Program-made: the position numbers and the translations under genes | NCBI GenBank assembly: GCA_002868865.1 | Contig: PKUC01000054.1 | Span: 1 to 64,000, forward strand | Origin: Desulfuromonas sp. | GTDB taxonomy: Bacteria; Desulfobacterota; Desulfuromonadia; Desulfuromonadales; Geopsychrobacteraceae | Length of the DNA stretch: 64,000 bases | Reading direction: 5' to 3' | Shown here: one piece after another, positions 1-64,000 of the stretch | How positions within the stretch are numbered: the first letter of the stretch is position 1 | Layout of the letters: each line of letters begins with the position of its first letter | Notes under the pieces: generated by a model | Database searches by the model: none | What the model was told of the DNA's origin: nothing | What the model saw: the letters and a program-made list of their open reading frames with translations, nothing else

Positions 1-120
1 GGCATACTCATCCACGGTCCGATATTTGTCGGTCGCCACGCGCCAGTCATGTTCCAAAACACCGTCCCGATAGATCCCGAGGACGGTATTGCTGTTGCCA
101 ACATCGATGACTAGTAGCAT
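1..120 (-). CDS. coaX: Type III pantothenate kinase, N-terminal part (cut by window edge)
   Basis: The minus strand from position 120 reads [20 protein letters not shown], the start of CoaX-type pantothenate kinase; the D-x-G-N-[ST] element is the phosphate-binding motif of this ASKHA-fold family. The enzyme makes 4'-phosphopantothenate in the first step of coenzyme A synthesis, in the cytoplasm. Only 40 codons are inside the window. The gene follows birA by 59 nt on the same strand, which fits the common nadC-birA-coaX cofactor operon. It is too short for the ORF track. Confidence 0.9.
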
Positions 121-179
121 CAAATCACACCTTTTTCGTTGGTCACATTCATGGTTCACCAAGACCGAGCATTCCCGGC

Positions 180-1151
180 CTATATCGGGGTGACGTCCCC
201 CGCCAAGATCCGTTCAATTGTTCCGTCAGCGGTCTGCAGACGCAAGGCCCCGTCATCATCGAGCCCCACCACCGTGCCCTGCAGACAACCAGGGTTCAGA
301 TCAACACGCACCGTACGATCGAGCAGATCTGAGAGGCCCTCCCAGCGCCTTCTGATGGCCCAGAATCCCTCGTCGAGGTAGAGTTGATACAATCTGTCGA
401 TGTGTGTGAGCAGGCTACGGGTAAAGGCCGTGCGCGATATGGTCCGCCCCGACTCGAGGAGTACCGAAGTTGCTGGATAGCGCAGATCCTCTGGGAACTG
501 TTCCGCGGTCATATTCAGGTTGACCCCGATGCCGAGCAGAACAAAATGAACCTGTTCGGTTTCGGCACTCATTTCATTGAGCATCCCGGCTATTTTTCGA
601 CCGCCAACCAGCAGATCGTTGGGCCACTTAACCCGTACCGGAAGTTGACTGATCTCGATCAGGGCCCGGGCGGCGGCAACGGCGGAGAGGAATGTCAGTT
701 GAGGAGCCTGAGAGGGGAGAATATGGGGACGCAACAGAATGGAGCAGTAGAGATTGACACCGGCGGGAGAGGCCCAGCGCCGACCGAGGCGACCCCGGCC
801 GGCGCTTTGTCGGTCAGCCACAATCACCGTGCCCTCCGGCGCACCCTTTTCAGCGCGTTGCCGGAGATCCTGATTGGTCGAACCGGTGTCCGCCACACAG
901 TCCAACGACCAGTCGATGGCACCGGTCAGCCCGGTGGTGATTTCATCCGCCAGAAGCAGGTCGGGACCCTGCAGCAAACGATACCCCTGCGAGCGCCGTG
1001 CTTCGATATCAAACCCCAACTGCCGCAACTGCTCGACCTGCTTCCACACAGCTGCACGTGAAATATTCAGCTCCTGACTGATCTTCTGTCCGGAAATGAA
1101 CGCTCCACTCTGCTGCCGAAACAGGCTGAGGATCTGGTCGCGTGAGGTCAA
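180..1151 (-). CDS. birA: Biotin--protein ligase with repressor domain
   Basis: BirA activates biotin as biotinyl-AMP and attaches it to the lysine of biotin acceptor domains. Residues 1-60 form a winged helix ([20 protein letters not shown]), so this is the bifunctional repressor class. The catalytic GRGRLG loop is at about 118-123 and [15 protein letters not shown] at about 175-189, followed by a small C-terminal SH3-like domain. At 323 aa it is family length. The start is TTG behind AAGGAG with 5 nt spacing. It lies 25 nt downstream of nadC and is probably co-transcribed with it. A likely substrate in this window is the biotinyl domain of OadA. Confidence 0.95.
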
Positions 1152-1176
1152 ATCGGCTCCTTTGCCGAAAATGTGT

Positions 1177-2004
1177 CTATGAATCGAACAGCATCGAAAT
1201 ATCAGCGCCAGTGACCGAATGGGTCAGCGCGCCGATCGAGATAATATCAACTCCGGTTTCTGCAATCGCACGAACACGCTCCATATTGACACCGCCGGAA
1301 GCTTCAATCAGAGCACGTCCGGCAACAAGTGTAACCGCCTCGCGCATCTCTTCGAGGGTCATATTATCGAGCATGACGACATCGGCCCCGGCGGCCAGAG
1401 CCTCTCTGACTTCGTCGATATTGCGGGTTTCGATCTCAATTTTCAGGGTGTGGGGCAGCTTCTTCCGCGCCCGTGCAATGGCAATATCAATTCCGCCGGC
1501 GGCGGCAACATGATTCTCCTTGATCAGGACACCGTCGAACAGGCCAATGCGGTGATTCCGCCCGCCCCCCATCCTGACCGCGTATTTGTCGAGTGCGCGC
1601 AGACCGGGGACCGTTTTACGGGTATCGACGATGAAGGTGTTGGTCCCGTCGACTTCGGCGACAAACGCCGCAGTCATGGTTGCAATTCCACTCATCCGTT
1701 GCAGCAGGTTCAGAGCTACACGCTCCCCCTGCAGCAGAATGCGGGCGGGGCCTTTGATCCACGCCAACACTTCGCCGCGCCGGACCTTCTGGCCATCCTC
1801 AAGCAGTTTTTCAAAGGCCACGGCAGGATCTAAAACCGAGAAGACCTTGGCCGCAACGTCGATGCCGGCCAGCACAAAGTCTTCCTTGGCGACCAACTGG
1901 GCCCGTGCCACCGTTTCAGCATTCACCGTCACTTCGGTGGTGATATCACCAAGACCGATATCTTCTTCCAAAGCCGCGCGGACGATCCGTTCAATTTCAA
2001 ACAT
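1177..2004 (-). CDS. nadC: Nicotinate-nucleotide pyrophosphorylase (quinolinate phosphoribosyltransferase)
   Basis: NadC converts quinolinate and PRPP to nicotinate mononucleotide, CO2 and PPi in de novo NAD synthesis. Family blocks include ERVALNLLQRMSGIAT (about 94-109), VDTRKTVPGLRALDKYAV (about 126-143) and GGGRNHRIGLFDGVLIKENH (about 146-165), which carry the phosphate- and quinolinate-binding Arg, Lys and His residues. The ORF track begins at 2031, but the ATG at 2004 has GGAG seven nt upstream and gives the usual N-terminus (MFEIERIVRAALEEDIG), 275 aa. It is the first gene of the nadC-birA-coaX group. Confidence 0.95.
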   Translation of the reverse strand: MFEIERIVRAALEEDIGLGDITTEVTVNAETVARAQLVAKEDFVLAGIDVAAKVFSVLDPAVAFEKLLEDGQKVRRGEVLAWIKGPARILLQGERVALNLLQRMSGIATMTAAFVAEVDGTNTFIVDTRKTVPGLRALDKYAVRMGGGRNHRIGLFDGVLIKENHVAAAGGIDIAIARARKKLPHTLKIEIETRNIDEVREALAAGADVVMLDNMTLEEMREAVTLVAGRALIEASGGVNMERVRAIAETGVDIISIGALTHSVTGADISMLFDS

Positions 2005-2110
2005 GTAGATGCTCCATTTTACACGCTCCACATCCCAATCCGGGTCGAAGCGAGCGTTTCTAAAAAGGTTCTCACTCTATACCACAGCAAAACCGCCCCC
2101 GCAACCCAAA

Positions 2111-2128
2111 TCCCTGTTGTTACAGGGA
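2111..2128. repeat. Short perfect hairpin in the nadC / OmpA-lipoprotein intergenic region
   Basis: TCCCTGT-TGTT-ACAGGGA is a perfect 7-bp inverted repeat with a 4-nt loop, in the 200-bp gap between divergent nadC and the OmpA lipoprotein gene. It has no U-tract on either side, so it does not look like a terminator. It could be an operator or a leader hairpin; nothing further can be said from sequence. Confidence 0.4.
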
Positions 2129-2206
2129 CAAATCCTCTTTACATTCCGGTTATTTATGTTAAAAATGGGATAACTTCCGTCAACATACAACTCCCGGGAG
2201 ACATCC

Positions 2207-3127
2207 ATGTCCGTCCATCACATTCAGTGGCTTTTCATACCGATTTTCGCCCTGCTGTTCACCGGCTGTGTCAGCAAGAGCACCTACCAGCAGAAGGCCT
2301 ATGAGGCCGAACTCCTCAGCGATGACGTCGCGCTACTGCAACTGGACATCTCAGAGCTCAAAGCGGTCAAAATCGACCTGGAGGAGCAACGATCCGCGCT
2401 GAACCAGCGCCTGATCACCGCACTCAACGACAATTCGGCGCTACAGAAGACCCTGATCAGCACCCGGGCGGACCAGACCCGGCAATCACAGAGCTTCGCA
2501 TTTCATCAGGACGAACTCAACGAACAGATCCAACAGCAGCAAACGGCCAACGAGCAGCTCATCTTTTCTATCGACCAGCTCCAGCAGGAGAAAAAGGCCC
2601 TTGCAGACCAACTGGAGAGGGAAAAGATCGCCCGTGAAGCACGAGTCGCGAAACTCAAAAACACCTACGACCAGCTGGTCTCAGCACTGGAAAAAGAGAT
2701 CGAACGGGGTGAAATCACCATCACCAATCTCGAAGGAAAACTGTCTGTCAACCTGCTGTCACAGATCCTTTTCGAATCCGGCAAAACCGACATCAGGGAC
2801 GAAGGTAAAAAACTGCTGCACAGTCTCGGAGACGTTATCAACGCCTATCCCGACAAGGCGCTCAGCATCGAAGGGCACACCGACAATCTGCAGATCACTT
2901 CGCGCCTCAAAGATCGCTTTGCCAGCAACTGGGAGCTCTCCACCGCCCGCGCCACCAGCATCGTCCACTACCTGCAGGACACCGTCGGCATCTCCGGCGA
3001 TCGCCTGGCCGCGACCGGCTTTGGTGAGTATCGCCCGGTAGCCGACAACGCCACCCCTCAGGGGCGGGCACAGAACCGCCGCATCCAGATCAACCTGATC
3101 CCCTACGAACAACCGCCGGTGCGGTAA
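2207..3127 (+). CDS. OmpA-family lipoprotein with long coiled coil
   Basis: The 306-aa protein starts with a lipoprotein signal (lipobox LFTGC, acylated Cys21). A long coiled-coil-like region rich in Gln, Glu, Leu and Lys follows from about 28 to 178, then an OmpA/MotB-type peptidoglycan-binding domain from about 185 to 300. Visible OmpA-domain elements are ILFESGKTDIRDEG, IEGHTDN and the terminal GRAQNRRIQI. The likely role is anchoring the outer membrane to peptidoglycan across a stalk-like spacer. The start has GGGAG five to six nt upstream. It is monocistronic: it is divergent from nadC and followed by the B12 riboswitch. The specific partner or envelope process is unknown. Confidence 0.85.
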   Translation: MSVHHIQWLFIPIFALLFTGCVSKSTYQQKAYEAELLSDDVALLQLDISELKAVKIDLEEQRSALNQRLITALNDNSALQKTLISTRADQTRQSQSFAFHQDELNEQIQQQQTANEQLIFSIDQLQQEKKALADQLEREKIAREARVAKLKNTYDQLVSALEKEIERGEITITNLEGKLSVNLLSQILFESGKTDIRDEGKKLLHSLGDVINAYPDKALSIEGHTDNLQITSRLKDRFASNWELSTARATSIVHYLQDTVGISGDRLAATGFGEYRPVADNATPQGRAQNRRIQINLIPYEQPPVR

Positions 3128-3164
3128 TCATTGACAGCCCAAACAGGGCTACCGTATAACCAAC

Positions 3165-3345
3165 ACAGCAAAAGCAGACTGCGCCCAGACAAGGGAAGAG
3201 GGGTGTAACTCCCCCGCGGACCCGCCGCTGTAAGCGATGACAAAGGACCATTTAATGCCACTGCGCACAAAAAGATGCGCGGGAAGGCGGTCCGGAGGAA
3301 GATTCGCGAGCCAGAAAACCTGTCGGACGCTTCAGACATATCGAC
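3165..3345 (+). promoter_or_regulatory. Cobalamin (B12) riboswitch aptamer
   Basis: The plus strand shows the conserved cobalamin-riboswitch core: an AAGGGAAgagGGGTGtAA block (about 3191-3209), the CCCGCCGCTGTAA block (about 3220-3232) and the B12-box-like GAGCCAGAAAACCTG at 3308-3322. The order and spacing match the class. It lies just upstream of the cobalamin gene cluster that begins with cbiK. It should bind adenosylcobalamin or a related cobalamin and reduce expression of the operon. The boundaries are approximate because the outer P1 stem was not folded. Confidence 0.92.
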
Positions 3346-3349
3346 TCCC

Positions 3350-3401
3350 CGGGCTTCGGGAGGCGATCGTTACAAAGCAATCACACAACGGATGAAGCCC
3401 G
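3350..3401 (+). promoter_or_regulatory. Candidate antiterminator helix of the B12 riboswitch
   Basis: CGGGCTTC at 3350-3357 is exactly complementary to GAAGCCCG at 3394-3401, and that second segment is also the 5' arm of the terminator stem. The two helices are mutually exclusive, which is the arrangement expected of an expression platform working by transcription termination. This is read directly from the sequence; that it operates in cells is inference. Confidence 0.65.
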
Positions 3402-3425
3402 CAAACCAGATTTTTGCGGGCTTTT
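3395..3425 (+). terminator. Rho-independent terminator of the riboswitch expression platform
   Basis: AAGCCCGCAAA (3395-3405) pairs with TTTGCGGGCTT (3413-3423) across a short loop and runs into TTTT. It lies about 70 nt after the B12 box and before cbiK, so it is a conditional terminator controlled by the riboswitch rather than the end of an upstream gene. Confidence 0.85.
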
Positions 3426-3452
3426 GCTGTATAACAACGGAAGCAACCCTCA

Positions 3453-4430
3453 GTGAGCACCTCCAAAGTACGCCACATACTGACAGCCCTGCTGTCCTGT
3501 CTCCTGTTCAGCAGCGGAGGGCACGCCATGCTTTCAGAGAAAACTGCAATCGTTGTCGCCTCGTTCGGGACCAGCTATCCATCCGCCGTCGATTCTCTGC
3601 TGGCCATTGTTGACGACATCGAAACGACATATCCGGGCACACCGGTCCAGATGGCCTTCACCTCCAATATCATCCGTAAGAAATGGCATGGTCGCGCCGC
3701 TGACCAAGCCTACCGAACTGCACACCCGGAGGTGCCTGATTATTTCTACCAGATCAAAAACGTGCTCGGAACCCTGGCAGATTTTCAGGATCAGGGCTAC
3801 AAAACCATCGTGGTTCAACCGACCCATCTGACCAATGGTGAAGAATATCTAGATCTGCAGTCCTACATCAACGGACTGCTCTCCATCCAGACAATCAAGG
3901 ACCGCTGGCGCCCCTTCAATTACATCGCCCTCGGCAGACCGCTGATGGGCCTCGGGAGCCCTGTCGTCACAAACGAAACCGATCTGCAAAAGCTCGCAGC
4001 AGCGCTCCAAGAAGATGTCGCCCTTGCAAAGCAGCAGCAGGCAGCCCTGATCTACATGGGACACGGTAACGAGCACCTGTCGACCGGTCTCTATACAGCC
4101 TTTGAGCGAGTAATGAATGTCCGCTATCCACAGATCACCACGCTGGTGGGCCTGGTCGAAGGACACCCCGACTTTACCGATGTGGTCGCAAAGCTCCACC
4201 AACTCCCGCCCAAAAAGGTCATCCTCAAACCGCTGATGGTTGTCGCCGGCGATCATGCCAGTAACGATATGGCGGGTGATGAGCCGGATTCCTGGGCATC
4301 GCAACTGCGTTCTGCCGGATTTGACGTCACACCCATCATGCATGGACTGGGCGACAATGCCGCGGTCCGCACCCTGTTTGTCGACCACCTGCAGGATGCT
4401 GCCACGGAGGCCGGGATTGAGCTGCGCTGA
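3453..4430 (+). CDS. cbiK: Anaerobic sirohydrochlorin cobaltochelatase, CbiK type, with predicted signal peptide
   Basis: CbiK inserts Co2+ (or Fe2+) into sirohydrochlorin early in anaerobic cobalamin synthesis. Family metal and catalytic positions are visible as His204 (YMGHGNE), Glu236 (VEGHPD) and His268 (GDHASNDMAGD). Residues 1-25 (MSTSKVRHILTALLSCLLFS...GGHA) look like a Sec signal ending in an A-type cleavage site, so the long form would be periplasmic, as known for CbiKP of Desulfovibrio. The long form begins at GTG 3453 with little Shine-Dalgarno support. An in-frame ATG at 3528 (residue 26) has GGAGG seven nt upstream and would give a cytoplasmic enzyme of normal length. It is the first gene after the B12 riboswitch. 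Confidence 0.9.
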   Translation: MSTSKVRHILTALLSCLLFSSGGHAMLSEKTAIVVASFGTSYPSAVDSLLAIVDDIETTYPGTPVQMAFTSNIIRKKWHGRAADQAYRTAHPEVPDYFYQIKNVLGTLADFQDQGYKTIVVQPTHLTNGEEYLDLQSYINGLLSIQTIKDRWRPFNYIALGRPLMGLGSPVVTNETDLQKLAAALQEDVALAKQQQAALIYMGHGNEHLSTGLYTAFERVMNVRYPQITTLVGLVEGHPDFTDVVAKLHQLPPKKVILKPLMVVAGDHASNDMAGDEPDSWASQLRSAGFDVTPIMHGLGDNAAVRTLFVDHLQDAATEAGIELR

Positions 4431-5301
4431 CGCCTTAAGCTGTAACAACCGACGCTGCGAGATCGAAGTCTCCAGTCTCAGCCGATCGTTCGGCAACACC
4501 GTTGCGGTGGACGATATCAGCTTCAATGTCGGACGCGGGGAGCTGTTCGCCTTTCTTGGCCCTAACGGCGCCGGCAAGACCACCACCATCAACATGCTCA
4601 TTGGCCTACTGATACCGGACAGCGGCGAGGTCCGTTATCACGGTCAACAGTTCGACCCCAAACAACTCGCGGTCAAGCGCCTGATCGGTGTCGTCCCGCA
4701 ACACAACAACCTCGACCGCGAACTGACCGCCGCCGAAAACCTGCTGATCCACGGCCGCCTGTTCGGCATGAGCGGCAAACAGTTGCACCAACGGATCGAT
4801 ACCTGTCTCGCATTTGCCGACCTGACCGCAAAACGGGACACCCCAACCGCAAAGCTCTCAGGAGGCATGAAGCGCAAGCTGGTGATCGCCCGCGCCCTGC
4901 TCCACCAACCGGAGATCCTCTTTCTCGACGAACCGACCGTCGGTCTCGACCCACACAGCCGCCGCAAAATGTGGGCTTTTCTAAGGCGCATCAACAAAGA
5001 GCAGAAGTGCACAGTGTTTCTCACCACGCACTATATCGAAGAGGCGGAAGCCTTAGCGGATCGGGTCCTGATCATCGATCAGGCCAGAGTTATCGCCGAA
5101 GGCTCACCGCAACAGCTCAAACAATCCGCAGGAAACGTCGTCCTCGACATCTATCGTGACGACGATATCTGCAATGAATTCTTTGCTGATCGTCCGGCAG
5201 CCCTGCAGAGGCTGGAACAACTCGACACCTCGGTGCGCATCCGTGAAACCACCCTCGAAGACGTTTTTCTACAACTGACCGGCAAAAGACTCGAACCATG
5301 A
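4417..5301 (+). CDS. ABC-2 type exporter, ATP-binding subunit
   Basis: This is an ATPase of the DrrA/CcmA-like exporter class. It has Walker A GPNGAGKTT, signature LSGGMKRK, Walker B LFLDEPTVGLD and an H-loop in TTHYIEEAEAL, plus a C-terminal extension typical of drug, heme or polysaccharide exporters. The ORF track starts at 4240 deep inside cbiK. The TTG at 4417 has GGAGG six nt upstream, overlaps cbiK by 14 nt and gives a normal 294-aa protein, so it is chosen here. It is translationally coupled to the permease that follows through an ATGA overlap. The substrate is unknown; the operon suggests a tetrapyrrole, corrinoid or metal-related compound. Confidence 0.88.
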   Translation: MSCADALSCNNRRCEIEVSSLSRSFGNTVAVDDISFNVGRGELFAFLGPNGAGKTTTINMLIGLLIPDSGEVRYHGQQFDPKQLAVKRLIGVVPQHNNLDRELTAAENLLIHGRLFGMSGKQLHQRIDTCLAFADLTAKRDTPTAKLSGGMKRKLVIARALLHQPEILFLDEPTVGLDPHSRRKMWAFLRRINKEQKCTVFLTTHYIEEAEALADRVLIIDQARVIAEGSPQQLKQSAGNVVLDIYRDDDICNEFFADRPAALQRLEQLDTSVRIRETTLEDVFLQLTGKRLEP

Positions 5302-6041
5302 TACTGGCCGGTGTGCGTGGCATCTACCTGCGCGAAATCCTGATCTTACGGCGCAAGCTGATTAAAACCCTGATGGCCGCAGCCATCTCTCCGGCGCTAT
5401 TTCTCCTCGCGTTCGGTTACGGGGTCGGCCGCGGTACCCAGATCAGCGGAGTCGATTATCTGGCGTTCCTGCTGCCCGGCCTGCTGACCATGAGCAGCAT
5501 GAATCAAGCGTACAGCATCGCAACCGAGATCAATATCTCCCGCTTTTACTTCAAGGTGTTTGAAGAATATCTGCTGGCCCCGATCCAGCGCTGGGAGATC
5601 ATCATCGGAGAGACCTGCTACGGCATCACCAAAGGGCTCATCCCCGTCCTGATTATCGGTCTATACAGCCTGCTGACCGGAGTCACCCTGAGCTTCGGTC
5701 CACTGTTTCTGGTAGCGCTGTTACTGCATCTGACGATCTTTGCCCTGCTCGGTTTCATCGCCGCGATGATCGTCAAGAGCCACAGCGATCAGGCCACAAT
5801 CAATGCCTTTTTGATTACGCCGATGATGTTTCTGTCCGGCACGTTTTTTCCTGTCGAGCAGATGCCTATGGCGATCCGCGCAGTCGCCAGCATCTTCCCC
5901 CTGACCTATTCAACACAACTGATCCGCGCAGCCCTGACACCGGGAGCCGAGGTCAACCTTGCTCTGCTTGGCACGTTGACAGTCATAGCGATGGTACTGT
6001 TTCTGATCGCCAAACAGATCGTCGCCAGGGTGGAGTTATGA
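5298..6041 (+). CDS. ABC-2 type exporter, permease subunit
   Basis: This 247-aa protein has about six hydrophobic segments and the ABC-2 family layout, including the late FLSGTFFPVEQMP segment before the last membrane helices. It is the membrane partner of the preceding ATPase, overlaps it by ATGA, and overlaps the next gene in the same way. ABC-2 systems normally export drugs, lipids, polysaccharides or heme. An exporter within a B12-riboswitch operon of uptake and synthesis genes is unusual and its cargo cannot be inferred from sequence. Confidence 0.88.
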   Translation: MILAGVRGIYLREILILRRKLIKTLMAAAISPALFLLAFGYGVGRGTQISGVDYLAFLLPGLLTMSSMNQAYSIATEINISRFYFKVFEEYLLAPIQRWEIIIGETCYGITKGLIPVLIIGLYSLLTGVTLSFGPLFLVALLLHLTIFALLGFIAAMIVKSHSDQATINAFLITPMMFLSGTFFPVEQMPMAIRAVASIFPLTYSTQLIRAALTPGAEVNLALLGTLTVIAMVLFLIAKQIVARVEL

Positions 6042-6988
6042 AGAAACTTCTGGTGGGCCTGTTTCTGCTGACCCTGGGAGCGTCCTGCCTGATCGGCGCT
6101 ACGGCGATCAATCCCTTTGCGGCCAGTCCGATCGAGCGGGACATCCTGCTTTCACTGCGGCTGCCACGGGTGCTGTTCTCCGCGGTGATCGGTGCCATGC
6201 TCGGCCTGTCGGGCAGCGTGTACCAACTCACCCTGAAGAACCCGCTGGCCGACAGCTTCACTACCGGCGCCGCCAGCTCATCAGCATTGGGCGCTGTACT
6301 GGCGATCGCCTTTGGCTTGCCAGTCGCACTGGTCCCAATCGCCGCCCTCGGCACAGGACTGATCGGCCTGATAACGGTCTACCGACTGTCGAAAACCAAC
6401 AACGTCATCAATCCGGTTACCATGATTCTGGCCGGAGTGGTGATGAATATCATCGCCTCTTCGGTGATCAGCTTCGCCAAGTATTTCTTTGAAGATGCGC
6501 TCTCGTCCATCGTCTTCTGGCTGATGGGCGGCTTTTTCGTTGTCGACTGGAGCAAACTGCTGCTGTGTGCTGCAGTCCTGCTGATCTCGTATCTACTATT
6601 CACCGGACGTGCGCTACACCTCAACATGCTTGCCCTTGATGAACATTCTGCACAGACCCTCGGCGTCAACGTCAACAGATTACGCAGTATTGCCTTTGTC
6701 ATCGCGACTGCGCTGGTGGCTGTGGCCGTCAGTCACACCGGGGTCATCGGCTTTGTCGGCCTGATCGTTCCGCACGTGGCGCGCGGCCTGTTTGGCAGTG
6801 ACATGAAGCAGAACCTGTTCTTTTCATCCCTGCTCGGCGCACTGCTGCTGGTTCTGGCCGATGCCGTATCACGCAGCATCATTCCCGGTGGCGCAGAGCT
6901 ACCGGTTGGTATTATCACCGCGCTGCTCGGAGGCGTGTTCTTTCTCTACCTGCTGAGAACCCGGCGCGAAAGGTTCTGGCATGGCTGA
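6038..6988 (+). CDS. btuC: FecCD/BtuC-family ABC importer permease
   Basis: This is a 316-aa permease of the iron-siderophore/cobalamin (FecCD) family. It contains LPRVLFSAVIGAMLGLSGSVYQ near the N-terminus, the NPLADSFTTG block, a central GVNVNRLRSIAF loop that contacts the ATPase, and VGFVGLIVPHVAR-type sequence late (GFVGLIVPHVAR). These are hallmarks of BtuC and FhuB/FecD. With the ATPase and binding protein that follow it makes a complete importer. Co-location with cbiK, cbiL and a B12 riboswitch favours cobalamin, cobinamide or another corrinoid as substrate; a siderophore is the alternative. Confidence 0.88.
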   Translation: MKKLLVGLFLLTLGASCLIGATAINPFAASPIERDILLSLRLPRVLFSAVIGAMLGLSGSVYQLTLKNPLADSFTTGAASSSALGAVLAIAFGLPVALVPIAALGTGLIGLITVYRLSKTNNVINPVTMILAGVVMNIIASSVISFAKYFFEDALSSIVFWLMGGFFVVDWSKLLLCAAVLLISYLLFTGRALHLNMLALDEHSAQTLGVNVNRLRSIAFVIATALVAVAVSHTGVIGFVGLIVPHVARGLFGSDMKQNLFFSSLLGALLLVLADAVSRSIIPGGAELPVGIITALLGGVFFLYLLRTRRERFWHG

Positions 6989-7718
6989 ACTGCGGGTTTC
7001 TAAACTGCACTTTAAGCGCGGCACCTTTTGCCTGGCATTAGACGACATAACCATCGTCCAAGGCGAAAAAGTTGCAATCCTCGGCGAAAACGGCAGCGGC
7101 AAGAGTACCCTGCTGCAGCTCCTTTGCGGACTGCTGAGTGGCCATGGCCGTATCAGCTATGACGGACGCATCCTGAAAAACATCCCGGTTGCCGAACGCG
7201 CACTCCTGTTTGCGCTGCTCACCCAGACATCAGAGGTCATCTTTCCGTTCAGCGTTGAAGAAGTCGTCCGCTTTGGACGTTTCCCCCATGCGCAGGGCAA
7301 CAATTTTTCAGACGAGGACGATGAACTGACAGAACACCACCTGAACATGCTCGACCTGAGCGCCCTGCGTGACCGCCATTTCAGCCAACTGTCCGGCGGA
7401 GAGCAGCGGCGCGTCATGCTGGCCCGAGTCCTCAATCAGAAGGCACCGATCATCTACCTGGATGAACCGAACGCCAGCCTCGACATCCGCCACACCCTCG
7501 ATATCTTTGAGCTGCTGACCAGCAGAGAGGAGACCGTCATCGCCCCGGTTCATGATATCAACCTGGCAGAGCGTTTTTTTGACCGTTTCCTGCTGCTGAA
7601 ACGAGGAACGCTGCTCGCCGACGTAAAACGGGATCAACTAACCCCGGAACTGCTCACGGAGACCTATGATGTCCAGGTTGCTTGCGGCGCTGCTGCTTTT
7701 ACTTTTCAGCACCAGTAG
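6981..7718 (+). CDS. btuD: ABC importer ATP-binding protein (BtuD/FecE-like)
   Basis: The ATPase has Walker A GENGSGKSTLLQLL, signature LSGGEQRRVML, Walker B IYLDEPNASLD and the H-loop in APVHDINLAERFFDR. At 245 aa it is the length of BtuD/FhuC-type subunits. It overlaps the permease gene by 8 nt, and its 3' end overlaps the binding-protein gene by 53 nt, so the three are translationally coupled. It powers the preceding FecCD permease. Confidence 0.88.
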   Translation: MAELRVSKLHFKRGTFCLALDDITIVQGEKVAILGENGSGKSTLLQLLCGLLSGHGRISYDGRILKNIPVAERALLFALLTQTSEVIFPFSVEEVVRFGRFPHAQGNNFSDEDDELTEHHLNMLDLSALRDRHFSQLSGGEQRRVMLARVLNQKAPIIYLDEPNASLDIRHTLDIFELLTSREETVIAPVHDINLAERFFDRFLLLKRGTLLADVKRDQLTPELLTETYDVQVACGAAAFTFQHQ

Positions 7719-8448
7719 TTTCGCTGCGCAGCGGATCGTTGTGCTCGCTCCGGCTGCCGCCGATATTATTGAAAAACTGGATGCGGGTGTTCTGGTGGTC
7801 GGTAAAACCCGCAATGTTGAGGAATTCCCGCGGGCACAGAAAGTCGGCTCGCATATCCGGCCCAACCTGGAGATCATCCGCGCCCTTGATCCCGACCTGC
7901 TGATTATCTCTTCCAACAGATTCTTTTCTGCGGAGATGGCGGGACAGATCGACGCGCAGCTATTTCACTATGCACCCGACAGCCTCAACGACATTCTTCA
8001 GCAGATCAACGACCTGGCAGCGCTCCTCGAAAGAACCGAACAGGCCCGGACACTGATCGCAGCACAGCGTCGAAAACTCTCGCAACTGCAACCGATAGAA
8101 AAACCGCCCGCTGTGATCTATGAAATCACCGAAGCCCCCCTGACCATCGCGGGCAATAACAATATCCTTGCCGACCTGATCAACACGGCAGGGGGCCGGC
8201 TCATCAGCGTCGGTAGCCGCAAGATGCTCCGTTTTAATCCCGAAGCGGTTCTCAGCTCTCAGCCCGATGTCTATATCTGGCAAGTGGGGCCGATGAACCA
8301 GCACCCGACACCACCAGCTGAACGCGCCCTCTACCATCTGCTCGATGCCGATTTTCTGAAGGTCGATCAACTTCAGTACTCACGCGCCAACACCCGCAGT
8401 TTCGATAATGCGCTGACCCTGAACCGTTATTTCAGAGAAAGACAATGA
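7666..8448 (+). CDS. btuF: Periplasmic corrinoid-type binding protein (BtuF-like)
   Basis: The protein begins with a Sec signal (MMSRLLAALLLLLFSTSSFA) and continues with the two-lobe periplasmic binding fold of the BtuF/FecB class: RIVVLAPAAADIIEKL, then RPNLEIIRALDPDLLIIS, and a second lobe with INTAGGRLISVGS and FNPEAVLSSQPDVYIWQVG. It is 260 aa, typical for BtuF. The signal peptide is encoded almost entirely inside the 3' end of the ATPase gene. A GGAG motif lies a few nt before the tandem ATGs. Substrate is inferred from the B12-regulated context only. Confidence 0.85.
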   Translation: MMSRLLAALLLLLFSTSSFAAQRIVVLAPAAADIIEKLDAGVLVVGKTRNVEEFPRAQKVGSHIRPNLEIIRALDPDLLIISSNRFFSAEMAGQIDAQLFHYAPDSLNDILQQINDLAALLERTEQARTLIAAQRRKLSQLQPIEKPPAVIYEITEAPLTIAGNNNILADLINTAGGRLISVGSRKMLRFNPEAVLSSQPDVYIWQVGPMNQHPTPPAERALYHLLDADFLKVDQLQYSRANTRSFDNALTLNRYFRERQ

Positions 8449-8452
8449 ACCT

Positions 8453-9178
8453 ATGAACGCTCTCCCCGGACATTTTTACGCAGTCGGTATCGGCCCGGGA
8501 TCACCCGACCTGCTGACCGTTCGCGCGGTAAAAATCATCGAATCGGCCGACATTATCCTCACGCCGCAGGCAAAAGGCAGCAATCGCTCTCTGGCACTCC
8601 ACGCCATCGAGCCCTACCTGAGGTCACAGGAGATCCTGACCGTCAACTATCCCATGCAGCGAAACGGTCATGACACCCGCGAGCGCTGGAACAGCATAGC
8701 TGTAGAGATCTTAAACAAACTGCAGCAGGGCGTATCAGTTGCGATGGTCACCATCGGAGACCCTCTGATTTTTGCAACGACCAGCTATATGATCTCCGGT
8801 CTGAGTACAGCCCTGCCATCCGAAAACATCCACCTTATCCCTGGCATCAGCGCCTTCCAGATCGGCGCCAGCCGTTTCCACGATCCGCTCACCCTGCAGG
8901 AAGACCGACTGACATTGATGTCGGCCACCGACTTGACCGCAGTAGAGAATGCTCTTAACCATTGTGAGACACTGGTCCTCTATAAAGCGGCCAGTGTTAT
9001 TGATGAGTTACTGGAAATACTAAAAAAACGCGGTTTACTGCCCACAACAAAGCTTGTCAGTTGCGCAGAACAGGGAGAGGGGGAGCTGATTTTAAACGGA
9101 CTAGAAAACGGCATACCTGAAGATCTGAGCTATATGACCACACTCATTATCAGACTTGGCGAAAAACAGTGGACGTAA
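8453..9178 (+). CDS. cbiL: Cobalt-factor II / precorrin-2 C20-methyltransferase
   Basis: This is a SAM-dependent tetrapyrrole methylase: YAVGIGPGSPDLLTVRAV at the N-terminus, TIGDPLIFATTSY around 103-115, and LIPGISAFQIGAS. The overall pattern, with ILTPQAKGSNRSLAL and PMQRNGHD-type insertions, fits CbiL/CobI, which adds the C20 methyl group just after cobalt insertion by CbiK. It is the last gene of the riboswitch operon, 4 nt after btuF. The other cbi genes are not in this window. Confidence 0.88.
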   Translation: MNALPGHFYAVGIGPGSPDLLTVRAVKIIESADIILTPQAKGSNRSLALHAIEPYLRSQEILTVNYPMQRNGHDTRERWNSIAVEILNKLQQGVSVAMVTIGDPLIFATTSYMISGLSTALPSENIHLIPGISAFQIGASRFHDPLTLQEDRLTLMSATDLTAVENALNHCETLVLYKAASVIDELLEILKKRGLLPTTKLVSCAEQGEGELILNGLENGIPEDLSYMTTLIIRLGEKQWT

Positions 9179-9203
9179 CTCACCACAAACAGATTCAATT
9201 CTT

Positions 9204-9569
9204 TCATGGAATCCGACGTGTTGGCTTCCGCAGCAGATAAACCGTGACGCCCGTACCAACCACCACGAGACCCCCCTTCGCCCAGAGCAGCGAAATAAAC
9301 AGGATCGAAACTGTGATCGACAGCCAGATCAGTCCAATCGCGGCCACCTTAGCCCGCAGCGGGATCCCCCGGCCATCCAGATAACAGCGAACGGTCGGGC
9401 CAAGGTGCGGATGATCGAGCAACCAGCGATGAAACCGCTCCGAGCTGCGTGCAAAACAGGCCGCGGCCAGAAGAAGCAGCGGAACCGTCGGCAACAACGG
9501 CACAAAAATTCCGAGCACGCCCAGGCCAACACAGCCAAAGCCAACGCCCATCAGGGCAACATGTAGCAA
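9204..9569 (-). CDS. DUF454 (YbaN-like) small inner-membrane protein
   Basis: The 121-aa protein has an N-terminal hydrophobic hairpin (GLGVLGIFVPLLPTVPLLLLAA), then the family block CFARSSERFHRWLLDHPHLGP and two further hydrophobic segments. This is the DUF454/YbaN pattern, whose function is not established. The start is uncertain: TTG at 9569 is the ORF-track start, and the frame is open to about 9602 but offers only non-ATG codons. It is convergent with cbiL and seems to stand alone. Confidence 0.75.
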   Translation of the reverse strand: MLHVALMGVGFGCVGLGVLGIFVPLLPTVPLLLLAAACFARSSERFHRWLLDHPHLGPTVRCYLDGRGIPLRAKVAAIGLIWLSITVSILFISLLWAKGGLVVVGTGVTVYLLRKPTRRIP

Positions 9570-9702
9570 CTTCGTAGTCAGAACGTTTCGCCTTTTATCG
9601 ATTCAGATTGCCACGTTTCCCAAGTGTCCGAACCCAGTGATAGCAGAAGACCAATCGACATTCCACATCATTCGCCACAGACCCCCGGCGACTACCGGAC
9701 AA

Positions 9703-9739
9703 TAAAAAAACCGGCAACTGACAGATCAGCTACCGGTTC
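9703..9739 (-). terminator. Rho-independent terminator after oadA
   Basis: On the minus strand AACCGGTAGCTG and CAGTTGCCGGTT form a stem (one mismatch) around GATCTGT and run directly into seven Ts. It is about 27 nt beyond the oadA stop codon and closes the oadGBA operon. Confidence 0.85.
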
Positions 9740-9765
9740 TATTCGTTCATAAAAACAAAGGACAG

Positions 9766-11571
9766 CTACGCGATGCGCGCCAACTCCTGGCCATTCACGA
9801 CCTGCTCACCTTCAGCGACCTCAATATGGGTCAGCTTACCGGACGCGGGCGCCGCAACCGGGACCTCCATCTTCATCGCCTCGAGAATCAGGATCGAATC
9901 CCCTTCGTTCACCGTATCGCCAACATTCTTCACGATTTTCCACACCGCACCAGGCATTTGAGCATTCACCGATGTTCCACCCGAGGCGGCGGCATCGACA
10001 GCCTGTGGGCTGTGAACACCATGCTCGTCGCGACGGATGTCCGTTGAAAAGACCTTGCCATTGACGGTGACCTTTCCACCAGTCAAAGACATCTGGTAAT
10101 CGGTGCCGTCGACGGTGACAACATAATCGCCATGATCAGCGGTCTCACCGATAGCATGCTCTTTTTCCTTATCGACCTTACGGACACCGATCTCACCGTC
10201 GCCCTTGAGAAATTTGATCCCCTTCTCACGGCAGGTCGCGACAATAAAGATGTTCTCTTTAGTTTCTTCGAGACCTTCCTTACGGAGCATATCCAGCGCA
10301 TGCGCAACGCTTTTGGTAGGATCAGCGTCGTTGATCTCAAGAGGAGGCAGGGTGGTCGGCGGCAGCCCCAACTGCTGCTCGGCGATCTTCATAATTTCCG
10401 AATCTGCAGGCAGAGGAGTCTTGCCGAAATAGCCGAGGATCATCTTACCATACGGCTCAGCAATCCGCTCCCAAGGGCCGAACATGACATTATTGAAAGC
10501 CTGCTGGAAATAAAACTGGGAAACGGGCGTAACCGATGCACCGAAACCGCCCTTACGCACGCACTCGCTCATCGCTTTGATCATCTCTGGATACTTGTCC
10601 ATGATGCCGTTGTCACGCAGCATCTGGGTATTAGCCGTCAAAGCGCCACCCGGCATCGGGCTCCACGGAATCAGAGGTTCTACAGCGGTAGCCTCCGGAG
10701 GCATAAAGTAATCCTGCATACAGTCCTTGAACACATCTGACGCTTCACGGACCTTATCGATATCAACATCAAGATCGAACCGCGAACCGCGCAGGGCATG
10801 CCACATCACCAGTACGTCGGTCTGGCAGGTTCCACCGGAGCAGGGGGCCAGAGAAAGGTCGATAGTGTCTGCACCCGCTTCAAGAGCAGCCATATAAGCA
10901 GCAACACCGGTTCCGGCCGTTTCATGGGTGTGAAAATGAATATCCGTCTCGCCTGGCAGCATCCGGCGGGCTCTCTTGATCGACTCATACACGCTCGAAG
11001 GTGATGCGGTGCCGGACGCATCTTTAAAACAGATCGAGCTATAAGGGATATCCGAATCGATGATCTGCTGAAGCACCGATTCGTAATAATCGGGATCGTG
11101 AGAACCGGTACAGCCCGGAGGGAGTTCCATCATACTGACACAGATCTGGTGATTGAGACCTGCCTCAGCAATACATTTGCCGCTGTAATTCAGATTATTG
11201 AGATCGTTAAGAGCATCAAAGTTGCGGATCGTGCTGATGCCGTGCTTTTTGAACAGCTCGGCGTGCATCTTGATGACTTCACTCGACTGCGACTCAAGGC
11301 CAACGACATTGGTTCCACGCGCCAAAGTCTGCAATTGAGCATCCGGCCCGGCGACCTCGCGAAAACGATCCATCATGTCAAAGGCATCTTCTTTACAGTA
11401 GAAGTAGAGCGACTGAAAACGTGCGCCGCCACCAGCCTCAAGATAGTTGATTCCTGCGTGTCTGGCTGCTTCTACAGCAGGCATAAAGTCTTCGGTGTAA
11501 GCACGTGCGCCGTAGGCAGACTGCAGTCCATCTCGAAATGCGGTGCACATGAATTTTACTTTTTTGCTCAT
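9766..11571 (-). CDS. oadA: Oxaloacetate decarboxylase alpha subunit (biotin carboxyltransferase)
   Basis: The alpha subunit transfers carboxyl from oxaloacetate to its own biotin; the beta subunit then decarboxylates it and pumps Na+. The HMGL-like barrel shows the early Arg13-Asp14 pair (TAFRDGLQSAYGAR), the SICFKDASG strand with the family Lys, and the metal-site HFHTHETAGTG. The C-terminal biotinyl domain has EAMKME with biotinyl Lys567 of 601. The ORF-track start at 11631 is replaced by ATG 11571, which has AGAGGA upstream and gives a clean N-terminus. The N-terminal motif is divergent from the usual TLRDAHQSLLATR. It lies downstream of oadB and oadG; a pyruvate carboxylase B-subunit role is less likely in that context. 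Confidence 0.9.
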   Translation of the reverse strand: MSKKVKFMCTAFRDGLQSAYGARAYTEDFMPAVEAARHAGINYLEAGGGARFQSLYFYCKEDAFDMMDRFREVAGPDAQLQTLARGTNVVGLESQSSEVIKMHAELFKKHGISTIRNFDALNDLNNLNYSGKCIAEAGLNHQICVSMMELPPGCTGSHDPDYYESVLQQIIDSDIPYSSICFKDASGTASPSSVYESIKRARRMLPGETDIHFHTHETAGTGVAAYMAALEAGADTIDLSLAPCSGGTCQTDVLVMWHALRGSRFDLDVDIDKVREASDVFKDCMQDYFMPPEATAVEPLIPWSPMPGGALTANTQMLRDNGIMDKYPEMIKAMSECVRKGGFGASVTPVSQFYFQQAFNNVMFGPWERIAEPYGKMILGYFGKTPLPADSEIMKIAEQQLGLPPTTLPPLEINDADPTKSVAHALDMLRKEGLEETKENIFIVATCREKGIKFLKGDGEIGVRKVDKEKEHAIGETADHGDYVVTVDGTDYQMSLTGGKVTVNGKVFSTDIRRDEHGVHSPQAVDAAASGGTSVNAQMPGAVWKIVKNVGDTVNEGDSILILEAMKMEVPVAAPASGKLTHIEVAEGEQVVNGQELARIA

Positions 11572-11680
11572 AACGCTTTCCTCTGTCTCCCAAAAAACAA
11601 ACTGTAAAAATGATCCCAGCGTCACGCCCACCCTGCCGAGCCAAACAGCAGTTCAGCAAGCGGGCAGATCAGGGGACGCT

Positions 11681-12808
11681 CTAAAGCACCAGAACCGACC
11701 ACAGGATACCAGCGGCGATGGCGGAGCCGAGGACACCCGCAACATTCGGTGCCATGGCGTGCATCAGCAGAAAATTCTGCGGATCCTCCTTCATACCAAC
11801 CATCTGAACCACCCGCGCCGAATCGGGAACAGCAGAAACCCCGGCGGCACCGACCAACGGATTGATCTTATCCTTGAGAAAAAGATTCATAAACTTGGCG
11901 AACAGGACCCCACCGGCCGTTGCAATACAGAACGACAGAGCACCCAAACCGAAAATGAGCAGCGATTGCGGTGTCAGGAAGGTTTGCGCCTGCGTACTGG
12001 CCCCCACCGAAAAACCGAGCAGAATCGTAACGATATCGATCATAGCGTTTCTGGCTGTGTTCGCGAGGCGCTCCGTGACACAACTCTCTTTCAGCAGGTT
12101 ACCGAAGAACAGCATGCCGACCAGGACAATCGCACCCGGCGCGATCAGGCAGGCAATCAGAAATCCGACGATCGGGAAGATAATCTTCTCGCGCTGAGAC
12201 ACCGTGCGCGGTGCCTTCATGCGGATCAAGCGCTCTTCGCGTGTGGTCAGCAGTTTCATAATCGGCGGCTGAATGACCGGAACCAGCGCCATGTACGAAT
12301 AGGCTGCGATGGCAATAGATCCCAGCAGGTGTGGTGCCAGTTTCGCAGAGAGGAAGATTGCCGTTGGCCCGTCAGCACCACCGATAATTCCGATCGCGCC
12401 GGATTCTGCTGGATTAAATCCGAGATAGAGCGCACCAATAAAAGTCAGAAAAATTCCGACCTGAGCCGCAGCACCCAGCAAAACTAACTTGGGGTTCGAC
12501 AACATGGTCGAAAAATCGGTCATAGCGCCGATCCCCAGGAAGATCAGCGGCGGGAACAATCCCTGACTGACACCGAAATAGATCATACTGAGGACGCTGC
12601 CTTCATCGTAAACACTGAGCGCCATTCCCGCGACCGAAGGGATATTGCCAACAATCATGCCGAACCCGATCGGAACCAGCAGAAGCGGCTCGTAATCTTT
12701 ACGGATTGCCAGCGTAATAAAAACGATGCCGATAACAATCATCAGAAGGTTTTCCCACGCCATGGTGGCAAAAGCCGTCGTCGATAAAAAATTCAGGAAA
12801 TAATTCAC
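11681..12808 (-). CDS. oadB: Oxaloacetate decarboxylase beta subunit (Na+-pumping decarboxylase)
   Basis: A 375-aa polytopic membrane protein of the OadB/MmdB/GcdB family, with about nine to ten hydrophobic segments. Family motifs include [37 protein letters not shown] (Asp in the Na+ site region) and [14 protein letters not shown]. It decarboxylates carboxybiotin and couples this to outward Na+ transport. The start is GTG at 12808 with AAGGA seven nt upstream. It sits between oadG and oadA in a single operon. Na+ rather than H+ coupling is family knowledge, not read from this sequence. Confidence 0.93.
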
Positions 12809-12871
12809 CTACATATCCTTACGTTATTTCAGTTCTGGTGGTTTCGCGTTGAAGGTCTTTGTGAAGAAACT

Positions 12872-13147
12872 TTATTCGGCGGGCAGAGTTTCAGCGTGTT
12901 TTCGGAACAGGGCATAGCCGATAGCAGCCAGAACCTGTTCATGATCTGCAGGACGACTAGGTACAGCCTCATGATGGTGATGCTCTTCGGGGAGAATTTT
13001 GTCAAAGAGAGGTAACAATTTGGGGAGCGCTGCGATAAAGAGTGCGATAACGGTCAGCGCGGAAAAAACAATAAGCATGCCCATGACTGAAATGATAACG
13101 CCGTTTGCATCGACAACATTCTGCAGACTGAAAGCAAAGTGATTCAT
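12872..13147 (-). CDS. oadG: Oxaloacetate decarboxylase gamma subunit
   Basis: A 91-aa protein with one membrane helix (GVIISVMGMLIVFSALTVIALFIAAL), then a hydrophilic tail containing EEHHHHE, as in gamma subunits that bind Zn2+ and join alpha to beta. The ORF track starts at 13165, but ATG 13147 has AGGAG five nt upstream and is chosen. It is the first gene of oadG-oadB-oadA. A candidate sigma-70-type promoter lies about 50-80 nt upstream. Confidence 0.85.
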   Translation of the reverse strand: MNHFAFSLQNVVDANGVIISVMGMLIVFSALTVIALFIAALPKLLPLFDKILPEEHHHHEAVPSRPADHEQVLAAIGYALFRKHAETLPAE

Positions 13148-13195
13148 GACAACTCCTGACTTCAAATATCATATTTGGGATAAATTGAGATCCAA

Positions 13196-13225
13196 AGACT
13201 ATCAGTCAGAGCGCCAATCAGTCAA
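13196..13225 (-). promoter_or_regulatory. Candidate sigma-70 promoter of oadGBA
   Basis: On the minus strand TTGACT (13225-13220) and TAGTCT (13201-13196) are 18 nt apart, about 50 nt before the oadG start. The -35 is close to consensus and the -10 is weak. Read by eye, without scoring. Confidence 0.45.
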
Positions 13226-14000
13226 TAAAAAAAACGGCATTCTATAATTACAGGCCAACATATTTCACATTATTAAGCCTCACAAAAAAGATTTAGTCGT
13301 TTTAAATTATTTATTTAAACTAAAAACAAAGTACTAATTTTTTATTTACGCTATTTTATATGGGCTAGTAAGCAAACAAAACTCACCCAAACTTAAAGAT
13401 GACTTACTATACCTAAAAGCATAAAACGAACATAGAATCATATACTTTTACAATTCAGCAATAAAGCAGAAAAACAAACCAGCAAAACATTATTATGACA
13501 AAAAAGCTTACAAGCTAAACCAAAACCACAAAAACAACCGATAGCGGTAGAAACAAATCCAGAAACGAAAAATCAACCACAACACTGTCACACCTAGACA
13601 GAAGGGCCGTAAAAAGCATAGAACTGCGTGCTATTTCCCCTTAAGAAAAACCGAAACAGAAACAAAACCAGCCGCCCTGCACGAGATGACGTCCGACGCT
13701 GTCGGAGCACCCGTCGCGCAGAATCAGTTTTTTGACCAGGGAGAAATAACAGGTTAAGAACGCACCACAATGGATACCGGGATGTGCAGAACACACATAA
13801 AAGACAGGTACGGATACAGGGCCAGCCCCCTTCCGTCCCTATTTGAAACGCTCGGCACATATCGGAATGAGAGTCACATCAACCGAAAGCCGGCACGATG
13901 AAGGGCATAGCTGTTGGCTGTCGCGTTCCGTACCGGAAGAGGAACAATCACGGTGCACCGCACGCACCAGATCCAGAGAGTCTAATAAGAACTTGGTCGA

Positions 14001-14049
14001 CCAGGGACCGGTCGGACTGACAGCAGAGCGGGCCAGAAGTCCCTGGCCC
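14001..14049. repeat. Nested inverted repeats downstream of the liv / SseB-like genes
   Basis: GGGCCAG (14030-14036) and CTGGCCC (14043-14049) are a perfect 7-bp inverted repeat with a 6-nt loop. The inner GTCCCTGG also pairs with CCAGGGAC at about 14001-14008, giving alternative folds. There is no U-tract in either direction, so a Rho-independent terminator is not supported. Confidence 0.4.
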
Positions 14050-14116
14050 ACGCCAGCGTCGAGAAGAGTGATGTCTATTCTGTCAAGGACAGCGGACAGG
14101 ATACTACAGGAGATGT

Positions 14117-14539
14117 TTATTTTTCGGCTTTTTCCGCTGCAGCTTTGCACTGAGCGACCACATCCTTTAACCAGGCGATCTCATCCGGAGCAAACTGTTT
14201 GACGTAGTCCGTCCCCACATTCATCGCCCAGAACAGTCCATCGGTCGACATCTCGGCCAACAGATGGCCGGGAAGCTGAACGCAGGGAGCCTGGTCCTCC
14301 GCCCAACCCTTCAAGCGGTCGTGCCCATCGAAAAACACCAGGTAATCGGTTTCTTCAGATTCGATGATCATCGGAACTTCGGTCTTTTCAGCCTCTTTCC
14401 CCTCTTCTGTACTGATCATCTCGTTGACGGTCGGGACAAAAAAGACCGTATTGAGAAACAGGTCATAAAAAGCGGACTGCAGAGGCTGGCTATTCGGTTT
14501 TTCGCGCAAAGCGACAAGAGCCTTGTCGAGCTCGGTCAT
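14117..14539 (-). CDS. SseB-family protein
   Basis: The 140-aa soluble protein has the layout of the SseB N-terminal-like domain: LDKALVALREKPNSQPLQSAFYDLF, a strand with VFFVPTVNE, then VFFDGHDRLKGWA and LPGHLLAEM. SseB-family proteins are widespread but their biochemical role is poorly defined; E. coli sseB was named for effects on serine sensitivity. The ORF track starts at 14623 inside livF. ATG 14539 has AAGGA upstream and is used here. It is 25 nt after livF on the same strand and may be the last gene of the liv operon. Confidence 0.75.
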   Translation of the reverse strand: MTELDKALVALREKPNSQPLQSAFYDLFLNTVFFVPTVNEMISTEEGKEAEKTEVPMIIESEETDYLVFFDGHDRLKGWAEDQAPCVQLPGHLLAEMSTDGLFWAMNVGTDYVKQFAPDEIAWLKDVVAQCKAAAEKAEK

Positions 14540-14564
14540 ATTCGTGTCCTTTTTCGTTGGGTTT

Positions 14565-15272
14565 CTACAGGCCGAGGTAGGCCTTACGAACGTCGTCGTT
14601 CTCCAGCAATCTGTCAGCATCATCCACCAGCGTTATCGCGCCGTTCTCCATGACATAGCCGCGATCAGCCAACTTGAGGGCCTGATTAGCGTTCTGCTCA
14701 ACAAGAAAGATCGTCGTGTTGCTCTCCTTATTGATCTGCTTGATGATGTCGAAAATCTGCTTGATAATCAGCGGTGCAAGTCCCAGGGACGGCTCATCGA
14801 GCAGCAGGACACGCGGCCGGGCCATCAGGGCCCGGGAGATGGCCAGCATCTGCTGCTCACCGCCGGACAGGGTGCCGCCGAGCTGGTTTTTCCGTTTTTC
14901 GAGAATCGGGAACAGGGTCATCACGTAGTTGAGATCCTGCTGAACCAGTTGTTTATTGGTCCGAAGAAAGGCTCCCATCTCCAGATTTTCGAACACAGTC
15001 ATATCAGGGAAGATCCGCCGCCCTTCGGGAACCTGTACGATCCCCTGTTGTACAATCTTTTCAGCACTGAGCCCGGTGATAGAATCTCCGTCGAGGGTGA
15101 TATCACCGGTACGGGGCGGCGTGATCCCACAGATCGACATCAGAGTGGTGGTCTTGCCGGCACCGTTGGCACCGATCAGGGTCACAATTTCCCCCTCTTT
15201 GACCTCCAGGGAGACGTCCTTGAGCGCCTGGATGTTACCGTAGTAGGTTTGGATATTGTTGATTTTAAGCAT
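14565..15272 (-). CDS. livF: Branched-chain amino acid ABC transporter ATPase LivF
   Basis: A 235-aa ATPase with Walker A GANGAGKTTTLM, the LivF-type VPEGRRIFPDMTVFENLEMGA block, signature LSGGEQQML and Walker B LLLLDEPSLGLAP, then VEQNANQAL. It couples ATP hydrolysis to transport through LivHM. The ORF-track start 15356 lies inside livG. ATG 15272 has GGAGGAG seven nt upstream, overlaps livG by 8 nt and gives the standard N-terminus MLKINNIQTYYG. It belongs to livK-H-M-G-F. Confidence 0.93.
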   Translation of the reverse strand: MLKINNIQTYYGNIQALKDVSLEVKEGEIVTLIGANGAGKTTTLMSICGITPPRTGDITLDGDSITGLSAEKIVQQGIVQVPEGRRIFPDMTVFENLEMGAFLRTNKQLVQQDLNYVMTLFPILEKRKNQLGGTLSGGEQQMLAISRALMARPRVLLLDEPSLGLAPLIIKQIFDIIKQINKESNTTIFLVEQNANQALKLADRGYVMENGAITLVDDADRLLENDDVRKAYLGL

Positions 15273-16062
15273 CGGTCTCCTCCCCCAGGTACGCTTCGAT
15301 AACTTTCGGATTATCCTTGATCTGCTGCGGGCTACCTTCCGCGATTTTCTTACCATATTCCATCACGTAGATCGGATTGGAAATGTTCATCACCAGCTTC
15401 ATGTCGTGTTCGATCAGCAGGATGGCGATCCGGTCTTGTTCACTGATCTTACAGATCAGTTGATCCAGCTCAGCGGTCTCTTGTGGATTCATCCCGGCGG
15501 CGGGTTCATCGAGCAGCAGCAGAAACGGGTCGGTCGCCATCGCTCGTGCGATCTCCAGGCGACGCTGGGCACCATAGGGGAGATTCTTGGCAAATTCATT
15601 AGCAAAATCGGCCAGGCCAACCTTTTTCAGCAGCTGATAACTGACCTCGACGATTTCCTGTTCCTCCTGGCGGACCCCCTTGCTGCGGAGAATCGAACGG
15701 AAGATCCCCGATTTTGTCCGACAGTGCCGCCCGATCATGACGTTTTCCAGCACCGTCATATCCGCAAACAGGCGGATATTCTGAAAGGTGCGCGCCAGCC
15801 CCATCTCGGTAACCCTGTTCGGCTTGAGCCCGTTGAGACGGCGGGTATCGAGCCCCTTCGGGTGCAACAGGATATCCCCCTTGGTCGGAGTGTAGATTCC
15901 GGTCACGCAGTTAAAAAAGGTCGTCTTGCCCGCGCCATTGGGACCGATCAGCGCGGCGATCTCCCCCTCGCAGACATCCAAAGAAACACTGTCGACGGCG
16001 CGCAGGCCACCGAAGTCCATCGTCAGCCCTTTGACCTCAAGTAATTTATGTTTTTCAGCCAT
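15265..16062 (-). CDS. livG: Branched-chain amino acid ABC transporter ATPase LivG
   Basis: A 265-aa ATPase with the LivG-type TMDFGGLRAVDSVSL start, Walker A GPNGAGKTTFFN, VTGIYTPTKGDI, ARTFQNIRLFADMTVLENVM, signature NLPYGAQRRLEIARA (the LivG variant of the ABC signature), Walker B LLLLDEPAAGMNP and ALLIEHDMKLVM-like sequence (ILLIEHDMKLVM). It overlaps livM by 8 nt and livF by 8 nt, indicating translational coupling. Confidence 0.94.
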   Translation of the reverse strand: MAEKHKLLEVKGLTMDFGGLRAVDSVSLDVCEGEIAALIGPNGAGKTTFFNCVTGIYTPTKGDILLHPKGLDTRRLNGLKPNRVTEMGLARTFQNIRLFADMTVLENVMIGRHCRTKSGIFRSILRSKGVRQEEQEIVEVSYQLLKKVGLADFANEFAKNLPYGAQRRLEIARAMATDPFLLLLDEPAAGMNPQETAELDQLICKISEQDRIAILLIEHDMKLVMNISNPIYVMEYGKKIAEGSPQQIKDNPKVIEAYLGEETDA

Positions 16063-17266
16063 TATCCGTCTCTTCCCTTAGACCCTTATATTCGTACTTG
16101 GTGCGGATATTACTGATAATCCCCTGGGGACGGAAGATCATCATCAGCACCATCGCCGCACCGAACGCCAGCATCCGATACTCGGAAAACGCTCGCATGT
16201 ACTCCGGCAGAAGGATCAGAATAAACGCGCCAAGAATCACCCCGAGGATCGACCCCATACCGCCGAGGACAACAATCGACAGAATGATCGCTGACTCCAT
16301 AAAGGTAAAGCTGGCCGGATTGATAAAGGTGGTCTTGGCCGCAAACAGGACACCGACCATACCGGCCCAAAACGCCCCGAGAGCATAGGCCGACAGCTTG
16401 GTGCGCGCCATATCGATCCCCATCGCGACACAGGCAATTTCATCTTCACGCAGAGCGATCCACGCCCGACCGATTCGGCTGTTCCGCAAACGGTTGGTGA
16501 TCAAAATCGTAAAGACCACCAGCGCGATCATGATGTAGTAAATGTACAGGGTCGAGCCGTCGATGTTCATATCGATGCCGAACAGTCCCGGCTTGTCGAT
16601 ATTGGCGATGCCGCTTGGGCCGAAAGTGAAGTCGCTCCAGTTTTCGAGAACGACCTTGAAGATCATCCCGAAACCGAGGGTGACGATCGCCAGATAATCA
16701 CCGCGCAGACGCAGAATAGGAAAACCGAGAACCACGCCGAACAGACAGCTGAGGATGCCGCCCACCGGTAGGATGGCCCAGAAACCGAGATCAAAGTGGT
16801 GATTGAGAAGCGCATAAGAATAAGCACCGACCCCGAAAAAAGCGACATAACCGAGATCGAGCAGACCCGCCAAACCGACACTGATGTTCAAACCGAGCCC
16901 GAGGACGACATAAATCAGCGCTGAGATCATGATGGTGTTCTGATACGTATCGAACACCAGAGGAAAGATCAGCGCCAGAACAAGCAGCACGCCCATCGCC
17001 CGGTAACGAAACCCCATATCTTCGAGGAGGACCTGCACCCGACCCTGTTGCTGACCGCTCTCTTCACTCTTGTTGCGGGCCTGTTTTCTGGCGAGCATAT
17101 ACCGCCATGCATAGGAAAGGACAAAGCTGGCCACCGCGACCCAGAGCATGTTCATCCAGCGCCACTCAACGATACGATCAGCGGTATTAACTCGCACCGC
17201 CATCAGCGGAAAGGTCAGAAAGACGAACCAGATCGATACCAGAATCGACTGTTTAAACCCCTGCAT
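16055..17266 (-). CDS. livM: Branched-chain amino acid ABC transporter permease LivM
   Basis: A 403-aa polytopic permease. The conserved LivM core begins at about residue 110 with ISALIYVVLGLGLNISVGLAG, followed by LDLGYVAFFGVGAYSYALL and GFPILRLRGDYLAIVTLGFG, and ends with MVLMMIFRPQGI. The N-terminal 90 residues add two or more helices with a charged loop, as in longer LivM proteins. It pairs with LivH in the inner membrane. It starts 12 nt after livH. Confidence 0.93.
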   Translation of the reverse strand: MQGFKQSILVSIWFVFLTFPLMAVRVNTADRIVEWRWMNMLWVAVASFVLSYAWRYMLARKQARNKSEESGQQQGRVQVLLEDMGFRYRAMGVLLVLALIFPLVFDTYQNTIMISALIYVVLGLGLNISVGLAGLLDLGYVAFFGVGAYSYALLNHHFDLGFWAILPVGGILSCLFGVVLGFPILRLRGDYLAIVTLGFGMIFKVVLENWSDFTFGPSGIANIDKPGLFGIDMNIDGSTLYIYYIMIALVVFTILITNRLRNSRIGRAWIALREDEIACVAMGIDMARTKLSAYALGAFWAGMVGVLFAAKTTFINPASFTFMESAIILSIVVLGGMGSILGVILGAFILILLPEYMRAFSEYRMLAFGAAMVLMMIFRPQGIISNIRTKYEYKGLREETDNG

Positions 17267-17278
17267 AATATCCGCCCC

Positions 17279-18181
17279 CTATACTTTCTGCTTGCGGGCT
17301 TTGCCAAGGAGACCGGCAGGCCGCAGGATCAGAATCAGAACCAACAAACCGAAGGCGAACACATCTTCATAATCACTCGACACATACCCGGCGGCAAAGC
17401 TCTCGGTCCAACCGAGGACCAAACCGCCAAGCACCGCGCCGGGAACTGAGCCAATACCGCCCAGGACAGCAGCAGTGAAAGCCTTTACGCCCGCGAGAAA
17501 ACCGATATAAAAGTTGACCTGCCCGATATAGGAGGCCACCAGCACCCCGCCGATCGCGGCTAACGCCGAGCCGATAACAAAAGTCAGCGAAATAATCCGA
17601 TCGACGTTAATACCAACCAGCCGCGCCATACTCATATCCTGCTGGGTAGCGCGCATCGCCTTGCCGATCTTGGTCTTCTTGATCAACAACGTCAGCAGGA
17701 TCATGGTGATGACGGTGGTCATGAGAATCACAAGCTCGGATGAACCGACGATGTGGGCGACCGGCTCCATGAATGCAAATTCGGGAATCAGACTCGGAAA
17801 AGGGAGAAAGTCAGGCGTCTGTGCCAGAAGCACGTAGTTCTGTAAAAAGATCGACATACCGATGGCGCTGATCAGCTGAGACAGCCGTGGTGCACCACGT
17901 AACGGTCGATAGGCGATCTTTTCCAGCGTATAGCCATAGGCGCTGGCATAAATAATTGCGGCAATGGCAGCCAGAACCAACACAGAAATGCCGGCAAATC
18001 CATAGATAGTACAGATCCCAGCAACGATCAACGCCACAAACGCTCCGATCATATAGATCTCGCCGTGAGCAAAGTTAATCAACTGAATGATGCCGTACAC
18101 CATGGTATAGCCCAGCGCAATCAGCGCATAGATACTGCCACGCGTCAAGCCACCCAGAAAAAGTTCGAGAAAATAATCCAT
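17279..18181 (-). CDS. livH: Branched-chain amino acid ABC transporter permease LivH
   Basis: A 300-aa polytopic permease with the family elements GSIYALIALGYTMVYGIIQLINFAHGEIYMIGA, RPLRGAPRLSQLISAIGMSIFLQN, MRATQQDMSMARLVGINVDR and FTAAVLGGIGSVPGAVLGGL. It forms the channel with LivM. It is separated from livK by about 200 nt containing a strong stem-loop, so its expression may be set differently from the binding protein. Confidence 0.94.
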   Translation of the reverse strand: MDYFLELFLGGLTRGSIYALIALGYTMVYGIIQLINFAHGEIYMIGAFVALIVAGICTIYGFAGISVLVLAAIAAIIYASAYGYTLEKIAYRPLRGAPRLSQLISAIGMSIFLQNYVLLAQTPDFLPFPSLIPEFAFMEPVAHIVGSSELVILMTTVITMILLTLLIKKTKIGKAMRATQQDMSMARLVGINVDRIISLTFVIGSALAAIGGVLVASYIGQVNFYIGFLAGVKAFTAAVLGGIGSVPGAVLGGLVLGWTESFAAGYVSSDYEDVFAFGLLVLILILRPAGLLGKARKQKV

Positions 18182-18295
18182 AAGCCGACTACCAGACTGA
18201 AAAGAGTAAGATCAGAGTCCAACGCGGGCACAGCCGCCCGCTATACACACTATAAGCAGGAGTTTAGTGTGCAATTTTTTTGCCGCCAATACGAC

Positions 18296-18328
18296 TTCAG
18301 GGGACCAGCGCGCCGCCGGTCCCCTGAA
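18296..18328. repeat. Strong stem-loop between livK and livH
   Basis: TTCAGGGGACC (18296-18306) and GGTCCCCTGAA (18318-18328) are a perfect 11-bp inverted repeat around an 11-nt GC-rich loop, 60 nt after the livK stop. No T-run follows directly on the minus strand; a run of Ts is seen only on the plus strand at some distance. It could be a leaky terminator or an mRNA-stabilising structure that keeps binding-protein mRNA above permease mRNA. Confidence 0.7.
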
Positions 18329-18388
18329 AAGATTCGTGTCTGCAGCGTCCCGAATCTCAGGTTTTCCGCCGCATTTCACACAAAAGGG

Positions 18389-19504
18389 CTACTTCAGCTC
18401 TTTGAAGTTGCCGTTTTCAACCTGATAAACCGAAAAGCCAACACCTTCGGCGTCACCCCTGTCATCGAACTTGATTGTTCCAACCGGGGTCTCAACGTAC
18501 TTGGTCTGCAGCGCCTTGACGACCGCATCATAATCGGTGCTGCCTGCCTGCTCGATCGCGTTGAGCAAAGCCAGAGCCGCAGAGTACCCTTCCTGGAAGA
18601 ACGCGCCGGGATCTGTGCCGTATTCCGTTTTGAACTCAGATGTAGCGGTAGCATTGAGAGGAATACTGGACAGATCACGGGGACCGGTCATGTACGCCCC
18701 TTCAGCAGCCACACCGGCAACCTTGACGAAACTGTCATCCTTGACACCATCATCAGAAATAAAGGCGACCTTCAGGCGCTTGCGCTTCATCGAGCTGACC
18801 AACTTGGAGGCCTCGGGGTGATAGCCGCCGAACACCAGAGCTTCGGCTTTGTCACGACGGATTTTACCAACGATGGAGTCGTAGTTGATAGCACCGGGGG
18901 TAATCCCTTCAAAAAGGACCACTTCGGCCTTGCCAGATTCTTCGATGAATTTTTTGGCAAACTCGGCGAAGCCTTTGCCGTAATCGCCCTTATCGTGAAG
19001 AACGGCAATCTTTTTAACTCCGAGGGTATTGATAGCGAAGTCGACAGCCATCTTGGCCTGCATATCGTCAGAAGCGATCGTCCGGAAGAAGTTGGGATAG
19101 TCGCCACTCTGGGTCAGAGGCGGATTGGTCGCTGAGGGGGACATCACCGGGACCTTGGCATCCTTGTAGATCCCGAGAGCCGCCTTGGTGGCACCAGAAC
19201 AGATGTGACCGAGAACAACGTCGGCACCCTCAGTGACCAGTTTGGTCGCGGTATTGGTTGCAATTTCCGGCTTGCACTGATCGTCCTGAATCAGCAGCTC
19301 GACCTGCTTGCCGAGGACACCACCGGTCGCATTGATCTTTTTAACCACCAGTTGGGCGGCCTTCATGGCGGGGATACCGTAGGGGGCCAGATCTCCACTA
19401 TGGGGACCGGCCACACCGAGCTTAATCGTATCAGCGGCGAAACCACCAGTTGCAACCCCGAGAACCAGGGTCACGGCTGTCAAAAGTGCGTGAATTCTTT
19501 TCAT
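18389..19504 (-). CDS. livK: Branched-chain amino acid ABC transporter periplasmic binding protein
   Basis: A 371-aa protein with a Sec signal (MKRIHALLTAVTLVLGVATGGFA) and the type I periplasmic binding fold of LivJ/LivK: TIKLGVAGPHSGDLAPYG, VLGHICSGATKAALGIYKDAKVPVMSPSATNP, KIAVLHDKGDYGKGFA and the C-terminal FDDRGDAEGVGFSVYQV. It captures leucine, isoleucine, valine or related amino acids and delivers them to LivHM. The start has GGAGG upstream. A good promoter and an operator-like repeat lie before it. Confidence 0.94.
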   Translation of the reverse strand: MKRIHALLTAVTLVLGVATGGFAADTIKLGVAGPHSGDLAPYGIPAMKAAQLVVKKINATGGVLGKQVELLIQDDQCKPEIATNTATKLVTEGADVVLGHICSGATKAALGIYKDAKVPVMSPSATNPPLTQSGDYPNFFRTIASDDMQAKMAVDFAINTLGVKKIAVLHDKGDYGKGFAEFAKKFIEESGKAEVVLFEGITPGAINYDSIVGKIRRDKAEALVFGGYHPEASKLVSSMKRKRLKVAFISDDGVKDDSFVKVAGVAAEGAYMTGPRDLSSIPLNATATSEFKTEYGTDPGAFFQEGYSAALALLNAIEQAGSTDYDAVVKALQTKYVETPVGTIKFDDRGDAEGVGFSVYQVENGNFKELK

Positions 19505-19554
19505 GAAAAAACCTCCGTCAATAATTTTAGAGCTGGCAAAAAACGGTGTTTGAC

Positions 19555-19595
19555 ATACCTGTTAAGGTATAGTGCAAAGCCCCTCAAAGGGTCAA
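19555..19595 (-). promoter_or_regulatory. livK promoter with inverted repeat over the -10
   Basis: On the minus strand TTGACC (19595-19590) and TATACC (19571-19566) are 18 nt apart, upstream of livK. The repeat ATACCT-GTTA-AGGTAT at 19555-19570 is a perfect 6-bp dyad and overlaps the -10, so it is placed where a repressor would act. No regulator of the operon is visible in the window. Confidence 0.55.
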
Positions 19596-19699
19596 GATCC
19601 AAAGCTTTTTTAAGACAAAAACTCGACAAAAGCAGTCGCCATGCGGCCATTCTCAGCCACAATTGGCGCATTTGAACCACAAAAGCGAGTCCCCGCCTT

Positions 19700-20377
19700 C
19701 TACCCTGCCGATGAACGGGAGGCAAATTGCCTGCGAAGGGCTTCCCACATGGCGGGCAGATCCAAAACAGCCATCAGGTCTGCAAGGGAATCGTCACAGG
19801 TACTACGCGTTGCCAACAGATCCATACGCGCACCAGGCATGCGCGCAACGGAGCGGTTCAGATCCGCGGTGGTCTGCATCGTGGGCGCCCCCTCATGGAA
19901 GAATCCGAGAGACTCCCCCTCACGATAAAACACCAGTACCGTCGCCTTATCTGTGTACACACGCAGGCAACCGGTCAACCGTGTCTTGCGGATCGTATCG
20001 AGCAACGACTGAATATCGACATCTTCTAGCTCAAGCCCCTGATAGACATAATCACCATACAGAACATCATACAGTGCCATGACCAGTTCAGAGTCGACTC
20101 GGTAGATATTCAGTACGCTATGACCCTGAAGCGCCACACCAAAAATGTCTTCCAGCCCTTCATTTCCAGTGGTCCGTTTGCCGCTGCTGCGCGATTGATA
20201 GAGGGCACTCACCAGCCGGCCGTTCTCAAAGACGATGATCCCCACCCCCGCCTTGGCATCGAAACGTAAATAACCAGAGAACCCGCCACTGCCCAGTTTT
20301 TGCATCGCCTCCGGCAAGTTAACCCGCGCCGGGTTGATCTTTTCTTTTACGGGAACGCCCCGTGGGAGATGGATCAT
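19700..20377 (-). CDS. PATAN/DUF4388-like protein
   Basis: A 225-aa soluble protein. Two similar halves are visible: LPEAMQKLGSGGFSGYLRFDAKAGVGIIVFENGRLVSALY at the N-terminus and DIQSLLDTIRKTRLTGCLRVYTDKATVLVFYREGESLGFF in the middle. Each follows the PATAN/DUF4388 pattern (helix, G-x-L strand pair, then F-x-x-G-x-[IL] turn), a domain common in delta-proteobacterial signalling proteins. No catalytic motif is visible. ATG at 20377 has GAGG five nt upstream. It lies about 110 nt after the ParA-like gene on the same strand. Assignment is by eye and the function is unknown. Confidence 0.6.
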   Translation of the reverse strand: MIHLPRGVPVKEKINPARVNLPEAMQKLGSGGFSGYLRFDAKAGVGIIVFENGRLVSALYQSRSSGKRTTGNEGLEDIFGVALQGHSVLNIYRVDSELVMALYDVLYGDYVYQGLELEDVDIQSLLDTIRKTRLTGCLRVYTDKATVLVFYREGESLGFFHEGAPTMQTTADLNRSVARMPGARMDLLATRSTCDDSLADLMAVLDLPAMWEALRRQFASRSSAG

Positions 20378-20489
20378 CGCAGCCTCTTCAGCAGAATTGT
20401 CTCGAATGCAAACTGACTACAGTTAAAGCCAGTCGATTCAGGTTGTCAATCTCTTGCCATCAATAAAAAGATGGTTTTCTCCTCCAGAG

Positions 20490-21751
20490 CTACAGGCGAT
20501 GCAGCTCTCGTATATCATCGCGCCACGTCACGGCAAACCGGCGGCGGGCTGCAGGGGATAACAGTTCCGCCACGGTGCCACACGCGGACACCAGCAGAAA
20601 ACCGGGGCGCTGTTCGTTCAGTTCCAGCCCGGTCACCGTACGCAGCAGCGGTGGCCACAACGAAGTCTCGTCAGGACAAACGGTTCGCTGTTCTCCGAAA
20701 AGACCATCCGTGCCCGGCACCGATAAACGCAGCGCAACCCGTCGCCCCTCACCCTCGACTCCGGTCTCTATCAAGAGAGAAGCGTCACGAGACCAGAATT
20801 CAGCAATTCCTGAGCCCTTCAGCAACACGGCAAGACAGTCCGGGTGGAGCAGAACACGGCGCCGCCAGGGCCTGGACTCGAGATAATAGGCATCGGGTCC
20901 GGCGACAAACCCTCCGCAGAGCGGACAGGCCATCACAACGCGCCGCGCCCGCTGAGGGAGAAGGCCATCATCAATCATTCTCTGTTTGCGGCAGGATTCC
21001 TCAGGGCCGACAGCGACCCGGGACAGCACAAACTCGGCAAGACTGCGGAAGATATCGCCGGTCGCCGTATTGTGAAGCCGGGTCAGGATGGAACGCCCCT
21101 CGCCATCAGCCTTCCGGTAAATATTCACATCATCCGGCAGAACAGAATCGGTGACAGACTGACCACACTCATCGGCGATCAGTCGCAGCAACTGGCAGCC
21201 CGCCGCGGTGGCAGATTCAGAAGCGCTGAACGTGCTGGGCAGCAGCCAGATCCTCTGATCATTCCCGCCACCTTCCTGCACGGAACGACGCAGTTCTCTC
21301 ATGCGTAAAAAATCCTTGCGCTGCACACAGGGAACAAGGACCAGATCCGCCGCCCACAGTGCAGCATGCCGCATATCAGATGGGTCTGCTCCGGCATCGA
21401 TCAACAACAGGCCTGTCAGATTTGTTTCCGCAAGTCGGATCCTGAGCGAAGAAGGGGAAACAGCGGAAGAATGGGCTCTGCACCGTGCGAGATATTCTAC
21501 CCCGAATTGGCCACAACAGAAGTCAGGTCCTTCAGAATCACCGCTCAGCCATTCATCGATCGAGGGAACCGCACCCTCTCCCAGAGAAAACATGCACGGC
21601 GCATCTGTCGCCGGATCACAGGAGAAAAATCGGATCGGCAGATCTTCCCGCAGCGCCTTTAGGTAGACCGCAAGATTAGCCGCCAACGTCGAACAGCCTG
21701 TGCCGGAACGTAGGGCGGCAACGGTGACAACAAACAGGCCAGATCCGCGGA

Positions 21752-21755
<4 letters not shown>
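20490..21755 (-). CDS. ParA/MinD-like protein with degenerate P-loop and Cys/His cluster
   Basis: A 421-aa protein. Residues 8-30 (FVVTVAALRSGTGCSTLAAN) align with the deviant Walker A of ParA/MinD ATPases, but KGGxGK[ST]T reads RSGTGCST, so both signature lysines are replaced (Arg16, Cys21). LLLIDAGADPSD at 117-128 matches the Walker B/switch region and LVPCVQRKDFLRMREL the following strand. A Cys/His set occurs later: Cys277, Cys280, His304 and Cys307 (ACPLCGG...LLHPDC), a possible zinc site. The ORF-track start is replaced by ATG 21755, which has AGGAG five nt upstream and overlaps the ABC-F stop as ATGA. Function unknown; ATP hydrolysis is doubtful. Confidence 0.65.
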
Positions 21756-23677
<1,922 letters not shown>

Positions 23678-23751
23678 TCTCTGCCAAATCCTCTATCAAA
23701 ACAAAAGGATGTTTATACCACAAAGGGAGGTTAAGGCGGAACAAGACGCCG

Positions 23752-23783
23752 AAGAAAAGGCCCCGCACAAAATACGGAGCCTC
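23752..23783 (-). terminator. Rho-independent terminator after the receiver-PilZ gene
   Basis: On the minus strand GGCTCCG and CGGGGCC pair (one G-T wobble) around TATTTTGTG and are followed by TTTTCTTC. It is about 30 nt after the stop codon of the receiver-PilZ gene and separates it from the ABC-F gene. Confidence 0.75.
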
Positions 23784-23811
23784 GGTGAAACGTCTCGGGT
23801 TGTCACGCGCC

Positions 23812-24525
23812 TCAGCCCCCGGCAAGGGCCGAAGCCTGCACATAGTCGCGAATTCGGGCCATGGTGTCGGGGGCCATATCGAGAAACTGCAACCCGACCC
23901 CCCGCGGCAGACGGGGGTTTTTCGGCTGCTCCGGATCATTTATCCAGGCAACGCGTGCGTGGCAGGTCAAAGGGGTCTCGCCCTGAAACAGATCAAAATC
24001 GACGGTCAGCGGCGTATCGAGAGGCAATATTGTGTCCAGTTCGATGAACATCCCCCCCGGCCCAAGGTTGATGCTGTAGTTTTGCAGGCGCCGGCGGTAT
24101 TCATCATCAAAATAGACCTTGATCTTCGCTTCTATACGGGCGGCACGCGGGACGGTCATATTCAAACACTGACGGATCTTATTCAAAAAGTTCTGCTGAT
24201 TGATCGGCTTGACGATGACATCGTCACACTTTGCGGCACGGCAGAGTTTCAGGTCCTCGCCATTGCCGGCCTGAGTGACCATGACAACAGGGATATCCGC
24301 AGTTTCCGGATTTTCCTTGAGTTGCCGGCAGGCTTCGTTACCGTTCATCTCCGGCATGTAGAAATCCATCAGAATCAGGTCGGGTTTTTCGGCCAGTGCG
24401 ATATCCATGGCCTCGCGACCATTATAAGCCACCAGTACTTCAAAAAAATCGGGGTCTAAAAACGACTTTTCCAGCTCGAGAAACAGCTCAACATCCTCAG
24501 CCAGCAGGATTTTCTTTCGGCTCAT
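23812..24525 (-). CDS. Response regulator with C-terminal PilZ domain
   Basis: Residues 1-120 are a receiver domain: LLAEDVELFLELEKSF at the start, phospho-acceptor Asp54 (LILMDFYMPEMNG) and VIVKPIN with the conserved Lys. Residues about 125-235 resemble PilZ, with NYSINLGPGGMF matching the [DN]-x-S-x-x-G element, but the upstream arginine motif reads PRAAR instead of RxxxR, so c-di-GMP binding is uncertain. Of two close ATGs, 24525 is used because GGAGG lies six nt before it and abuts the upstream ATG. No cognate kinase is adjacent. A surface, motility or biofilm output is plausible from the family only. Confidence 0.82.
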   Translation of the reverse strand: MSRKKILLAEDVELFLELEKSFLDPDFFEVLVAYNGREAMDIALAEKPDLILMDFYMPEMNGNEACRQLKENPETADIPVVMVTQAGNGEDLKLCRAAKCDDVIVKPINQQNFLNKIRQCLNMTVPRAARIEAKIKVYFDDEYRRRLQNYSINLGPGGMFIELDTILPLDTPLTVDFDLFQGETPLTCHARVAWINDPEQPKNPRLPRGVGLQFLDMAPDTMARIRDYVQASALAGG

Positions 24526-24617
24526 CGGCATCCTCCAGACACAGCAGCCTGCAACAGAACATGCAGCGTCATCCTATACCAGACCGTGCCAAACCGGAAG
24601 ACTTCTTCACAAGGAAA

Positions 24618-24649
24618 GGGCAGAAGGGCCATACAGCGCCCCGCTGCCC
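24618..24649 (-). terminator. Possible terminator downstream of the Met/His-rich protein gene
   Basis: GGGCAG...CTGCCC with inner GGGC/GCCC pairing forms a GC-rich hairpin just after the stop of the Met/His-rich gene. On the minus strand it is followed by TTTCCTT, which is a weak U-tract. Confidence 0.4.
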
Positions 24650-24659
24650 CACCCTTTTT

Positions 24660-25172
24660 TTAGTTCTGATGATGGAAGTGGAAGGTTCTCTTCTCTCCAT
24701 CGGCCAGCTTGGTGCCGATCTTAAAATGGTACATTCCCGGCTGATCGAGGGTGATATCGGCACCAAATGCGCCACTCATCCCCATCATCATAATCGGCTT
24801 ACTCACCGTACCGTCCGGAGCCTCGACTTTGACGGCAACGGTCCCCTTGGTCAGAGGTTCACCTTCGGTGTTCATAAAACTGACCATCAGGTGGTGTGTC
24901 ATCGTCATGCCGTGCTCGGCCATCTTCGCCCTGACATCCATCATGTGTGCCGACCCCATCACGCCATTGATCTCCTCGTCCTGTAGCATGATCATGTCGC
25001 CCCCCATTCCCATCCCGCCACCGTGGTCCATCTTACCGTGGTCCATCTTACCGTTGTCCATCTTACCGTGATCCATTGCGGCACCTTTACCATGATCGCC
25101 ATGGCTCATCGCCATCAGTCCCATCGGAACCATCAACAAGACCAGCATTACTCCCAAAATCTTTTTGTTCAT
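24660..25172 (-). CDS. Periplasmic Met/His-rich metal-binding protein, last gene of cus cluster
   Basis: A 170-aa protein with a Sec signal (MNKKILGVMLVLLMVPMGLMAM) and then a Met/His/Asp/Gly segment with repeats of the type MDHGK at about 33-52, followed by GGGMGMGGDM. The C-terminal half looks like a beta-sandwich (HHLMVSFMNTEGEPLTKGTVAVKV, ITLDQPGMYHFKIG) and ends in HFHHQN. The composition fits Cu(I)/Ag(I) binding. It is 80 nt downstream of cusA and in the place where some operons have the chaperone CusF, but it is not CusF by sequence. ATG has AGGAG upstream. Chaperone or scavenger function is inference. Confidence 0.7.
   Translation of the reverse strand: MNKKILGVMLVLLMVPMGLMAMSHGDHGKGAAMDHGKMDNGKMDHGKMDHGGGMGMGGDMIMLQDEEINGVMGSAHMMDVRAKMAEHGMTMTHHLMVSFMNTEGEPLTKGTVAVKVEAPDGTVSKPIMMMGMSGAFGADITLDQPGMYHFKIGTKLADGEKRTFHFHHQN
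25023..25082 (-). repeat. 15-bp tandem repeat, four copies, in the Met/His-rich gene
   Basis: Plus-strand units GTGGTCCATCTTACC (twice identical), GTTGTCCATCTTACC and a fourth diverged GTGATCCATTGCGGC are head to tail. They encode the MDHGK pentapeptide repeats. The 15-bp unit keeps the frame, so copy number can change without breaking the gene. Confidence 0.85.
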
Positions 25173-25252
25173 TGTCTTCTCCTGTGTCGTTGTGGATTGT
25201 CACATCCGTCTAGTTATGGAGAGGATCTTCATCCTCTGCAGTCCGTTTTTGT

Positions 25253-28200
25253 TCAGCTTTCCACCAGATCACCTTCCGCAGTCGGCTGGGAGTCCTTGCG
25301 CAGAGCGCGCCCCCGCCAGAGGTAAAAGATGACCGGATAGACCATCAGTTCCATGATTCCTGAGGTGACCACGCCGCCGACCATTGGCGCCGCAATCCGC
25401 TTCATCACATCGGCCCCGGCACCGTGACTCCACATAATCGGCAACAGTCCGGCAATAATGACAGAAATGGTCATAACTTTCGGACGGATCCGCTTGACCG
25501 CACCGTGATGAATCGCCTGTTTCAGATCACCCAGGGTGTTCATCCGGCCGTTATCACCCCAGAGTTTATGCGCCAAGTCGAGATAAAGCAGCATCACTAC
25601 CCCGGTTTCGGCATCCAGCCCAGCCAATGCGATCACCCCGACCCACACAGCCACCGACATGTTGTAATCGAGCATCCAGATAAACCAGAAAGCGCCGACC
25701 AAGGAAAAGGGTACAGCCAGAAAGACGATCGAGGTCTTGATGATCGATTTGGTACTGACATAGAGGATCACGAAGATAATCAGTATCGTCAGCGGGATGA
25801 TGACCATGAAGCGCTTTTTAGCCGACTCCATGTATTCGAACTGACCACTCCAGACGATGCTGTATCCGGGGGGCAACTCGATCTGTTCACCGACCGCCTC
25901 CTGTGCCGACTTGACATAGGTGCCGACATCGATCCCGCGCAGATCGACGTAAACCCAAGCGGTCCGGCGGGCGTTCTCGCTCTTGATGCCCGGCGGTCCT
26001 TTCTTGATTTCGATCTTGGCCAACTGCGAAATCGGCACGTGATTGCCGTCCTTGAGCGGGACCAGCACCTGTCCCAGCGCGGTCAGATCATTCCGATAAT
26101 CTCGCTGATAACGCACATTGATCGGATAACGTTCCAGCCCCTCGACCGTCTGCGAGACGTTCATACCCCCGATGGCGGCCTGAATCGATTCCTGAACATC
26201 AGCCACCGTCAGCCCGTAGCGCGCCGCTGCAGCACGATCAATCGTGTAGTCGAGGTAATTCCCTCCGACCACCCGCTCAGAGAAGGCCGTCAGGGTCCCT
26301 GGCAGGTCGCGGACCAGGACTTCGATGCGCTCTCCCAGATCGTTGAGAGTCTGCAGATCCGGCCCCATGATCTTTATCCCCACCGGTGTTTTGATCCCGG
26401 TCGACAGCATATCGATACGGGTTTTGATCGGCATGGTCCAGGCGTTGGTCAACCCCGGGAACTGGATCGATCTGTCCAGCTCCGCAATCAATTTTTCGAC
26501 CGAGATGGGCTCTTCGTCTGGCCAAATCAAACGCAGTGGTTTCTTGACGATCTCCAGCGACTCGTCCCAGTCCGAATAGAACCGTTCAGTCGAAACGGTC
26601 CGCCACTCCGACTCCGGCTTGAGCATGATCGTGGTCTCCAACATCGACAAGGGTGCCGGATCTGTAGCCGTTTCTGCGCGCCCAACCTTGCCGAAAGTCC
26701 GCTCGACCTCTGGGAAACGGGCGATAATGCGGTCGGTCTGCTGCAACAACTCCTTCGCCTTAGTCACCGAAATACCCGGCATAGTGGTCGGCATATAGAG
26801 CAAGTCACCCTCATAAAGCGGCGGCATAAACTCGCTGCCCATCTTCGATAAAGGATACCAGATCGAGCAGATCAGCAGTACCGCTACCAACAGGGTCAGC
26901 TTGCGCCAACTGAGGACAAAATCGACCACCGGGTGATAGATACGAATCAGCAGGCGGTTGACCGGGTTGGCATGCTCGGGCTTGATCTTGCCGCGGATGA
27001 ACCAGCCCATCAGCACCGGCACAATTGTGACCGACAACAGCGCCGCCGCACCCATCGAGTAGGTTTTGGTGTAGGCAAGCGGCTTGAACAGCCGGCCAGA
27101 CTGCTCCTGAAGGGCAAACACCGGCACGAATGAGACAGTGATCACCAGCAGCGAAAAAAACAGTGTGGGGCCAACTTCTTTGGCAGAATCGGCAATGATC
27201 TGCCAGTGTGGCTTCTTCCCCTGATCCCGTTCCAGATGTTTGTGCGCGTTCTCGATCATGATAATCGCGGCGTCGATCATCGCACCGATCGCAATGGCAA
27301 TACCGCCGAGGCTCATGATATTCGCATTGATCCCCTGGGCGTGCATGATCAGAAAAGCGATCAGAATCGCCACAGGCAGGGTGAAGATGGCGACAAAAGC
27401 ACTCGGCAGGTGAAACAGAAACAGTGCCGTTACCAGGGCAACAACGATGCTCTCCTCGAGCAGTTTGTGTTTGAGGGTATCGACCGCCCGCTCGATCAGC
27501 CCGCTGCGGTCGTAAACCGGCACGATATTCACCCCGTCGGGCAAACCGGACTGAAGCTGCCGAAGTTTCTCTTTGACGTTTTCGATGGTCTGCAGTGCAT
27601 TTTCACCGAAACGCATCACCACAATGCCACCAACCGCCTCTCCAACGCCGTCCAACTCCGCGGCTCCGCGGCGCAGCTCAGGACCGATACTCACTCTGGC
27701 CAGATCGCGCAGCAGGATCGGCGTGCCGCGCTGGTCCGTGCCGACAACCACCTGTTCCAAATCATCGGTCGACTGAATGTAGCCGAGACCGCGCACCATA
27801 AATTCTGTCTCGGCCATCTCCACCAGGCGCCCACCGACATCGTTATTACTGCGCTGGATTGCCGTACGGATCTGTGGAAGGGTCAGGTGATAGGCCAGCA
27901 ACCGGTGCGGATCGACCTCCACCTGATACTGCTTGACATAGCCGCCGATGCTGGCCACCTCGGAAACACCATCGACTGCGGTCAGCTCGTAGCGCAGAAA
28001 CCAATCCTGAATCGAGCGCAACTGCTGCAAATCGTGCCGATCGCTCTCCAGAACATACTCATAGATCCAGCCGACGCCGGTCGCGTCCGGTCCGAGACTC
28101 GGCGTGACACCCTTTGGCAGCTTACCCGAAGCGTAGTTCAGATATTCGAGAACCCGTGAACGGGCCCAGTAGAGATCGGTCCCGTCTTCGAAGATGACGT

Positions 28201-28486
28201 AGACAAACGACAAGCCGAAGAAAGAGAAACCACGTACCGTCTTCGCCTGCGGAACCGCCAGCATCTGGGTGGTCAGCGGATAGGTCACCTGGTCCTCAAC
28301 CACCTGCGGCGCCTGCCCCGGATATTCGGTAAAAACGATCACCTGAACATCCGACAGGTCGGGAATCGCATCGAGCGGCGTGTTTTTCAGAGCGTAAATC
28401 CCGCCGACCAGCAAAAATGCGGTCAGCAGCACCACCATGAATTTATTCCGGATCGACCAGTCGATAATTTTTTCCAGCATGGGCAT
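25253..28486 (-). CDS. cusA: Copper/silver RND efflux pump CusA
   Basis: A 1077-aa HME-RND transporter with twelve expected membrane helices and two large periplasmic loops. It closely follows E. coli CusA (DAIPDLSDVQVIVFTEYPGQ, GPDATGVGWIYEY, NANIMSLGGIAIAIGAM). The three Cu/Ag-binding methionines of CusA appear conserved: GDLLYMPTT, PLSMLETT (50 residues later) and TRIDMLSTG. This argues for Cu(I)/Ag(I) rather than Zn/Co specificity. Tandem ATGs at 28486 and 28480 are both possible starts. It is the third gene of cusC-cusB-cusA, 15 nt after cusB. Confidence 0.93.
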   Translation of the reverse strand: MPMLEKIIDWSIRNKFMVVLLTAFLLVGGIYALKNTPLDAIPDLSDVQVIVFTEYPGQAPQVVEDQVTYPLTTQMLAVPQAKTVRGFSFFGLSFVYVIFEDGTDLYWARSRVLEYLNYASGKLPKGVTPSLGPDATGVGWIYEYVLESDRHDLQQLRSIQDWFLRYELTAVDGVSEVASIGGYVKQYQVEVDPHRLLAYHLTLPQIRTAIQRSNNDVGGRLVEMAETEFMVRGLGYIQSTDDLEQVVVGTDQRGTPILLRDLARVSIGPELRRGAAELDGVGEAVGGIVVMRFGENALQTIENVKEKLRQLQSGLPDGVNIVPVYDRSGLIERAVDTLKHKLLEESIVVALVTALFLFHLPSAFVAIFTLPVAILIAFLIMHAQGINANIMSLGGIAIAIGAMIDAAIIMIENAHKHLERDQGKKPHWQIIADSAKEVGPTLFFSLLVITVSFVPVFALQEQSGRLFKPLAYTKTYSMGAAALLSVTIVPVLMGWFIRGKIKPEHANPVNRLLIRIYHPVVDFVLSWRKLTLLVAVLLICSIWYPLSKMGSEFMPPLYEGDLLYMPTTMPGISVTKAKELLQQTDRIIARFPEVERTFGKVGRAETATDPAPLSMLETTIMLKPESEWRTVSTERFYSDWDESLEIVKKPLRLIWPDEEPISVEKLIAELDRSIQFPGLTNAWTMPIKTRIDMLSTGIKTPVGIKIMGPDLQTLNDLGERIEVLVRDLPGTLTAFSERVVGGNYLDYTIDRAAAARYGLTVADVQESIQAAIGGMNVSQTVEGLERYPINVRYQRDYRNDLTALGQVLVPLKDGNHVPISQLAKIEIKKGPPGIKSENARRTAWVYVDLRGIDVGTYVKSAQEAVGEQIELPPGYSIVWSGQFEYMESAKKRFMVIIPLTILIIFVILYVSTKSIIKTSIVFLAVPFSLVGAFWFIWMLDYNMSVAVWVGVIALAGLDAETGVVMLLYLDLAHKLWGDNGRMNTLGDLKQAIHHGAVKRIRPKVMTISVIIAGLLPIMWSHGAGADVMKRIAAPMVGGVVTSGIMELMVYPVIFYLWRGRALRKDSQPTAEGDLVES

Positions 28487-28501
28487 CCCCTATCGGTCGA
28501 T

Positions 28502-30031
28502 TTATTCGAACAGATCCTCGAGTTCGTCCTTCTGTCCGGCTTCGTCGTTACCGAACAGATCGTCAAGATCTTCTTCATCAGAAACAGGTGCGGGCGATTC
28601 AGCCCGAACAGGCTTCATCATTTTCTGAATCGCTTCACGCAGCTTGCTCTCCGAATCGAGCATGAACTGAGCGCTGGTCACCACCTGTTCGCCCTCAAGC
28701 AGGCCCTGTATCACCTCGACATGTCCCATCTCGTCCTGCAGGCCGGTCTTCACCAGCCGCGGTTCAAACCGCCCCCCGGCCTGAGCGACAAAAACGGTCT
28801 GTTGCTCGCCGGAGTACAGAACCGCTTCCTGCGGAATAATCAAGGTATCCTGCTGCTGTTCCCCAGCCAGATAAACGGTAACGTACATATCGGGGCGCAG
28901 CTCAAAATCTGCATTGTCGAATGTGATCCGCGCCTTAACAGTGCGGGTCTTGGGGTCGACAACAGGGTAGAGATAGCTGACACGGGCACTGAGGCTGCGC
29001 CCCTTGACATAGGGCAGTTCGACCCGTACCGGCTGCCCGACTTTTACCCACGGCAGCTGATACTCGTAAATATCGGCCAGCACCCAGACCCTCGACAGAT
29101 CAGCCAGATTGAGAAGAGTGTTCCCCGGCTTGATATACTGCCCCTCACTGACCATCTTCATGGTAACGATCCCATTGTAAGGCGAGTAGAGTGTCACGGT
29201 CTTTCGAACCTCGCCGGTCTGCTCCAGCTCACTAATCTGGGCCTGGCTTACATCCCAGAGCTGCAGCCGCTTGCGGGATGAATCGAGCAACCGTGCCGCA
29301 CTGTCGGCAATCTGCGCAAAGCTGCTGTTTTTAAGCGAATCAAAATTGTCACGCGCCAGCAACAGCTCCTGCTGGGCGGTCACCAGTTCCGGACTGTAAA
29401 TTTCGAGGAGTTTCTGTCCCTTTTCCACCTGCTGACCGGTCTCGGCAACATAGAGTTTTTCAACCCAGCCAGAGACTTTGGCATTGACGATATACTGTCT
29501 CGGTTCCTCGTAACTGACCAAGCCAACGGTTCGGATCGTGCGGTTTAAGTCTCCGCGCACCACCGCCGCGGTTCGCACTCCCATATTCTGAATCGTTGCC
29601 GGATCGATACTGATCAAAGCACCACCGGACGCTTCATCCTCGTAAACCGGAATCAGATCCATCCCCATTGGCGACTTTCCTGGTTGATCACTGATATAGG
29701 TCGGATCCATCGGTGCCTGCCAGTATTTAATCGTTCCCTGGCCCGAAGACGTCGCGCCTCCTCCGGTCTCTTCTTTCATCGGCGTCAGATCCATGTGACA
29801 GATGGGGCACAACCCCGGCTCGTCAACGATGATCATCGGGTGCATTCCGCAGGTCCATTTGGTTCCATCCGGATGGTCATGCTCGTGATCGTGTTCTGCG
29901 GCATGACTAACAGGCACACCAGCCCCCAGCGAAAACGGCGTGGGCACATCCGTCAAAAACAGCAGACCACTGGCCAGCAGCAGAACCGTCAACAAAAATG
30001 ACAGAGACCTGAAATTCGATTTTTTAGGCAT
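28502..30031 (-). CDS. cusB: Copper/silver efflux periplasmic adaptor CusB with heavy-metal-binding N-terminus
   Basis: Membrane-fusion protein of the RND pump. After an N-terminal membrane/signal segment come two heavy-metal-binding-type modules: WTCGMHPMIIVDEPGLCPIC (C-x-MHP and CPxCHM) and KYWQAPMDPTYISDQPGKSP with MGMDLIPVY. The adaptor core follows: YIVNAKVSGWVEKLYV lipoyl half, a helical hairpin (about 270-330), LYSPYNGIVTMKMVSEGQ, and barrel domains to VVTSAQFMLDSES. The acidic C-terminal tail (DEEDLDDLFGND) is unusual. The ORF track starts at 30112 inside cusC; ATG 30031 with AGGAG 12 nt upstream gives a 509-aa protein. It lies 4 nt after cusC. Confidence 0.9.
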   Translation of the reverse strand: MPKKSNFRSLSFLLTVLLLASGLLFLTDVPTPFSLGAGVPVSHAAEHDHEHDHPDGTKWTCGMHPMIIVDEPGLCPICHMDLTPMKEETGGGATSSGQGTIKYWQAPMDPTYISDQPGKSPMGMDLIPVYEDEASGGALISIDPATIQNMGVRTAAVVRGDLNRTIRTVGLVSYEEPRQYIVNAKVSGWVEKLYVAETGQQVEKGQKLLEIYSPELVTAQQELLLARDNFDSLKNSSFAQIADSAARLLDSSRKRLQLWDVSQAQISELEQTGEVRKTVTLYSPYNGIVTMKMVSEGQYIKPGNTLLNLADLSRVWVLADIYEYQLPWVKVGQPVRVELPYVKGRSLSARVSYLYPVVDPKTRTVKARITFDNADFELRPDMYVTVYLAGEQQQDTLIIPQEAVLYSGEQQTVFVAQAGGRFEPRLVKTGLQDEMGHVEVIQGLLEGEQVVTSAQFMLDSESKLREAIQKMMKPVRAESPAPVSDEEDLDDLFGNDEAGQKDELEDLFE

Positions 30032-30035
30032 AGTT

Positions 30036-31334
30036 TTATCGTTCTCCTGATACGGCAGTCTGATTCGGAAGCAGATCGATATCCAGCGCAGCCGCCGCTT
30101 CCAGCTTGGCAAGGCTCCGTCTTTGCTCGCTCACCGCTCGGATATGATCGATCTGGTAGCGATACAGCGTCATCAGCGCGTCGAGCAGGTCAAGAAAATC
30201 GACCTGATCGACCCGATAAGCGCTCAACGTCGCCTGAAAAGTCTGGTTGGCCTGCGGCAGAATGCCCGTCTGGTATAACTCGGCCAAACGACCTGCCTGT
30301 TCAAATGCGGTCAAGGCCCTGTGGATATCGAGATCAACCTGATTGCGCCATTCGTTGCGACGCTGATGAGAGAGTCTCACGGCCGAATCTGCTTCCGCCA
30401 CTGCAGCATGGCGCCGCTCACGTCGAACCGGCAAACTGAAGCTCACTCCGGCACTGACAAAATCGCCGCCACCGTCACTGAGTCCGTCGTCACGCCACCG
30501 ATAGCTGCCCCACAGGGTGAAATCGGGACGATAATCGAGCCGGGCCAGATCCCGCTGTGCCTGCGCCTGCTCACGTTGCGCACGGTAAACTTGCTCCAAC
30601 GGACGCCGCTCGGCACCTTCCTGCAAGGCATCCAGCTCAAAGCGGTCAGAAGCCGGGGAAAGCTCCGTATTCGTCAGCAGGGGGCGATCAGTCGCATGGC
30701 CGACGAGACTGTTCAACTCGGCCCGGGTTGCCTCCTCTTGCTGCTGCAGCAGGAGAAGCTGATCCAATTGTTTCGAGCGCTGCAGATGCGCCTTTAGAAC
30801 ATTCTGCTGCAATCCCGAGCCAACAGCATAGCGGGTTTCGGTCAGGGTGATAAAATCATCTATCAGTTCGAGATTGCGCTGCGTCAAGATCAGGGCCTGA
30901 CGCTGAAACAGCAAACGGACCCAGGCATCCTTGATTTTCTGGCGCAACTGCAGTCGCGCATCCTGATAAGCTGCGTCAAACCCGAACGCTTGCTGGCTCG
31001 CGACCGACCGACGAGCACTTAGTTTTCCGAAAAAAGGGTAGGTTTGCGCCAATCGGATTTCGTTTCCGGTCATCGGCGATTCATCGGCCGTCAAACTCTC
31101 GATCGGATAGCTCGATAGCGCCAGCGAGAGAGTCGGATCCGGCATGGAGGCAACCTGATCGATCTTGGTCTGAGCAGCGACAACCTGCTCTGCAATCCGG
31201 ATCAGACCCGGATTGTTCTGATCGCCCTCACGCAACAACTGCTCAAGGGTCACAGTGCCCTCCACTTCCGCTCCTGCCACGACCGACGTGATCAGCAGCC
31301 AACCCAGTATCAACAAACCTCTTTTCACGATCAT
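30036..31334 (-). CDS. cusC: Outer-membrane efflux channel, TolC/CusC family
   Basis: A 432-aa TolC-type protein with a signal peptide (IVKRGLLILGWLLITSVVAGA) and two OEP repeats of long helices. Typical blocks are NPGLIRIAEQVVAAQTKIDQVASMPDPTLSLAL, LAQTYPFFGKLSARR and the C-terminal YQTGILPQANQTFQATLSAYRVDQVDFLDLLDA. It forms the outer-membrane exit duct for CusBA. The ORF track starts at 31397; ATG 31334 gives a proper signal peptide and is preferred. First gene of the cus operon, with an AT-rich regulatory region upstream. Confidence 0.88.
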   Translation of the reverse strand: MIVKRGLLILGWLLITSVVAGAEVEGTVTLEQLLREGDQNNPGLIRIAEQVVAAQTKIDQVASMPDPTLSLALSSYPIESLTADESPMTGNEIRLAQTYPFFGKLSARRSVASQQAFGFDAAYQDARLQLRQKIKDAWVRLLFQRQALILTQRNLELIDDFITLTETRYAVGSGLQQNVLKAHLQRSKQLDQLLLLQQQEEATRAELNSLVGHATDRPLLTNTELSPASDRFELDALQEGAERRPLEQVYRAQREQAQAQRDLARLDYRPDFTLWGSYRWRDDGLSDGGGDFVSAGVSFSLPVRRERRHAAVAEADSAVRLSHQRRNEWRNQVDLDIHRALTAFEQAGRLAELYQTGILPQANQTFQATLSAYRVDQVDFLDLLDALMTLYRYQIDHIRAVSEQRRSLAKLEAAAALDIDLLPNQTAVSGER

Positions 31335-31441
31335 TCGCGTACCAAACCTTTCACGCCTGCACCCGACAAACAATAAAAGAATCCATGTCCAGAACAATAT
31401 CCAGATTATGTGCCAACTATTTTTTTCTTTGATTACAAATA

Positions 31442-31450
31442 CTTATAGCA
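31442..31450 (-). promoter_or_regulatory. Candidate extended -10 promoter of the cus operon
   Basis: The minus strand reads TGCTATAAG, an extended -10 (TG-N-TATAAT type), about 110 nt upstream of the cusC start and in AT-rich DNA. No good -35 is found at 17 nt, as is common for activator-dependent promoters. Read by eye. Confidence 0.4.
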
Positions 31451-31476
31451 TAAACAAAAAACATTGCAGCTCAAAT

Positions 31477-31515
31477 TGTCTAATATTCCACACGTCATAT
31501 GTACGATATTAGACA
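31477..31515. promoter_or_regulatory. Perfect 10-bp dyad between cusC and RNase E/G genes, candidate operator
   Basis: TGTCTAATAT (31477-31486) and ATATTAGACA (31506-31515) are a perfect 10-bp inverted repeat with 19-bp spacing. It lies about 30 nt upstream of the candidate cus -10 in the AT-rich divergent intergenic region. The half-site length and spacing suit binding of a dimeric activator or repressor. No regulator gene is adjacent, so which protein binds, and whether it serves cus or the RNase gene, is open. Confidence 0.55.
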
Positions 31516-31619
31516 GTACTCGTGTGAGTAAAAACCCAAAAAAGCCGATAAATATTGGTTTCATATAGAACGACTTGCACCTTTCTGTTAGTATTAAGTC
31601 TCATTTCAAGATTTTTTGC

Positions 31620-31803
31620 TGGGTACTCCGTGACATCGCGTTGAGATAACCCAGCCTTGAGCACCCCATTTCGGGGAGCGGGGCAGCGTCGATTGCACCC
31701 CGCCAACAGTTTTCCACGTTCCTAACAGCGACCCCGCCACGTGGCGGTGCGGTCCTGTCTGGGAAGAATGGAAGTTCCGCAGGGCGGACAGAAAGGTTTG
31801 ACA
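31620..31803 (+). other. Structured 5' leader of the RNase E/G gene
   Basis: The 180 nt before the RNase start have no supported ORF but several GC-rich hairpins, such as CCCCATTTCGGGG at about 31665, GCCACGTGGC at about 31737 and a longer possible stem CTGTC...GGACAG near 31757-31793. E. coli RNase E autoregulates through its long 5' UTR. A similar role here is an analogy only. Confidence 0.4.
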
Positions 31804-34800
31804 ATGAGCAAGAAGATGCTGATCAATGCATCGCACCCAGAGGAGAATCGGGTCGCGATCGTTGTTGATGGAATTCTCAGTGATCTCGACATCGAGATTG
31901 CCGGGCAGGAACAGACCAAGGGCAATATTTACAAGGCGGTGGTTTCCCGAGTTGAACCCGGGTTACAGGCCGCCTTTGTCGATTACGGCTCTGAAAAAAT
32001 GGGATTTCTGCAGATCGGAGAGATCCACCCTTCCCTTTATCCCGACCATGAAAATACCGATCCGCGCAACCGCCCGCGCATCAACGAAATCCTGAAACGT
32101 GGACAAGAGATCCTGGTCCAGATCGTCAAAGAAGAGCGGGGCACCAAAGGCGCTGCACTGACCACGTTCCTGTCGTTGGCCGGTCGCTATATGGTCCTGA
32201 TGCCCGACAGCAAAACCAAAGGTGTCTCGCGCAAGATCACCAACGAATCGGAACGTAAACTGCTCAAAAAGACCATGGCGGCCCTCGACCTTCCTGAAGG
32301 AACCGGTTACATCGTCCGCACCGCCGGGATCGGCAAAGAGCAGGACGAACTCAAAAGGGACTTCGATTATCTCGTCAGCCTCTACGCAGGGATCATCGCC
32401 CACAAAGAGAAGGTCAAAGCACCGGCACAGATCTATCAGGAATCGAACCTCGTCATCCGCTCGATCCGCGACTATTTCAGTAGCGAAATGGACGAAGTCC
32501 TGATCGATGACCCACGGGTCTATAATGAAGCCAAGGATTTTTTCCGACTGGTGATGCCCGACCAGGGTGGACTGGTCCGGCAGCACCGCGAACGACGCCC
32601 CATCTTCTCCCGCTTTCAGATCGAAGACCAGATCGACGGCCTGACCCGCAACCAGATCCCGCTGCCATCCGGCGGCTCCATCGTCATCGACCAGACTGAA
32701 GCCCTGGTTGCCATAGATGTCAACTCGGGAAAGATGTCGAGCGAGAGCGGCATAGAAGCGACTGCGGGGAAAACCAATCTGGAAGCGGCTGCCGAGGTTG
32801 GTCGACAGCTACGGCTGCGCGATCTGGGCGGTCTGGTGGTCATCGATTTCATCGACATGCGCGACCGCAAACGGATCCGCGACGTCGAGCAGGCACTCAA
32901 ATATTCACTGCGCGACGACAAAGCCAAAGTCACGGTCGGGCGCATCAGTCAATTCGGCCTGCTGGAGATGAGCCGGCAACGGATCAAGGCCGCCTTGAGC
33001 GTCGGGGCCTCTCTGGAATGCCCCCACTGTCAGGGCAAGGGGCAGATCAAAAGTATCGAGGCGCAGGCAATTGCACTGCTGCGACAGATTCATGCCTCGG
33101 CCTCCAAAGGGCAGATCGGCACGATTCAGGTGAAGGCTCCCTTCGACGTGGCGATCTACCTGCTCAATGAAAAACGCCAGAGTCTTTCGGACCTGGAAAA
33201 GCAGCTCAACCTGTCAATCCGGATTTCTGGTCATACAGACTTTATCCCCGGTCAGACCGAATTGGAAATGACCAAACGGGAAAAATTGCCCCAGGACGAC
33301 CACGAGCAGGCCCCAATTTCGCACACCAACAGGGCAGAAGAACCTGCAGCGGAAGCCACCTCCGAAGAGACCGACGACAAGAAAGAATCTTCGGATACAG
33401 CAGAGGAAACAGAGGCAGAAGAGACTGGGCGCAAGCGGAGACGACGGAGACGGAGACGGAGTCGGAAGGACACGCCACAGGCCACTGAAGAAACAGCAGC
33501 AGTGGAAAGCACTTCTGATCAGCCAGATCAAACAGAAGAGCCTGAACCTAAGAACGAACCTGCCAGTCCCGAAATGGAAACAAAAGAAGAAGCCCCGGCG
33601 CAGAAGCGAGGCCTTCGCTCTGACGCCAAACCCCAGCAGGAGATCGACGAAAGAACGGCAGAGGCTCCGTCCACGGCCGCAGCCGGTCCCGACAAAGCGC
33701 CAGACGAGAAAACAGCCGCAGCCGCAGCCTCCGACGAGCGTCCTAAACGGACGCGCTCAAAAAGAGCACCAGCACGACGCAAGCAAGGCGACTCCGTATC
33801 TGAAACAGCTGCGGAGGCTCCGACATCTGCCGAGACGGCTGCACCAGAAGAGGTCGAAGGCGGAGAGAAAAAAGCTCCGACCAAACGCGCCTCAGCCCCC
33901 AGAAAAACCACCAGGAAGCCGGCGAAGGCCAAACAGACCGAGCAACTTGAAGAAACGGAAGCCGCCGCTGCGCCCCCCGCAGAGGAATCAACACCGACAG
34001 AAGCGGAAAGCAAACCGAAACGGCGCCCGACCAAGAAATCGACCAGCGGGGCAACACCGAAACAACCTGCGGTGAAGAAAACCAGGACAACCGCAACAAA
34101 AGAAACTGCTCCGCTGCCATCAGCCGAAAGTGAACCGGCCGCCGAAAAACCGAAGCGGGCTCCGCGCAAGAAAAAAACCGACGAAGCTTCAGCCTCCGAG
34201 ACAGAACCCGCAGTTACAGACCAAACAGTAACCCCGGCGGCGAAAGCACGCAAACCGGCACCGAGAAAAAAGGCCACGCCGAAACAAAAAACCACAGCCA
34301 CCGAACAGGCGGTGACAGCGAGCGAAGAGCAGCAGTCCCAGCAAAAAGCAAAGACGCCCCGTAAAAAGGCTGCAGCGAAAACAGCCCCGAAGGCAGCTCC
34401 TCAGCAGGACCAGAGCGGAACTGAGGCCACAGAAAAAACAGCTCCCGCCAGAAAAAAACCGGCGCGCAAAAAAACGACTACATCAGAGACGACAGCCATA
34501 ACTGCGGCACCTGCTCCAGAAGCAGCGCCGGCAGAGACCGAAGACAGCGCACCTAAAAAAGCAACGGCACGGCGCAAAACTGTCAAAAAAGAAGCGGGTA
34601 CTACCGACAGCGGTGAAAGTCCTCCGCCAAAGCGTAAAACCACAAGAAAATCAGCGGCAAAGGCAGAAGAGGACAAACCGAGCGCCGAACAAACGCCGAA
34701 GAAAACAACAAAAAAGGCCGCTCCCAAACGGACAGCGACCCAAAAAACGGAAGTAGCGGAAGACGACGCCAGCAGCCCGCAAGAAAAACCGGTGCGCAAA

Positions 34801-34851
34801 CGGGCTCCACGAAAGAAAAAGACGCCTGAACCGGACGCCTCGAAGGATTAA
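31804..34851 (+). CDS. rne: Ribonuclease E/G family endoribonuclease with very long Lys/Ala/Glu/Pro-rich tail
   Basis: Residues 1-500 are the RNase E/G catalytic half: an S1-like domain with insert (KGNIYKAVVSRVEPGLQAAFVDYG), 5' sensor region, catalytic Asp residues in AIDVNSGK and VVIDFIDMRD, and the Zn-link CPHCQGKG. It cleaves AU-rich single-stranded RNA in mRNA decay and rRNA/tRNA processing. Residues about 510-1015 are low complexity, with an arginine-rich patch (RKRRRRRRRRSRK) and many K-x-P-A-x-K repeats mixed with acidic stretches. Such tails usually scaffold degradosome partners or bind RNA. ATG 31804 has AAGG seven nt upstream and is preferred to 31741. Confidence 0.9.
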   Translation: MSKKMLINASHPEENRVAIVVDGILSDLDIEIAGQEQTKGNIYKAVVSRVEPGLQAAFVDYGSEKMGFLQIGEIHPSLYPDHENTDPRNRPRINEILKRGQEILVQIVKEERGTKGAALTTFLSLAGRYMVLMPDSKTKGVSRKITNESERKLLKKTMAALDLPEGTGYIVRTAGIGKEQDELKRDFDYLVSLYAGIIAHKEKVKAPAQIYQESNLVIRSIRDYFSSEMDEVLIDDPRVYNEAKDFFRLVMPDQGGLVRQHRERRPIFSRFQIEDQIDGLTRNQIPLPSGGSIVIDQTEALVAIDVNSGKMSSESGIEATAGKTNLEAAAEVGRQLRLRDLGGLVVIDFIDMRDRKRIRDVEQALKYSLRDDKAKVTVGRISQFGLLEMSRQRIKAALSVGASLECPHCQGKGQIKSIEAQAIALLRQIHASASKGQIGTIQVKAPFDVAIYLLNEKRQSLSDLEKQLNLSIRISGHTDFIPGQTELEMTKREKLPQDDHEQAPISHTNRAEEPAAEATSEETDDKKESSDTAEETEAEETGRKRRRRRRRRSRKDTPQATEETAAVESTSDQPDQTEEPEPKNEPASPEMETKEEAPAQKRGLRSDAKPQQEIDERTAEAPSTAAAGPDKAPDEKTAAAAASDERPKRTRSKRAPARRKQGDSVSETAAEAPTSAETAAPEEVEGGEKKAPTKRASAPRKTTRKPAKAKQTEQLEETEAAAAPPAEESTPTEAESKPKRRPTKKSTSGATPKQPAVKKTRTTATKETAPLPSAESEPAAEKPKRAPRKKKTDEASASETEPAVTDQTVTPAAKARKPAPRKKATPKQKTTATEQAVTASEEQQSQQKAKTPRKKAAAKTAPKAAPQQDQSGTEATEKTAPARKKPARKKTTTSETTAITAAPAPEAAPAETEDSAPKKATARRKTVKKEAGTTDSGESPPPKRKTTRKSAAKAEEDKPSAEQTPKKTTKKAAPKRTATQKTEVAEDDASSPQEKPVRKRAPRKKKTPEPDASKD

Positions 34852-35729
34852 TCGGTTCCCACATCGTCAAAAACCGTGGCAGCAAAACGTACCAGCTCGT
34901 CCGGCCAGGGGCTTTCAACCGTCAACGGCGCAGCACTGAACGGATCCACGAAGGAGAGCCGCGCACAGTGCAGGCACATGCGCGGCAGATGTGGTGGTGC
35001 GGGGCCTCCGTAACGACCGTCACCGAAAATGGGATGTCCGGCAGCTGCCAGATGACGGCGGATCTGGTGCTGTCGACCGGTCCCGATTTGCAGCTGAAGA
35101 AAAGACGCTGACTCACTGCGTTTCAGAGCAAAAAAGTCGGTATCTGCGCTCCGGACCTTCCCCTTGCTCAGCAGCGCACCGCTAAACCGGCCCGCCCCGG
35201 CAGTCCTACCGGCCACCAGAGCCAAATAACACTTCTCCACACTGCGGCGCATAAACAAGCGGCCCAATTCCGCGCAGGCCTGCTTCCCCTTGCCAAAAAG
35301 CACCGGCCCCGACGTCCCGACATCGAGGCGATGGATCGGCGCGACGGAGAAGCGATCTCCCCGTTCCGCCAGCAGATCGAGAACCTGTTGAGTCAGGTTA
35401 TTCTGCTCATGACCGACACTGCTATGCACCGCCAATCCCGCCGGCTTGTCAACGGCAAGGATCTCACGACTCTCATAGAGCACCTTCGGTCTGCTCTTAT
35501 CCGCGACAGGAACCATCAGAAACTCCCGCAGACGAGCACTGTCCGGCAGTGAAATCCTATCACCCGGTTGCAGCCGATACGTCCGCGCAACCGCTACTCC
35601 GTCGCTTTTAACGACCCTGTCCTTCTTGAGCAATTGATTGAGATAACCGATCGGCGCGGCAGGAACACACCGTGCCAGAAACTCCAGCACTTCCTGCCCT
35701 GCTTCCTCTTCCGTTACTGTCCACTGCAT
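34848..35729 (-). CDS. RluA-family RNA pseudouridine synthase
   Basis: A 293-aa enzyme with an S4-like N-terminal part (AAPIGYLNQLLKKDRVVKSDGV) and the RluA catalytic domain: ESREILAVDKPAGLAVHS, IHRLDVGTSGPVLF with the catalytic Asp, and RQHQIRRHLAAAGHPIFGDGRYGG. It isomerises specific uridines in rRNA or tRNA; the target site cannot be told from sequence. The start at 35729 (AAAGG upstream) is preferred to 35840, which would run into the Smr gene. Its stop shares the palindrome TTAA with the RNase stop. Confidence 0.88.
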   Translation of the reverse strand: MQWTVTEEEAGQEVLEFLARCVPAAPIGYLNQLLKKDRVVKSDGVAVARTYRLQPGDRISLPDSARLREFLMVPVADKSRPKVLYESREILAVDKPAGLAVHSSVGHEQNNLTQQVLDLLAERGDRFSVAPIHRLDVGTSGPVLFGKGKQACAELGRLFMRRSVEKCYLALVAGRTAGAGRFSGALLSKGKVRSADTDFFALKRSESASFLQLQIGTGRQHQIRRHLAAAGHPIFGDGRYGGPAPPHLPRMCLHCARLSFVDPFSAAPLTVESPWPDELVRFAATVFDDVGTD

Positions 35730-35733
35730 CGCA

Positions 35734-36417
35734 TCAGCCTTTAAGAAAAACCACAAGGGCCCCGGCGCCACCCAGATGCTTGGGGGCAGGCATCCACTCC
35801 ACGACAGATGCACGCAGTTCATCCCGCAGCACCCGCTCAACCTCGTTGCGAACTACCGGTTCTCCCGCGGAATGCAGCCCCCGACCGGTGATGATCAACA
35901 CCACCTGGCAGCCCTGTCGTTTCATATCGTCCAGAAAGAAACGGACCCGATCAACGACCTGATACCGGAAACTGCCATGCAGATCGAGGGTCGCCTCCGG
36001 TTGCAACTGTCCCCGCTTGAGTTGACGTGCGCGACGGGGCTGAGCCTGAGGAAGAGACTCTTGAGCGCCCCAGGAGTCCTCAAAGCGAACATCCATCTCT
36101 CCGAGCGCAGCGAGGAATTGATCCTCTTCGCTCCGAGGTTCGTCCTCATGAGCTAAGGGCCTAAGTTCAGTAGCAGGGGACCGTTGCTCCCCTTCAGAAT
36201 CGTCAGGACCGGCCCTCTGGACTCCGAGCATCTTCATCTCACGGGCAAACAGCTCCTCTGCAGATATCTCCGGTACCGGTTGTGGCGGATTCTCAGGTCG
36301 AGGGACATCTTCCCTCACGGTCTTTTTTTCGTCGGACGCAGACAGCCCCTTCAGAGAACTGAAGGGGCTGCTGGAAAAGTGTCGTGACTGTTGTGTGGTC
36401 TTTTTCTTTTTGCCCAC
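35734..36417 (-). CDS. Smr-domain protein
   Basis: A 227-aa protein with a basic N-terminus (MGKKKKTTQQ), a disordered acidic middle, and a C-terminal Smr domain from about 135: ATLDLHGSFRYQV (the DLHG motif), QVVLIITGRGLHSAG and AVVEWMPA-like sequence (ASVVEWMPAPKHLGGAGALVVFLKG). Stand-alone Smr proteins are nucleases acting on DNA or on ribosome-associated mRNA (SmrB type). The start is GTG at 36417 with AGGAG seven nt upstream. It ends 4 nt before the pseudouridine synthase start, so the two are probably co-transcribed. Confidence 0.85.
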   Translation of the reverse strand: MGKKKKTTQQSRHFSSSPFSSLKGLSASDEKKTVREDVPRPENPPQPVPEISAEELFAREMKMLGVQRAGPDDSEGEQRSPATELRPLAHEDEPRSEEDQFLAALGEMDVRFEDSWGAQESLPQAQPRRARQLKRGQLQPEATLDLHGSFRYQVVDRVRFFLDDMKRQGCQVVLIITGRGLHSAGEPVVRNEVERVLRDELRASVVEWMPAPKHLGGAGALVVFLKG

Positions 36418-36437
36418 AGAGAGACTCCTGGATGGCG

Positions 36438-37163
36438 CTAGCGGCGCACCATCTTACGGCGCCCGGTCATCGCCTTGGTCTGCTTCTTGATGATGGCACC
36501 GGGCTTTTCAAGATGGAACTGAAACCAGAGATCCCCGTAAGACTTCATCTTCATCTTTTTCCCCTCACGGAGCAGCTCAAGGTTATCGGTCAGGCGTTGA
36601 TCGGAGCACCCTTTTTTCTGGGCCTTTTCCAGAACGGAGATCGCCTTGCTGCGTTCTCCGCACTTATCCAGGCAGTACGCATACAACGCCCACAACAGCG
36701 ACTCTTTTTTGCTGGCGGATGTCGCCTTATCGAAAGTTTCGATCATCTTGCCGGTCTTGTTTTTCTTCATGTAGGTGACGCCGAGCATCCCCATCGCGAT
36801 CCAGTTGCGGACAAAGCTTTTTTCCAGATAGGGGAACGCTCCGGCAAAATCCCGCTTGAGATAGAGGATAGTCCCGATCTGCGAGTTGATCTGAGTTTTG
36901 ACATAGAACTGCCAGTTACTGAACTTGAAGCCGTCCTGCAGGGCCTTGATCGCTTTCTCCGCACGATTGGCCTGAACATCGCGCTGTGCGCTTTCCATCA
37001 ACGCGCCGACCTGCTTCATCACATAGCGTGAAATCAAAAAATAGCAGAGTGCAAAGACGACCAGCGAGACGGCCACCGCAATCCAAGCATCCTGCCCTGC
37101 GACCTGATTGATGACAAACGAAACAACCAGGGAGAGCACTGCGGAAATAATCAGATTATACAT
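36438..37163 (-). CDS. Membrane-anchored helical-repeat protein
   Basis: A 241-aa protein of unrecognised family. Residues 1-48 hold two hydrophobic helices (LIISAVLSLVVSFVIN and WIAVAVSLVVFALCYFLIS). The remainder is helical and TPR-like (AEKAIKALQDGFKFSNWQFYV, DFAGAFPYLEKSF, LLWALYAYCLDKCGERSKAISVLEKAQKKG) and ends very basic (KKQTKAMTGRRKMVRR). This suggests an inner-membrane protein with a soluble repeat domain for protein contacts. It lies 20 nt upstream of the Smr gene on the same strand. Function unknown. Confidence 0.7.
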   Translation of the reverse strand: MYNLIISAVLSLVVSFVINQVAGQDAWIAVAVSLVVFALCYFLISRYVMKQVGALMESAQRDVQANRAEKAIKALQDGFKFSNWQFYVKTQINSQIGTILYLKRDFAGAFPYLEKSFVRNWIAMGMLGVTYMKKNKTGKMIETFDKATSASKKESLLWALYAYCLDKCGERSKAISVLEKAQKKGCSDQRLTDNLELLREGKKMKMKSYGDLWFQFHLEKPGAIIKKQTKAMTGRRKMVRR

Positions 37164-37282
37164 TGAGACAAATGTCCTTTCAGATAAGTCAGAGGCGAAG
37201 ATTCACTCTGAAAACAGGGTGCGGAACTCTAACAATCCAACCCTAAAATGTCAAAATTTAGTCCATCGGCCAACAGCCGCAC

Positions 37283-38902
37283 TCAACCACGTTGCGAACC
37301 GGTAACCAGCAGGGTCAGCTTCTGCCCCGGTTGCAGCATGTGAGATCGACCCAGACCGTTCCAGTCACGGATCTGATCAAGTTCTACATCAAACTGGCGC
37401 CCGATCCCCCACAAGGTGTCACCACGCTGAACCTGATAGACCAGCTTACGGACCGGACCACTGCCGCCCAACGACTTGCGCCGCGGAGCCGACACCGCCA
37501 GAACCTGGCCGGGACGCAGCAGGTTGCTCCAGCCCAGCCGATTCCAGACTCTGAGCTGTTTTTCGCTGACATCAAAACGCTGCGAAATCGTCCACAAGCT
37601 GTCCCCTTTGCGCACGGTATAACTGGTGCGCCGGCTGCGGGCATAATCATCGGCCATCTCGTCGATCGGCAGGCTGCTGAAACCCTCCTGCAGCGGCAGA
37701 ATAAGATCATCGCCGATCTGAAGAGCGCGGGGGTTACGGATATCGTTGAGCGCGATGATGTCGTCCACCTGAATGCGATAACGTTTGGCCAACGCCCGCA
37801 GGGTATCCCCACGAGCAATCTGATGACGATGATAGCGGGCACGTTGTTCTACCGGCAGCTGCGCATAGCCCTGTTCTATCTTTTCAGCGGAACCGACCGG
37901 CACACGCAGTTGATAATCGGTCACCCCCGGTGGCGTACACCAACGCTTGAGCTCGGGGTTCAGGCGTTTTAGCTGATCGTAATCGATGTCACCCAACCGG
38001 GCGATCAGGTCAAGATCGGTGGTCGATGCCAGGGTGATCATCTCGTAGTCCTGCGGACCATGATAATCCAGGTCGGCAAATCCATAAGCGTCCAGGTCAC
38101 GAACAATCATCAGCGCTGCGATTAACTTCGGCAGGTAATTTTTGGTTTCCTCCTGCAGGACACGCCCTTCTGTCAACGCCCAGAAATCACGGCTGCCCCG
38201 CTCACGGATCGCCTTATTGATTTTCCCACCACCGGCATTATAGGCCGCAGCCGCCAGATACCAATCGCCGTCGAACCTGCGGTTCAGATCTTTGAGAAAA
38301 CGGGCGGCGGCAAATGTCGCCTTTTCGATGTCGCGACGTTCGTCACACCACCAGTCGTTTCGCAGCCCGTACATAGCCCCGGTACTCTCAATAAACTGCC
38401 AAGGCCCTACGGCATGCGCCCAACTGTAAGCACGCTCGTTAAATCCCGATTCGATCATCGCCAGATAGGCCAGATCAAGCGGCACCCCTTCACGGGCAAA
38501 GATCAGCTGAATCCGCGGGATATGACTGGCGGCGCGGCGCAACCAGAGAGAAAACGAGCGGCGGCCGTTTCCGGTGTAATAGGATAACAGCTTCTCAACC
38601 CTGCGGTGCTGAGTCAGGGGGAAGTCTCCGGCATAGGGGAGCGGGACGGCCACCGGCTGCAAGTAGGACTCGACAATCTCAGGGAGAGGCTTCGAAGCGG
38701 ACTCTACCAACGTGCCGACAAGCAGTGGATGTCCCTCTTCGGGCTTGGTCCCCTCTTCACGCACCACTTCGGAAATGGCTGCAGCCAGCGGCGCGGTCGC
38801 CGCGGGGGCTGAAGATCGGGCGGCATCCCGCGCTACATCAGCCCGAGGCAGACAGGCCGAACAGAGCAAAACCAGAACGCAGAAGAAAAAAAACCTCAAC
38901 AT
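37283..38902 (-). CDS. mltD: Membrane-bound lytic transglycosylase D-type with three LysM repeats
   Basis: A 539-aa envelope protein with a hydrophobic export signal ending in LLCSAC (possible lipobox). The SLT domain spans about 115-280: IPRIQLIFAREGVPLDLAYLAMIESGFNERAYSWAHAVGPWQF with the catalytic Glu, and AAAYNAGGGKINKAI. Three LysM modules follow: HQIARGDTLRALAKRY, YTVRKGDSLWTISQRF and YQVQRGDTLWGIGRQF. It cleaves peptidoglycan glycan strands to 1,6-anhydro products. ATG 38902 with GGAG six nt upstream is preferred to the ORF-track start. It stands apart from its neighbours. Confidence 0.92.
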   Translation of the reverse strand: MLRFFFFCVLVLLCSACLPRADVARDAARSSAPAATAPLAAAISEVVREEGTKPEEGHPLLVGTLVESASKPLPEIVESYLQPVAVPLPYAGDFPLTQHRRVEKLLSYYTGNGRRSFSLWLRRAASHIPRIQLIFAREGVPLDLAYLAMIESGFNERAYSWAHAVGPWQFIESTGAMYGLRNDWWCDERRDIEKATFAAARFLKDLNRRFDGDWYLAAAAYNAGGGKINKAIRERGSRDFWALTEGRVLQEETKNYLPKLIAALMIVRDLDAYGFADLDYHGPQDYEMITLASTTDLDLIARLGDIDYDQLKRLNPELKRWCTPPGVTDYQLRVPVGSAEKIEQGYAQLPVEQRARYHRHQIARGDTLRALAKRYRIQVDDIIALNDIRNPRALQIGDDLILPLQEGFSSLPIDEMADDYARSRRTSYTVRKGDSLWTISQRFDVSEKQLRVWNRLGWSNLLRPGQVLAVSAPRRKSLGGSGPVRKLVYQVQRGDTLWGIGRQFDVELDQIRDWNGLGRSHMLQPGQKLTLLVTGSQRG

Positions 38903-39001
38903 ACAAAACTCCGGATTTAGATTCACAGGGCGATAAACCCGAAACCTTCTTAAAGACGGAATCAACCCGACACAGATCGCGAAAAACTAGCGAAAAACCG
39001 G

Positions 39002-40654
39002 CTAAAAGTCAACGCTATCAGGATCATCACAACGTTCATCGGGCCAGAAGCGCCGCTCCAGTTCTTCGATGAGCGGGGAAAGGCTGGATTTGTCCAGCGC
39101 ACTGACCGCGAGGGCTTCGAAACGACGGCAGAACGCTTTGAGTTCCAGGGCAGGAGCCTGATCACTCTTGTTGAAGACCAGCAGGCGGGGTCGGTTGCCC
39201 AGGTCGAGATCACCGAGGATTTTTTCGACCGAACGGATCTGATCTTCAAAGCGCGGGTTGGACACATCCACCAGATGCAACAGCAGGTCGGCGTCTTCCA
39301 GCTCTTCGAGAGTCGCCTTGAACGCTCCGACCAAACTCGGCGGCAGGTCGCGAATAAAACCGACCGTGTCGGTGATAATAACCTCGCGATCGAGGGGGAA
39401 CCGTAACCGCCGGGTGGAGGTATCGAGGGTGGCAAACAGCAGATTTTCGGTGAACACTTCACTACGGGTCAAAGCGTTGAGCAAGGTCGATTTGCCTGCA
39501 TTGGTGTAGCCGATAATCGAGACAATCGGCAACCCGGCCCGTACCCGCTTCTGGCGCCGCTGCTGCCGTCCGCGGCCGAGGCTGTCCAACTCTTTCTCCA
39601 GGCGGGTAATCCGATCACGGGTACGCCGCCGATCGATCTCCAGCTTGGTTTCACCGGGGCCACGACCGCCGATTCCTCCCATCAGGCGCGACAGCGCGGT
39701 CCCCTTTCCTGACAGTCGTGGCAGGATGTACTTCAGCTGGGCCAGCTCCACCTGAACTTTACCGTCCCGCGACTGGGCGCGGCGGGCAAAGATGTCAAGA
39801 ATCAACTGGGTGCGATCTATGACCTTCATCTCTGTCATCTCGGAGATAGAACGTACCTGATTGGGGCTTAAGTCCTGATCAAAAACCAGCAGGGTGGCAC
39901 GCTGCTGCAAGGCGCGGATCACGATCTCCCGCAGCTTCCCCTCACCGACCAGATAACGGGGATTCATTTTGCGCGGCCGCTGAATCACCTGATCGAGCAC
40001 CACGAGATCAGCGGTACGTGCCAATTCGGTCAGTTCGGCCATCGAATCTTTGACCTGAGCCATAGACCGTTGCCCGACGCTGATCAGGATCGCCCGCTCC
40101 CGCCCATCGGACAGGTCCACCGTCTCCGCGGCGACCCGCTCCATCTCCTGATCAAGTGCGCCGATAAACGCGGAAAAATCGAGATCGAGTTGGTGACTTG
40201 CCGCGACCTGAACCCGTTCGATCTGCGCCGCCTGTGTGGTCGGCAACAGATGGGCATATTCCAAGCGGCCGGGCAGACCCGATTCAGACACCCCCAGTGC
40301 GACCATAACGTCGAGGCGCAACAACTCAAGGTCGGTCAGGTCATCCCGGGACAGAGGCTCCTGCTTGAGATGGGTATGGATACACCGCAACCCGCGCAGA
40401 CCGCTACGCCCCAAGGCAAAACCAGACAGATCGGGGATGACGATCTCACGGTCGTCTCCGACAATAACGTGTTTAACCACCCCGGCCCGATCGACAATCA
40501 CACCGATCTGGCGATGAATCTGATGAGAGAGTTCGGTCAGATAGCGGGCTAGGTCCTGATGAATTAGCAAGTCGGTAGGAACCTTGCGGCGATAGATACG
40601 CTCCAGCGCCTGAACCTGGCTGGCTTTCAGACCATTTGTTTTTCCATAAACCAT
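39002..40654 (-). CDS. hflX: Ribosome-associated GTPase HflX
   Basis: A 550-aa Obg-HflX-type GTPase. The HflX domain has MNPRYLVGEGKLREI, LVFDQDLSPNQVRSISE, DRTQLILDIFARRAQSRDGKVQVELAQLKY and GGIGGRGPGETKLE with a coiled coil, then the G domain: G1 GYTNAGKSTLLNAL, G3 DTVGFIRDLP, G4 NKSD. The N-terminal roughly 160 residues are an extension found in longer HflX proteins. HflX splits stalled 70S ribosomes and is linked to stress. The Shine-Dalgarno before ATG 40654 is poor. It is separated from fabI by a terminator. Confidence 0.93.
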   Translation of the reverse strand: MVYGKTNGLKASQVQALERIYRRKVPTDLLIHQDLARYLTELSHQIHRQIGVIVDRAGVVKHVIVGDDREIVIPDLSGFALGRSGLRGLRCIHTHLKQEPLSRDDLTDLELLRLDVMVALGVSESGLPGRLEYAHLLPTTQAAQIERVQVAASHQLDLDFSAFIGALDQEMERVAAETVDLSDGRERAILISVGQRSMAQVKDSMAELTELARTADLVVLDQVIQRPRKMNPRYLVGEGKLREIVIRALQQRATLLVFDQDLSPNQVRSISEMTEMKVIDRTQLILDIFARRAQSRDGKVQVELAQLKYILPRLSGKGTALSRLMGGIGGRGPGETKLEIDRRRTRDRITRLEKELDSLGRGRQQRRQKRVRAGLPIVSIIGYTNAGKSTLLNALTRSEVFTENLLFATLDTSTRRLRFPLDREVIITDTVGFIRDLPPSLVGAFKATLEELEDADLLLHLVDVSNPRFEDQIRSVEKILGDLDLGNRPRLLVFNKSDQAPALELKAFCRRFEALAVSALDKSSLSPLIEELERRFWPDERCDDPDSVDF

Positions 40655-40681
40655 AAAAGAAATTTTACCCGCATAAAGAGG

Positions 40682-40704
40682 AAAGGCCCCGGACGGGGCC
40701 TTTT
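40682..40704 (-). terminator. Rho-independent terminator between fabI and hflX
   Basis: AAAGGCCCC-GGA-CGGGGCCTTTT is a perfect GC stem flanked by A and T runs on both sides. It is 31 nt after the fabI stop and 28 nt before the hflX start, so it ends fabI transcription on the minus strand. Confidence 0.8.
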
Positions 40705-40734
40705 CAATCTACATAATGTGTTGGAGAGCCAGAG

Positions 40735-41502
40735 TCACCCGGCGTTGTTACTGAACCCCGCGTCAACATAATGGACTTCACCGGTCACCGCAGTCGACAG
40801 ATCGGACAACAGATACAGGGTCGACTTACCGACCTCATCCTGAGTCACCAGACGCTTGAGCGGAGAACGCTGCTCTGCAATCGACAGTTTTTCTTTGAAA
40901 TTTGAGATCCCCGACGCCGCCAGGGTTTTGATCGGCCCCGCAGAAACCGCATTGACGCGAATGCCGCGTTCGCCGAGTTCTGCCGCCAGATAGCGAACGG
41001 ATGATTCCAGCGCCGCCTTGGCAACCCCCATGACGTTGTATTGCGGGACAGAGCGCACCGAACCGAGATAGGTCATGGTGACGATGCTGCCGCCATCGTT
41101 CATGATCGGCAACGCATGCCGGGTCATGGAAACCAGCGAATAGGCGCTGACATCGAGCGCCAGTTGAAACCCTTCGCGGGATGTTTCACTGAACGGTTTT
41201 TTCAAATCTTCCCGATTGGCAAAAGCGACCGCATGAACGAAAAAATCGATCTTCCCCCAGCGCTCTTCCAGTGCGGAGAAAACAGCCGCAAGTTCGGTTT
41301 CGTTCATCACGTCGCAGGGCAGGATAATCTCAGAACCGAGGCTCTCCGCCAGTGGTCGAACGCGCTTTTCCAGGGCTTCGTTCATGTAAGTAAAAGCCAG
41401 CTCTGCGCCCGCTTCTTTCAACTGCTGCGCAATCCCCCAGGCGATACTTTTATCATTGGCCAAGCCGAAGATGATACCGCGCTTCCCAGTCATAATGCCC
41501 AT
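40735..41502 (-). CDS. fabI: Enoyl-[acyl-carrier-protein] reductase (NADH)
   Basis: A 255-aa SDR-fold enzyme that catalyses the last reduction of type II fatty-acid elongation. It has the FabI-type N-terminus GKRGIIFGLANDKSIAWGIAQQLKEAGAELAFTY, FVHAVAFANREDLKKPF, and the Y-x6-K active site in PQYNVMGVAKAALE, with VNAVSAGPIKTLAASGI after it. ATG has AAGGAG eight nt upstream. It appears monocistronic. Confidence 0.96.
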   Translation of the reverse strand: MGIMTGKRGIIFGLANDKSIAWGIAQQLKEAGAELAFTYMNEALEKRVRPLAESLGSEIILPCDVMNETELAAVFSALEERWGKIDFFVHAVAFANREDLKKPFSETSREGFQLALDVSAYSLVSMTRHALPIMNDGGSIVTMTYLGSVRSVPQYNVMGVAKAALESSVRYLAAELGERGIRVNAVSAGPIKTLAASGISNFKEKLSIAEQRSPLKRLVTQDEVGKSTLYLLSDLSTAVTGEVHYVDAGFSNNAG

Positions 41503-41605
41503 TCAATTTTCTCCTTATGTTCAGATATAAAAACCGCTGTTCTTTTTAACAAAACTCCGACACAAAGGCAAGCACCGCAGCTCTAGGGTCTTGAACAACC
41601 GGAGC

Positions 41606-42811
41606 TTATATGCGCTGAGCTTTGACACTGATAACATACTTCAGATAGTTCCCCTCGGGAAAGGTTACCGGACAGGGGAAGTCTTCGGGCTGGCTGCTGC
41701 GAAAAATCGTCCTTAACTCACAACCGGCCTCCAGGCTTCCCCGCCGCAATTCCTTGAGATACGCCGTCATATCGGTTTTCTGATGATTTGACGAGCTGAT
41801 CAGCAGCCCACCATCGCTGAGCAACGGCAGGGTTTCCGCTACCAGTCGCGATGTCCCACGCTGTGTGGAAAACCGACTGTTGCGGGTGGTCGAAAAAGAG
41901 GGAGGATCGAACAGGATAACATCAAATATCCGTTTGTCTTTCCGCAACCGCGCCAGCTCCTTGAAGACATCACCGACGATAAATTCATGCTGTCTGGGAT
42001 TGAGTCGGTTCAGCGCAAAGTTATCCTGCGCCTGCTGCAGATAGGTCGCCGACACATCGACACTGGTGACCTGGCGCGCACCGGCGACCGCCGCCGCCAC
42101 CGAAAAGGCACCGGTAAAGGCAAAAAGGTTGAGGACGCGCTTCCCCTTGGCCCGCGCCATCAGATCCTGACGATGGCGGCGTTGATCAGGGAAAATGCCG
42201 GTATTCAAGCCCTGGCGGAGATCGACATGGAACGACAGGCCGTTCTCACGAACCACCAGCGGCACCGGAGCGGCCTCCCCCCAGCACAGCTCGCTGTATG
42301 CCTTGTCGGACCGCTTCGCTTCGAGCTGACGCGTTTCCTGTGGCCGGCGTTTGCGATAGATCCCCTGCGGCTGGAGCTGATGACGCAACACCTTCACCAG
42401 CAGCGGCAAATAGGGTGACCATGCCTGACTATACAGCTGAATCATCAGATAATCCCCATAACGATCGACGGTCAACCCGGGCAATCCGTCCCCTTCTCCG
42501 TTGATGAGCCGGTAAGCGTCGGTCTCATCGAGCAGAGTGTGCTGCGTCCGCAAATCGACAGCAGCCCGAACCCGGGTTGTCAGCCACTCCACATCCAGGC
42601 TGATCTGACGATAGGCCAGGATCCGGGCAACGATCCTGTCGTCAGGATCGAGCAGCGCGGTCGCAAGAAACTGGTTCTTATCATCCACCAGCGCTCCCAA
42701 CTCCCCCGCCTTCGTCTTCGGCCATTTACGGGTGTAACGATCAGCCAGCACCCAGGGGTGGCCAAGCTGCAACATGCGCGCGGTCTCAGGGCCGACGATG
42801 TACTGTTTCAT
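41606..42811 (-). CDS. rlmI: Class I SAM-dependent rRNA large-subunit methyltransferase, RlmI-like
   Basis: A 401-aa protein with an N-terminal PUA-like domain (HPWVLADRYTRKWPKTKAGELGALVDDKNQFLATALLDPDD), a central EEHEH-like domain (YRLINGEGDGLPGLTVDRYGDYL) and a Rossmann methyltransferase with VLNLFAFTGAFSVAAAVAGA and FDVILFDPPSFS. This is the RlmI layout, which makes m5C1962 in 23S rRNA. ATG 42811 with GGAG nine nt upstream is chosen over GTG 42826. The exact target base is by analogy. Confidence 0.85.
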   Translation of the reverse strand: MKQYIVGPETARMLQLGHPWVLADRYTRKWPKTKAGELGALVDDKNQFLATALLDPDDRIVARILAYRQISLDVEWLTTRVRAAVDLRTQHTLLDETDAYRLINGEGDGLPGLTVDRYGDYLMIQLYSQAWSPYLPLLVKVLRHQLQPQGIYRKRRPQETRQLEAKRSDKAYSELCWGEAAPVPLVVRENGLSFHVDLRQGLNTGIFPDQRRHRQDLMARAKGKRVLNLFAFTGAFSVAAAVAGARQVTSVDVSATYLQQAQDNFALNRLNPRQHEFIVGDVFKELARLRKDKRIFDVILFDPPSFSTTRNSRFSTQRGTSRLVAETLPLLSDGGLLISSSNHQKTDMTAYLKELRRGSLEAGCELRTIFRSSQPEDFPCPVTFPEGNYLKYVISVKAQRI

Positions 42812-42987
42812 AAAAAACAACTCCACAACTAAAATTTTCTACACAAAATCGATTTTTGCGAATTGTAACCGAGCAGGACCACCACTCCAAGCGTTCTTAT
42901 CAAACCGCATGAAAGAGGGCAAGCCGACATCAGCGTGCAAAAAATACCGTTTCAGTCAAAGTTAACCGAGACATTTTTGTTCACAAT

Positions 42988-42995
42988 GCTATACT
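42988..42995 (+). promoter_or_regulatory. Candidate extended -10 promoter before the methyltransferase gene
   Basis: TGCTATACT matches an extended -10 about 25 nt upstream of the methyltransferase start. No clear -35 is seen. Read by eye. Confidence 0.45.
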
Positions 42996-43019
42996 GCATC
43001 GCATCAAGGGAGGAACCGG

Positions 43020-43814
43020 ATGGATAAAAAATTCAAAAACCGGGTCCGCGAACAGTTCGGGAAGGCCGCGCTGGCCTATGTCAACACCGAACATTTCTCG
43101 GGTGGGGCCGATCTGGAAGAAGCGGCCCGACTTCTGAAACCGACCCCGGAAGACAACATGCTGGACGTCGCCTGTGGTGGCGGCCACACGGCAATCTTCT
43201 TTGCACCGATGGTCCGTCAGGTGGTCGCCTCCGACCTGACCATGCAGATGCTGAAACGGGCCCAGGAACACCTGTCGGAGCGTGGCGGTGTCGACAACGT
43301 CATCTTTCGCGAAGCAGATGCCGAAGACCTGCCGTTTCCCGCAGGATCGTTCACCCTGCTGAGCTGTCGGATCGCCCCTCACCACTTCCCCGACGTCCCC
43401 CGCGCCCTGCGTGAGTTTCACCGGGTGCTGCGCCGTGGCGGACGGATGGTTATCATCGACACCCTGCTTCCTGAAGATCCGGAAATCGCCGAATTTTACC
43501 AAACCATGGAGCAGATGCGCGATCCGACCCATATCCGTGCATTTTCTGAGGCCGAATGGTCAGAAATGATCAACGACTCGGAACTGATCCTTCATGAAAC
43601 CAAGATCATTCCCAAACTGCACGATTTTCAGGAGTGGGCCAAGCGGTCTGGCCTGAAGCGAGATGAGGTCCAGAAGCTGAATCGCTACTTCATGGACGCG
43701 CCGGCCAAGGTACACGATTATTTCAAGATCGAATCGTTCGCCGGCGAAGTCGAAAGCTACACCGATCAGAAGCTGTTGATCTACGCCACCCGCAAGGAAA
43801 AAGAAAAAAAATAG
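43020..43814 (+). CDS. Class I SAM-dependent methyltransferase, UbiE/Coq5-like
   Basis: A 264-aa soluble methyltransferase with the Rossmann motif I MLDVACGGGHTAIFFAP, motif II VVASDLTMQMLKRAQEHL, post-II FREADAEDLPFPAGSF and PDVPRALREFHRVLRRGGRMVIID. This is the methyltransferase-11/UbiE pattern used for quinones, lipids and small molecules. The substrate is unknown. ATG has GGGAGGA upstream. It is a single gene followed by a clear terminator. Confidence 0.85.
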   Translation: MDKKFKNRVREQFGKAALAYVNTEHFSGGADLEEAARLLKPTPEDNMLDVACGGGHTAIFFAPMVRQVVASDLTMQMLKRAQEHLSERGGVDNVIFREADAEDLPFPAGSFTLLSCRIAPHHFPDVPRALREFHRVLRRGGRMVIIDTLLPEDPEIAEFYQTMEQMRDPTHIRAFSEAEWSEMINDSELILHETKIIPKLHDFQEWAKRSGLKRDEVQKLNRYFMDAPAKVHDYFKIESFAGEVESYTDQKLLIYATRKEKEKK

Positions 43815-43836
43815 CCTTGCATCTGTGTTCCATACC

Positions 43837-43869
43837 AAAGCCTGAGCGCAATGCCGCTCGGGCTTTTTC
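43837..43869 (+). terminator. Rho-independent terminator after the methyltransferase
   Basis: AAAGCCTGAGCG and CGCTCGGGCTTTTT form a stem around CAATGC with a T-run after it, 23 nt past the methyltransferase stop. The ORF-track start of the next gene (43851) falls inside this hairpin, which argues for the later start at 43932. Confidence 0.85.
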
Positions 43870-43931
43870 TTGAATCGCCGACCAGAAGCACCCGGCAGTC
43901 CCGTCCGTTCCTCGCGCAAAGGCCCGGCAGC

Positions 43932-44501
43932 ATGGCATCGCACCTGACGATCCTCACCGCAACGTCCCGCACATACGACATCAAGAAATCACGCTTTATC
44001 GCGCACCTCGTCCCCCTCGCAGCGTTCCCGTCGGCCCTCAAACAACTCCGCGATGAACACAAAAAGGCACGTCACTTTGTCTGGGCGACGCGACACCTTC
44101 ATGACCAGCAGATCGAGGAGAACTGCACCGACGATGGGGAACCGCGCAACACCTCGGGCAAACCGACCCTGAACGCTCTGCAGAATCGCGACCTGATCGA
44201 CATCGGCCTGGTTACCGTACGTTATTTCGGTGGCATCAAGCTGGGAACGGGCGGCTTGGTTAGGGCCTACAGCGAAGCAGCAAACAGGGTGATCGAGACC
44301 GCGCGCCTTATCGCTGTTGACAACCTCTACCGACAGACGATCCAGCTCAGCTATCCACAATTCAGGCACTTTGAATACCTGATCGGGCAGACTGACCTTC
44401 ACATCATCGACAAAACTTTTCAGTCCTGTCAGATTGACGTCACCCTGCAGGGGCCAAAGACAGCAATCGACCGGCTCTGCACCAAACTCAACCCCCCGTA
44501 A
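43932..44501 (+). CDS. yigZ: IMPACT/YigZ-family protein
   Basis: A 189-aa protein with the UPF0029/IMPACT N-terminal domain: SRTYDIKKSRFIAHLVPL, KKARHFVWATRHL, ENCTDDGEPRNTSGKPTLN and TVRYFGGIKLGTGGLVRAYSEAA, then a C-terminal DUF1949-like domain. Members have been linked to translation control and proline peptidase-like activity, but the function in bacteria is not firm. ATG 43932 is used because the upstream ORF start overlaps a terminator; AAGG lies nine nt before it. Confidence 0.85.
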   Translation: MASHLTILTATSRTYDIKKSRFIAHLVPLAAFPSALKQLRDEHKKARHFVWATRHLHDQQIEENCTDDGEPRNTSGKPTLNALQNRDLIDIGLVTVRYFGGIKLGTGGLVRAYSEAANRVIETARLIAVDNLYRQTIQLSYPQFRHFEYLIGQTDLHIIDKTFQSCQIDVTLQGPKTAIDRLCTKLNPP

Positions 44502-44547
44502 TCGTTCCTAAAAAATCGAGCGTACTTTCCATACCACGTGGCAGCTG

Positions 44548-44556
44548 TGCTATGAT
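44548..44556 (+). promoter_or_regulatory. Candidate extended -10 promoter of the glycine-zipper lipoprotein gene
   Basis: TGCTATGAT is an extended -10 about 58 nt before the lipoprotein start. A TTTCCA sequence lies 19 nt upstream as a weak -35. Confidence 0.45.
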
Positions 44557-44613
44557 AGATCCGTTCCGTCGACCATCCCGTTTATTCATTCACAATCCAA
44601 GGAGGAGACCAAC

Positions 44614-45237
44614 ATGACATACCGCTTTATCGTTCTGCTGTTGGCATGCACACTGCTTGCGGCATGCGCTGAACCGATGAACAAAGCACAAAAGGGTGCG
44701 CTGATCGGCGCGATCAGTGGCGCGCTGGCCGGACAAGCGATCGGCAAAGATACCAAAGGAACCCTGATCGGCGCCGCAAGTGGTGCGGCGGTCGGCGGCG
44801 GGGTCGGCTATTATATGGACCGGCAGGAAGCGGCCGCCCGCGAAGCGCTGGCATCGGTAGAAGGGGTCAACATCATCCGTAACGGAGAAGAGCTGCTGGT
44901 CACCTTCAGTTCCGATAACCAGTTTGCGGTTGGCAGCTTCACCTTCAACCCTGCAGCGCAACAGGACGTCGCTCGCCTCGGGCAGGTGCTGGTCGAATAC
45001 GACGAAACCGTCATCCTCATCGCCGGCCACACCGACAGCACCGGCAGCGAAGACGTGAACCAGACCTTATCAGAGCGTCGTGCGACGGCGGTCAAGAACA
45101 TTCTCCTCGCCCAGGGCGTCGCAGCGGATCGCCTGACAACGATCGGTTTTGGCGAAAGCACACCGATCGCCGACAACGGGACCAGCTACGGCCGTCAGCA
45201 GAATCGTCGCGTCGAAATCAAGATGTCCCCCAAATAA
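44614..45237 (+). CDS. OmpA-family lipoprotein with glycine zipper (YiaD-like)
   Basis: A 207-aa outer-membrane lipoprotein. The lipobox LLAAC places acylation at Cys18. A glycine-zipper segment at about 28-67 (GALIGAISGALAGQAIG and GTLIGAASGAAVGGGVGYY) precedes an OmpA-C peptidoglycan-binding domain at about 95-205 with FNPAAQQDVARL, IAGHTDSTGS and YGRQQNRRVEI. It resembles E. coli YiaD and links outer membrane and cell wall. The start has AAGGAGGAG upstream, a very strong Shine-Dalgarno, and a strong terminator follows, which suggests high expression. Confidence 0.88.
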   Translation: MTYRFIVLLLACTLLAACAEPMNKAQKGALIGAISGALAGQAIGKDTKGTLIGAASGAAVGGGVGYYMDRQEAAAREALASVEGVNIIRNGEELLVTFSSDNQFAVGSFTFNPAAQQDVARLGQVLVEYDETVILIAGHTDSTGSEDVNQTLSERRATAVKNILLAQGVAADRLTTIGFGESTPIADNGTSYGRQQNRRVEIKMSPK

Positions 45238-45260
45238 TTTCAGCAGACCAACATGCAGTC

Positions 45261-45297
45261 AAAGAAAGCCCCGGCCATTTCGGCGGGGCTTTCTTTA
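45261..45297 (+). terminator. Rho-independent terminator after the glycine-zipper lipoprotein
   Basis: AAAGAAAGCCCCG and CGGGGCTTTCTTT form a long perfect stem around GCCATTTCGG-type sequence, 23 nt after the stop codon. Confidence 0.92.
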
Positions 45298-45373
45298 TGC
45301 AACATATGCCCTGCGTGCCTCACCATTTCAACCACAAGCCTGACGCGTAGCTTTCTCTGCGATTACAAAATCA

Positions 45374-45425
45374 AAAAAAGAAACAGGGGACACCCTTGCG
45401 GATATCCCCTGTTTCTTTTTTTTGC
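45374..45425 (-). terminator. Bidirectional Rho-independent terminator after gltA
   Basis: AAAAAAGAAACAGGGGA and TCCCCTGTTTCTTTTTT pair over about 17 bp, with A and T runs on both outer sides. It is about 20 nt past the gltA stop on the minus strand and could also stop read-through from the plus strand. Confidence 0.92.
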
Positions 45426-45443
45426 GAATGTGCTGTGGTTTTG

Positions 45444-46754
45444 TTAGATACCAGCAGCTTCTTCGAGCATTGCGGTGGTGAGCGACTTAGGACGCTCGAT
45501 ACCGTAACCGAGAGCACGGTCCCAAGTGATATTAGCGAGGCAACCGAGTGCGCGACCGATACCGAACAGGACGGTGTAGAACTCGTACTGGGTGACGCCG
45601 TAGTACCACTGGATAACACCGGACTGAGCGTCGACGTTCGGCCAGGGGTTCTTGGCTTTGCCATGCTCGGTGAGAACGCCCGGAGCAACTTCGAAGATCA
45701 TCTTGACCAGCTGGAACAGCGGGTAATCTTTGAGACCTTCGGTCTTGAGGCAGAAATCACGCTGTGAGGAGTAACGCGGGTCGGTCTTACGCAGAACGGC
45801 ATGACCGTAACCCGGGATAACCTGACCGCTGTTGAGGGTTGCCCACAGAGCTTCTTTGAGCTTCTCTTCGGTCGGAACTTCGCCGCCCAACTTGGACATG
45901 AAGTTTTGAGTCCAGCGCAGGACTTCCTCGTTGGCCAGACCGTGCAGAGGACCAGCCAAGCCACCGATACCAGCAGAGTATGCGTAGTACGCATCGGACA
46001 GAGCAGAAGCAACCAGGTGAGTGGTGTGTGCGGAAACGTTGCCAGACTCATGGTCGGAGTGGAGGATGAAGTACATCCGTGCAACATCCTTGTAATCTTC
46101 GCTCTGGCCCATCATGTGAGCGAAGTTACCACCCATGTCCAGCTCAGGATCAGCAGCGATGTGGGTGTCGCCCTTGTACTTCATACGATAGATATAAGCA
46201 CCAATCGGGCCCAGTTTGGACATCAGGTTGGTGCAGTCTTCGTACATGTCTTCCCAGCAAGTCATCTTGTTGAACTTGCCTGCAGCATAGTTGCTGGAGA
46301 AGACCGAGTCACGCTGCATCGCAGTGATCGCGCAAGAGAACATGGCCATCGGATGGGAATCGCGAGGCAGAGCGCGCAGGACGTCGATTACGTACTCAGG
46401 TACAGCAGAGCGCTGCTTCCAGTCCTCAACAACCTCAAGGGTCTGCTCCATGGTCGGAACATCGCCGGTCAGCAGCAGGTACCAGAAACCCTCAACGTAA
46501 GGATAGTCGCTACCGGGAACTTTCGGCAGAGCAGCAAATGTCTCAGGAATGGTCATACCGCGGAAACGGATACCTTCCATCGGATCGAGATAGGAGATAT
46601 CGGTGACCAGGCACTTGATACCGCGAGCACCACCGATCGCCTGACCGATCGTGACATCACCGAGTTTTACGTCAGCGCATTCCTTGACCAGCTTGGTGGT
46701 CCGAGGACGATGCTCAGCAATCTTCTGCGCCAATACTTCCTTCAATGTTGACAT
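45444..46754 (-). CDS. gltA: Citrate synthase, eukaryote-like type
   Basis: Citrate synthase condenses acetyl-CoA and oxaloacetate at the entry to the TCA cycle. The 436-aa protein reads like mitochondrial and Geobacteraceae enzymes rather than the hexameric E. coli type: GMTIPETFAALPK, EGFWYLLLTGDVPT, HSDHESGNVSAHTTHLVASALSD, GPLHGLANEEVL with active-site His, PGYGHAVLRKTDPRY with His and Arg. The eukaryote-like enzyme is known from acetate-oxidising Geobacteraceae. ATG has AAGGAGAG upstream. It is monocistronic, with a leader of roughly 190 nt and a strong terminator. Confidence 0.96.
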   Translation of the reverse strand: MSTLKEVLAQKIAEHRPRTTKLVKECADVKLGDVTIGQAIGGARGIKCLVTDISYLDPMEGIRFRGMTIPETFAALPKVPGSDYPYVEGFWYLLLTGDVPTMEQTLEVVEDWKQRSAVPEYVIDVLRALPRDSHPMAMFSCAITAMQRDSVFSSNYAAGKFNKMTCWEDMYEDCTNLMSKLGPIGAYIYRMKYKGDTHIAADPELDMGGNFAHMMGQSEDYKDVARMYFILHSDHESGNVSAHTTHLVASALSDAYYAYSAGIGGLAGPLHGLANEEVLRWTQNFMSKLGGEVPTEEKLKEALWATLNSGQVIPGYGHAVLRKTDPRYSSQRDFCLKTEGLKDYPLFQLVKMIFEVAPGVLTEHGKAKNPWPNVDAQSGVIQWYYGVTQYEFYTVLFGIGRALGCLANITWDRALGYGIERPKSLTTAMLEEAAGI

Positions 46755-46950
46755 ACTTTCTCTCCTTTTTTGAAATGATGTTTCGTAGTGCCCAAGGGGC
46801 CAATAAGAGGGTGGATCCGCAAAGCGGATAAGCTGTCACAAGGACTGATTAAAAACGTCCGCCCGAACGGGCTTCAGCAGTTACTACAGGGAGTTACAAA
46901 GCAGACTGTCGCTGAAAAAATCCATCTTTCTCCCAATAAATCCAAATAAC

Positions 46951-46979
46951 GTTCTACCAACTCCCCCTAGAGTTGTCAA
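46951..46979 (-). promoter_or_regulatory. Candidate gltA promoter
   Basis: On the minus strand TTGACA (46979-46974, perfect -35) and TAGAAC (46956-46951) are 17 nt apart, about 200 nt before gltA. The leader between contains hairpins such as GCCCGTTCGGGC at about 46863 and ATCCGCTTTGCGGAT at about 46814. Confidence 0.55.
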
Positions 46980-47002
46980 GCTGATTTTGTATACAGTATT
47001 CA
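46973..47002 (+). promoter_or_regulatory. Candidate dusB-ntrBC promoter, overlapping the gltA promoter
   Basis: On the plus strand TTGTCA (46973-46978) and TATTCA (46997-47002) are 18 nt apart, about 75 nt before dusB. Its -35 uses the same bases as the gltA -35 on the other strand. Confidence 0.4.
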
Positions 47003-47076
47003 ATAGAGAATCGCCTCTCGGGACGATCTTTTCCCTTGCAATCTGCCCCCCCATTCGGCCAGAATGCCTAATTAAT

Positions 47077-48057
47077 ATGCAGAATCTATCACGACATATC
47101 GGCACGCTGACACTTAAGACACCGATCATCCTCGCCCCCATGGCCGGAATCACCAGCCTGCCGTATCGCCGGATCATGAAACCGTTCGGCGCCGGCTTGG
47201 TGGTCACCGAAATGGTCAGCGCCAACGGACTGATCCGAGACGGCGTCAAGACCCGCGAACTTCTGGCAACGGCCGCCGATGAAGCTCCTCTCGCCGTTCA
47301 ACTGTTCGGTGATGATCCAGCGGTGCTCAGTCGCGCTGCGCAGATGCTCGACGGAGACGAGGAACTTCTCGATATCAACATGGGCTGTCCGGTCAAAAAG
47401 GTCGTCCGTAGCGGTGCAGGAAGCGCCCTGCTCAAAGACCCTGTCCGGGTCGGAAACATCATCGCCGCCGTACGCAAAGCCTACCCGAAGCCGTTGACGG
47501 CGAAGATCCGCTCCGGCTGGGACGCCCAGTCGATCAATTATCTGGAGATCGGGCGCATCCTCGAAAGCGAAGGCGCAGATGCGGTCACCCTGCACCCGCG
47601 CACTCGCAGCCAGGGCTTTGCCGGTCAGGCGGACTGGGACCAGATCACACAACTCAAAAGCGCCCTCTCCATCCCGGTGTATGGCAGCGGCGATATTTGC
47701 TGCGGCGCAGACGCCAGCAGAATGATGAGCCAGACCGGTTGCGACGGTATCATGCTGGGACGAGGCTGCTACGGTAACCCCTGGCTGATCGGCAACTGCC
47801 TGCGCACCCTGCAGAATCTGGCGGAAATCGACCCGAAACCGGAGGATGTTTTAAAGGTCGCGCTACAGCATCTCGAACTCCATCGTCAACACTTTGGCGA
47901 ACGGAAAGCCCTCTTTGAAATGCGCAAACATCTGAGCTGGTACACCAAGGGATTTTCCGGATCGAGTGCTTTTCGTGCCGGGCTGCAGACCATCACATCC
48001 TGCCGCGAACTGGAGGACAAAGCACGCGAATTCTTTGCAGAGGTGATCTCAGCATGA
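47077..48057 (+). CDS. dusB: tRNA-dihydrouridine synthase DusB
   Basis: A 326-aa FMN enzyme that reduces specific uridines in the tRNA D-loop. It has the barrel start TPIILAPMAGITSLPYRRI, FGAGLVVTEMVSANG, VQLFGDDPA, DINMGCPVKKVVRSGAGSALL with the catalytic Cys, and TLHPRTRSQGFAGQADW. The ORF track starts at 46987; ATG 47077 gives the family N-terminus but has a weak Shine-Dalgarno. It overlaps ntrB by an ATGA junction. dusB at the head of nitrogen-type regulatory genes parallels dusB-fis in enterics. Confidence 0.92.
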   Translation: MQNLSRHIGTLTLKTPIILAPMAGITSLPYRRIMKPFGAGLVVTEMVSANGLIRDGVKTRELLATAADEAPLAVQLFGDDPAVLSRAAQMLDGDEELLDINMGCPVKKVVRSGAGSALLKDPVRVGNIIAAVRKAYPKPLTAKIRSGWDAQSINYLEIGRILESEGADAVTLHPRTRSQGFAGQADWDQITQLKSALSIPVYGSGDICCGADASRMMSQTGCDGIMLGRGCYGNPWLIGNCLRTLQNLAEIDPKPEDVLKVALQHLELHRQHFGERKALFEMRKHLSWYTKGFSGSSAFRAGLQTITSCRELEDKAREFFAEVISA

Positions 48058-49175
48058 GTCAAAACGCCTCAGACACCACAAGCCTCTACGGAATGGTTCT
48101 TGAAAACATCGAGGACGCCGTCATTGCCCTCGACCAGGAAGGACGAATCAATCTGTTCAACCCAGCGGCGCAGACCTATACCGGAATCAGCGAAAAGCAG
48201 AGCCTCGGTCGTCTGTTTTCCGAACTGTTTTCCCACCAGCAGAACCTCTGCTACCTCGCTCAAACGACTCTCAGCGAAGGGCGCTCTATATCAGATCACG
48301 AAAACGTCAAGCTCCGGGGGGTCAGTCCACGCCCGGTCAGCGCAACCGCCTCGCCCCTTCTGACCGCTGACGGCCAGCAGCAGGGCGCGGTGCTGATCCT
48401 GCGAGACCTGACCCAGGTCCGCAAACTGGAAGCTGCGGTGCAACGCGCCGACCAGATGGCGATGGTCGGCACCATGTCCGCAGGGCTGGCTCATGAAGTC
48501 AAAAACCCGCTGGGAGGCATCAAGGGTGCGGCCCAACTGCTACAGATGGAACTGCAGGACAACAGCGAACTTGGGGAATACCCGCGGGTGATGATCCGCG
48601 AGGTCGACCGCATCAACGCCATCATTGAAGAGCTCCTCGACCTGGCCAAGCCACGCACCCCGAAGATCGAACCGGTCAATATCAACCAGATCCTCGATGA
48701 GATCATGCTTCTCCAGAAGCAGACCCTCTCCGAACGGGAAATCCGCTTTCAACTCAACCTCGACCCGAGTATCCCCCCGACCCTGGCGGACCGCGATCTG
48801 CTGATCCGGCTTTTTCTTAACCTGATTAAAAATGCCGGAGAGGCGGCACCGGTCGGCGGAACCATTCGCGTCGAAAGCCGGATCGACTCGGAATATCAGG
48901 TCAACCGATCCGGGTCCCGCGCGGTACCGCTGATACTGATCACCATCCATGATGACGGGCCCGGCATCTCCGCCAAAGAACTGGAACGGATTTTCACTCC
49001 GTTCTACACCACCAAAACCGGCGGCAGCGGACTGGGGCTGGCCATCTGCCAGAAGATCGTCACCGACCACGGCGGTTTTCTCAAAATCATGCCTCACCCG
49101 GTCAAAGGCACTTCGGTTAAAGTCTCCCTGCCGCTGATCCGTAAACCCGCAGGACATCTCTCTGCTGACACCTAA
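48054..49175 (+). CDS. ntrB: NtrB-like PAS sensor histidine kinase
   Basis: A 373-aa soluble kinase without membrane segments. PAS domain at about 10-125 (VLENIEDAVIALDQEGRINLFNPAAQTYTGIS), dimerisation/phosphoacceptor domain with SAGLAHEVKNPLGGIKGAAQLL (H box His about 143), and an ATPase domain with N box LFLNLIKNAGEA, DDGPGISAKELERIFTPFYTT and GSGLGLAICQKI. The architecture is that of NtrB/GlnL. It sits between dusB and ntrC and should phosphorylate the NtrC partner. Whether the signal is nitrogen status is not shown; no glnB or glnA is in the window. Confidence 0.92.
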   Translation: MSQNASDTTSLYGMVLENIEDAVIALDQEGRINLFNPAAQTYTGISEKQSLGRLFSELFSHQQNLCYLAQTTLSEGRSISDHENVKLRGVSPRPVSATASPLLTADGQQQGAVLILRDLTQVRKLEAAVQRADQMAMVGTMSAGLAHEVKNPLGGIKGAAQLLQMELQDNSELGEYPRVMIREVDRINAIIEELLDLAKPRTPKIEPVNINQILDEIMLLQKQTLSEREIRFQLNLDPSIPPTLADRDLLIRLFLNLIKNAGEAAPVGGTIRVESRIDSEYQVNRSGSRAVPLILITIHDDGPGISAKELERIFTPFYTTKTGGSGLGLAICQKIVTDHGGFLKIMPHPVKGTSVKVSLPLIRKPAGHLSADT

Positions 49176-49186
49176 AAGGAACCACC

Positions 49187-50623
49187 ATGTCCATACAACG
49201 TATACTGGTTGCCGATGATGAGGAGAGTATCCGCTGGGTCCTCTCTAAGGCCCTGAAGAAAAAAGGGTTTCAGGTCGACCTCGCCGAAGACGGCACCAAG
49301 GCGCTGTCGCTGTTCCGCAGTAACAACTACGACCTGACCGTGCTCGATATCAAGATGCCGGGCATTCAAGGACTCGACCTGCTGCAGAAGTTCCAGGAAG
49401 AGAAGCCGGGCATCATGGTCGTCATCATGACAGCAGAATCGACGATGGAAAATGCCATCGCGGCGATGAAGCACGGTGCCTATGATTATCTGACCAAACC
49501 CTTCGATCTTGATGCCCTCGACGCGATCATCCTAAAAGCCCAAAAAGCGGCCGAAGTGACCGATCAGCTGGGACAACTCAAAGGGGAGCTGCAGGAGCAG
49601 TACAGTTTCGGCCGTACCATCGTCGGCAACAGTCCGCCGATGCAGACCATGTACAAGGACCTGGGGCGTGTCGCACCATCAGACGTCACCGTACTGATCA
49701 CCGGCGAGAGCGGAACCGGAAAAGAGCTGGTCGCCCGGGCCGTCCACTTTAACAGCCCCCGCCTTGGCAAGCCGTTTATCGCTCTCAACTGCGCAGCGAT
49801 CCCGCGCGATCTCCTTGAAAGCGAACTATTCGGCCACGAAAAAGGCGCGTTCACTGGCGCTACCGAGCGGAAATCGGGCAAGTTCGAGCAGGCCAACGGC
49901 GGCACTTTGTTTCTGGACGAACTGGGGGACATGCCCCTCGAGCTTCAGGCCAAACTGCTGCGGGTTTTGCAGGAGAAAGAGATCACGCGAACCGGTGGTA
50001 GCCAGGTCATGCCGGTCAACGTCCGGATCGTCGCCGCAAGCAATCAGGATCTTGCCGGGATGGTCCGCGAAAAAACATTCCGAGAAGATCTTTATTACCG
50101 TTTGAATGTCGTCCCCATTCACCTGCCGCCGCTGCGGGAGCGCAAAGGAGACATCGAACCCCTCGTTGAGTTTTTTCTCGGGCGTGCTCAGGATGAGCTC
50201 GGAGTGCAGACCCGAGAATGCAGCCAGGAGGCGCTGACGCTGCTCAAAAAGCACTCCTGGCCAGGCAACGTCCGCGAACTGGAAAATATCATCAAGCGGG
50301 CCGCACTGCTCTCTCCGAATCAGGTCCTGATGCCCGCTGACTTTCCCGGACTGTTCAGTGACAGCGACATAGGTGGCCAAGACGATTCCCTGGAAACCCT
50401 GGTTGCCCGCAAGCTACAGAACTCTCTTGCCCAAATCGACCTGCAGGAGCTCGACAATCTTTATGAAATGGTCTTGCATCAGGTGGAGCGGCCACTGATC
50501 AACATCATCCTTCAGCAGACCCGCGGCAATCAGGTCCGCACCGCTGAAATTCTCGGGATCAACCGCAACACTCTGCGCAAAAAGATCCGCACCCTCGACA
50601 TCGAAGTTAAACGGAAGGATTGA
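49187..50623 (+). CDS. ntrC: NtrC-family sigma-54-dependent response regulator
   Basis: A 478-aa activator. Receiver domain 1-120 with DDEES acidic pocket and phospho-acceptor Asp in LTVLDIKMPGIQG; AAA+ domain about 140-380 with Walker A GESGTGKE, the sigma-54 contact loop GAFTGA, Walker B GGTLFLDELGDMP and the arginine finger region FREDLYYRLNVVPIHLPPLRERKGDI; and a Fis-type helix-turn-helix at the C-terminus (TRGNQVRTAEILGINRNTLRKKI). It should remodel sigma-54 polymerase at -24/-12 promoters. AAGGA lies six nt before ATG. A -24/-12 promoter occurs in the window at 61338. Confidence 0.95.
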   Translation: MSIQRILVADDEESIRWVLSKALKKKGFQVDLAEDGTKALSLFRSNNYDLTVLDIKMPGIQGLDLLQKFQEEKPGIMVVIMTAESTMENAIAAMKHGAYDYLTKPFDLDALDAIILKAQKAAEVTDQLGQLKGELQEQYSFGRTIVGNSPPMQTMYKDLGRVAPSDVTVLITGESGTGKELVARAVHFNSPRLGKPFIALNCAAIPRDLLESELFGHEKGAFTGATERKSGKFEQANGGTLFLDELGDMPLELQAKLLRVLQEKEITRTGGSQVMPVNVRIVAASNQDLAGMVREKTFREDLYYRLNVVPIHLPPLRERKGDIEPLVEFFLGRAQDELGVQTRECSQEALTLLKKHSWPGNVRELENIIKRAALLSPNQVLMPADFPGLFSDSDIGGQDDSLETLVARKLQNSLAQIDLQELDNLYEMVLHQVERPLINIILQQTRGNQVRTAEILGINRNTLRKKIRTLDIEVKRKD

Positions 50624-50643
50624 CCTCACCTTCCCCCGGATAT

Positions 50644-50677
50644 AAAAAGAGCCACCTGCGAAGGGTGGCTCTTTTTT
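50644..50677 (+). terminator. Rho-independent terminator after ntrC
   Basis: AAAAGAGCCACC and GGGTGGCTCTTTTTT form a stem with a T-run, 21 nt past the ntrC stop. It ends dusB-ntrB-ntrC and lies between the convergent ntrC and dnaB genes. Confidence 0.92.
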
Positions 50678-50700
50678 ATCGATTTCTTTCCAGCTGCGTT

Positions 50701-52101
50701 TCAGTACCCCTCACTCATCCGCGGAGACTGATTTTCAAAGCGGGTAAACTCCCCTCTGAACGTCAGATGAACGGTGCCGATCGGGCCATTTCTCTGTTTC
50801 CCGATGACGATCTCCGCGTCCTTTTCGTGGCCTTTATCGCAGGAGCCGTCCCTTTTCTTGCAGGCGTCACAGTAAACCGCATCACGATAGACGAACATGA
50901 TCACGTCCGCGTCCTGCTCAATCGCTCCCGACTCGCGCAGGTCGGCCATCATCGGTCGCTTGTCAGTACGACTTTCAAGGGAACGGTTCAGCTGAGACAA
51001 GGCGATAACCGGCAATTCAAGCTCTTTGGCCAGCGCTTTGAGGGACCGGGAAATTTCAGAAATCTCCTGCTGACGGTTCTCGGTACTGCTACCCCGCATC
51101 AGCTGCAGGTAATCGACAACAATCAACCCGAGACCGTGCTCAGCTTTCAAACGGCGCGCCTTCGAACGTAGCTCAAGCACAGAGATCGCCGGGGTGTCAT
51201 CGATAAAGATCGGTGCTTCGCTCATCTGTCCAGCGCCCATGGTCAGCTTGGGCCAGTCCGACTCACCCAGATGTCCGGTCCGTAGTCGTCCGGCATCCAC
51301 CCGGGCCACAGAGCAGAGCATCCGTTGCACCAGCTGCTCCTTACTCATCTCCAGGGAGAACACCACCGCAGGCACCTTGGTGTCAGCGTGGGTGGTGGCA
51401 TATTCGACCACATTCAACGCAAACGCGGTCTTTCCCATCGACGGCCGCCCGGCGATGATGACCAGATCACCCGATTGCATCCCCGCCGTCATCTTATCGA
51501 GTTCCAGGTAGCCACTCGGCACCCCGGTCACCAGCTCTTTACGGTCGTACAGTTTTTCGATGGTTTTGAAGGTGTCTTTGAGGATATCCCGCACCGGAAA
51601 AAAAGACGGACGGATACGATTTTCAGCAATTTCAAAAATCGATTTCTCGGCCTGATCGAGGATTTCCTCCATATCACCGCCATCGTAACCACGAGTGGCA
51701 ATATCTGTCGAGACCTGAATCAAGCGCCTGGCAACCGCCTTTTCCTTTACCAGTCGGCAATAGTAGACGATATTGGCAGCGGTTGGCACATAGTCGACCA
51801 GCGTCGCCAGGTAGGCACTGCCACCAGCATCATCCAGTTCAGCCGTCGCCTTGAGGGCCGCGGTCAGGGTCACCAGATCGGCCGGTTCATTCTTTTCTGA
51901 CAGCGCAATTAGTGCCTTGAATATCTTACGGTGACTCTCCCGATAAAAGTCGTCGGGGCTTAGAACCTCAAGGGCGCGATTTAATGCCTCATTTTCCAAC
52001 AATACGCCACCGAGGACCGACATCTCGGCTTCGAGATTCTGCGGGGGCAGTTTGTGAGAACGGACATCAGCAGCAACAAAATCTGGGAGTGAATTCATCA
52101 T
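50701..52101 (-). CDS. dnaB: Replicative DNA helicase DnaB with Cys/His insertion
   Basis: The hexameric replicative helicase. N-terminal primase-binding domain (LPPQNLEAEMSVLGGVLLENEAL), linker, and RecA-like domain with Walker A AGRPSMGKTAFALN, Walker B GLIVVDYLQLM, and ALSQLNRSLESR. Near the C-terminus, inside the usually short YRD...EIVIGKQRNGP segment, is VYCDACKKRDGSCDKGHEKD: C-x2-C-x6-C-x3-H, a possible metal site. Start MMNSL at 52101 is chosen because the longer ORF (52188) runs through a terminator hairpin; its Shine-Dalgarno is weak. It is 466 aa. Confidence 0.93.
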   Translation of the reverse strand: MMNSLPDFVAADVRSHKLPPQNLEAEMSVLGGVLLENEALNRALEVLSPDDFYRESHRKIFKALIALSEKNEPADLVTLTAALKATAELDDAGGSAYLATLVDYVPTAANIVYYCRLVKEKAVARRLIQVSTDIATRGYDGGDMEEILDQAEKSIFEIAENRIRPSFFPVRDILKDTFKTIEKLYDRKELVTGVPSGYLELDKMTAGMQSGDLVIIAGRPSMGKTAFALNVVEYATTHADTKVPAVVFSLEMSKEQLVQRMLCSVARVDAGRLRTGHLGESDWPKLTMGAGQMSEAPIFIDDTPAISVLELRSKARRLKAEHGLGLIVVDYLQLMRGSSTENRQQEISEISRSLKALAKELELPVIALSQLNRSLESRTDKRPMMADLRESGAIEQDADVIMFVYRDAVYCDACKKRDGSCDKGHEKDAEIVIGKQRNGPIGTVHLTFRGEFTRFENQSPRMSEGY

Positions 52102-52143
52102 ATCCGGCACAATAACAGAAGAGGACAATCGTGAACAATGCAG

Positions 52144-52177
52144 AAAAGCGGAGACCCCGAGCAGGCATCTCCGCTTT
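52144..52177 (-). terminator. Terminator or attenuator hairpin between rplI and dnaB
   Basis: On the minus strand AAAGCGGAGA and TCTCCGCTTTT form a perfect stem, 50 nt after the rplI stop and 43 nt before the dnaB start. The T-run is short (TTTTCT), so it could be partial, reducing dnaB relative to the ribosomal protein genes. Confidence 0.7.
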
Positions 52178-52228
52178 ATCTGAACCATCTCAATACAGCC
52201 GTCAGCACCATGACTGACAACGGCATAT

Positions 52229-52678
52229 TTACTCTTCGACGGCAGTCACGACAACCTTCAGCTCGGCGACTACTCCAGCGTCCAGCTTGACGTCAACAAC
52301 ATGCTCGCCAAGGGACTTGATCGGCTCAGCCAACTGAATCTTCTTCCGATCGATAGCGATACCGGCAGCCTGAATCTTTGTTTCCAGATCCATTGAGGTG
52401 ACGGAACCAAACAGTTTGCCATCTTCACCGGCGCGTTGCTCGAAGCTACACACGACCTTCTCGACCTGAGCCTTGATCCCTTCGGCATCCGTCCGCGCTT
52501 TTTCAAGCTTGCGAGACAGCTGACGCTTCTGGTGCTCCAGCTCTTTGACGTTCCCTTCGTTCGCGACCAGAGCCAGCCCTTTGGGGACCAGGTAGTTGCG
52601 CGCGTAACCCGGCTTAACGGTAACCATATCGCCGATAACACCAAGCCCTTCCACGTTTTCTTTCAAAATGATGTTCAT
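52229..52678 (-). CDS. rplI: Ribosomal protein bL9
   Basis: The 149-aa bL9 of the large subunit. It has the signature N-terminal domain MNIILKENVEGLGVIGDMVTVKPGYARNYLVPKGLALVA, the long connecting helix and the C-terminal domain SVTSMDLETKIQAAGIAIDRKKI. GGAGG lies upstream. It belongs to rpsF-rpsR-DUF2232-rplI. Confidence 0.97.
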   Translation of the reverse strand: MNIILKENVEGLGVIGDMVTVKPGYARNYLVPKGLALVANEGNVKELEHQKRQLSRKLEKARTDAEGIKAQVEKVVCSFEQRAGEDGKLFGSVTSMDLETKIQAAGIAIDRKKIQLAEPIKSLGEHVVDVKLDAGVVAELKVVVTAVEE

Positions 52679-52708
52679 AATAGACCTCCGTAAACAGTGT
52701 CTGTTTCT

Positions 52709-53632
52709 TTATTTTTTTTGTCGCGGGCGGCGAAAATCGACCCACAGGTCAAACACGCCGACACCGGTCACAATCAACGGCAGCGGATTAAAGAGGAAAA
52801 CCATCACATAGATCATCCCTTTTAGCGCCGCAGGGTATGCTCTTTTCTGCAAAAAATCAGCAACAACGGCCAGCCCCTGCAAAAAATACAACGGCAGCAG
52901 GACCGCGAGTCCATTGCGTGCAACCAGCTGTATCGATTCCTGTGGAATCAGCAATGAAAAACCGACCAGGATCAGCACCCAAATAAGCACAGCGGGCAGG
53001 CGCAGTGCCGGAAACGGAACGCCTTCGATCTGGTAATGGTCTTTACGCAGTCGTTGCAGCAACAGCAGGGTCAGTAACTGTACTGCGAGCACTCCGGCAA
53101 TATACAGGCCGACGAAGGTATCGCGGATAAAATCGGCGACCTGCCGAGCGACCTCTTCCATCTGCTGCAACTGCTGCTGATCAAGATCAGCCCCCTGATA
53201 AACCTGCATTGCCGTGTCGATCTCGTTCTGAAGGTAGTGATCGATCAGGGTTGCGGGAGCCTGTCCGCTGACGACAACATAAGAACCGACCAGCACCAGT
53301 GCGAGAGCAACAACACAGCAGACCGTCAGTGCCACCGCCCGTTCCCAGGAGAACCGCCGCAGCAACATCGTCGGCAATAGCAGAGCGCTACAGCCGAACA
53401 GAGCCGCGTAGGTCAACAGTGTCGGCAGTGGCAGCATAAAACTCAGCGCCAGCACGGTCAGCGATGTCGCCGTCACTCCGGTGCGCAGACCAAAACGCAT
53501 ACAGAGATAACTGATCGGCAATGGGGTCAAGACATTGAGCATCGCCCCCATCGGCCCCAGGCTGCTTCCGCCCAGAAAGCAGAGCAGTGTTCCAGCGACA
53601 CCGATGATCGTCAGGGCTGCCTGTTGAACCAT
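52709..53632 (-). CDS. DUF2232-family membrane protein
   Basis: A 307-aa inner-membrane protein with about eight hydrophobic segments, including an N-terminal GSSLGPMGAMLNVLTPLPISYLCMRFG block and the C-terminal NGLAVLLPLYFLQGLAVVADFLQKR found in DUF2232/YybS-type proteins. The family resembles S-component-like or transporter-like membrane proteins, but no function is established. GGAG lies eight nt before ATG. It sits between rpsR and rplI, as often seen in Firmicutes and delta-proteobacteria. Confidence 0.82.
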   Translation of the reverse strand: MVQQAALTIIGVAGTLLCFLGGSSLGPMGAMLNVLTPLPISYLCMRFGLRTGVTATSLTVLALSFMLPLPTLLTYAALFGCSALLLPTMLLRRFSWERAVALTVCCVVALALVLVGSYVVVSGQAPATLIDHYLQNEIDTAMQVYQGADLDQQQLQQMEEVARQVADFIRDTFVGLYIAGVLAVQLLTLLLLQRLRKDHYQIEGVPFPALRLPAVLIWVLILVGFSLLIPQESIQLVARNGLAVLLPLYFLQGLAVVADFLQKRAYPAALKGMIYVMVFLFNPLPLIVTGVGVFDLWVDFRRPRQKK

Positions 53633-53657
53633 CAGCAGCTCTCCTTCACCTTACAGA

Positions 53658-53936
53658 TTAAAGCGAGTGTGAAGAGGTGTAAGGCATCAGTGCGATCTGA
53701 CGGGCATTCTTGATCGCTTCAGCAATTTGACGCTGATGAGCAGCGCAGGTCCCGGAGATGCGCCGGGGCACAATTTTCCCACTCTCGGTAAGATAGTACT
53801 TCAAGCTATCAACGTCTTTATAGTTGATCTTCTGTGTCTTATCGGCACAGTAACGACAAATTTTGCGGCGGCCAAAACGACGGCGCGGCGGGCCACTGGG
53901 GCGAGAACCTGCGGGACGACTAGATTGAAAAGCCAT
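53658..53936 (-). CDS. rpsR: Ribosomal protein bS18
   Basis: The 92-aa small-subunit protein: [64 protein letters not shown] is the complete family. Cysteines Cys27 and Cys30 with Cys at GTC suggest the C+ zinc-type variant. AGGAG lies upstream. bS18 binds bS6, encoded just upstream. Confidence 0.97.
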
Positions 53937-53964
53937 TTGTATATCTCCTAAGAACTATCTTAAA

Positions 53965-54333
53965 TTATTCAGCGGCTGCAGGTGCAGCATCTTCAGTAGC
54001 AGGGGCAGCTTCTTCAGCGACTTCTTCTGCAGGAGTCTCTTCGACGACGCCATCGAAAATGACGGTCAAAAAGCGCAGGACCTTTTCGTCCAGACGCAGG
54101 CGCCGCTCATACTCAGCAATAATCTGTGGCTCAGCATCAAAAATCACCTGAACGTAGCAGCCGCGTCCCTGCTTTGCGATCGGGTATGCCAGTTTACGGA
54201 CACCCCAGTTGTCGAGCTTGAGGATCTCGGCCTTCTGGTCCGTCAGGACCCCCTGAAACTTGTCCACCATCGTCGTCAGATCATCACCGACAACCTCCGG
54301 ATGGATAATGTAGAGCGATTCGTACGTTTTCAT
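53965..54333 (-). CDS. rpsF: Ribosomal protein bS6
   Basis: A 122-aa protein with the bS6 fold: MKTYESLYIIHPEVVGDDL, GVRKLAYPIAKQGRGCYVQVIFDAEP and the RRLRLDEKVLRFLTVIF strand. The tail is Glu/Ala-rich (EEVAEEAAPATEDAAPAAAE), as is common. ATG 54333 has AAGGAG upstream and replaces the ORF-track start. First ribosomal gene of the group. Confidence 0.96.
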   Translation of the reverse strand: MKTYESLYIIHPEVVGDDLTTMVDKFQGVLTDQKAEILKLDNWGVRKLAYPIAKQGRGCYVQVIFDAEPQIIAEYERRLRLDEKVLRFLTVIFDGVVEETPAEEVAEEAAPATEDAAPAAAE

Positions 54334-54462
54334 TCTGTAGATCTCCTTACGGGTTAACAGCCCCGGAATCACTCCGGAGCAAGGAATTGCGGGCAACGCG
54401 GCCCGCTCGAAACAAGCACTGTTAACACAGCCACCAGGCTATTACAAGAACTTTTCAGATCG
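54334..54462 (-). promoter_or_regulatory. rpsF leader, possible bS6:bS18 regulatory element
   Basis: The 129 nt between ychF and rpsF are GC-rich and contain a hairpin around CCGGAGTGATTCCGG about 40 nt before the rpsF start. Many bacteria have a bS6:bS18-binding leader with CCG elements here. I see compatible bases but have not matched the consensus structure. Confidence 0.3.
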
Positions 54463-55557
54463 TTACACGTTGAAGCGGAAGTGCATCACGTCGCCATCCT
54501 TGACCTGATAGTCCTTTCCCTCCAGTCGCAGTAGCCCTTTTTCTTTCGCACCGGTCTCACCATTACAATCGACAAAATCCTGATAGGCGATCACTTCAGC
54601 ACGGATAAATCCTTTTTCAAAATCGGTATGAATCACTCCGGCCGCTTCGGGAGCCTTTGCGCCAGCCCGTACCGTCCAGGCACGAACCTCCTTGACCCCG
54701 GCGGTAAAATAGGTGAGCAATCCGAGCAAACGGTATCCGGCGTGAATCATCCGATCGAGCCCCGCCTCATCCAAACCGAGATCGGCCAGAAACTCCATCT
54801 TTTCGTCACCGTCAAGCTCCGAAATTTCAGCTTCGATCTTGCCGCAGATGGTGACAACCTCAGCACCTTCAGCCGCCGCATGCTCACAAACCCTCTGCAC
54901 AAACGGATGGTTCCCGGCAAGATCGTCCTCGGTGACGTTGGCAACATAGAGAACAGGTTTGATGGTGATCAGGCACAACTCCGCGATCAGCTGGCGCTCA
55001 TCATCGGTCAGACCGACGGCGCGGGCTGGCCTTCCCTCATTGAGCGCATCGCGAACCCGCTCAAGAATCGCAACCTCGGTCTGTAAAGCTTTGTCACCAC
55101 TTCTGGCCTGCTTGGCCGACCGTGTCATGCGCTTTTCAACCGTATCCAAATCGGCCAGGTTGAGCTCCGTCTGAATCACTTCGATATCACGCAACGGGTC
55201 GACCGAACCGTCGACATGCACCACATTATCGTCTTCGAAACAGCGCACGACATGGGCGATGGCATCAACCTGGCGGATATGCCCCAGAAACTGGTTCCCC
55301 AGCCCTTCCCCTTGGCTGGCGCCCTTCACGAGGCCGGCAATATCGACAAACTCCATACTGGTCGGCAACACCGCCTGAGGATTGACAATGCTGGCGAGGA
55401 CGTCCATGCGCTTGTCGGGCACAGCGACAACACCAACATTCGGCTCAATCGTGCAGAACGGATAGTTCGCAGATTCGGCACCGGCTGAAGTGATTGCGTT
55501 AAATATTGTTGATTTTCCAACATTTGGCAAACCGACGATGCCACACTTAAAGCCCAT
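54463..55557 (-). CDS. ychF: Redox-regulated ATPase YchF (Obg family)
   Basis: A 364-aa P-loop protein: G1 [15 protein letters not shown], switch [14 protein letters not shown]3 [20 protein letters not shown], the YchF G4 variant (NVTEDD), and C-terminal TGS-like domain [19 protein letters not shown]. YchF prefers ATP over GTP and associates with ribosomes. ATG 55557 with GAGAGAG upstream replaces the ORF-track start. It lies between hppA and rpsF. Confidence 0.96.
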
Positions 55558-55580
55558 AGTTTTCTCTCTCGTCAAATAGA

Positions 55581-55610
55581 GATAGCCGGGGCATAACAGC
55601 CCCGGCTATC
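55581..55610 (-). terminator. Strong stem-loop after hppA
   Basis: GATAGCCGGGGC-ATAACA-GCCCCGGCTATC is a perfect 12-bp inverted repeat, 30 nt after the hppA stop and 24 nt before ychF. The following T-tract on the minus strand is weak (TCTATTT), so it may be a partial terminator. Confidence 0.75.
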
Positions 55611-55639
55611 GAATGGTACCCGCTTCTAGTTACTGAACG

Positions 55640-57655
55640 TTATACGAGCAGTGGAGCAATAACCAAAGCTACAACGCTCATCAGCTTGATGAGAATGTTC
55701 ATCGCAGGGCCCGAAGTGTCCTTGAAGGGGTCGCCTACGGTATCACCGATAACGGCGGCCTCGTGAGCAACACCACCTTTTTCTTCACCTTCAACCTTGC
55801 CTTGCTCGATGTACTTCTTAGCGTTATCCCAAGCACCACCACCATTGGACATCATCAGTGCCAACAGTACACCGGCGAGAGTCGCGCCGGCAAGCATGCC
55901 ACCAAGTGCTTCTGCACCAAGAATGAATCCCATGGCAACCGGAGCAACAACAGCGACAACACCGGGCAAAATCATCTCTTTAAGTGCAGCAGCAGCAGAG
56001 ATATCGACACACTTCTGGGAGTCAGGCTTTACACCCTCTTTACCATCCAGCAGGCCGGGGATCTCACGAAACTGACGACGAATCTCATCAACCATCTTAC
56101 CAGCGGCGCGACCAACGGAAGTCATGGTCAGGGCGCCGATGAAGAAAGGCAGAGCACCACCGATCAGCAGACCGATAACAACCTTAGGTTCAATCAGATT
56201 GATCGCTTTGAGACCGACTGTTGTCGCGTAGGCTGAGAACAGGGCCAGAGCAGTTAACGCAGCGGAACCGATAGCGAAACCCTTACCGATAGCAGCAGTG
56301 GTGTTACCGATTGCATCGAGGCCGTCAGTGATCTTACGAACATCAGGGCCCAAGCCTGCCATCTCCGAGATGCCGCCAGCGTTGTCAGCAATCGGACCGT
56401 AAGCATCGACAGTCATGGTGACACCAACAGTTGCTAGCATACCGACGGCAGCGATACCGATACCGTAGAGGCCGGCACAGTAGTTTGCAGTGAAGATCGC
56501 GATACAGATAATCAGAATCGGCAGAGCAGTTGACTCAAGACCAACAGCCAGGCCATGAATAATATTGGTCGCCGGACCGGTTTTACTGGCGTTCGCAATA
56601 CGAGTAACAGGAGCGTGTGCGGTGTAATACTCGGTGATCTGACCGATCGCGATGCCGGCCAAAGTACCCGCCAGAATGGCCCAGAACACACCAGAGGAAA
56701 GGCCATATGCCTTGATAACAAAGAAAGCAGAAACCAGGAAACCACCAGCCGCGACAAAGGTCGTGTAGTGGAGAGCCTTGGCAGGGTCCATCGACTTGAG
56801 GACCTTCATCGAAGCGATACCGATAAATGAGAAGACCAGACCGACCATGGCGAGAATCAGCGGCAGTACGATAGCGTTGTCCTGTACGGTGGCACCGCCA
56901 CCAAGCTTGGTCAACAGTGCGGGACCTGCAGCAGCAGCAATGGCCATCGTTGCGATGATCGAACCAACATAGGACTCGAAGATATCAGCACCCATACCGG
57001 CGGTATCGCCAACGCAGTCACCAACATTGTCTGCAATAACACCCGGGTTACGTGGATCATCTTCGGGGATTCCTGCTTCAACCTTACCAACCAAGTCAGC
57101 GCCGACATCAGCCGCCTTGGTGTAGATGCCACCACCGACACGCGCAAACAGCGCGATAGAGGAAGCACCCATAGCAAAACCGTTAATGTATTTTACCGTG
57201 ACCGTATCACCACCGAAGAAGATATAGGCAACACCGACACCGACCAGACCGAGAGAGGCAACAGCCAGTCCCATAACGGCACCACCGTTAAAGGAAACCT
57301 CGAGCGCTTTGGCCTGACCATGAAGTCGAGCCGCCTCGGTGGTTCGTACGTTGGCACGCGTAGCGGCCTTCATACCGATAAAACCGCAGGTCATCGAGCA
57401 GATTGCGCCACCCAGAAAAGCGAAGGCGGTATTGATCCCCATACCCACGGCGATCAGAGCAAAAACCACGACAATAAAAACTGCGAGGACACGATACTCA
57501 CGACCCAGAAAGGCCATGGCACCACCATAAATATCCTCAGAGATTTCCTTCATTCTCGCGTTGCCGACAGGCTGAGCTTTAACCATTGTATAAAGCGCAA
57601 TCGCGATAGCGAACCCGATCGCCCCCAGGATGGGGGCCCACATTTGCAGTTCCAT
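55640..57655 (-). CDS. hppA: K+-dependent membrane-bound pyrophosphatase (ion pump)
   Basis: A 671-aa protein with about 16 membrane helices that couples PPi hydrolysis to H+ or Na+ pumping. The catalytic loop is visible: [39 protein letters not shown], and later [24 protein letters not shown]. The Ala-Ala-x-Gly after GNTT marks the K+-dependent class; K+-independent enzymes have Lys there. Whether it pumps Na+ or H+ cannot be settled by eye. It is preceded by AAGGA. It lies between pth and ychF, interrupting a cluster otherwise devoted to translation. Confidence 0.94.
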
Positions 57656-57683
57656 CTGTTCCTTGCCTCTCTTCCCTTGAGTG

Positions 57684-58259
57684 TTAAAAAGAATCCAACA
57701 GATTTTTATTAAACCTGTTCATCGCGGTCTGAACATCTCCGGTGAGCACCGCTTCCACGGCATCGACCGCCGTCTCTATCAGTTCTCCCAGATACGTCAT
57801 CTCATCGGTTGAAAAACGTCCGAGAACATGACCCGTCGTATTGCCATGAACAGGTTTCCCTATACCAAATCGCAACCGGACGAAATCTTTCCGTCCCAGT
57901 ACGCTGCAGATATCACGGATCCCATTGTGCCCGCCGTGTCCGCCACCAGGCCGAAGCCGCAGCGCACCGAAGGGCAGATCCAGATCATCATAGACCACAA
58001 TCAAATCCCCCGGATCAACTCCGAGGGATTGAAAAGCTGCATTCACACTGGCTCCGCTGAGATTCATGAAGGTCTGCGGTTGCAGCAGGGTGGTTTCAAC
58101 CCCGGCCGCACGCCCGACACCATAAATACCCTGGTAGCCCTTTTTCTTCAGGTTGATGCGATGTCGTTCGGCGAACCGTTCGATTACAGCGAACCCGATA
58201 TTGTGGCGGGTTCCGACGTATTTCCCACCGGGGTTTCCCAGCCCGACCAACAGCTTCAA
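57684..58259 (-). CDS. pth: Peptidyl-tRNA hydrolase
   Basis: A 191-aa enzyme that releases peptides from drop-off peptidyl-tRNA. It has [22 protein letters not shown] with the catalytic His, [41 protein letters not shown] and RLRFGIGKP. The start is TTG at 58259 preceded by AGG at suitable distance; it lies 8 nt after rplY, so coupling is likely. Confidence 0.95.
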
Positions 58260-58267
58260 GATCTTGC

Positions 58268-58885
58268 CTATTCTTCGGCGGCGACGCCTTCTTCAGCTTC
58301 CGCCTCACCCCCGTCAGTGGCTTCTTCTTTGTGACCCTTCACCGTCAGTACGGTGAAGTTGACATCAAACGGAACCTCAACACCTTCAGGAACGACAACC
58401 TCTTCGACGTGGACAACGTCTCCGATGGTCAGAGCTTCAACATTGATCTCGATCGCCTGAGGAACTGCAGTAGGCAGGCAGATAACCTCGAGCTCATGGC
58501 GAATTACCTGCAGAGTTCCACCCATTTTTTCACCCTCGGACTGGCCGACGGCAACAACGGGAACCATGAAGTGAACCTTTTTATTCAGATCGATCGCGTG
58601 AAAATCCGCACACACCATATCACGACGCAAAGGATGCAGCTCCAGATCTTTGAGAACAACAACCTTGCCATCGAGCTCGCTGGCGCCACGCAGGGTCAGC
58701 AAGGTATTCCAACCCGCGTCACCACTGATGGCCGCTTCGAGGGCCTTGGGTTCAAAGGAGATCTTGCTCGGTTCCATCCCCTTACCGTAGACAACGGCCG
58801 GGACCTGCCCCGCGGCTCTTAATTTACGGGAAATCCCTTTGCCCGAGGCCTCACGCGAGGTTACGTTCAATTCAATTTGTGCCAT
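58268..58885 (-). CDS. rplY: Ribosomal protein bL25, CTC form
   Basis: A 205-aa protein: N-terminal 5S-rRNA-binding bL25 domain (MAQIELNVTSREASGKGISRKLRAAGQVPAVVYG, LHPLRRDMVCADFHAIDLNKKVHFMVPV) and the C-terminal TL5/CTC domain (GTLQVIRHELEVICLPTAVPQAIEINVEAL), then an acidic tail. GGAGG lies nine nt upstream. It is the middle gene of prs-rplY-pth. Confidence 0.95.
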   Translation of the reverse strand: MAQIELNVTSREASGKGISRKLRAAGQVPAVVYGKGMEPSKISFEPKALEAAISGDAGWNTLLTLRGASELDGKVVVLKDLELHPLRRDMVCADFHAIDLNKKVHFMVPVVAVGQSEGEKMGGTLQVIRHELEVICLPTAVPQAIEINVEALTIGDVVHVEEVVVPEGVEVPFDVNFTVLTVKGHKEEATDGGEAEAEEGVAAEE

Positions 58886-58954
58886 CTATCTCTTCCTCCA
58901 TCCGTCTGGGCAATTCTGCCTTCGATCTGTCATTATTTTTTTAACGGTCATCCA

Positions 58955-59896
58955 CTACACAAACAGTGAGCTGACCGATTCTCCGTTGTGAATTCTCTGT
59001 ATCGCTTCAGCGAGCAAAGGACCAGCCGAAAGGCTACACAGGTTCTGACACTGCGCGACCTTGGCTTCGGTCGGTATTGTATTGGTGATCATGACTTCTT
59101 TGAGCACACTGGACGAGATCCGCTCAAGGGCGGGACCGGACAGCACGCCATGGGTGGCACAGGCATAAACCTCTTGAGCCCCAGCGGTCGCCAGTGCCTT
59201 AGCTGCAGTGCAGAGGGTTCCGGCTGTATCAATCATATCATCGACAATCACACAGACCTTGCCGCTGACATCACCGATAATATGCATCACCTCGGACACG
59301 TTCGGACCGCTACGACGCTTGTCAATAATCGCCAGCCCGGCATCCAGTCGCTTCGCAAAAGCACGGGCGCGCTCAGTGCCACCGGCGTCGGGCGAAACGA
59401 CAACGAGACCATCTTGCGGATAACGTTCGCGAATTTCGTCCAGCATCACCGGTGCGGCGTAAAGGTGATCAACCGGAATATCGAAAAAGCCCTGGATCTG
59501 CCCGGCGTGTAGGTCCATCGTGAGCAACCGGTCGATTCCCGCCGCCGACATCAGGTCGGCAACCAGCTTGGCCGAAATCGGGGCACGGGGAGCCACCTTG
59601 CGGTCCTGACGGGCATATCCAAAATAAGGGACCACCGCATTGATCCGCGCCGCAGACGCACGCTTAAGAGCATCCACCATCACCAGCAATTCCATCAGGT
59701 TGTTGTTTGCCGGAGCGCAGGTCGACTGAACGACGTAGACATCCCGTCCACGGACATTCTCGTTGATCTCAACCATAACCTCCCCGTCGGAGAAGGTCCG
59801 CACCTTGGCATCACCCAAACTGACATTGAGGTGCTTGCACAGTTCCCTAGCCAACGGTTCGTTCGAGTTACCGGTAAATATCTTTAGCTCGCCCAC
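58955..59896 (-). CDS. prs: Ribose-phosphate pyrophosphokinase
   Basis: A 313-aa enzyme making PRPP from ribose-5-phosphate and ATP for nucleotides, NAD, His and Trp. Blocks: [66 protein letters not shown], the KRR flexible-loop residues ([10 protein letters not shown]) and the PRPP loop [16 protein letters not shown] 59896 with AAGGCGG seven nt upstream gives a family-length protein and replaces the ORF-track start 59941. Confidence 0.96.
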
Positions 59897-60026
59897 TAAT
59901 TTTCCGCCTTTTGAATCAAGAGCTCGATCAATGTACAGCACAAAAGAGTCGCACCGGACAGAAGCACTTGAGAGAGATTCTCATCCATCGAGAATCGAGC
60001 TTCCACAGGACAACTCAGCTAGAAAA

Positions 60027-60101
60027 TGGCTGGGGCGCCAGGGATCGAACCTGGGAATGCCGGAATCAAAATCCGGTGCCTTACCGCTTGGCGACGCCCC
60101 A
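60027..60101 (-). tRNA. tRNA-Gln (anticodon TTG)
   Basis: The minus strand folds into a full 75-nt cloverleaf: acceptor TGGGGCG...CGCCCCA, D-arm GCC-AAGCGGTAA-GGC, anticodon stem CCGGATTTTGATTCCGG with anticodon TTG, T-arm CCAGG-TTCGATC-CCTGG, and encoded GCCA end. It lies between ispE and prs, the usual place in Geobacter-type genomes. Confidence 0.97.
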
Positions 60102-60183
60102 TTAGTATGAAAGATACAGGATGCAAAAAAAAACGTTTAACAACCGACGCCTGATAGAACGCAAAAACGACAACAGAGCCAGC

Positions 60184-61038
60184 TCAAAGCGGGGCATCCA
60201 GAGGTCGCACAGGATAGGTCGTCCAACCGTAACGGGCGCTGAGTCGTTCGCCAGCGACACGGGCGCTTTCGAAATCGGCATACACTCCGAACACTGTCGC
60301 GCCACTGCCCGACATCAGGGCACCGCGAGCGCCGTTGTCGAGAAGCACATCTTTAATATGCTCGATTTCCGGAAACTCCGACACCGTAACGCGCTCGAGA
60401 TCGTTCGTCATATGAGCAATCAACTCATCGGAGCTCCCGACCGAAAACCTCGGAAGGTTAGCCACTTCGTCGGAAATTGTCAACTGTAAACTTTGGTAAA
60501 CCCAGGCCGTTGACACCTTAAAACCGGGATGCACCAACAGATAGCAAACCTGCGGCAGAGGGCTCAGCGGCTCAAGCTGCTCACCGATCCCTGTCGCCCA
60601 TGCGGGCCGACCAAAGACAAAAAAGGGTACATCCGCACCAAGGCTCAACCCCATCTCCATCAGCCGTCTTTGCCCGACCCCCAAATTCAGCATCCGATCG
60701 AGTCCGACCAGGACCGTCGCCGCATTAGATGACCCCCCCCCCAGTCCGGCAGCAACTGGAATCTTCTTATCGATATCGATATCTACAGCTCGAGACAACC
60801 CTGCCTCGGCGAGAATCAAGCGGGCCGCGCGAGATGCTATATTTTCTTCACCGTCTGCAAGAGCCACCCCCCGACAGCAAATCGGCCCGGCCTCATCATG
60901 AACAGTCAAGCGGACCCGGTCACACAGATCGACGCGCTGCATCGCCATGGCCAACACATGATAGCCGTCCGTACGCTTACCAAGAACATGAAGACAGAGA
61001 TTGATTTTAGCCGGTGACAATAAGTCGCATTGAATCAT
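60184..61038 (-). CDS. ispE: 4-diphosphocytidyl-2-C-methyl-D-erythritol kinase
   Basis: A 284-aa GHMP kinase of the MEP isoprenoid pathway. It has SPAKINLCLHVLGKRTDGYH at the N-terminus, the ATP-binding PVAAGLGGGSSNAATVLVGL, GADVPFFVFGRPAWATGIGE and GALMSGSGATVFGVY. The ORF track starts at 61179; ATG 61038 (MIQCDLLSPAKIN) is the family start, with GGGGAG about 12 nt upstream. It is upstream of tRNA-Gln and prs. Confidence 0.95.
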   Translation of the reverse strand: MIQCDLLSPAKINLCLHVLGKRTDGYHVLAMAMQRVDLCDRVRLTVHDEAGPICCRGVALADGEENIASRAARLILAEAGLSRAVDIDIDKKIPVAAGLGGGSSNAATVLVGLDRMLNLGVGQRRLMEMGLSLGADVPFFVFGRPAWATGIGEQLEPLSPLPQVCYLLVHPGFKVSTAWVYQSLQLTISDEVANLPRFSVGSSDELIAHMTNDLERVTVSEFPEIEHIKDVLLDNGARGALMSGSGATVFGVYADFESARVAGERLSARYGWTTYPVRPLDAPL

Positions 61039-61247
61039 CTTGATCTTTATCTCCCCTGACAAAACAGACGCGACATCGTTCTCCATCCAACAGCTGGCTG
61101 TCAAGCCTATTGCGCCCCCCACGCTCGCGTTCCCGAGAGAAAGCCCCCCCCAAATCTGCCCCCATCCGGTATTCTGCACTCAACAAAACCCGGTTATAAG
61201 TTGAACAGCTGAAAAGTCGCCCCGCCGTGGCCAGATTTCGCCACTAC

Positions 61248-61284
61248 AGGCGCTTATTCGCCTACAGCTACCATGACAGCGCCT
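61248..61284 (+). promoter_or_regulatory. Inverted repeat upstream of the sigma-54 promoter, candidate activator site
   Basis: AGGCGCT (61248-61254) and AGCGCCT (61278-61284) are a perfect 7-bp inverted repeat. The midpoint is about 98 nt before the start site expected from the -24/-12 element, the normal distance for an enhancer of an NtrC/DctD-type activator. It does not match the E. coli NtrC consensus. Confidence 0.45.
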
Positions 61285-61337
61285 AAAAAAAACGCTCCAA
61301 CGCCTTAGATAGAGCAGATTCCAAATACCTCCCTCAC

Positions 61338-61354
61338 TGGCACCATCCTTGCTG
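61338..61354 (+). promoter_or_regulatory. Sigma-54 (-24/-12) promoter of the TRAP operon
   Basis: TGGCACCATCCTTGCTG carries the invariant GG and GC 10 nt apart and matches the TGGCAC-N5-TTGC consensus. It lies about 90 nt upstream of the first TRAP-like gene in a 400-nt gap with no other gene. C4-dicarboxylate TRAP or Dct genes are classical targets of sigma-54 activators, which supports function. Confidence 0.85.
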
Positions 61355-61442
61355 AGCATTGAGCTGAGAGAAATAAAATATCATTCTGTTTTGCCTTATT
61401 GTTGCGCGACTGCACACTTCTAAAACCGATGAAAGTTCTTAC

Positions 61443-62276
61443 GTGTATATGTTGTTCCGCTTTTTTTGCCTACTCGTTCTTTTCTTGCTGTTCACAACGA
61501 CGGCGCACGCGGAACCACTCAGGATCAAACTTGAAACAGGGGAGCATGCAGGAACTGCCGACCAGTTGAGCATCAGCTACCTGCAAAAACTCCTGGAAGA
61601 ACGCTCGAATGGACGGCTCAAAACGGAGCATACCGGGACCCAGACCGAAACGCTGGGCAATCTCGGACTGCTTGAACTCGACCGCCTGACGGACAGTCCG
61701 TATGTGCAAGTCTTGCAGGTTCCGTTTCTGTTCACAGACCGCAGCCACCTGCACGCCACCCTGAACAACGAACAGATAACTGTCGAACTACTGAAACCGC
61801 AGGCCGGAATCGTCCCACTGGCCTACTGGGACAACGCAGCACTCCACCTTATCGGAAAGGCCAACGCACCGGCCGGCAATAAGAACTCAAGCTGCCGAGA
61901 CGTGACGGCAGCTCAAAACGAACTGGGCCCCAGCAAGACCCTTGCAACTGAGGCAGCGCCAGACAGCCTGACGATCAGCACGCACCGCTACAGGATCCGG
62001 GTTCTGGCCGCAGACCAGGACTTCTGGGACACAGTCCCCAAAGATCTGCGGATCATTATTAACGGGGCGGTCAAGGATGCGACCCGCTACCACCGGGAAC
62101 TTATTGAGCAGCAGGATCTCGTGGAGAAAAATCTACTCAAAACGCTCGGAGCGCGGGCCGATCGCATCTCGCCCTCGCAGCGCAGCATCCTGAGACGATG
62201 CGCTCTGCAAGCCGTCCCGCTGGAAATGTCAGCGCTGATTGATATGATCAAGAACATCGATTCGTCCGGACCGTAA
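61443..62276 (+). CDS. Shortened DctP-like periplasmic protein
   Basis: A 277-aa protein with a Sec signal (FRFFCLLVLFLLFTTTAHA). The N-terminal half follows TRAP binding proteins: ISYLQKLLEERSNGRLKTE, LQVPFLFTDRSHLHATLNNE and GIVPLAYWDNA; the later part has DQDFWDTVPKDLRIIINGAVKDATRYHREL, like FWMDLPEDIKVEVKKALDEA of DctP. Between them about 40 residues are missing and the rest is unlike DctP, so the conserved ligand Arg and the Q-x-x-x-IDGQEN region are absent. Start may be GTG 61443 or ATG 61449; neither has a good Shine-Dalgarno. It is the first gene after the sigma-54 promoter. Transport of ligand is doubtful; sensing or accessory function is possible. Confidence 0.65.
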   Translation: MYMLFRFFCLLVLFLLFTTTAHAEPLRIKLETGEHAGTADQLSISYLQKLLEERSNGRLKTEHTGTQTETLGNLGLLELDRLTDSPYVQVLQVPFLFTDRSHLHATLNNEQITVELLKPQAGIVPLAYWDNAALHLIGKANAPAGNKNSSCRDVTAAQNELGPSKTLATEAAPDSLTISTHRYRIRVLAADQDFWDTVPKDLRIIINGAVKDATRYHRELIEQQDLVEKNLLKTLGARADRISPSQRSILRRCALQAVPLEMSALIDMIKNIDSSGP

Positions 62277-62356
62277 CACACGGCCCGAAACATGTTGTGC
62301 GTTGTCCCTTTGACAACATTACAAACACCCAATTCAAGAAAAAAGGAGAGACAAGG

Positions 62357-63349
62357 ATGTCAAAAAGCATGCGTCTTATGATCACCCTGCTGGTCACACT
62401 CGCACTGGTCGCATCGGCAACCCTCGCCATGGCCAGACCGATCGTCATCAAGTTTTCCCACGTCGTCGCCGAAAACACCCCCAAAGGCCAGATGGCGAAC
62501 AAATTCAAAGAACTGGTCGATGAGCGCCTGGCCGGAAAAGTTGAGGTCGAGGTATTCCCTAACTCCCAGCTGTTCGGTGACAACAAGGTTCTCGAAGCCA
62601 TGCTGCTCGGCGACGTCCAACTGGCGGCCCCCTCCCTGTCAAAGTTCAACAAATACACCAAGTCTCTGCAGATTTTCGACCTGCCCTTCCTCTTTAAAGA
62701 CATGGCTGCCGTCGAGAAGTTTCAGCAGGGTGAAGTCGGCCAGAAGATGCTGATGTCTATGAAAAAGAAAGGCCTGATCGGTCTCGGCTACCTCCACAAC
62801 GGCATGAAGCAACTGTCCGCCAGCAGCGCCCTCCGCATTCCCGCTGATGCCAAACACAAAAAATTCCGGATCATGAGTTCCGACGTGCTGGCAGCTCAAT
62901 TTGAAGCGATTGACGCGATGCCGCTGAAAAAGCCCTTCTCCGAGGTCTTTACCCTGCTGCAGACCAAAGCGATCGATGGCCAGGAAAACACATGGTCCAA
63001 TATCTATTCCAAAAAATTCTATGAGGTTCAGCCCTATATCACTGAATCCAACCACGGCGTACTCGACTATCTTGTCATTACTTCCGCTGAATTCTGGATG
63101 GATCTGCCCGAGGACATCAAAGTCGAAGTCAAAAAAGCTCTCGACGAAGCAATCACGTTCGGCAATAGCGTCTCAGCGCAAAAAGCGATCAATGACCGCC
63201 AGAAGATCATCGACTCCAAGCGTTCCAAAATCGTTGAACTGACCGACGCTGAGCGTCAGCAGTGGGTAGAAGCGATGAAACCAGTCTGGAAGCAATTTGA
63301 AGGGGAAATCGGCAAAGAGTATATCGACGCCGCAATCCAGTCGAATTAA
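62357..63349 (+). CDS. dctP: TRAP transporter solute-binding protein DctP
   Basis: A 330-aa periplasmic protein with signal peptide (MRLMITLLVTLALVASATLAMA). It shows DctP hallmarks: IKFSHVVAENTPKGQMANKFKELV, VEVFPNSQLFGDNKVLEAM, LPFLF, KFRIMSSDVLAAQFEAIDAMP with the ligand-binding Arg, and LQTKAIDGQENTWSNI. Such proteins bind C4-dicarboxylates or related acids. The ORF track starts at 62297; ATG 62357 has AAAGGAGA upstream and gives a proper signal. It is followed by a stem-loop and dctQ. Confidence 0.94.
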   Translation: MSKSMRLMITLLVTLALVASATLAMARPIVIKFSHVVAENTPKGQMANKFKELVDERLAGKVEVEVFPNSQLFGDNKVLEAMLLGDVQLAAPSLSKFNKYTKSLQIFDLPFLFKDMAAVEKFQQGEVGQKMLMSMKKKGLIGLGYLHNGMKQLSASSALRIPADAKHKKFRIMSSDVLAAQFEAIDAMPLKKPFSEVFTLLQTKAIDGQENTWSNIYSKKFYEVQPYITESNHGVLDYLVITSAEFWMDLPEDIKVEVKKALDEAITFGNSVSAQKAINDRQKIIDSKRSKIVELTDAERQQWVEAMKPVWKQFEGEIGKEYIDAAIQSN

Positions 63350-63362
63350 AGGACAATCCGCA

Positions 63363-63390
63363 TCCCGGACTTCACCAGTGGGGTCCGGGA
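63363..63390 (+). repeat. Stem-loop between dctP and dctQ
   Basis: TCCCGGAC (63363-63370) and GTCCGGGA (63383-63390) are a perfect 8-bp inverted repeat followed by CTGTTTTC, in the 76-nt dctP-dctQ gap. It resembles a leaky terminator that would keep binding-protein mRNA higher than permease mRNA. Confidence 0.65.
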
Positions 63391-63425
63391 CTGTTTTCAA
63401 GGCATGATTTTTATGAGGTCTGAAT

Positions 63426-63980
63426 ATGTTTAGTCGGATAATCAACAGTATTGAGGAGACGATCATCTGTCTCCTGCTGGCGTCCATGACGCTACTGGTT
63501 TTTTTTGAAGTGCTGATGCGCTTCGGCTTCGGAACCGGGGTGATGTGGGCTCAGGAACTGACTCTACACCTTTCGGCCTGGATGGTCCTGTTCGGAGTCT
63601 CTTACGGCATCAAAGTCGGTGCCCATATCGGGGTTGACGCCCTTGTAAAAATCCTGCCGCCACTGGCCCGCAAAATCATCGGTGCAGTGGCCATCTGCGC
63701 ATGTCTGTTTTACACCGGCCTGTTCGGCAAAGGCGCCTGGGTCTATCTGGAGAAAATGCACAAAATCGGCATCGAACTTGACGATATGCCGATCCCGAAG
63801 TGGATCGCGCATAGCATCCTGTTGATCGGCATGATCCTCATCGCCATCCGACTGGCGATGCTCCTCTGGGGCGTTTTTACCGGCAAGAACGAAGGATTCA
63901 CCCTTGCGGACGAAGCCAAAGAGAGTATGCATCTGGCTGAAGAGACCAAAGCCGCTGCCCAGGGAGGTGATTCGGCATGA
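63426..63980 (+). CDS. dctQ: TRAP transporter small permease DctQ
   Basis: A 184-aa inner-membrane protein with four hydrophobic segments. It has the DctQ pattern: IEETIICLLLASMTLLVFFEVLMRF, WAQELTLHLSAWMVLFGVSYGIKVGAHIGVD, and IPKWIAHSILLIGMILIAIRL. It joins the large permease DctM. GAGG lies seven nt before ATG. It overlaps dctM by ATGA. Confidence 0.93.
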   Translation: MFSRIINSIEETIICLLLASMTLLVFFEVLMRFGFGTGVMWAQELTLHLSAWMVLFGVSYGIKVGAHIGVDALVKILPPLARKIIGAVAICACLFYTGLFGKGAWVYLEKMHKIGIELDDMPIPKWIAHSILLIGMILIAIRLAMLLWGVFTGKNEGFTLADEAKESMHLAEETKAAAQGGDSA

Positions 63981-64000
63981 CCACTGCTGCACTTTTTTTC
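63977..64000 (+). CDS. dctM: TRAP transporter large permease DctM, first codons (cut by window edge)
   Basis: ATG at 63977 overlaps the dctQ stop (ATGA) with GGGAGG upstream, and reads MTTAALFF. Eight codons cannot identify it by themselves; the position after dctQ makes the large permease the expected gene. Confidence 0.65.

Follow-up and report, generated by a model that had tools for sequence, protein, structure and literature searches.

How might a bacterium that makes vitamin B12 anaerobically place a cobaltochelatase on both sides of its inner membrane from one gene? Anaerobic B12 makers need this enzyme in the cytoplasm, where sirohydrochlorin and CbiL are. The window (the whole 64,000-nt stretch of a Desulfuromonas sp. 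contig that was analyzed) encodes a CbiK with a predicted export signal. A genome search returned this single CbiK, and no CbiX was found in the window genome. Desulfovibrio vulgaris has an exported and a cytoplasmic class II cobaltochelatase with conserved metal-site motifs, but its CbiKP (structures 2xvx, 2xvy, and 2xvz) and CbiKC come from two genes, whereas the window genome has one gene and no second chelatase. CbiKP is described as a periplasmic cobaltochelatase (PMC4063343).

The CbiK ORF occupies positions 3453–4430 of the plus strand, starts with GTG, and encodes 325 aa, beginning MSTSKVRHILTALLSCLLFSSGGHA and continuing as M26LSEKTAIVVASFGT. Its features are as follows.

3439–3443, plus strand: GGAAG, weak Shine-Dalgarno (SD) sequence of the upstream GTG; anti-SD pairing -3.5 kcal/mol
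3453–3527, plus strand: GTG start and predicted Sec-type signal peptide of 25 codons (MSTSKVRHILTALLSCLLFSSGGHA); nearly all homologues have a signal of similar character in front of the domain
3516–3520, plus strand: GGAGG, SD of the internal start, in the codons GGA GGG (Gly-Gly); -10.0 kcal/mol; base-level conservation in seven relatives
3528–3530, plus strand: internal in-frame ATG, codon and residue 26, first after the predicted cleavage site; Met in 14 of the 14 nearest homologues
3528–4430, plus strand: CbiK class II cobaltochelatase domain, 300 aa, mature or cytoplasmic form; aligns with 2xvx and 1qgo; PF06180 at 226.9 bits in a profile search (cut-off 26.2, residues 32–317)

The putative metal-site histidines and the NGxEY glutamate occur in the motifs MGHGNEH, AGDHASND, and NGEEY, which align with 1qgo and 2xvx. 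Compared with these enzymes, the window protein is longer and only distantly similar (131 bits to 2xvx and 122 to Salmonella CbiK, 1qgo), and it scores 172.8 bits against the NCBIfam CbiK equivalog, below the 400-bit cut-off. The signal peptide and cleavage site were called by eye from hydropathy and the -3/-1 residues; by these features the protein is predicted to have a cleavable Sec signal of the kind that defines CbiKP. The anatomy described in an earlier note on this DNA was recovered in every part: a Sec-type signal of 25 residues from the GTG at 3453 ends in GGHA, the in-frame ATG at 3528–3530 is the first codon past the predicted cleavage site, GGAGG at 3516–3520 lies seven nucleotides 5' of it, and the GTG has scant SD support (-3.5 versus -10.0 kcal/mol at the ATG).

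The best-supported reading, to which we assign a probability of roughly 0.55, is that this single gene may provide a cobaltochelatase to two compartments by means of dual starts. An mRNA under cobalamin riboswitch control would be translated from the upstream GTG (weak here; ATG plus SD in most relatives) into a Sec-exported precursor that is cut after GHA, and from the ATG at 3528, which has a separate SD, into an enzyme that stays in the cytoplasm and begins at the same Met26. With the internal start at residue +1, formylation would be the only difference between the mature proteins. In the cytoplasm the enzyme could supply cobalt-sirohydrochlorin to CbiL, and in the periplasm it may cooperate with the operon's BtuCDF and ABC-2 transporters. 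We infer from sequence comparison that both starts are probably used. If so, one gene with a start codon at the cleavage site supplies the same mature enzyme to both compartments, ordinary N-terminal proteomics cannot separate forms that share an N terminus at Met26, and start-site annotation of exported enzymes is affected. If the internal site is unused, the site of cobalt insertion in these organisms becomes a testable question.

A search of the open-access literature turned up no description of a CbiK with dual starts. Signal-peptide-less proteoforms made from in-frame internal starts are described for PagC and OmpX in Salmonella (PMC11005335), and an internal start gives a form of Porphyromonas gingivalis HBP35 that lacks the signal peptide (PMC2907840). 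As with OmpX and PagC, the mature lengths of the two forms of window CbiK may be indistinguishable. Unlike these three proteins, which are backed by experiment, window CbiK is a candidate identified by sequence comparison; it is also a B12 biosynthetic enzyme, and its internal start codon lies exactly at the predicted cleavage site.

The riboswitch, transporters, and CbiL are encoded around cbiK.

3159–3341, plus strand: cobalamin riboswitch aptamer RF00174, 84.5 bits (gathering threshold 31.5)
3395–3425, plus strand: terminator-like hairpin followed by a T-run, by inspection (AAGCCCGCAAA...TTTGCGGGCTTTT); likely riboswitch expression platform
4432–5301, plus strand: ABC-2 type ATPase, DrrA/NodI-like, start approximate; conserved neighbor of cbiK
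5298–6041, plus strand: ABC-2 type permease; conserved neighbor of cbiK
6038–6988, plus strand: BtuC-like permease; conserved in the cbiK loci of relatives
6981–7718, plus strand: BtuD-like ATPase; conserved in the cbiK loci of relatives
7666–8448, plus strand: BtuF/IsdE-like periplasmic binding protein; conserved in the cbiK loci of relatives
8453–9178, plus strand: CbiL, the C20-methyltransferase of the step after cobalt insertion; TIGR01467, 174.5 bits (cut-off 163.25)

The order cbiK-ABC2-btuCDF-cbiL is shared with relatives of the window (BtuC identity 69–87%), and RF00174 also lies just 5' of cbiK in most relatives scanned. The window has one cobalamin riboswitch; a tandem pair precedes the cbiK operon in L034 (5376–5539 and 5626–5812), L007, L008, and L011. 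In L173 a second methyltransferase-like match comes after the ABC2-btuCDF-cbiL block, and then cbiK with its own riboswitch. Operons of the Pseudodesulfovibrio type (L091, L094, L098, and L099) begin with an exported cbiK and have a second cbiK right after cbiL. Elsewhere in the window genome, a separate cluster encodes CobT, CobS, CbiA, CbiC, CbiD, CbiG, CbiB, and methyltransferases of the anaerobic B12 pathway; a CbiL query had no match in this cluster. Control of cbiK-cbiL and btuCDF by a B12 riboswitch was described for Desulfovibrio in 2004, and in the relevant passages of that paper (PMC545781) the delta-proteobacterial gene set and regulation are the same as in the window, which differs in the ABC-2 transporter placed in between. 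Those passages do not discuss a signal peptide or an internal start of cbiK.

Taken by itself, the internal site is strong relative to other internal ATGs. Of the 362 internal ATGs that lie in frame within long ORFs of the window, only 0.8% reach -9 kcal/mol or better, none reach -9.9, and the figure at -9 within CbiK bodies is 0.7% (n = 761). The window sequence alone is nevertheless only mildly unusual, because random synonymous codons for FSSGGHA match its SD energy in 15% of trials; synonymous shuffles of each sequence in the GGAGG/AGGAG group of relatives gave values of 0.09–0.31, also only mildly unusual. Predicted mRNA accessibility provided no backing for the internal start in the window (unfolding cost 13.5 at the internal site, 10.1 as the body mean, and 7.2 at the GTG site) and was mixed among relatives. 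It is the comparison across relatives, not the single sequence, that lifts the putative internal SD above chance.

For this comparison we used the 14 nearest homologues (L001, L003–L013, L020, and L034). All 14 signals differ greatly in sequence, with almost no conserved residue, and the Met at +1 is invariant; the cleavage residues of L013 are less typical than those of the others. Among 106 secreted-like ORFs of these loci, only 5 have Met at +1, and at least four of those are CbiK. Of the 14 homologues, 9 have a good SD before the internal ATG. Seven relatives encode it as GGA-GGN (Gly-Gly) or GGA-GGA-AGT (Gly-Gly-Ser), and in all seven relatives carrying GGAGG the shared glycine codon is GGA, a codon that accounts for 21 of 183 Gly codons as counted from the fetched loci of nine clade members. 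Synonymous sites among the seven are nearly randomized, with pairwise third-base identity at fourfold sites of only 0.38–0.56. One codon is used by all seven in 6 of 60 invariant fourfold columns, and in 2 of 16 Gly columns, the SD glycine included. The Gly-Gly pair shifts by one codon between subgroups, and GGAGG remains 7–10 nt from the ATG.

The exceptions form one subgroup, L006, L009, L010, L012, and L020, in which the ATG is retained, in some cases with AAA codons after it, and no good SD was found. The subgroup is nested inside the SD-bearing group on the tree, which makes loss of the SD the most likely history. Start codon and SD are thus conserved in bases beyond the constraint of the peptide, with loss of the SD in five close relatives. 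Homologue alignment, suggested in the earlier note as a check, came out mostly in line with the proposal: the signal is kept in character and the ATG is invariant, and the SD is good in 9 of 14 and missing from these five. The upstream starts of most relatives are ATGs with their own SDs (-5.6 to -11.8) before an intact signal, so the signals there are most likely translated. The alternative that the signal-like stretch is a dead, untranslated leftover is therefore unlikely and was rejected for the lineage.

If the internal start serves a cytoplasmic need, it may depend on which other chelatases a genome has. Within the family of the window (44 genomes), CbiD and CbiK each occur in 26 genomes and together in 24, and full CbiX was found in G026 only; CbiX is common in other families of the order. 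The combination of a sole CbiK and CbiD without CbiX holds for the window genome and most of its relatives, and the single-contig genome G016 encodes CbiD and a single exported CbiK but lacks CbiX. More broadly, the only CbiK is predicted to carry an export signal in many Desulfuromonadales and in some Deferribacterales and Desulfobulbaceae.

CbiK, CbiX, and CbiD content was searched in 45 further genomes, which were pooled with the order of the window. For exported CbiKs in CbiD-positive genomes (n = 77), the best post-signal ATG or GTG was scored, an SD of -5 or below counting as good. G058 (L034) was excluded from the comparison because its second CbiK is a fragment; this fragment (L210, 4907–5278) has no signal and adjoins a long, transposase-like ORF on the opposite strand. 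A good-SD post-signal start is present in 28 of the 42 CbiKs whose genomes have no other chelatase and in 9 of the 35 whose genomes do (Fisher p 0.0005, kinship ignored). The statistics are weakened because the genomes are kin: kinship-independent pairs amount to about 1.8 for and 0.1 against a link with chelatase content, too few for significance. Such starts were found in 0 of 4 CbiD-negative control genomes and in 20 of 106 (19%) of secreted-like ORFs in general.

The same architecture occurs in Deferribacterales (L043–L045 and L047 at -6.6, L048 at -10.3) and in the group that includes L017, L090, L097, and L173. Most members of this group have GTG or ATG at position -11, which is precisely where L106, a CbiK lacking a signal, begins. 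Where a second chelatase is present, Desulfobulbales and Desulfovibrionaceae often have a post-signal ATG, with an SD of only about -1 to -3. The association is not strict in either direction. G093, G094, and most genomes of family f17 have CbiX and still carry an SD-backed internal start. Sole-chelatase, CbiD-positive genomes with no convincing internal site are Ferrimonas L042 and L046, Vibrio L040, G043, L065, and L092. An obligatory internal start wherever CbiK is the sole chelatase was rejected as a strict rule on account of the Ferrimonas, Vibrio, and G043 exceptions, and the need for two compartments is likewise not strict, because the sole exported CbiKs of the two Ferrimonas, Vibrio, and G043 lack a convincing start. 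The dual-start proposal of the earlier note thus appears to hold for the anatomy and for the conserved signal and internal start, and to be weakened by these exceptions and by the five relatives without an SD.

These exceptions are better accommodated by the main rival, export only with a metabolite shuttle, than by dual starts. Sirohydrochlorin would leave the cell, perhaps via the ABC-2 transporter, cobalt would be added in the periplasm, and the product would return via BtuCDF to CbiL, the internal ATG being a relic of an ancestral start. We consider this unlikely for the window, although the conserved operon cbiK-ABC2-btuCDF-cbiL, with the next pathway enzyme beside an importer, is consistent with it, as are the sole exported CbiKs of L042, L046, and L169, all in CbiD-positive genomes and with no good internal start. 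We know of no sirohydrochlorin export. A relic would not be expected to hold Met in 14 of 14 homologues and GGA in 7 of 7 amid scrambled synonymous sites, and the operon of the Pseudodesulfovibrio genomes contains, next to cbiL, another CbiK gene. PMC545781 reports CbiK-type delta-proteobacteria without known cobalt transporters, which fits the shuttle.

For Ferrimonas, G043, and perhaps the relatives that lost the SD, we regard periplasmic insertion as a rather doubtful possibility, with sirohydrochlorin moving out and cobalt-sirohydrochlorin coming back through the BtuCDF-like importer to CbiL. Such an importer is encoded in the same operon as cbiK in both Ferrimonas and the window. If this is true, cobalt ions would not have to pass through the inner membrane.

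Dual starts also have to be weighed against use of the internal start only in this species, with the GTG and signal-like stretch (nearly) untranslated and CbiK cytoplasmic. This is improbable. It would account for the difference in SD energy between the GTG and the ATG, and unexported CbiKs do exist (L015/L016, L181, and L106), but the signal retains its charge, its hydrophobic core, and an AxA-like end, the upstream start of relatives is an ATG whose SD can reach -11.8, and the GTG region is more accessible than the internal site.

Dehydrogenase-chelatases of the CysG/Met8 type are able to insert cobalt. In a further reading, CbiK is exported only, such an enzyme inserts cobalt in the cytoplasm, and CbiK in the periplasm would bind haem or cobalt, a role proposed for CbiKP of D. 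vulgaris (the title of Lobo et al. 2017, as cited in PMC8587615, calls that protein a haem-binding cobaltochelatase). This is distinctly improbable: the haem-binding protein FetB (9b86) is a sequence relative, but cbiK and cbiL share one riboswitch operon, and in the family of the window, where 26 genomes have CbiK and 26 have CbiD, 24 have both.

The short CbiK near cbiD in family f17 (L187, L188, L190, L191, and L198) has a lipoprotein-like signal, and a conserved, SD-backed ATG (-5.4 to -11.4) lies in frame just before its core domain; CbiX is present in four of these five genomes. In Marinisporobacter (L107 and L109), an ORF encodes a lipoprotein-like signal and two CbiK domains (open frame of 584 aa in L107), and an in-frame ATG or GTG with an SD near -12 precedes the first CbiK domain.
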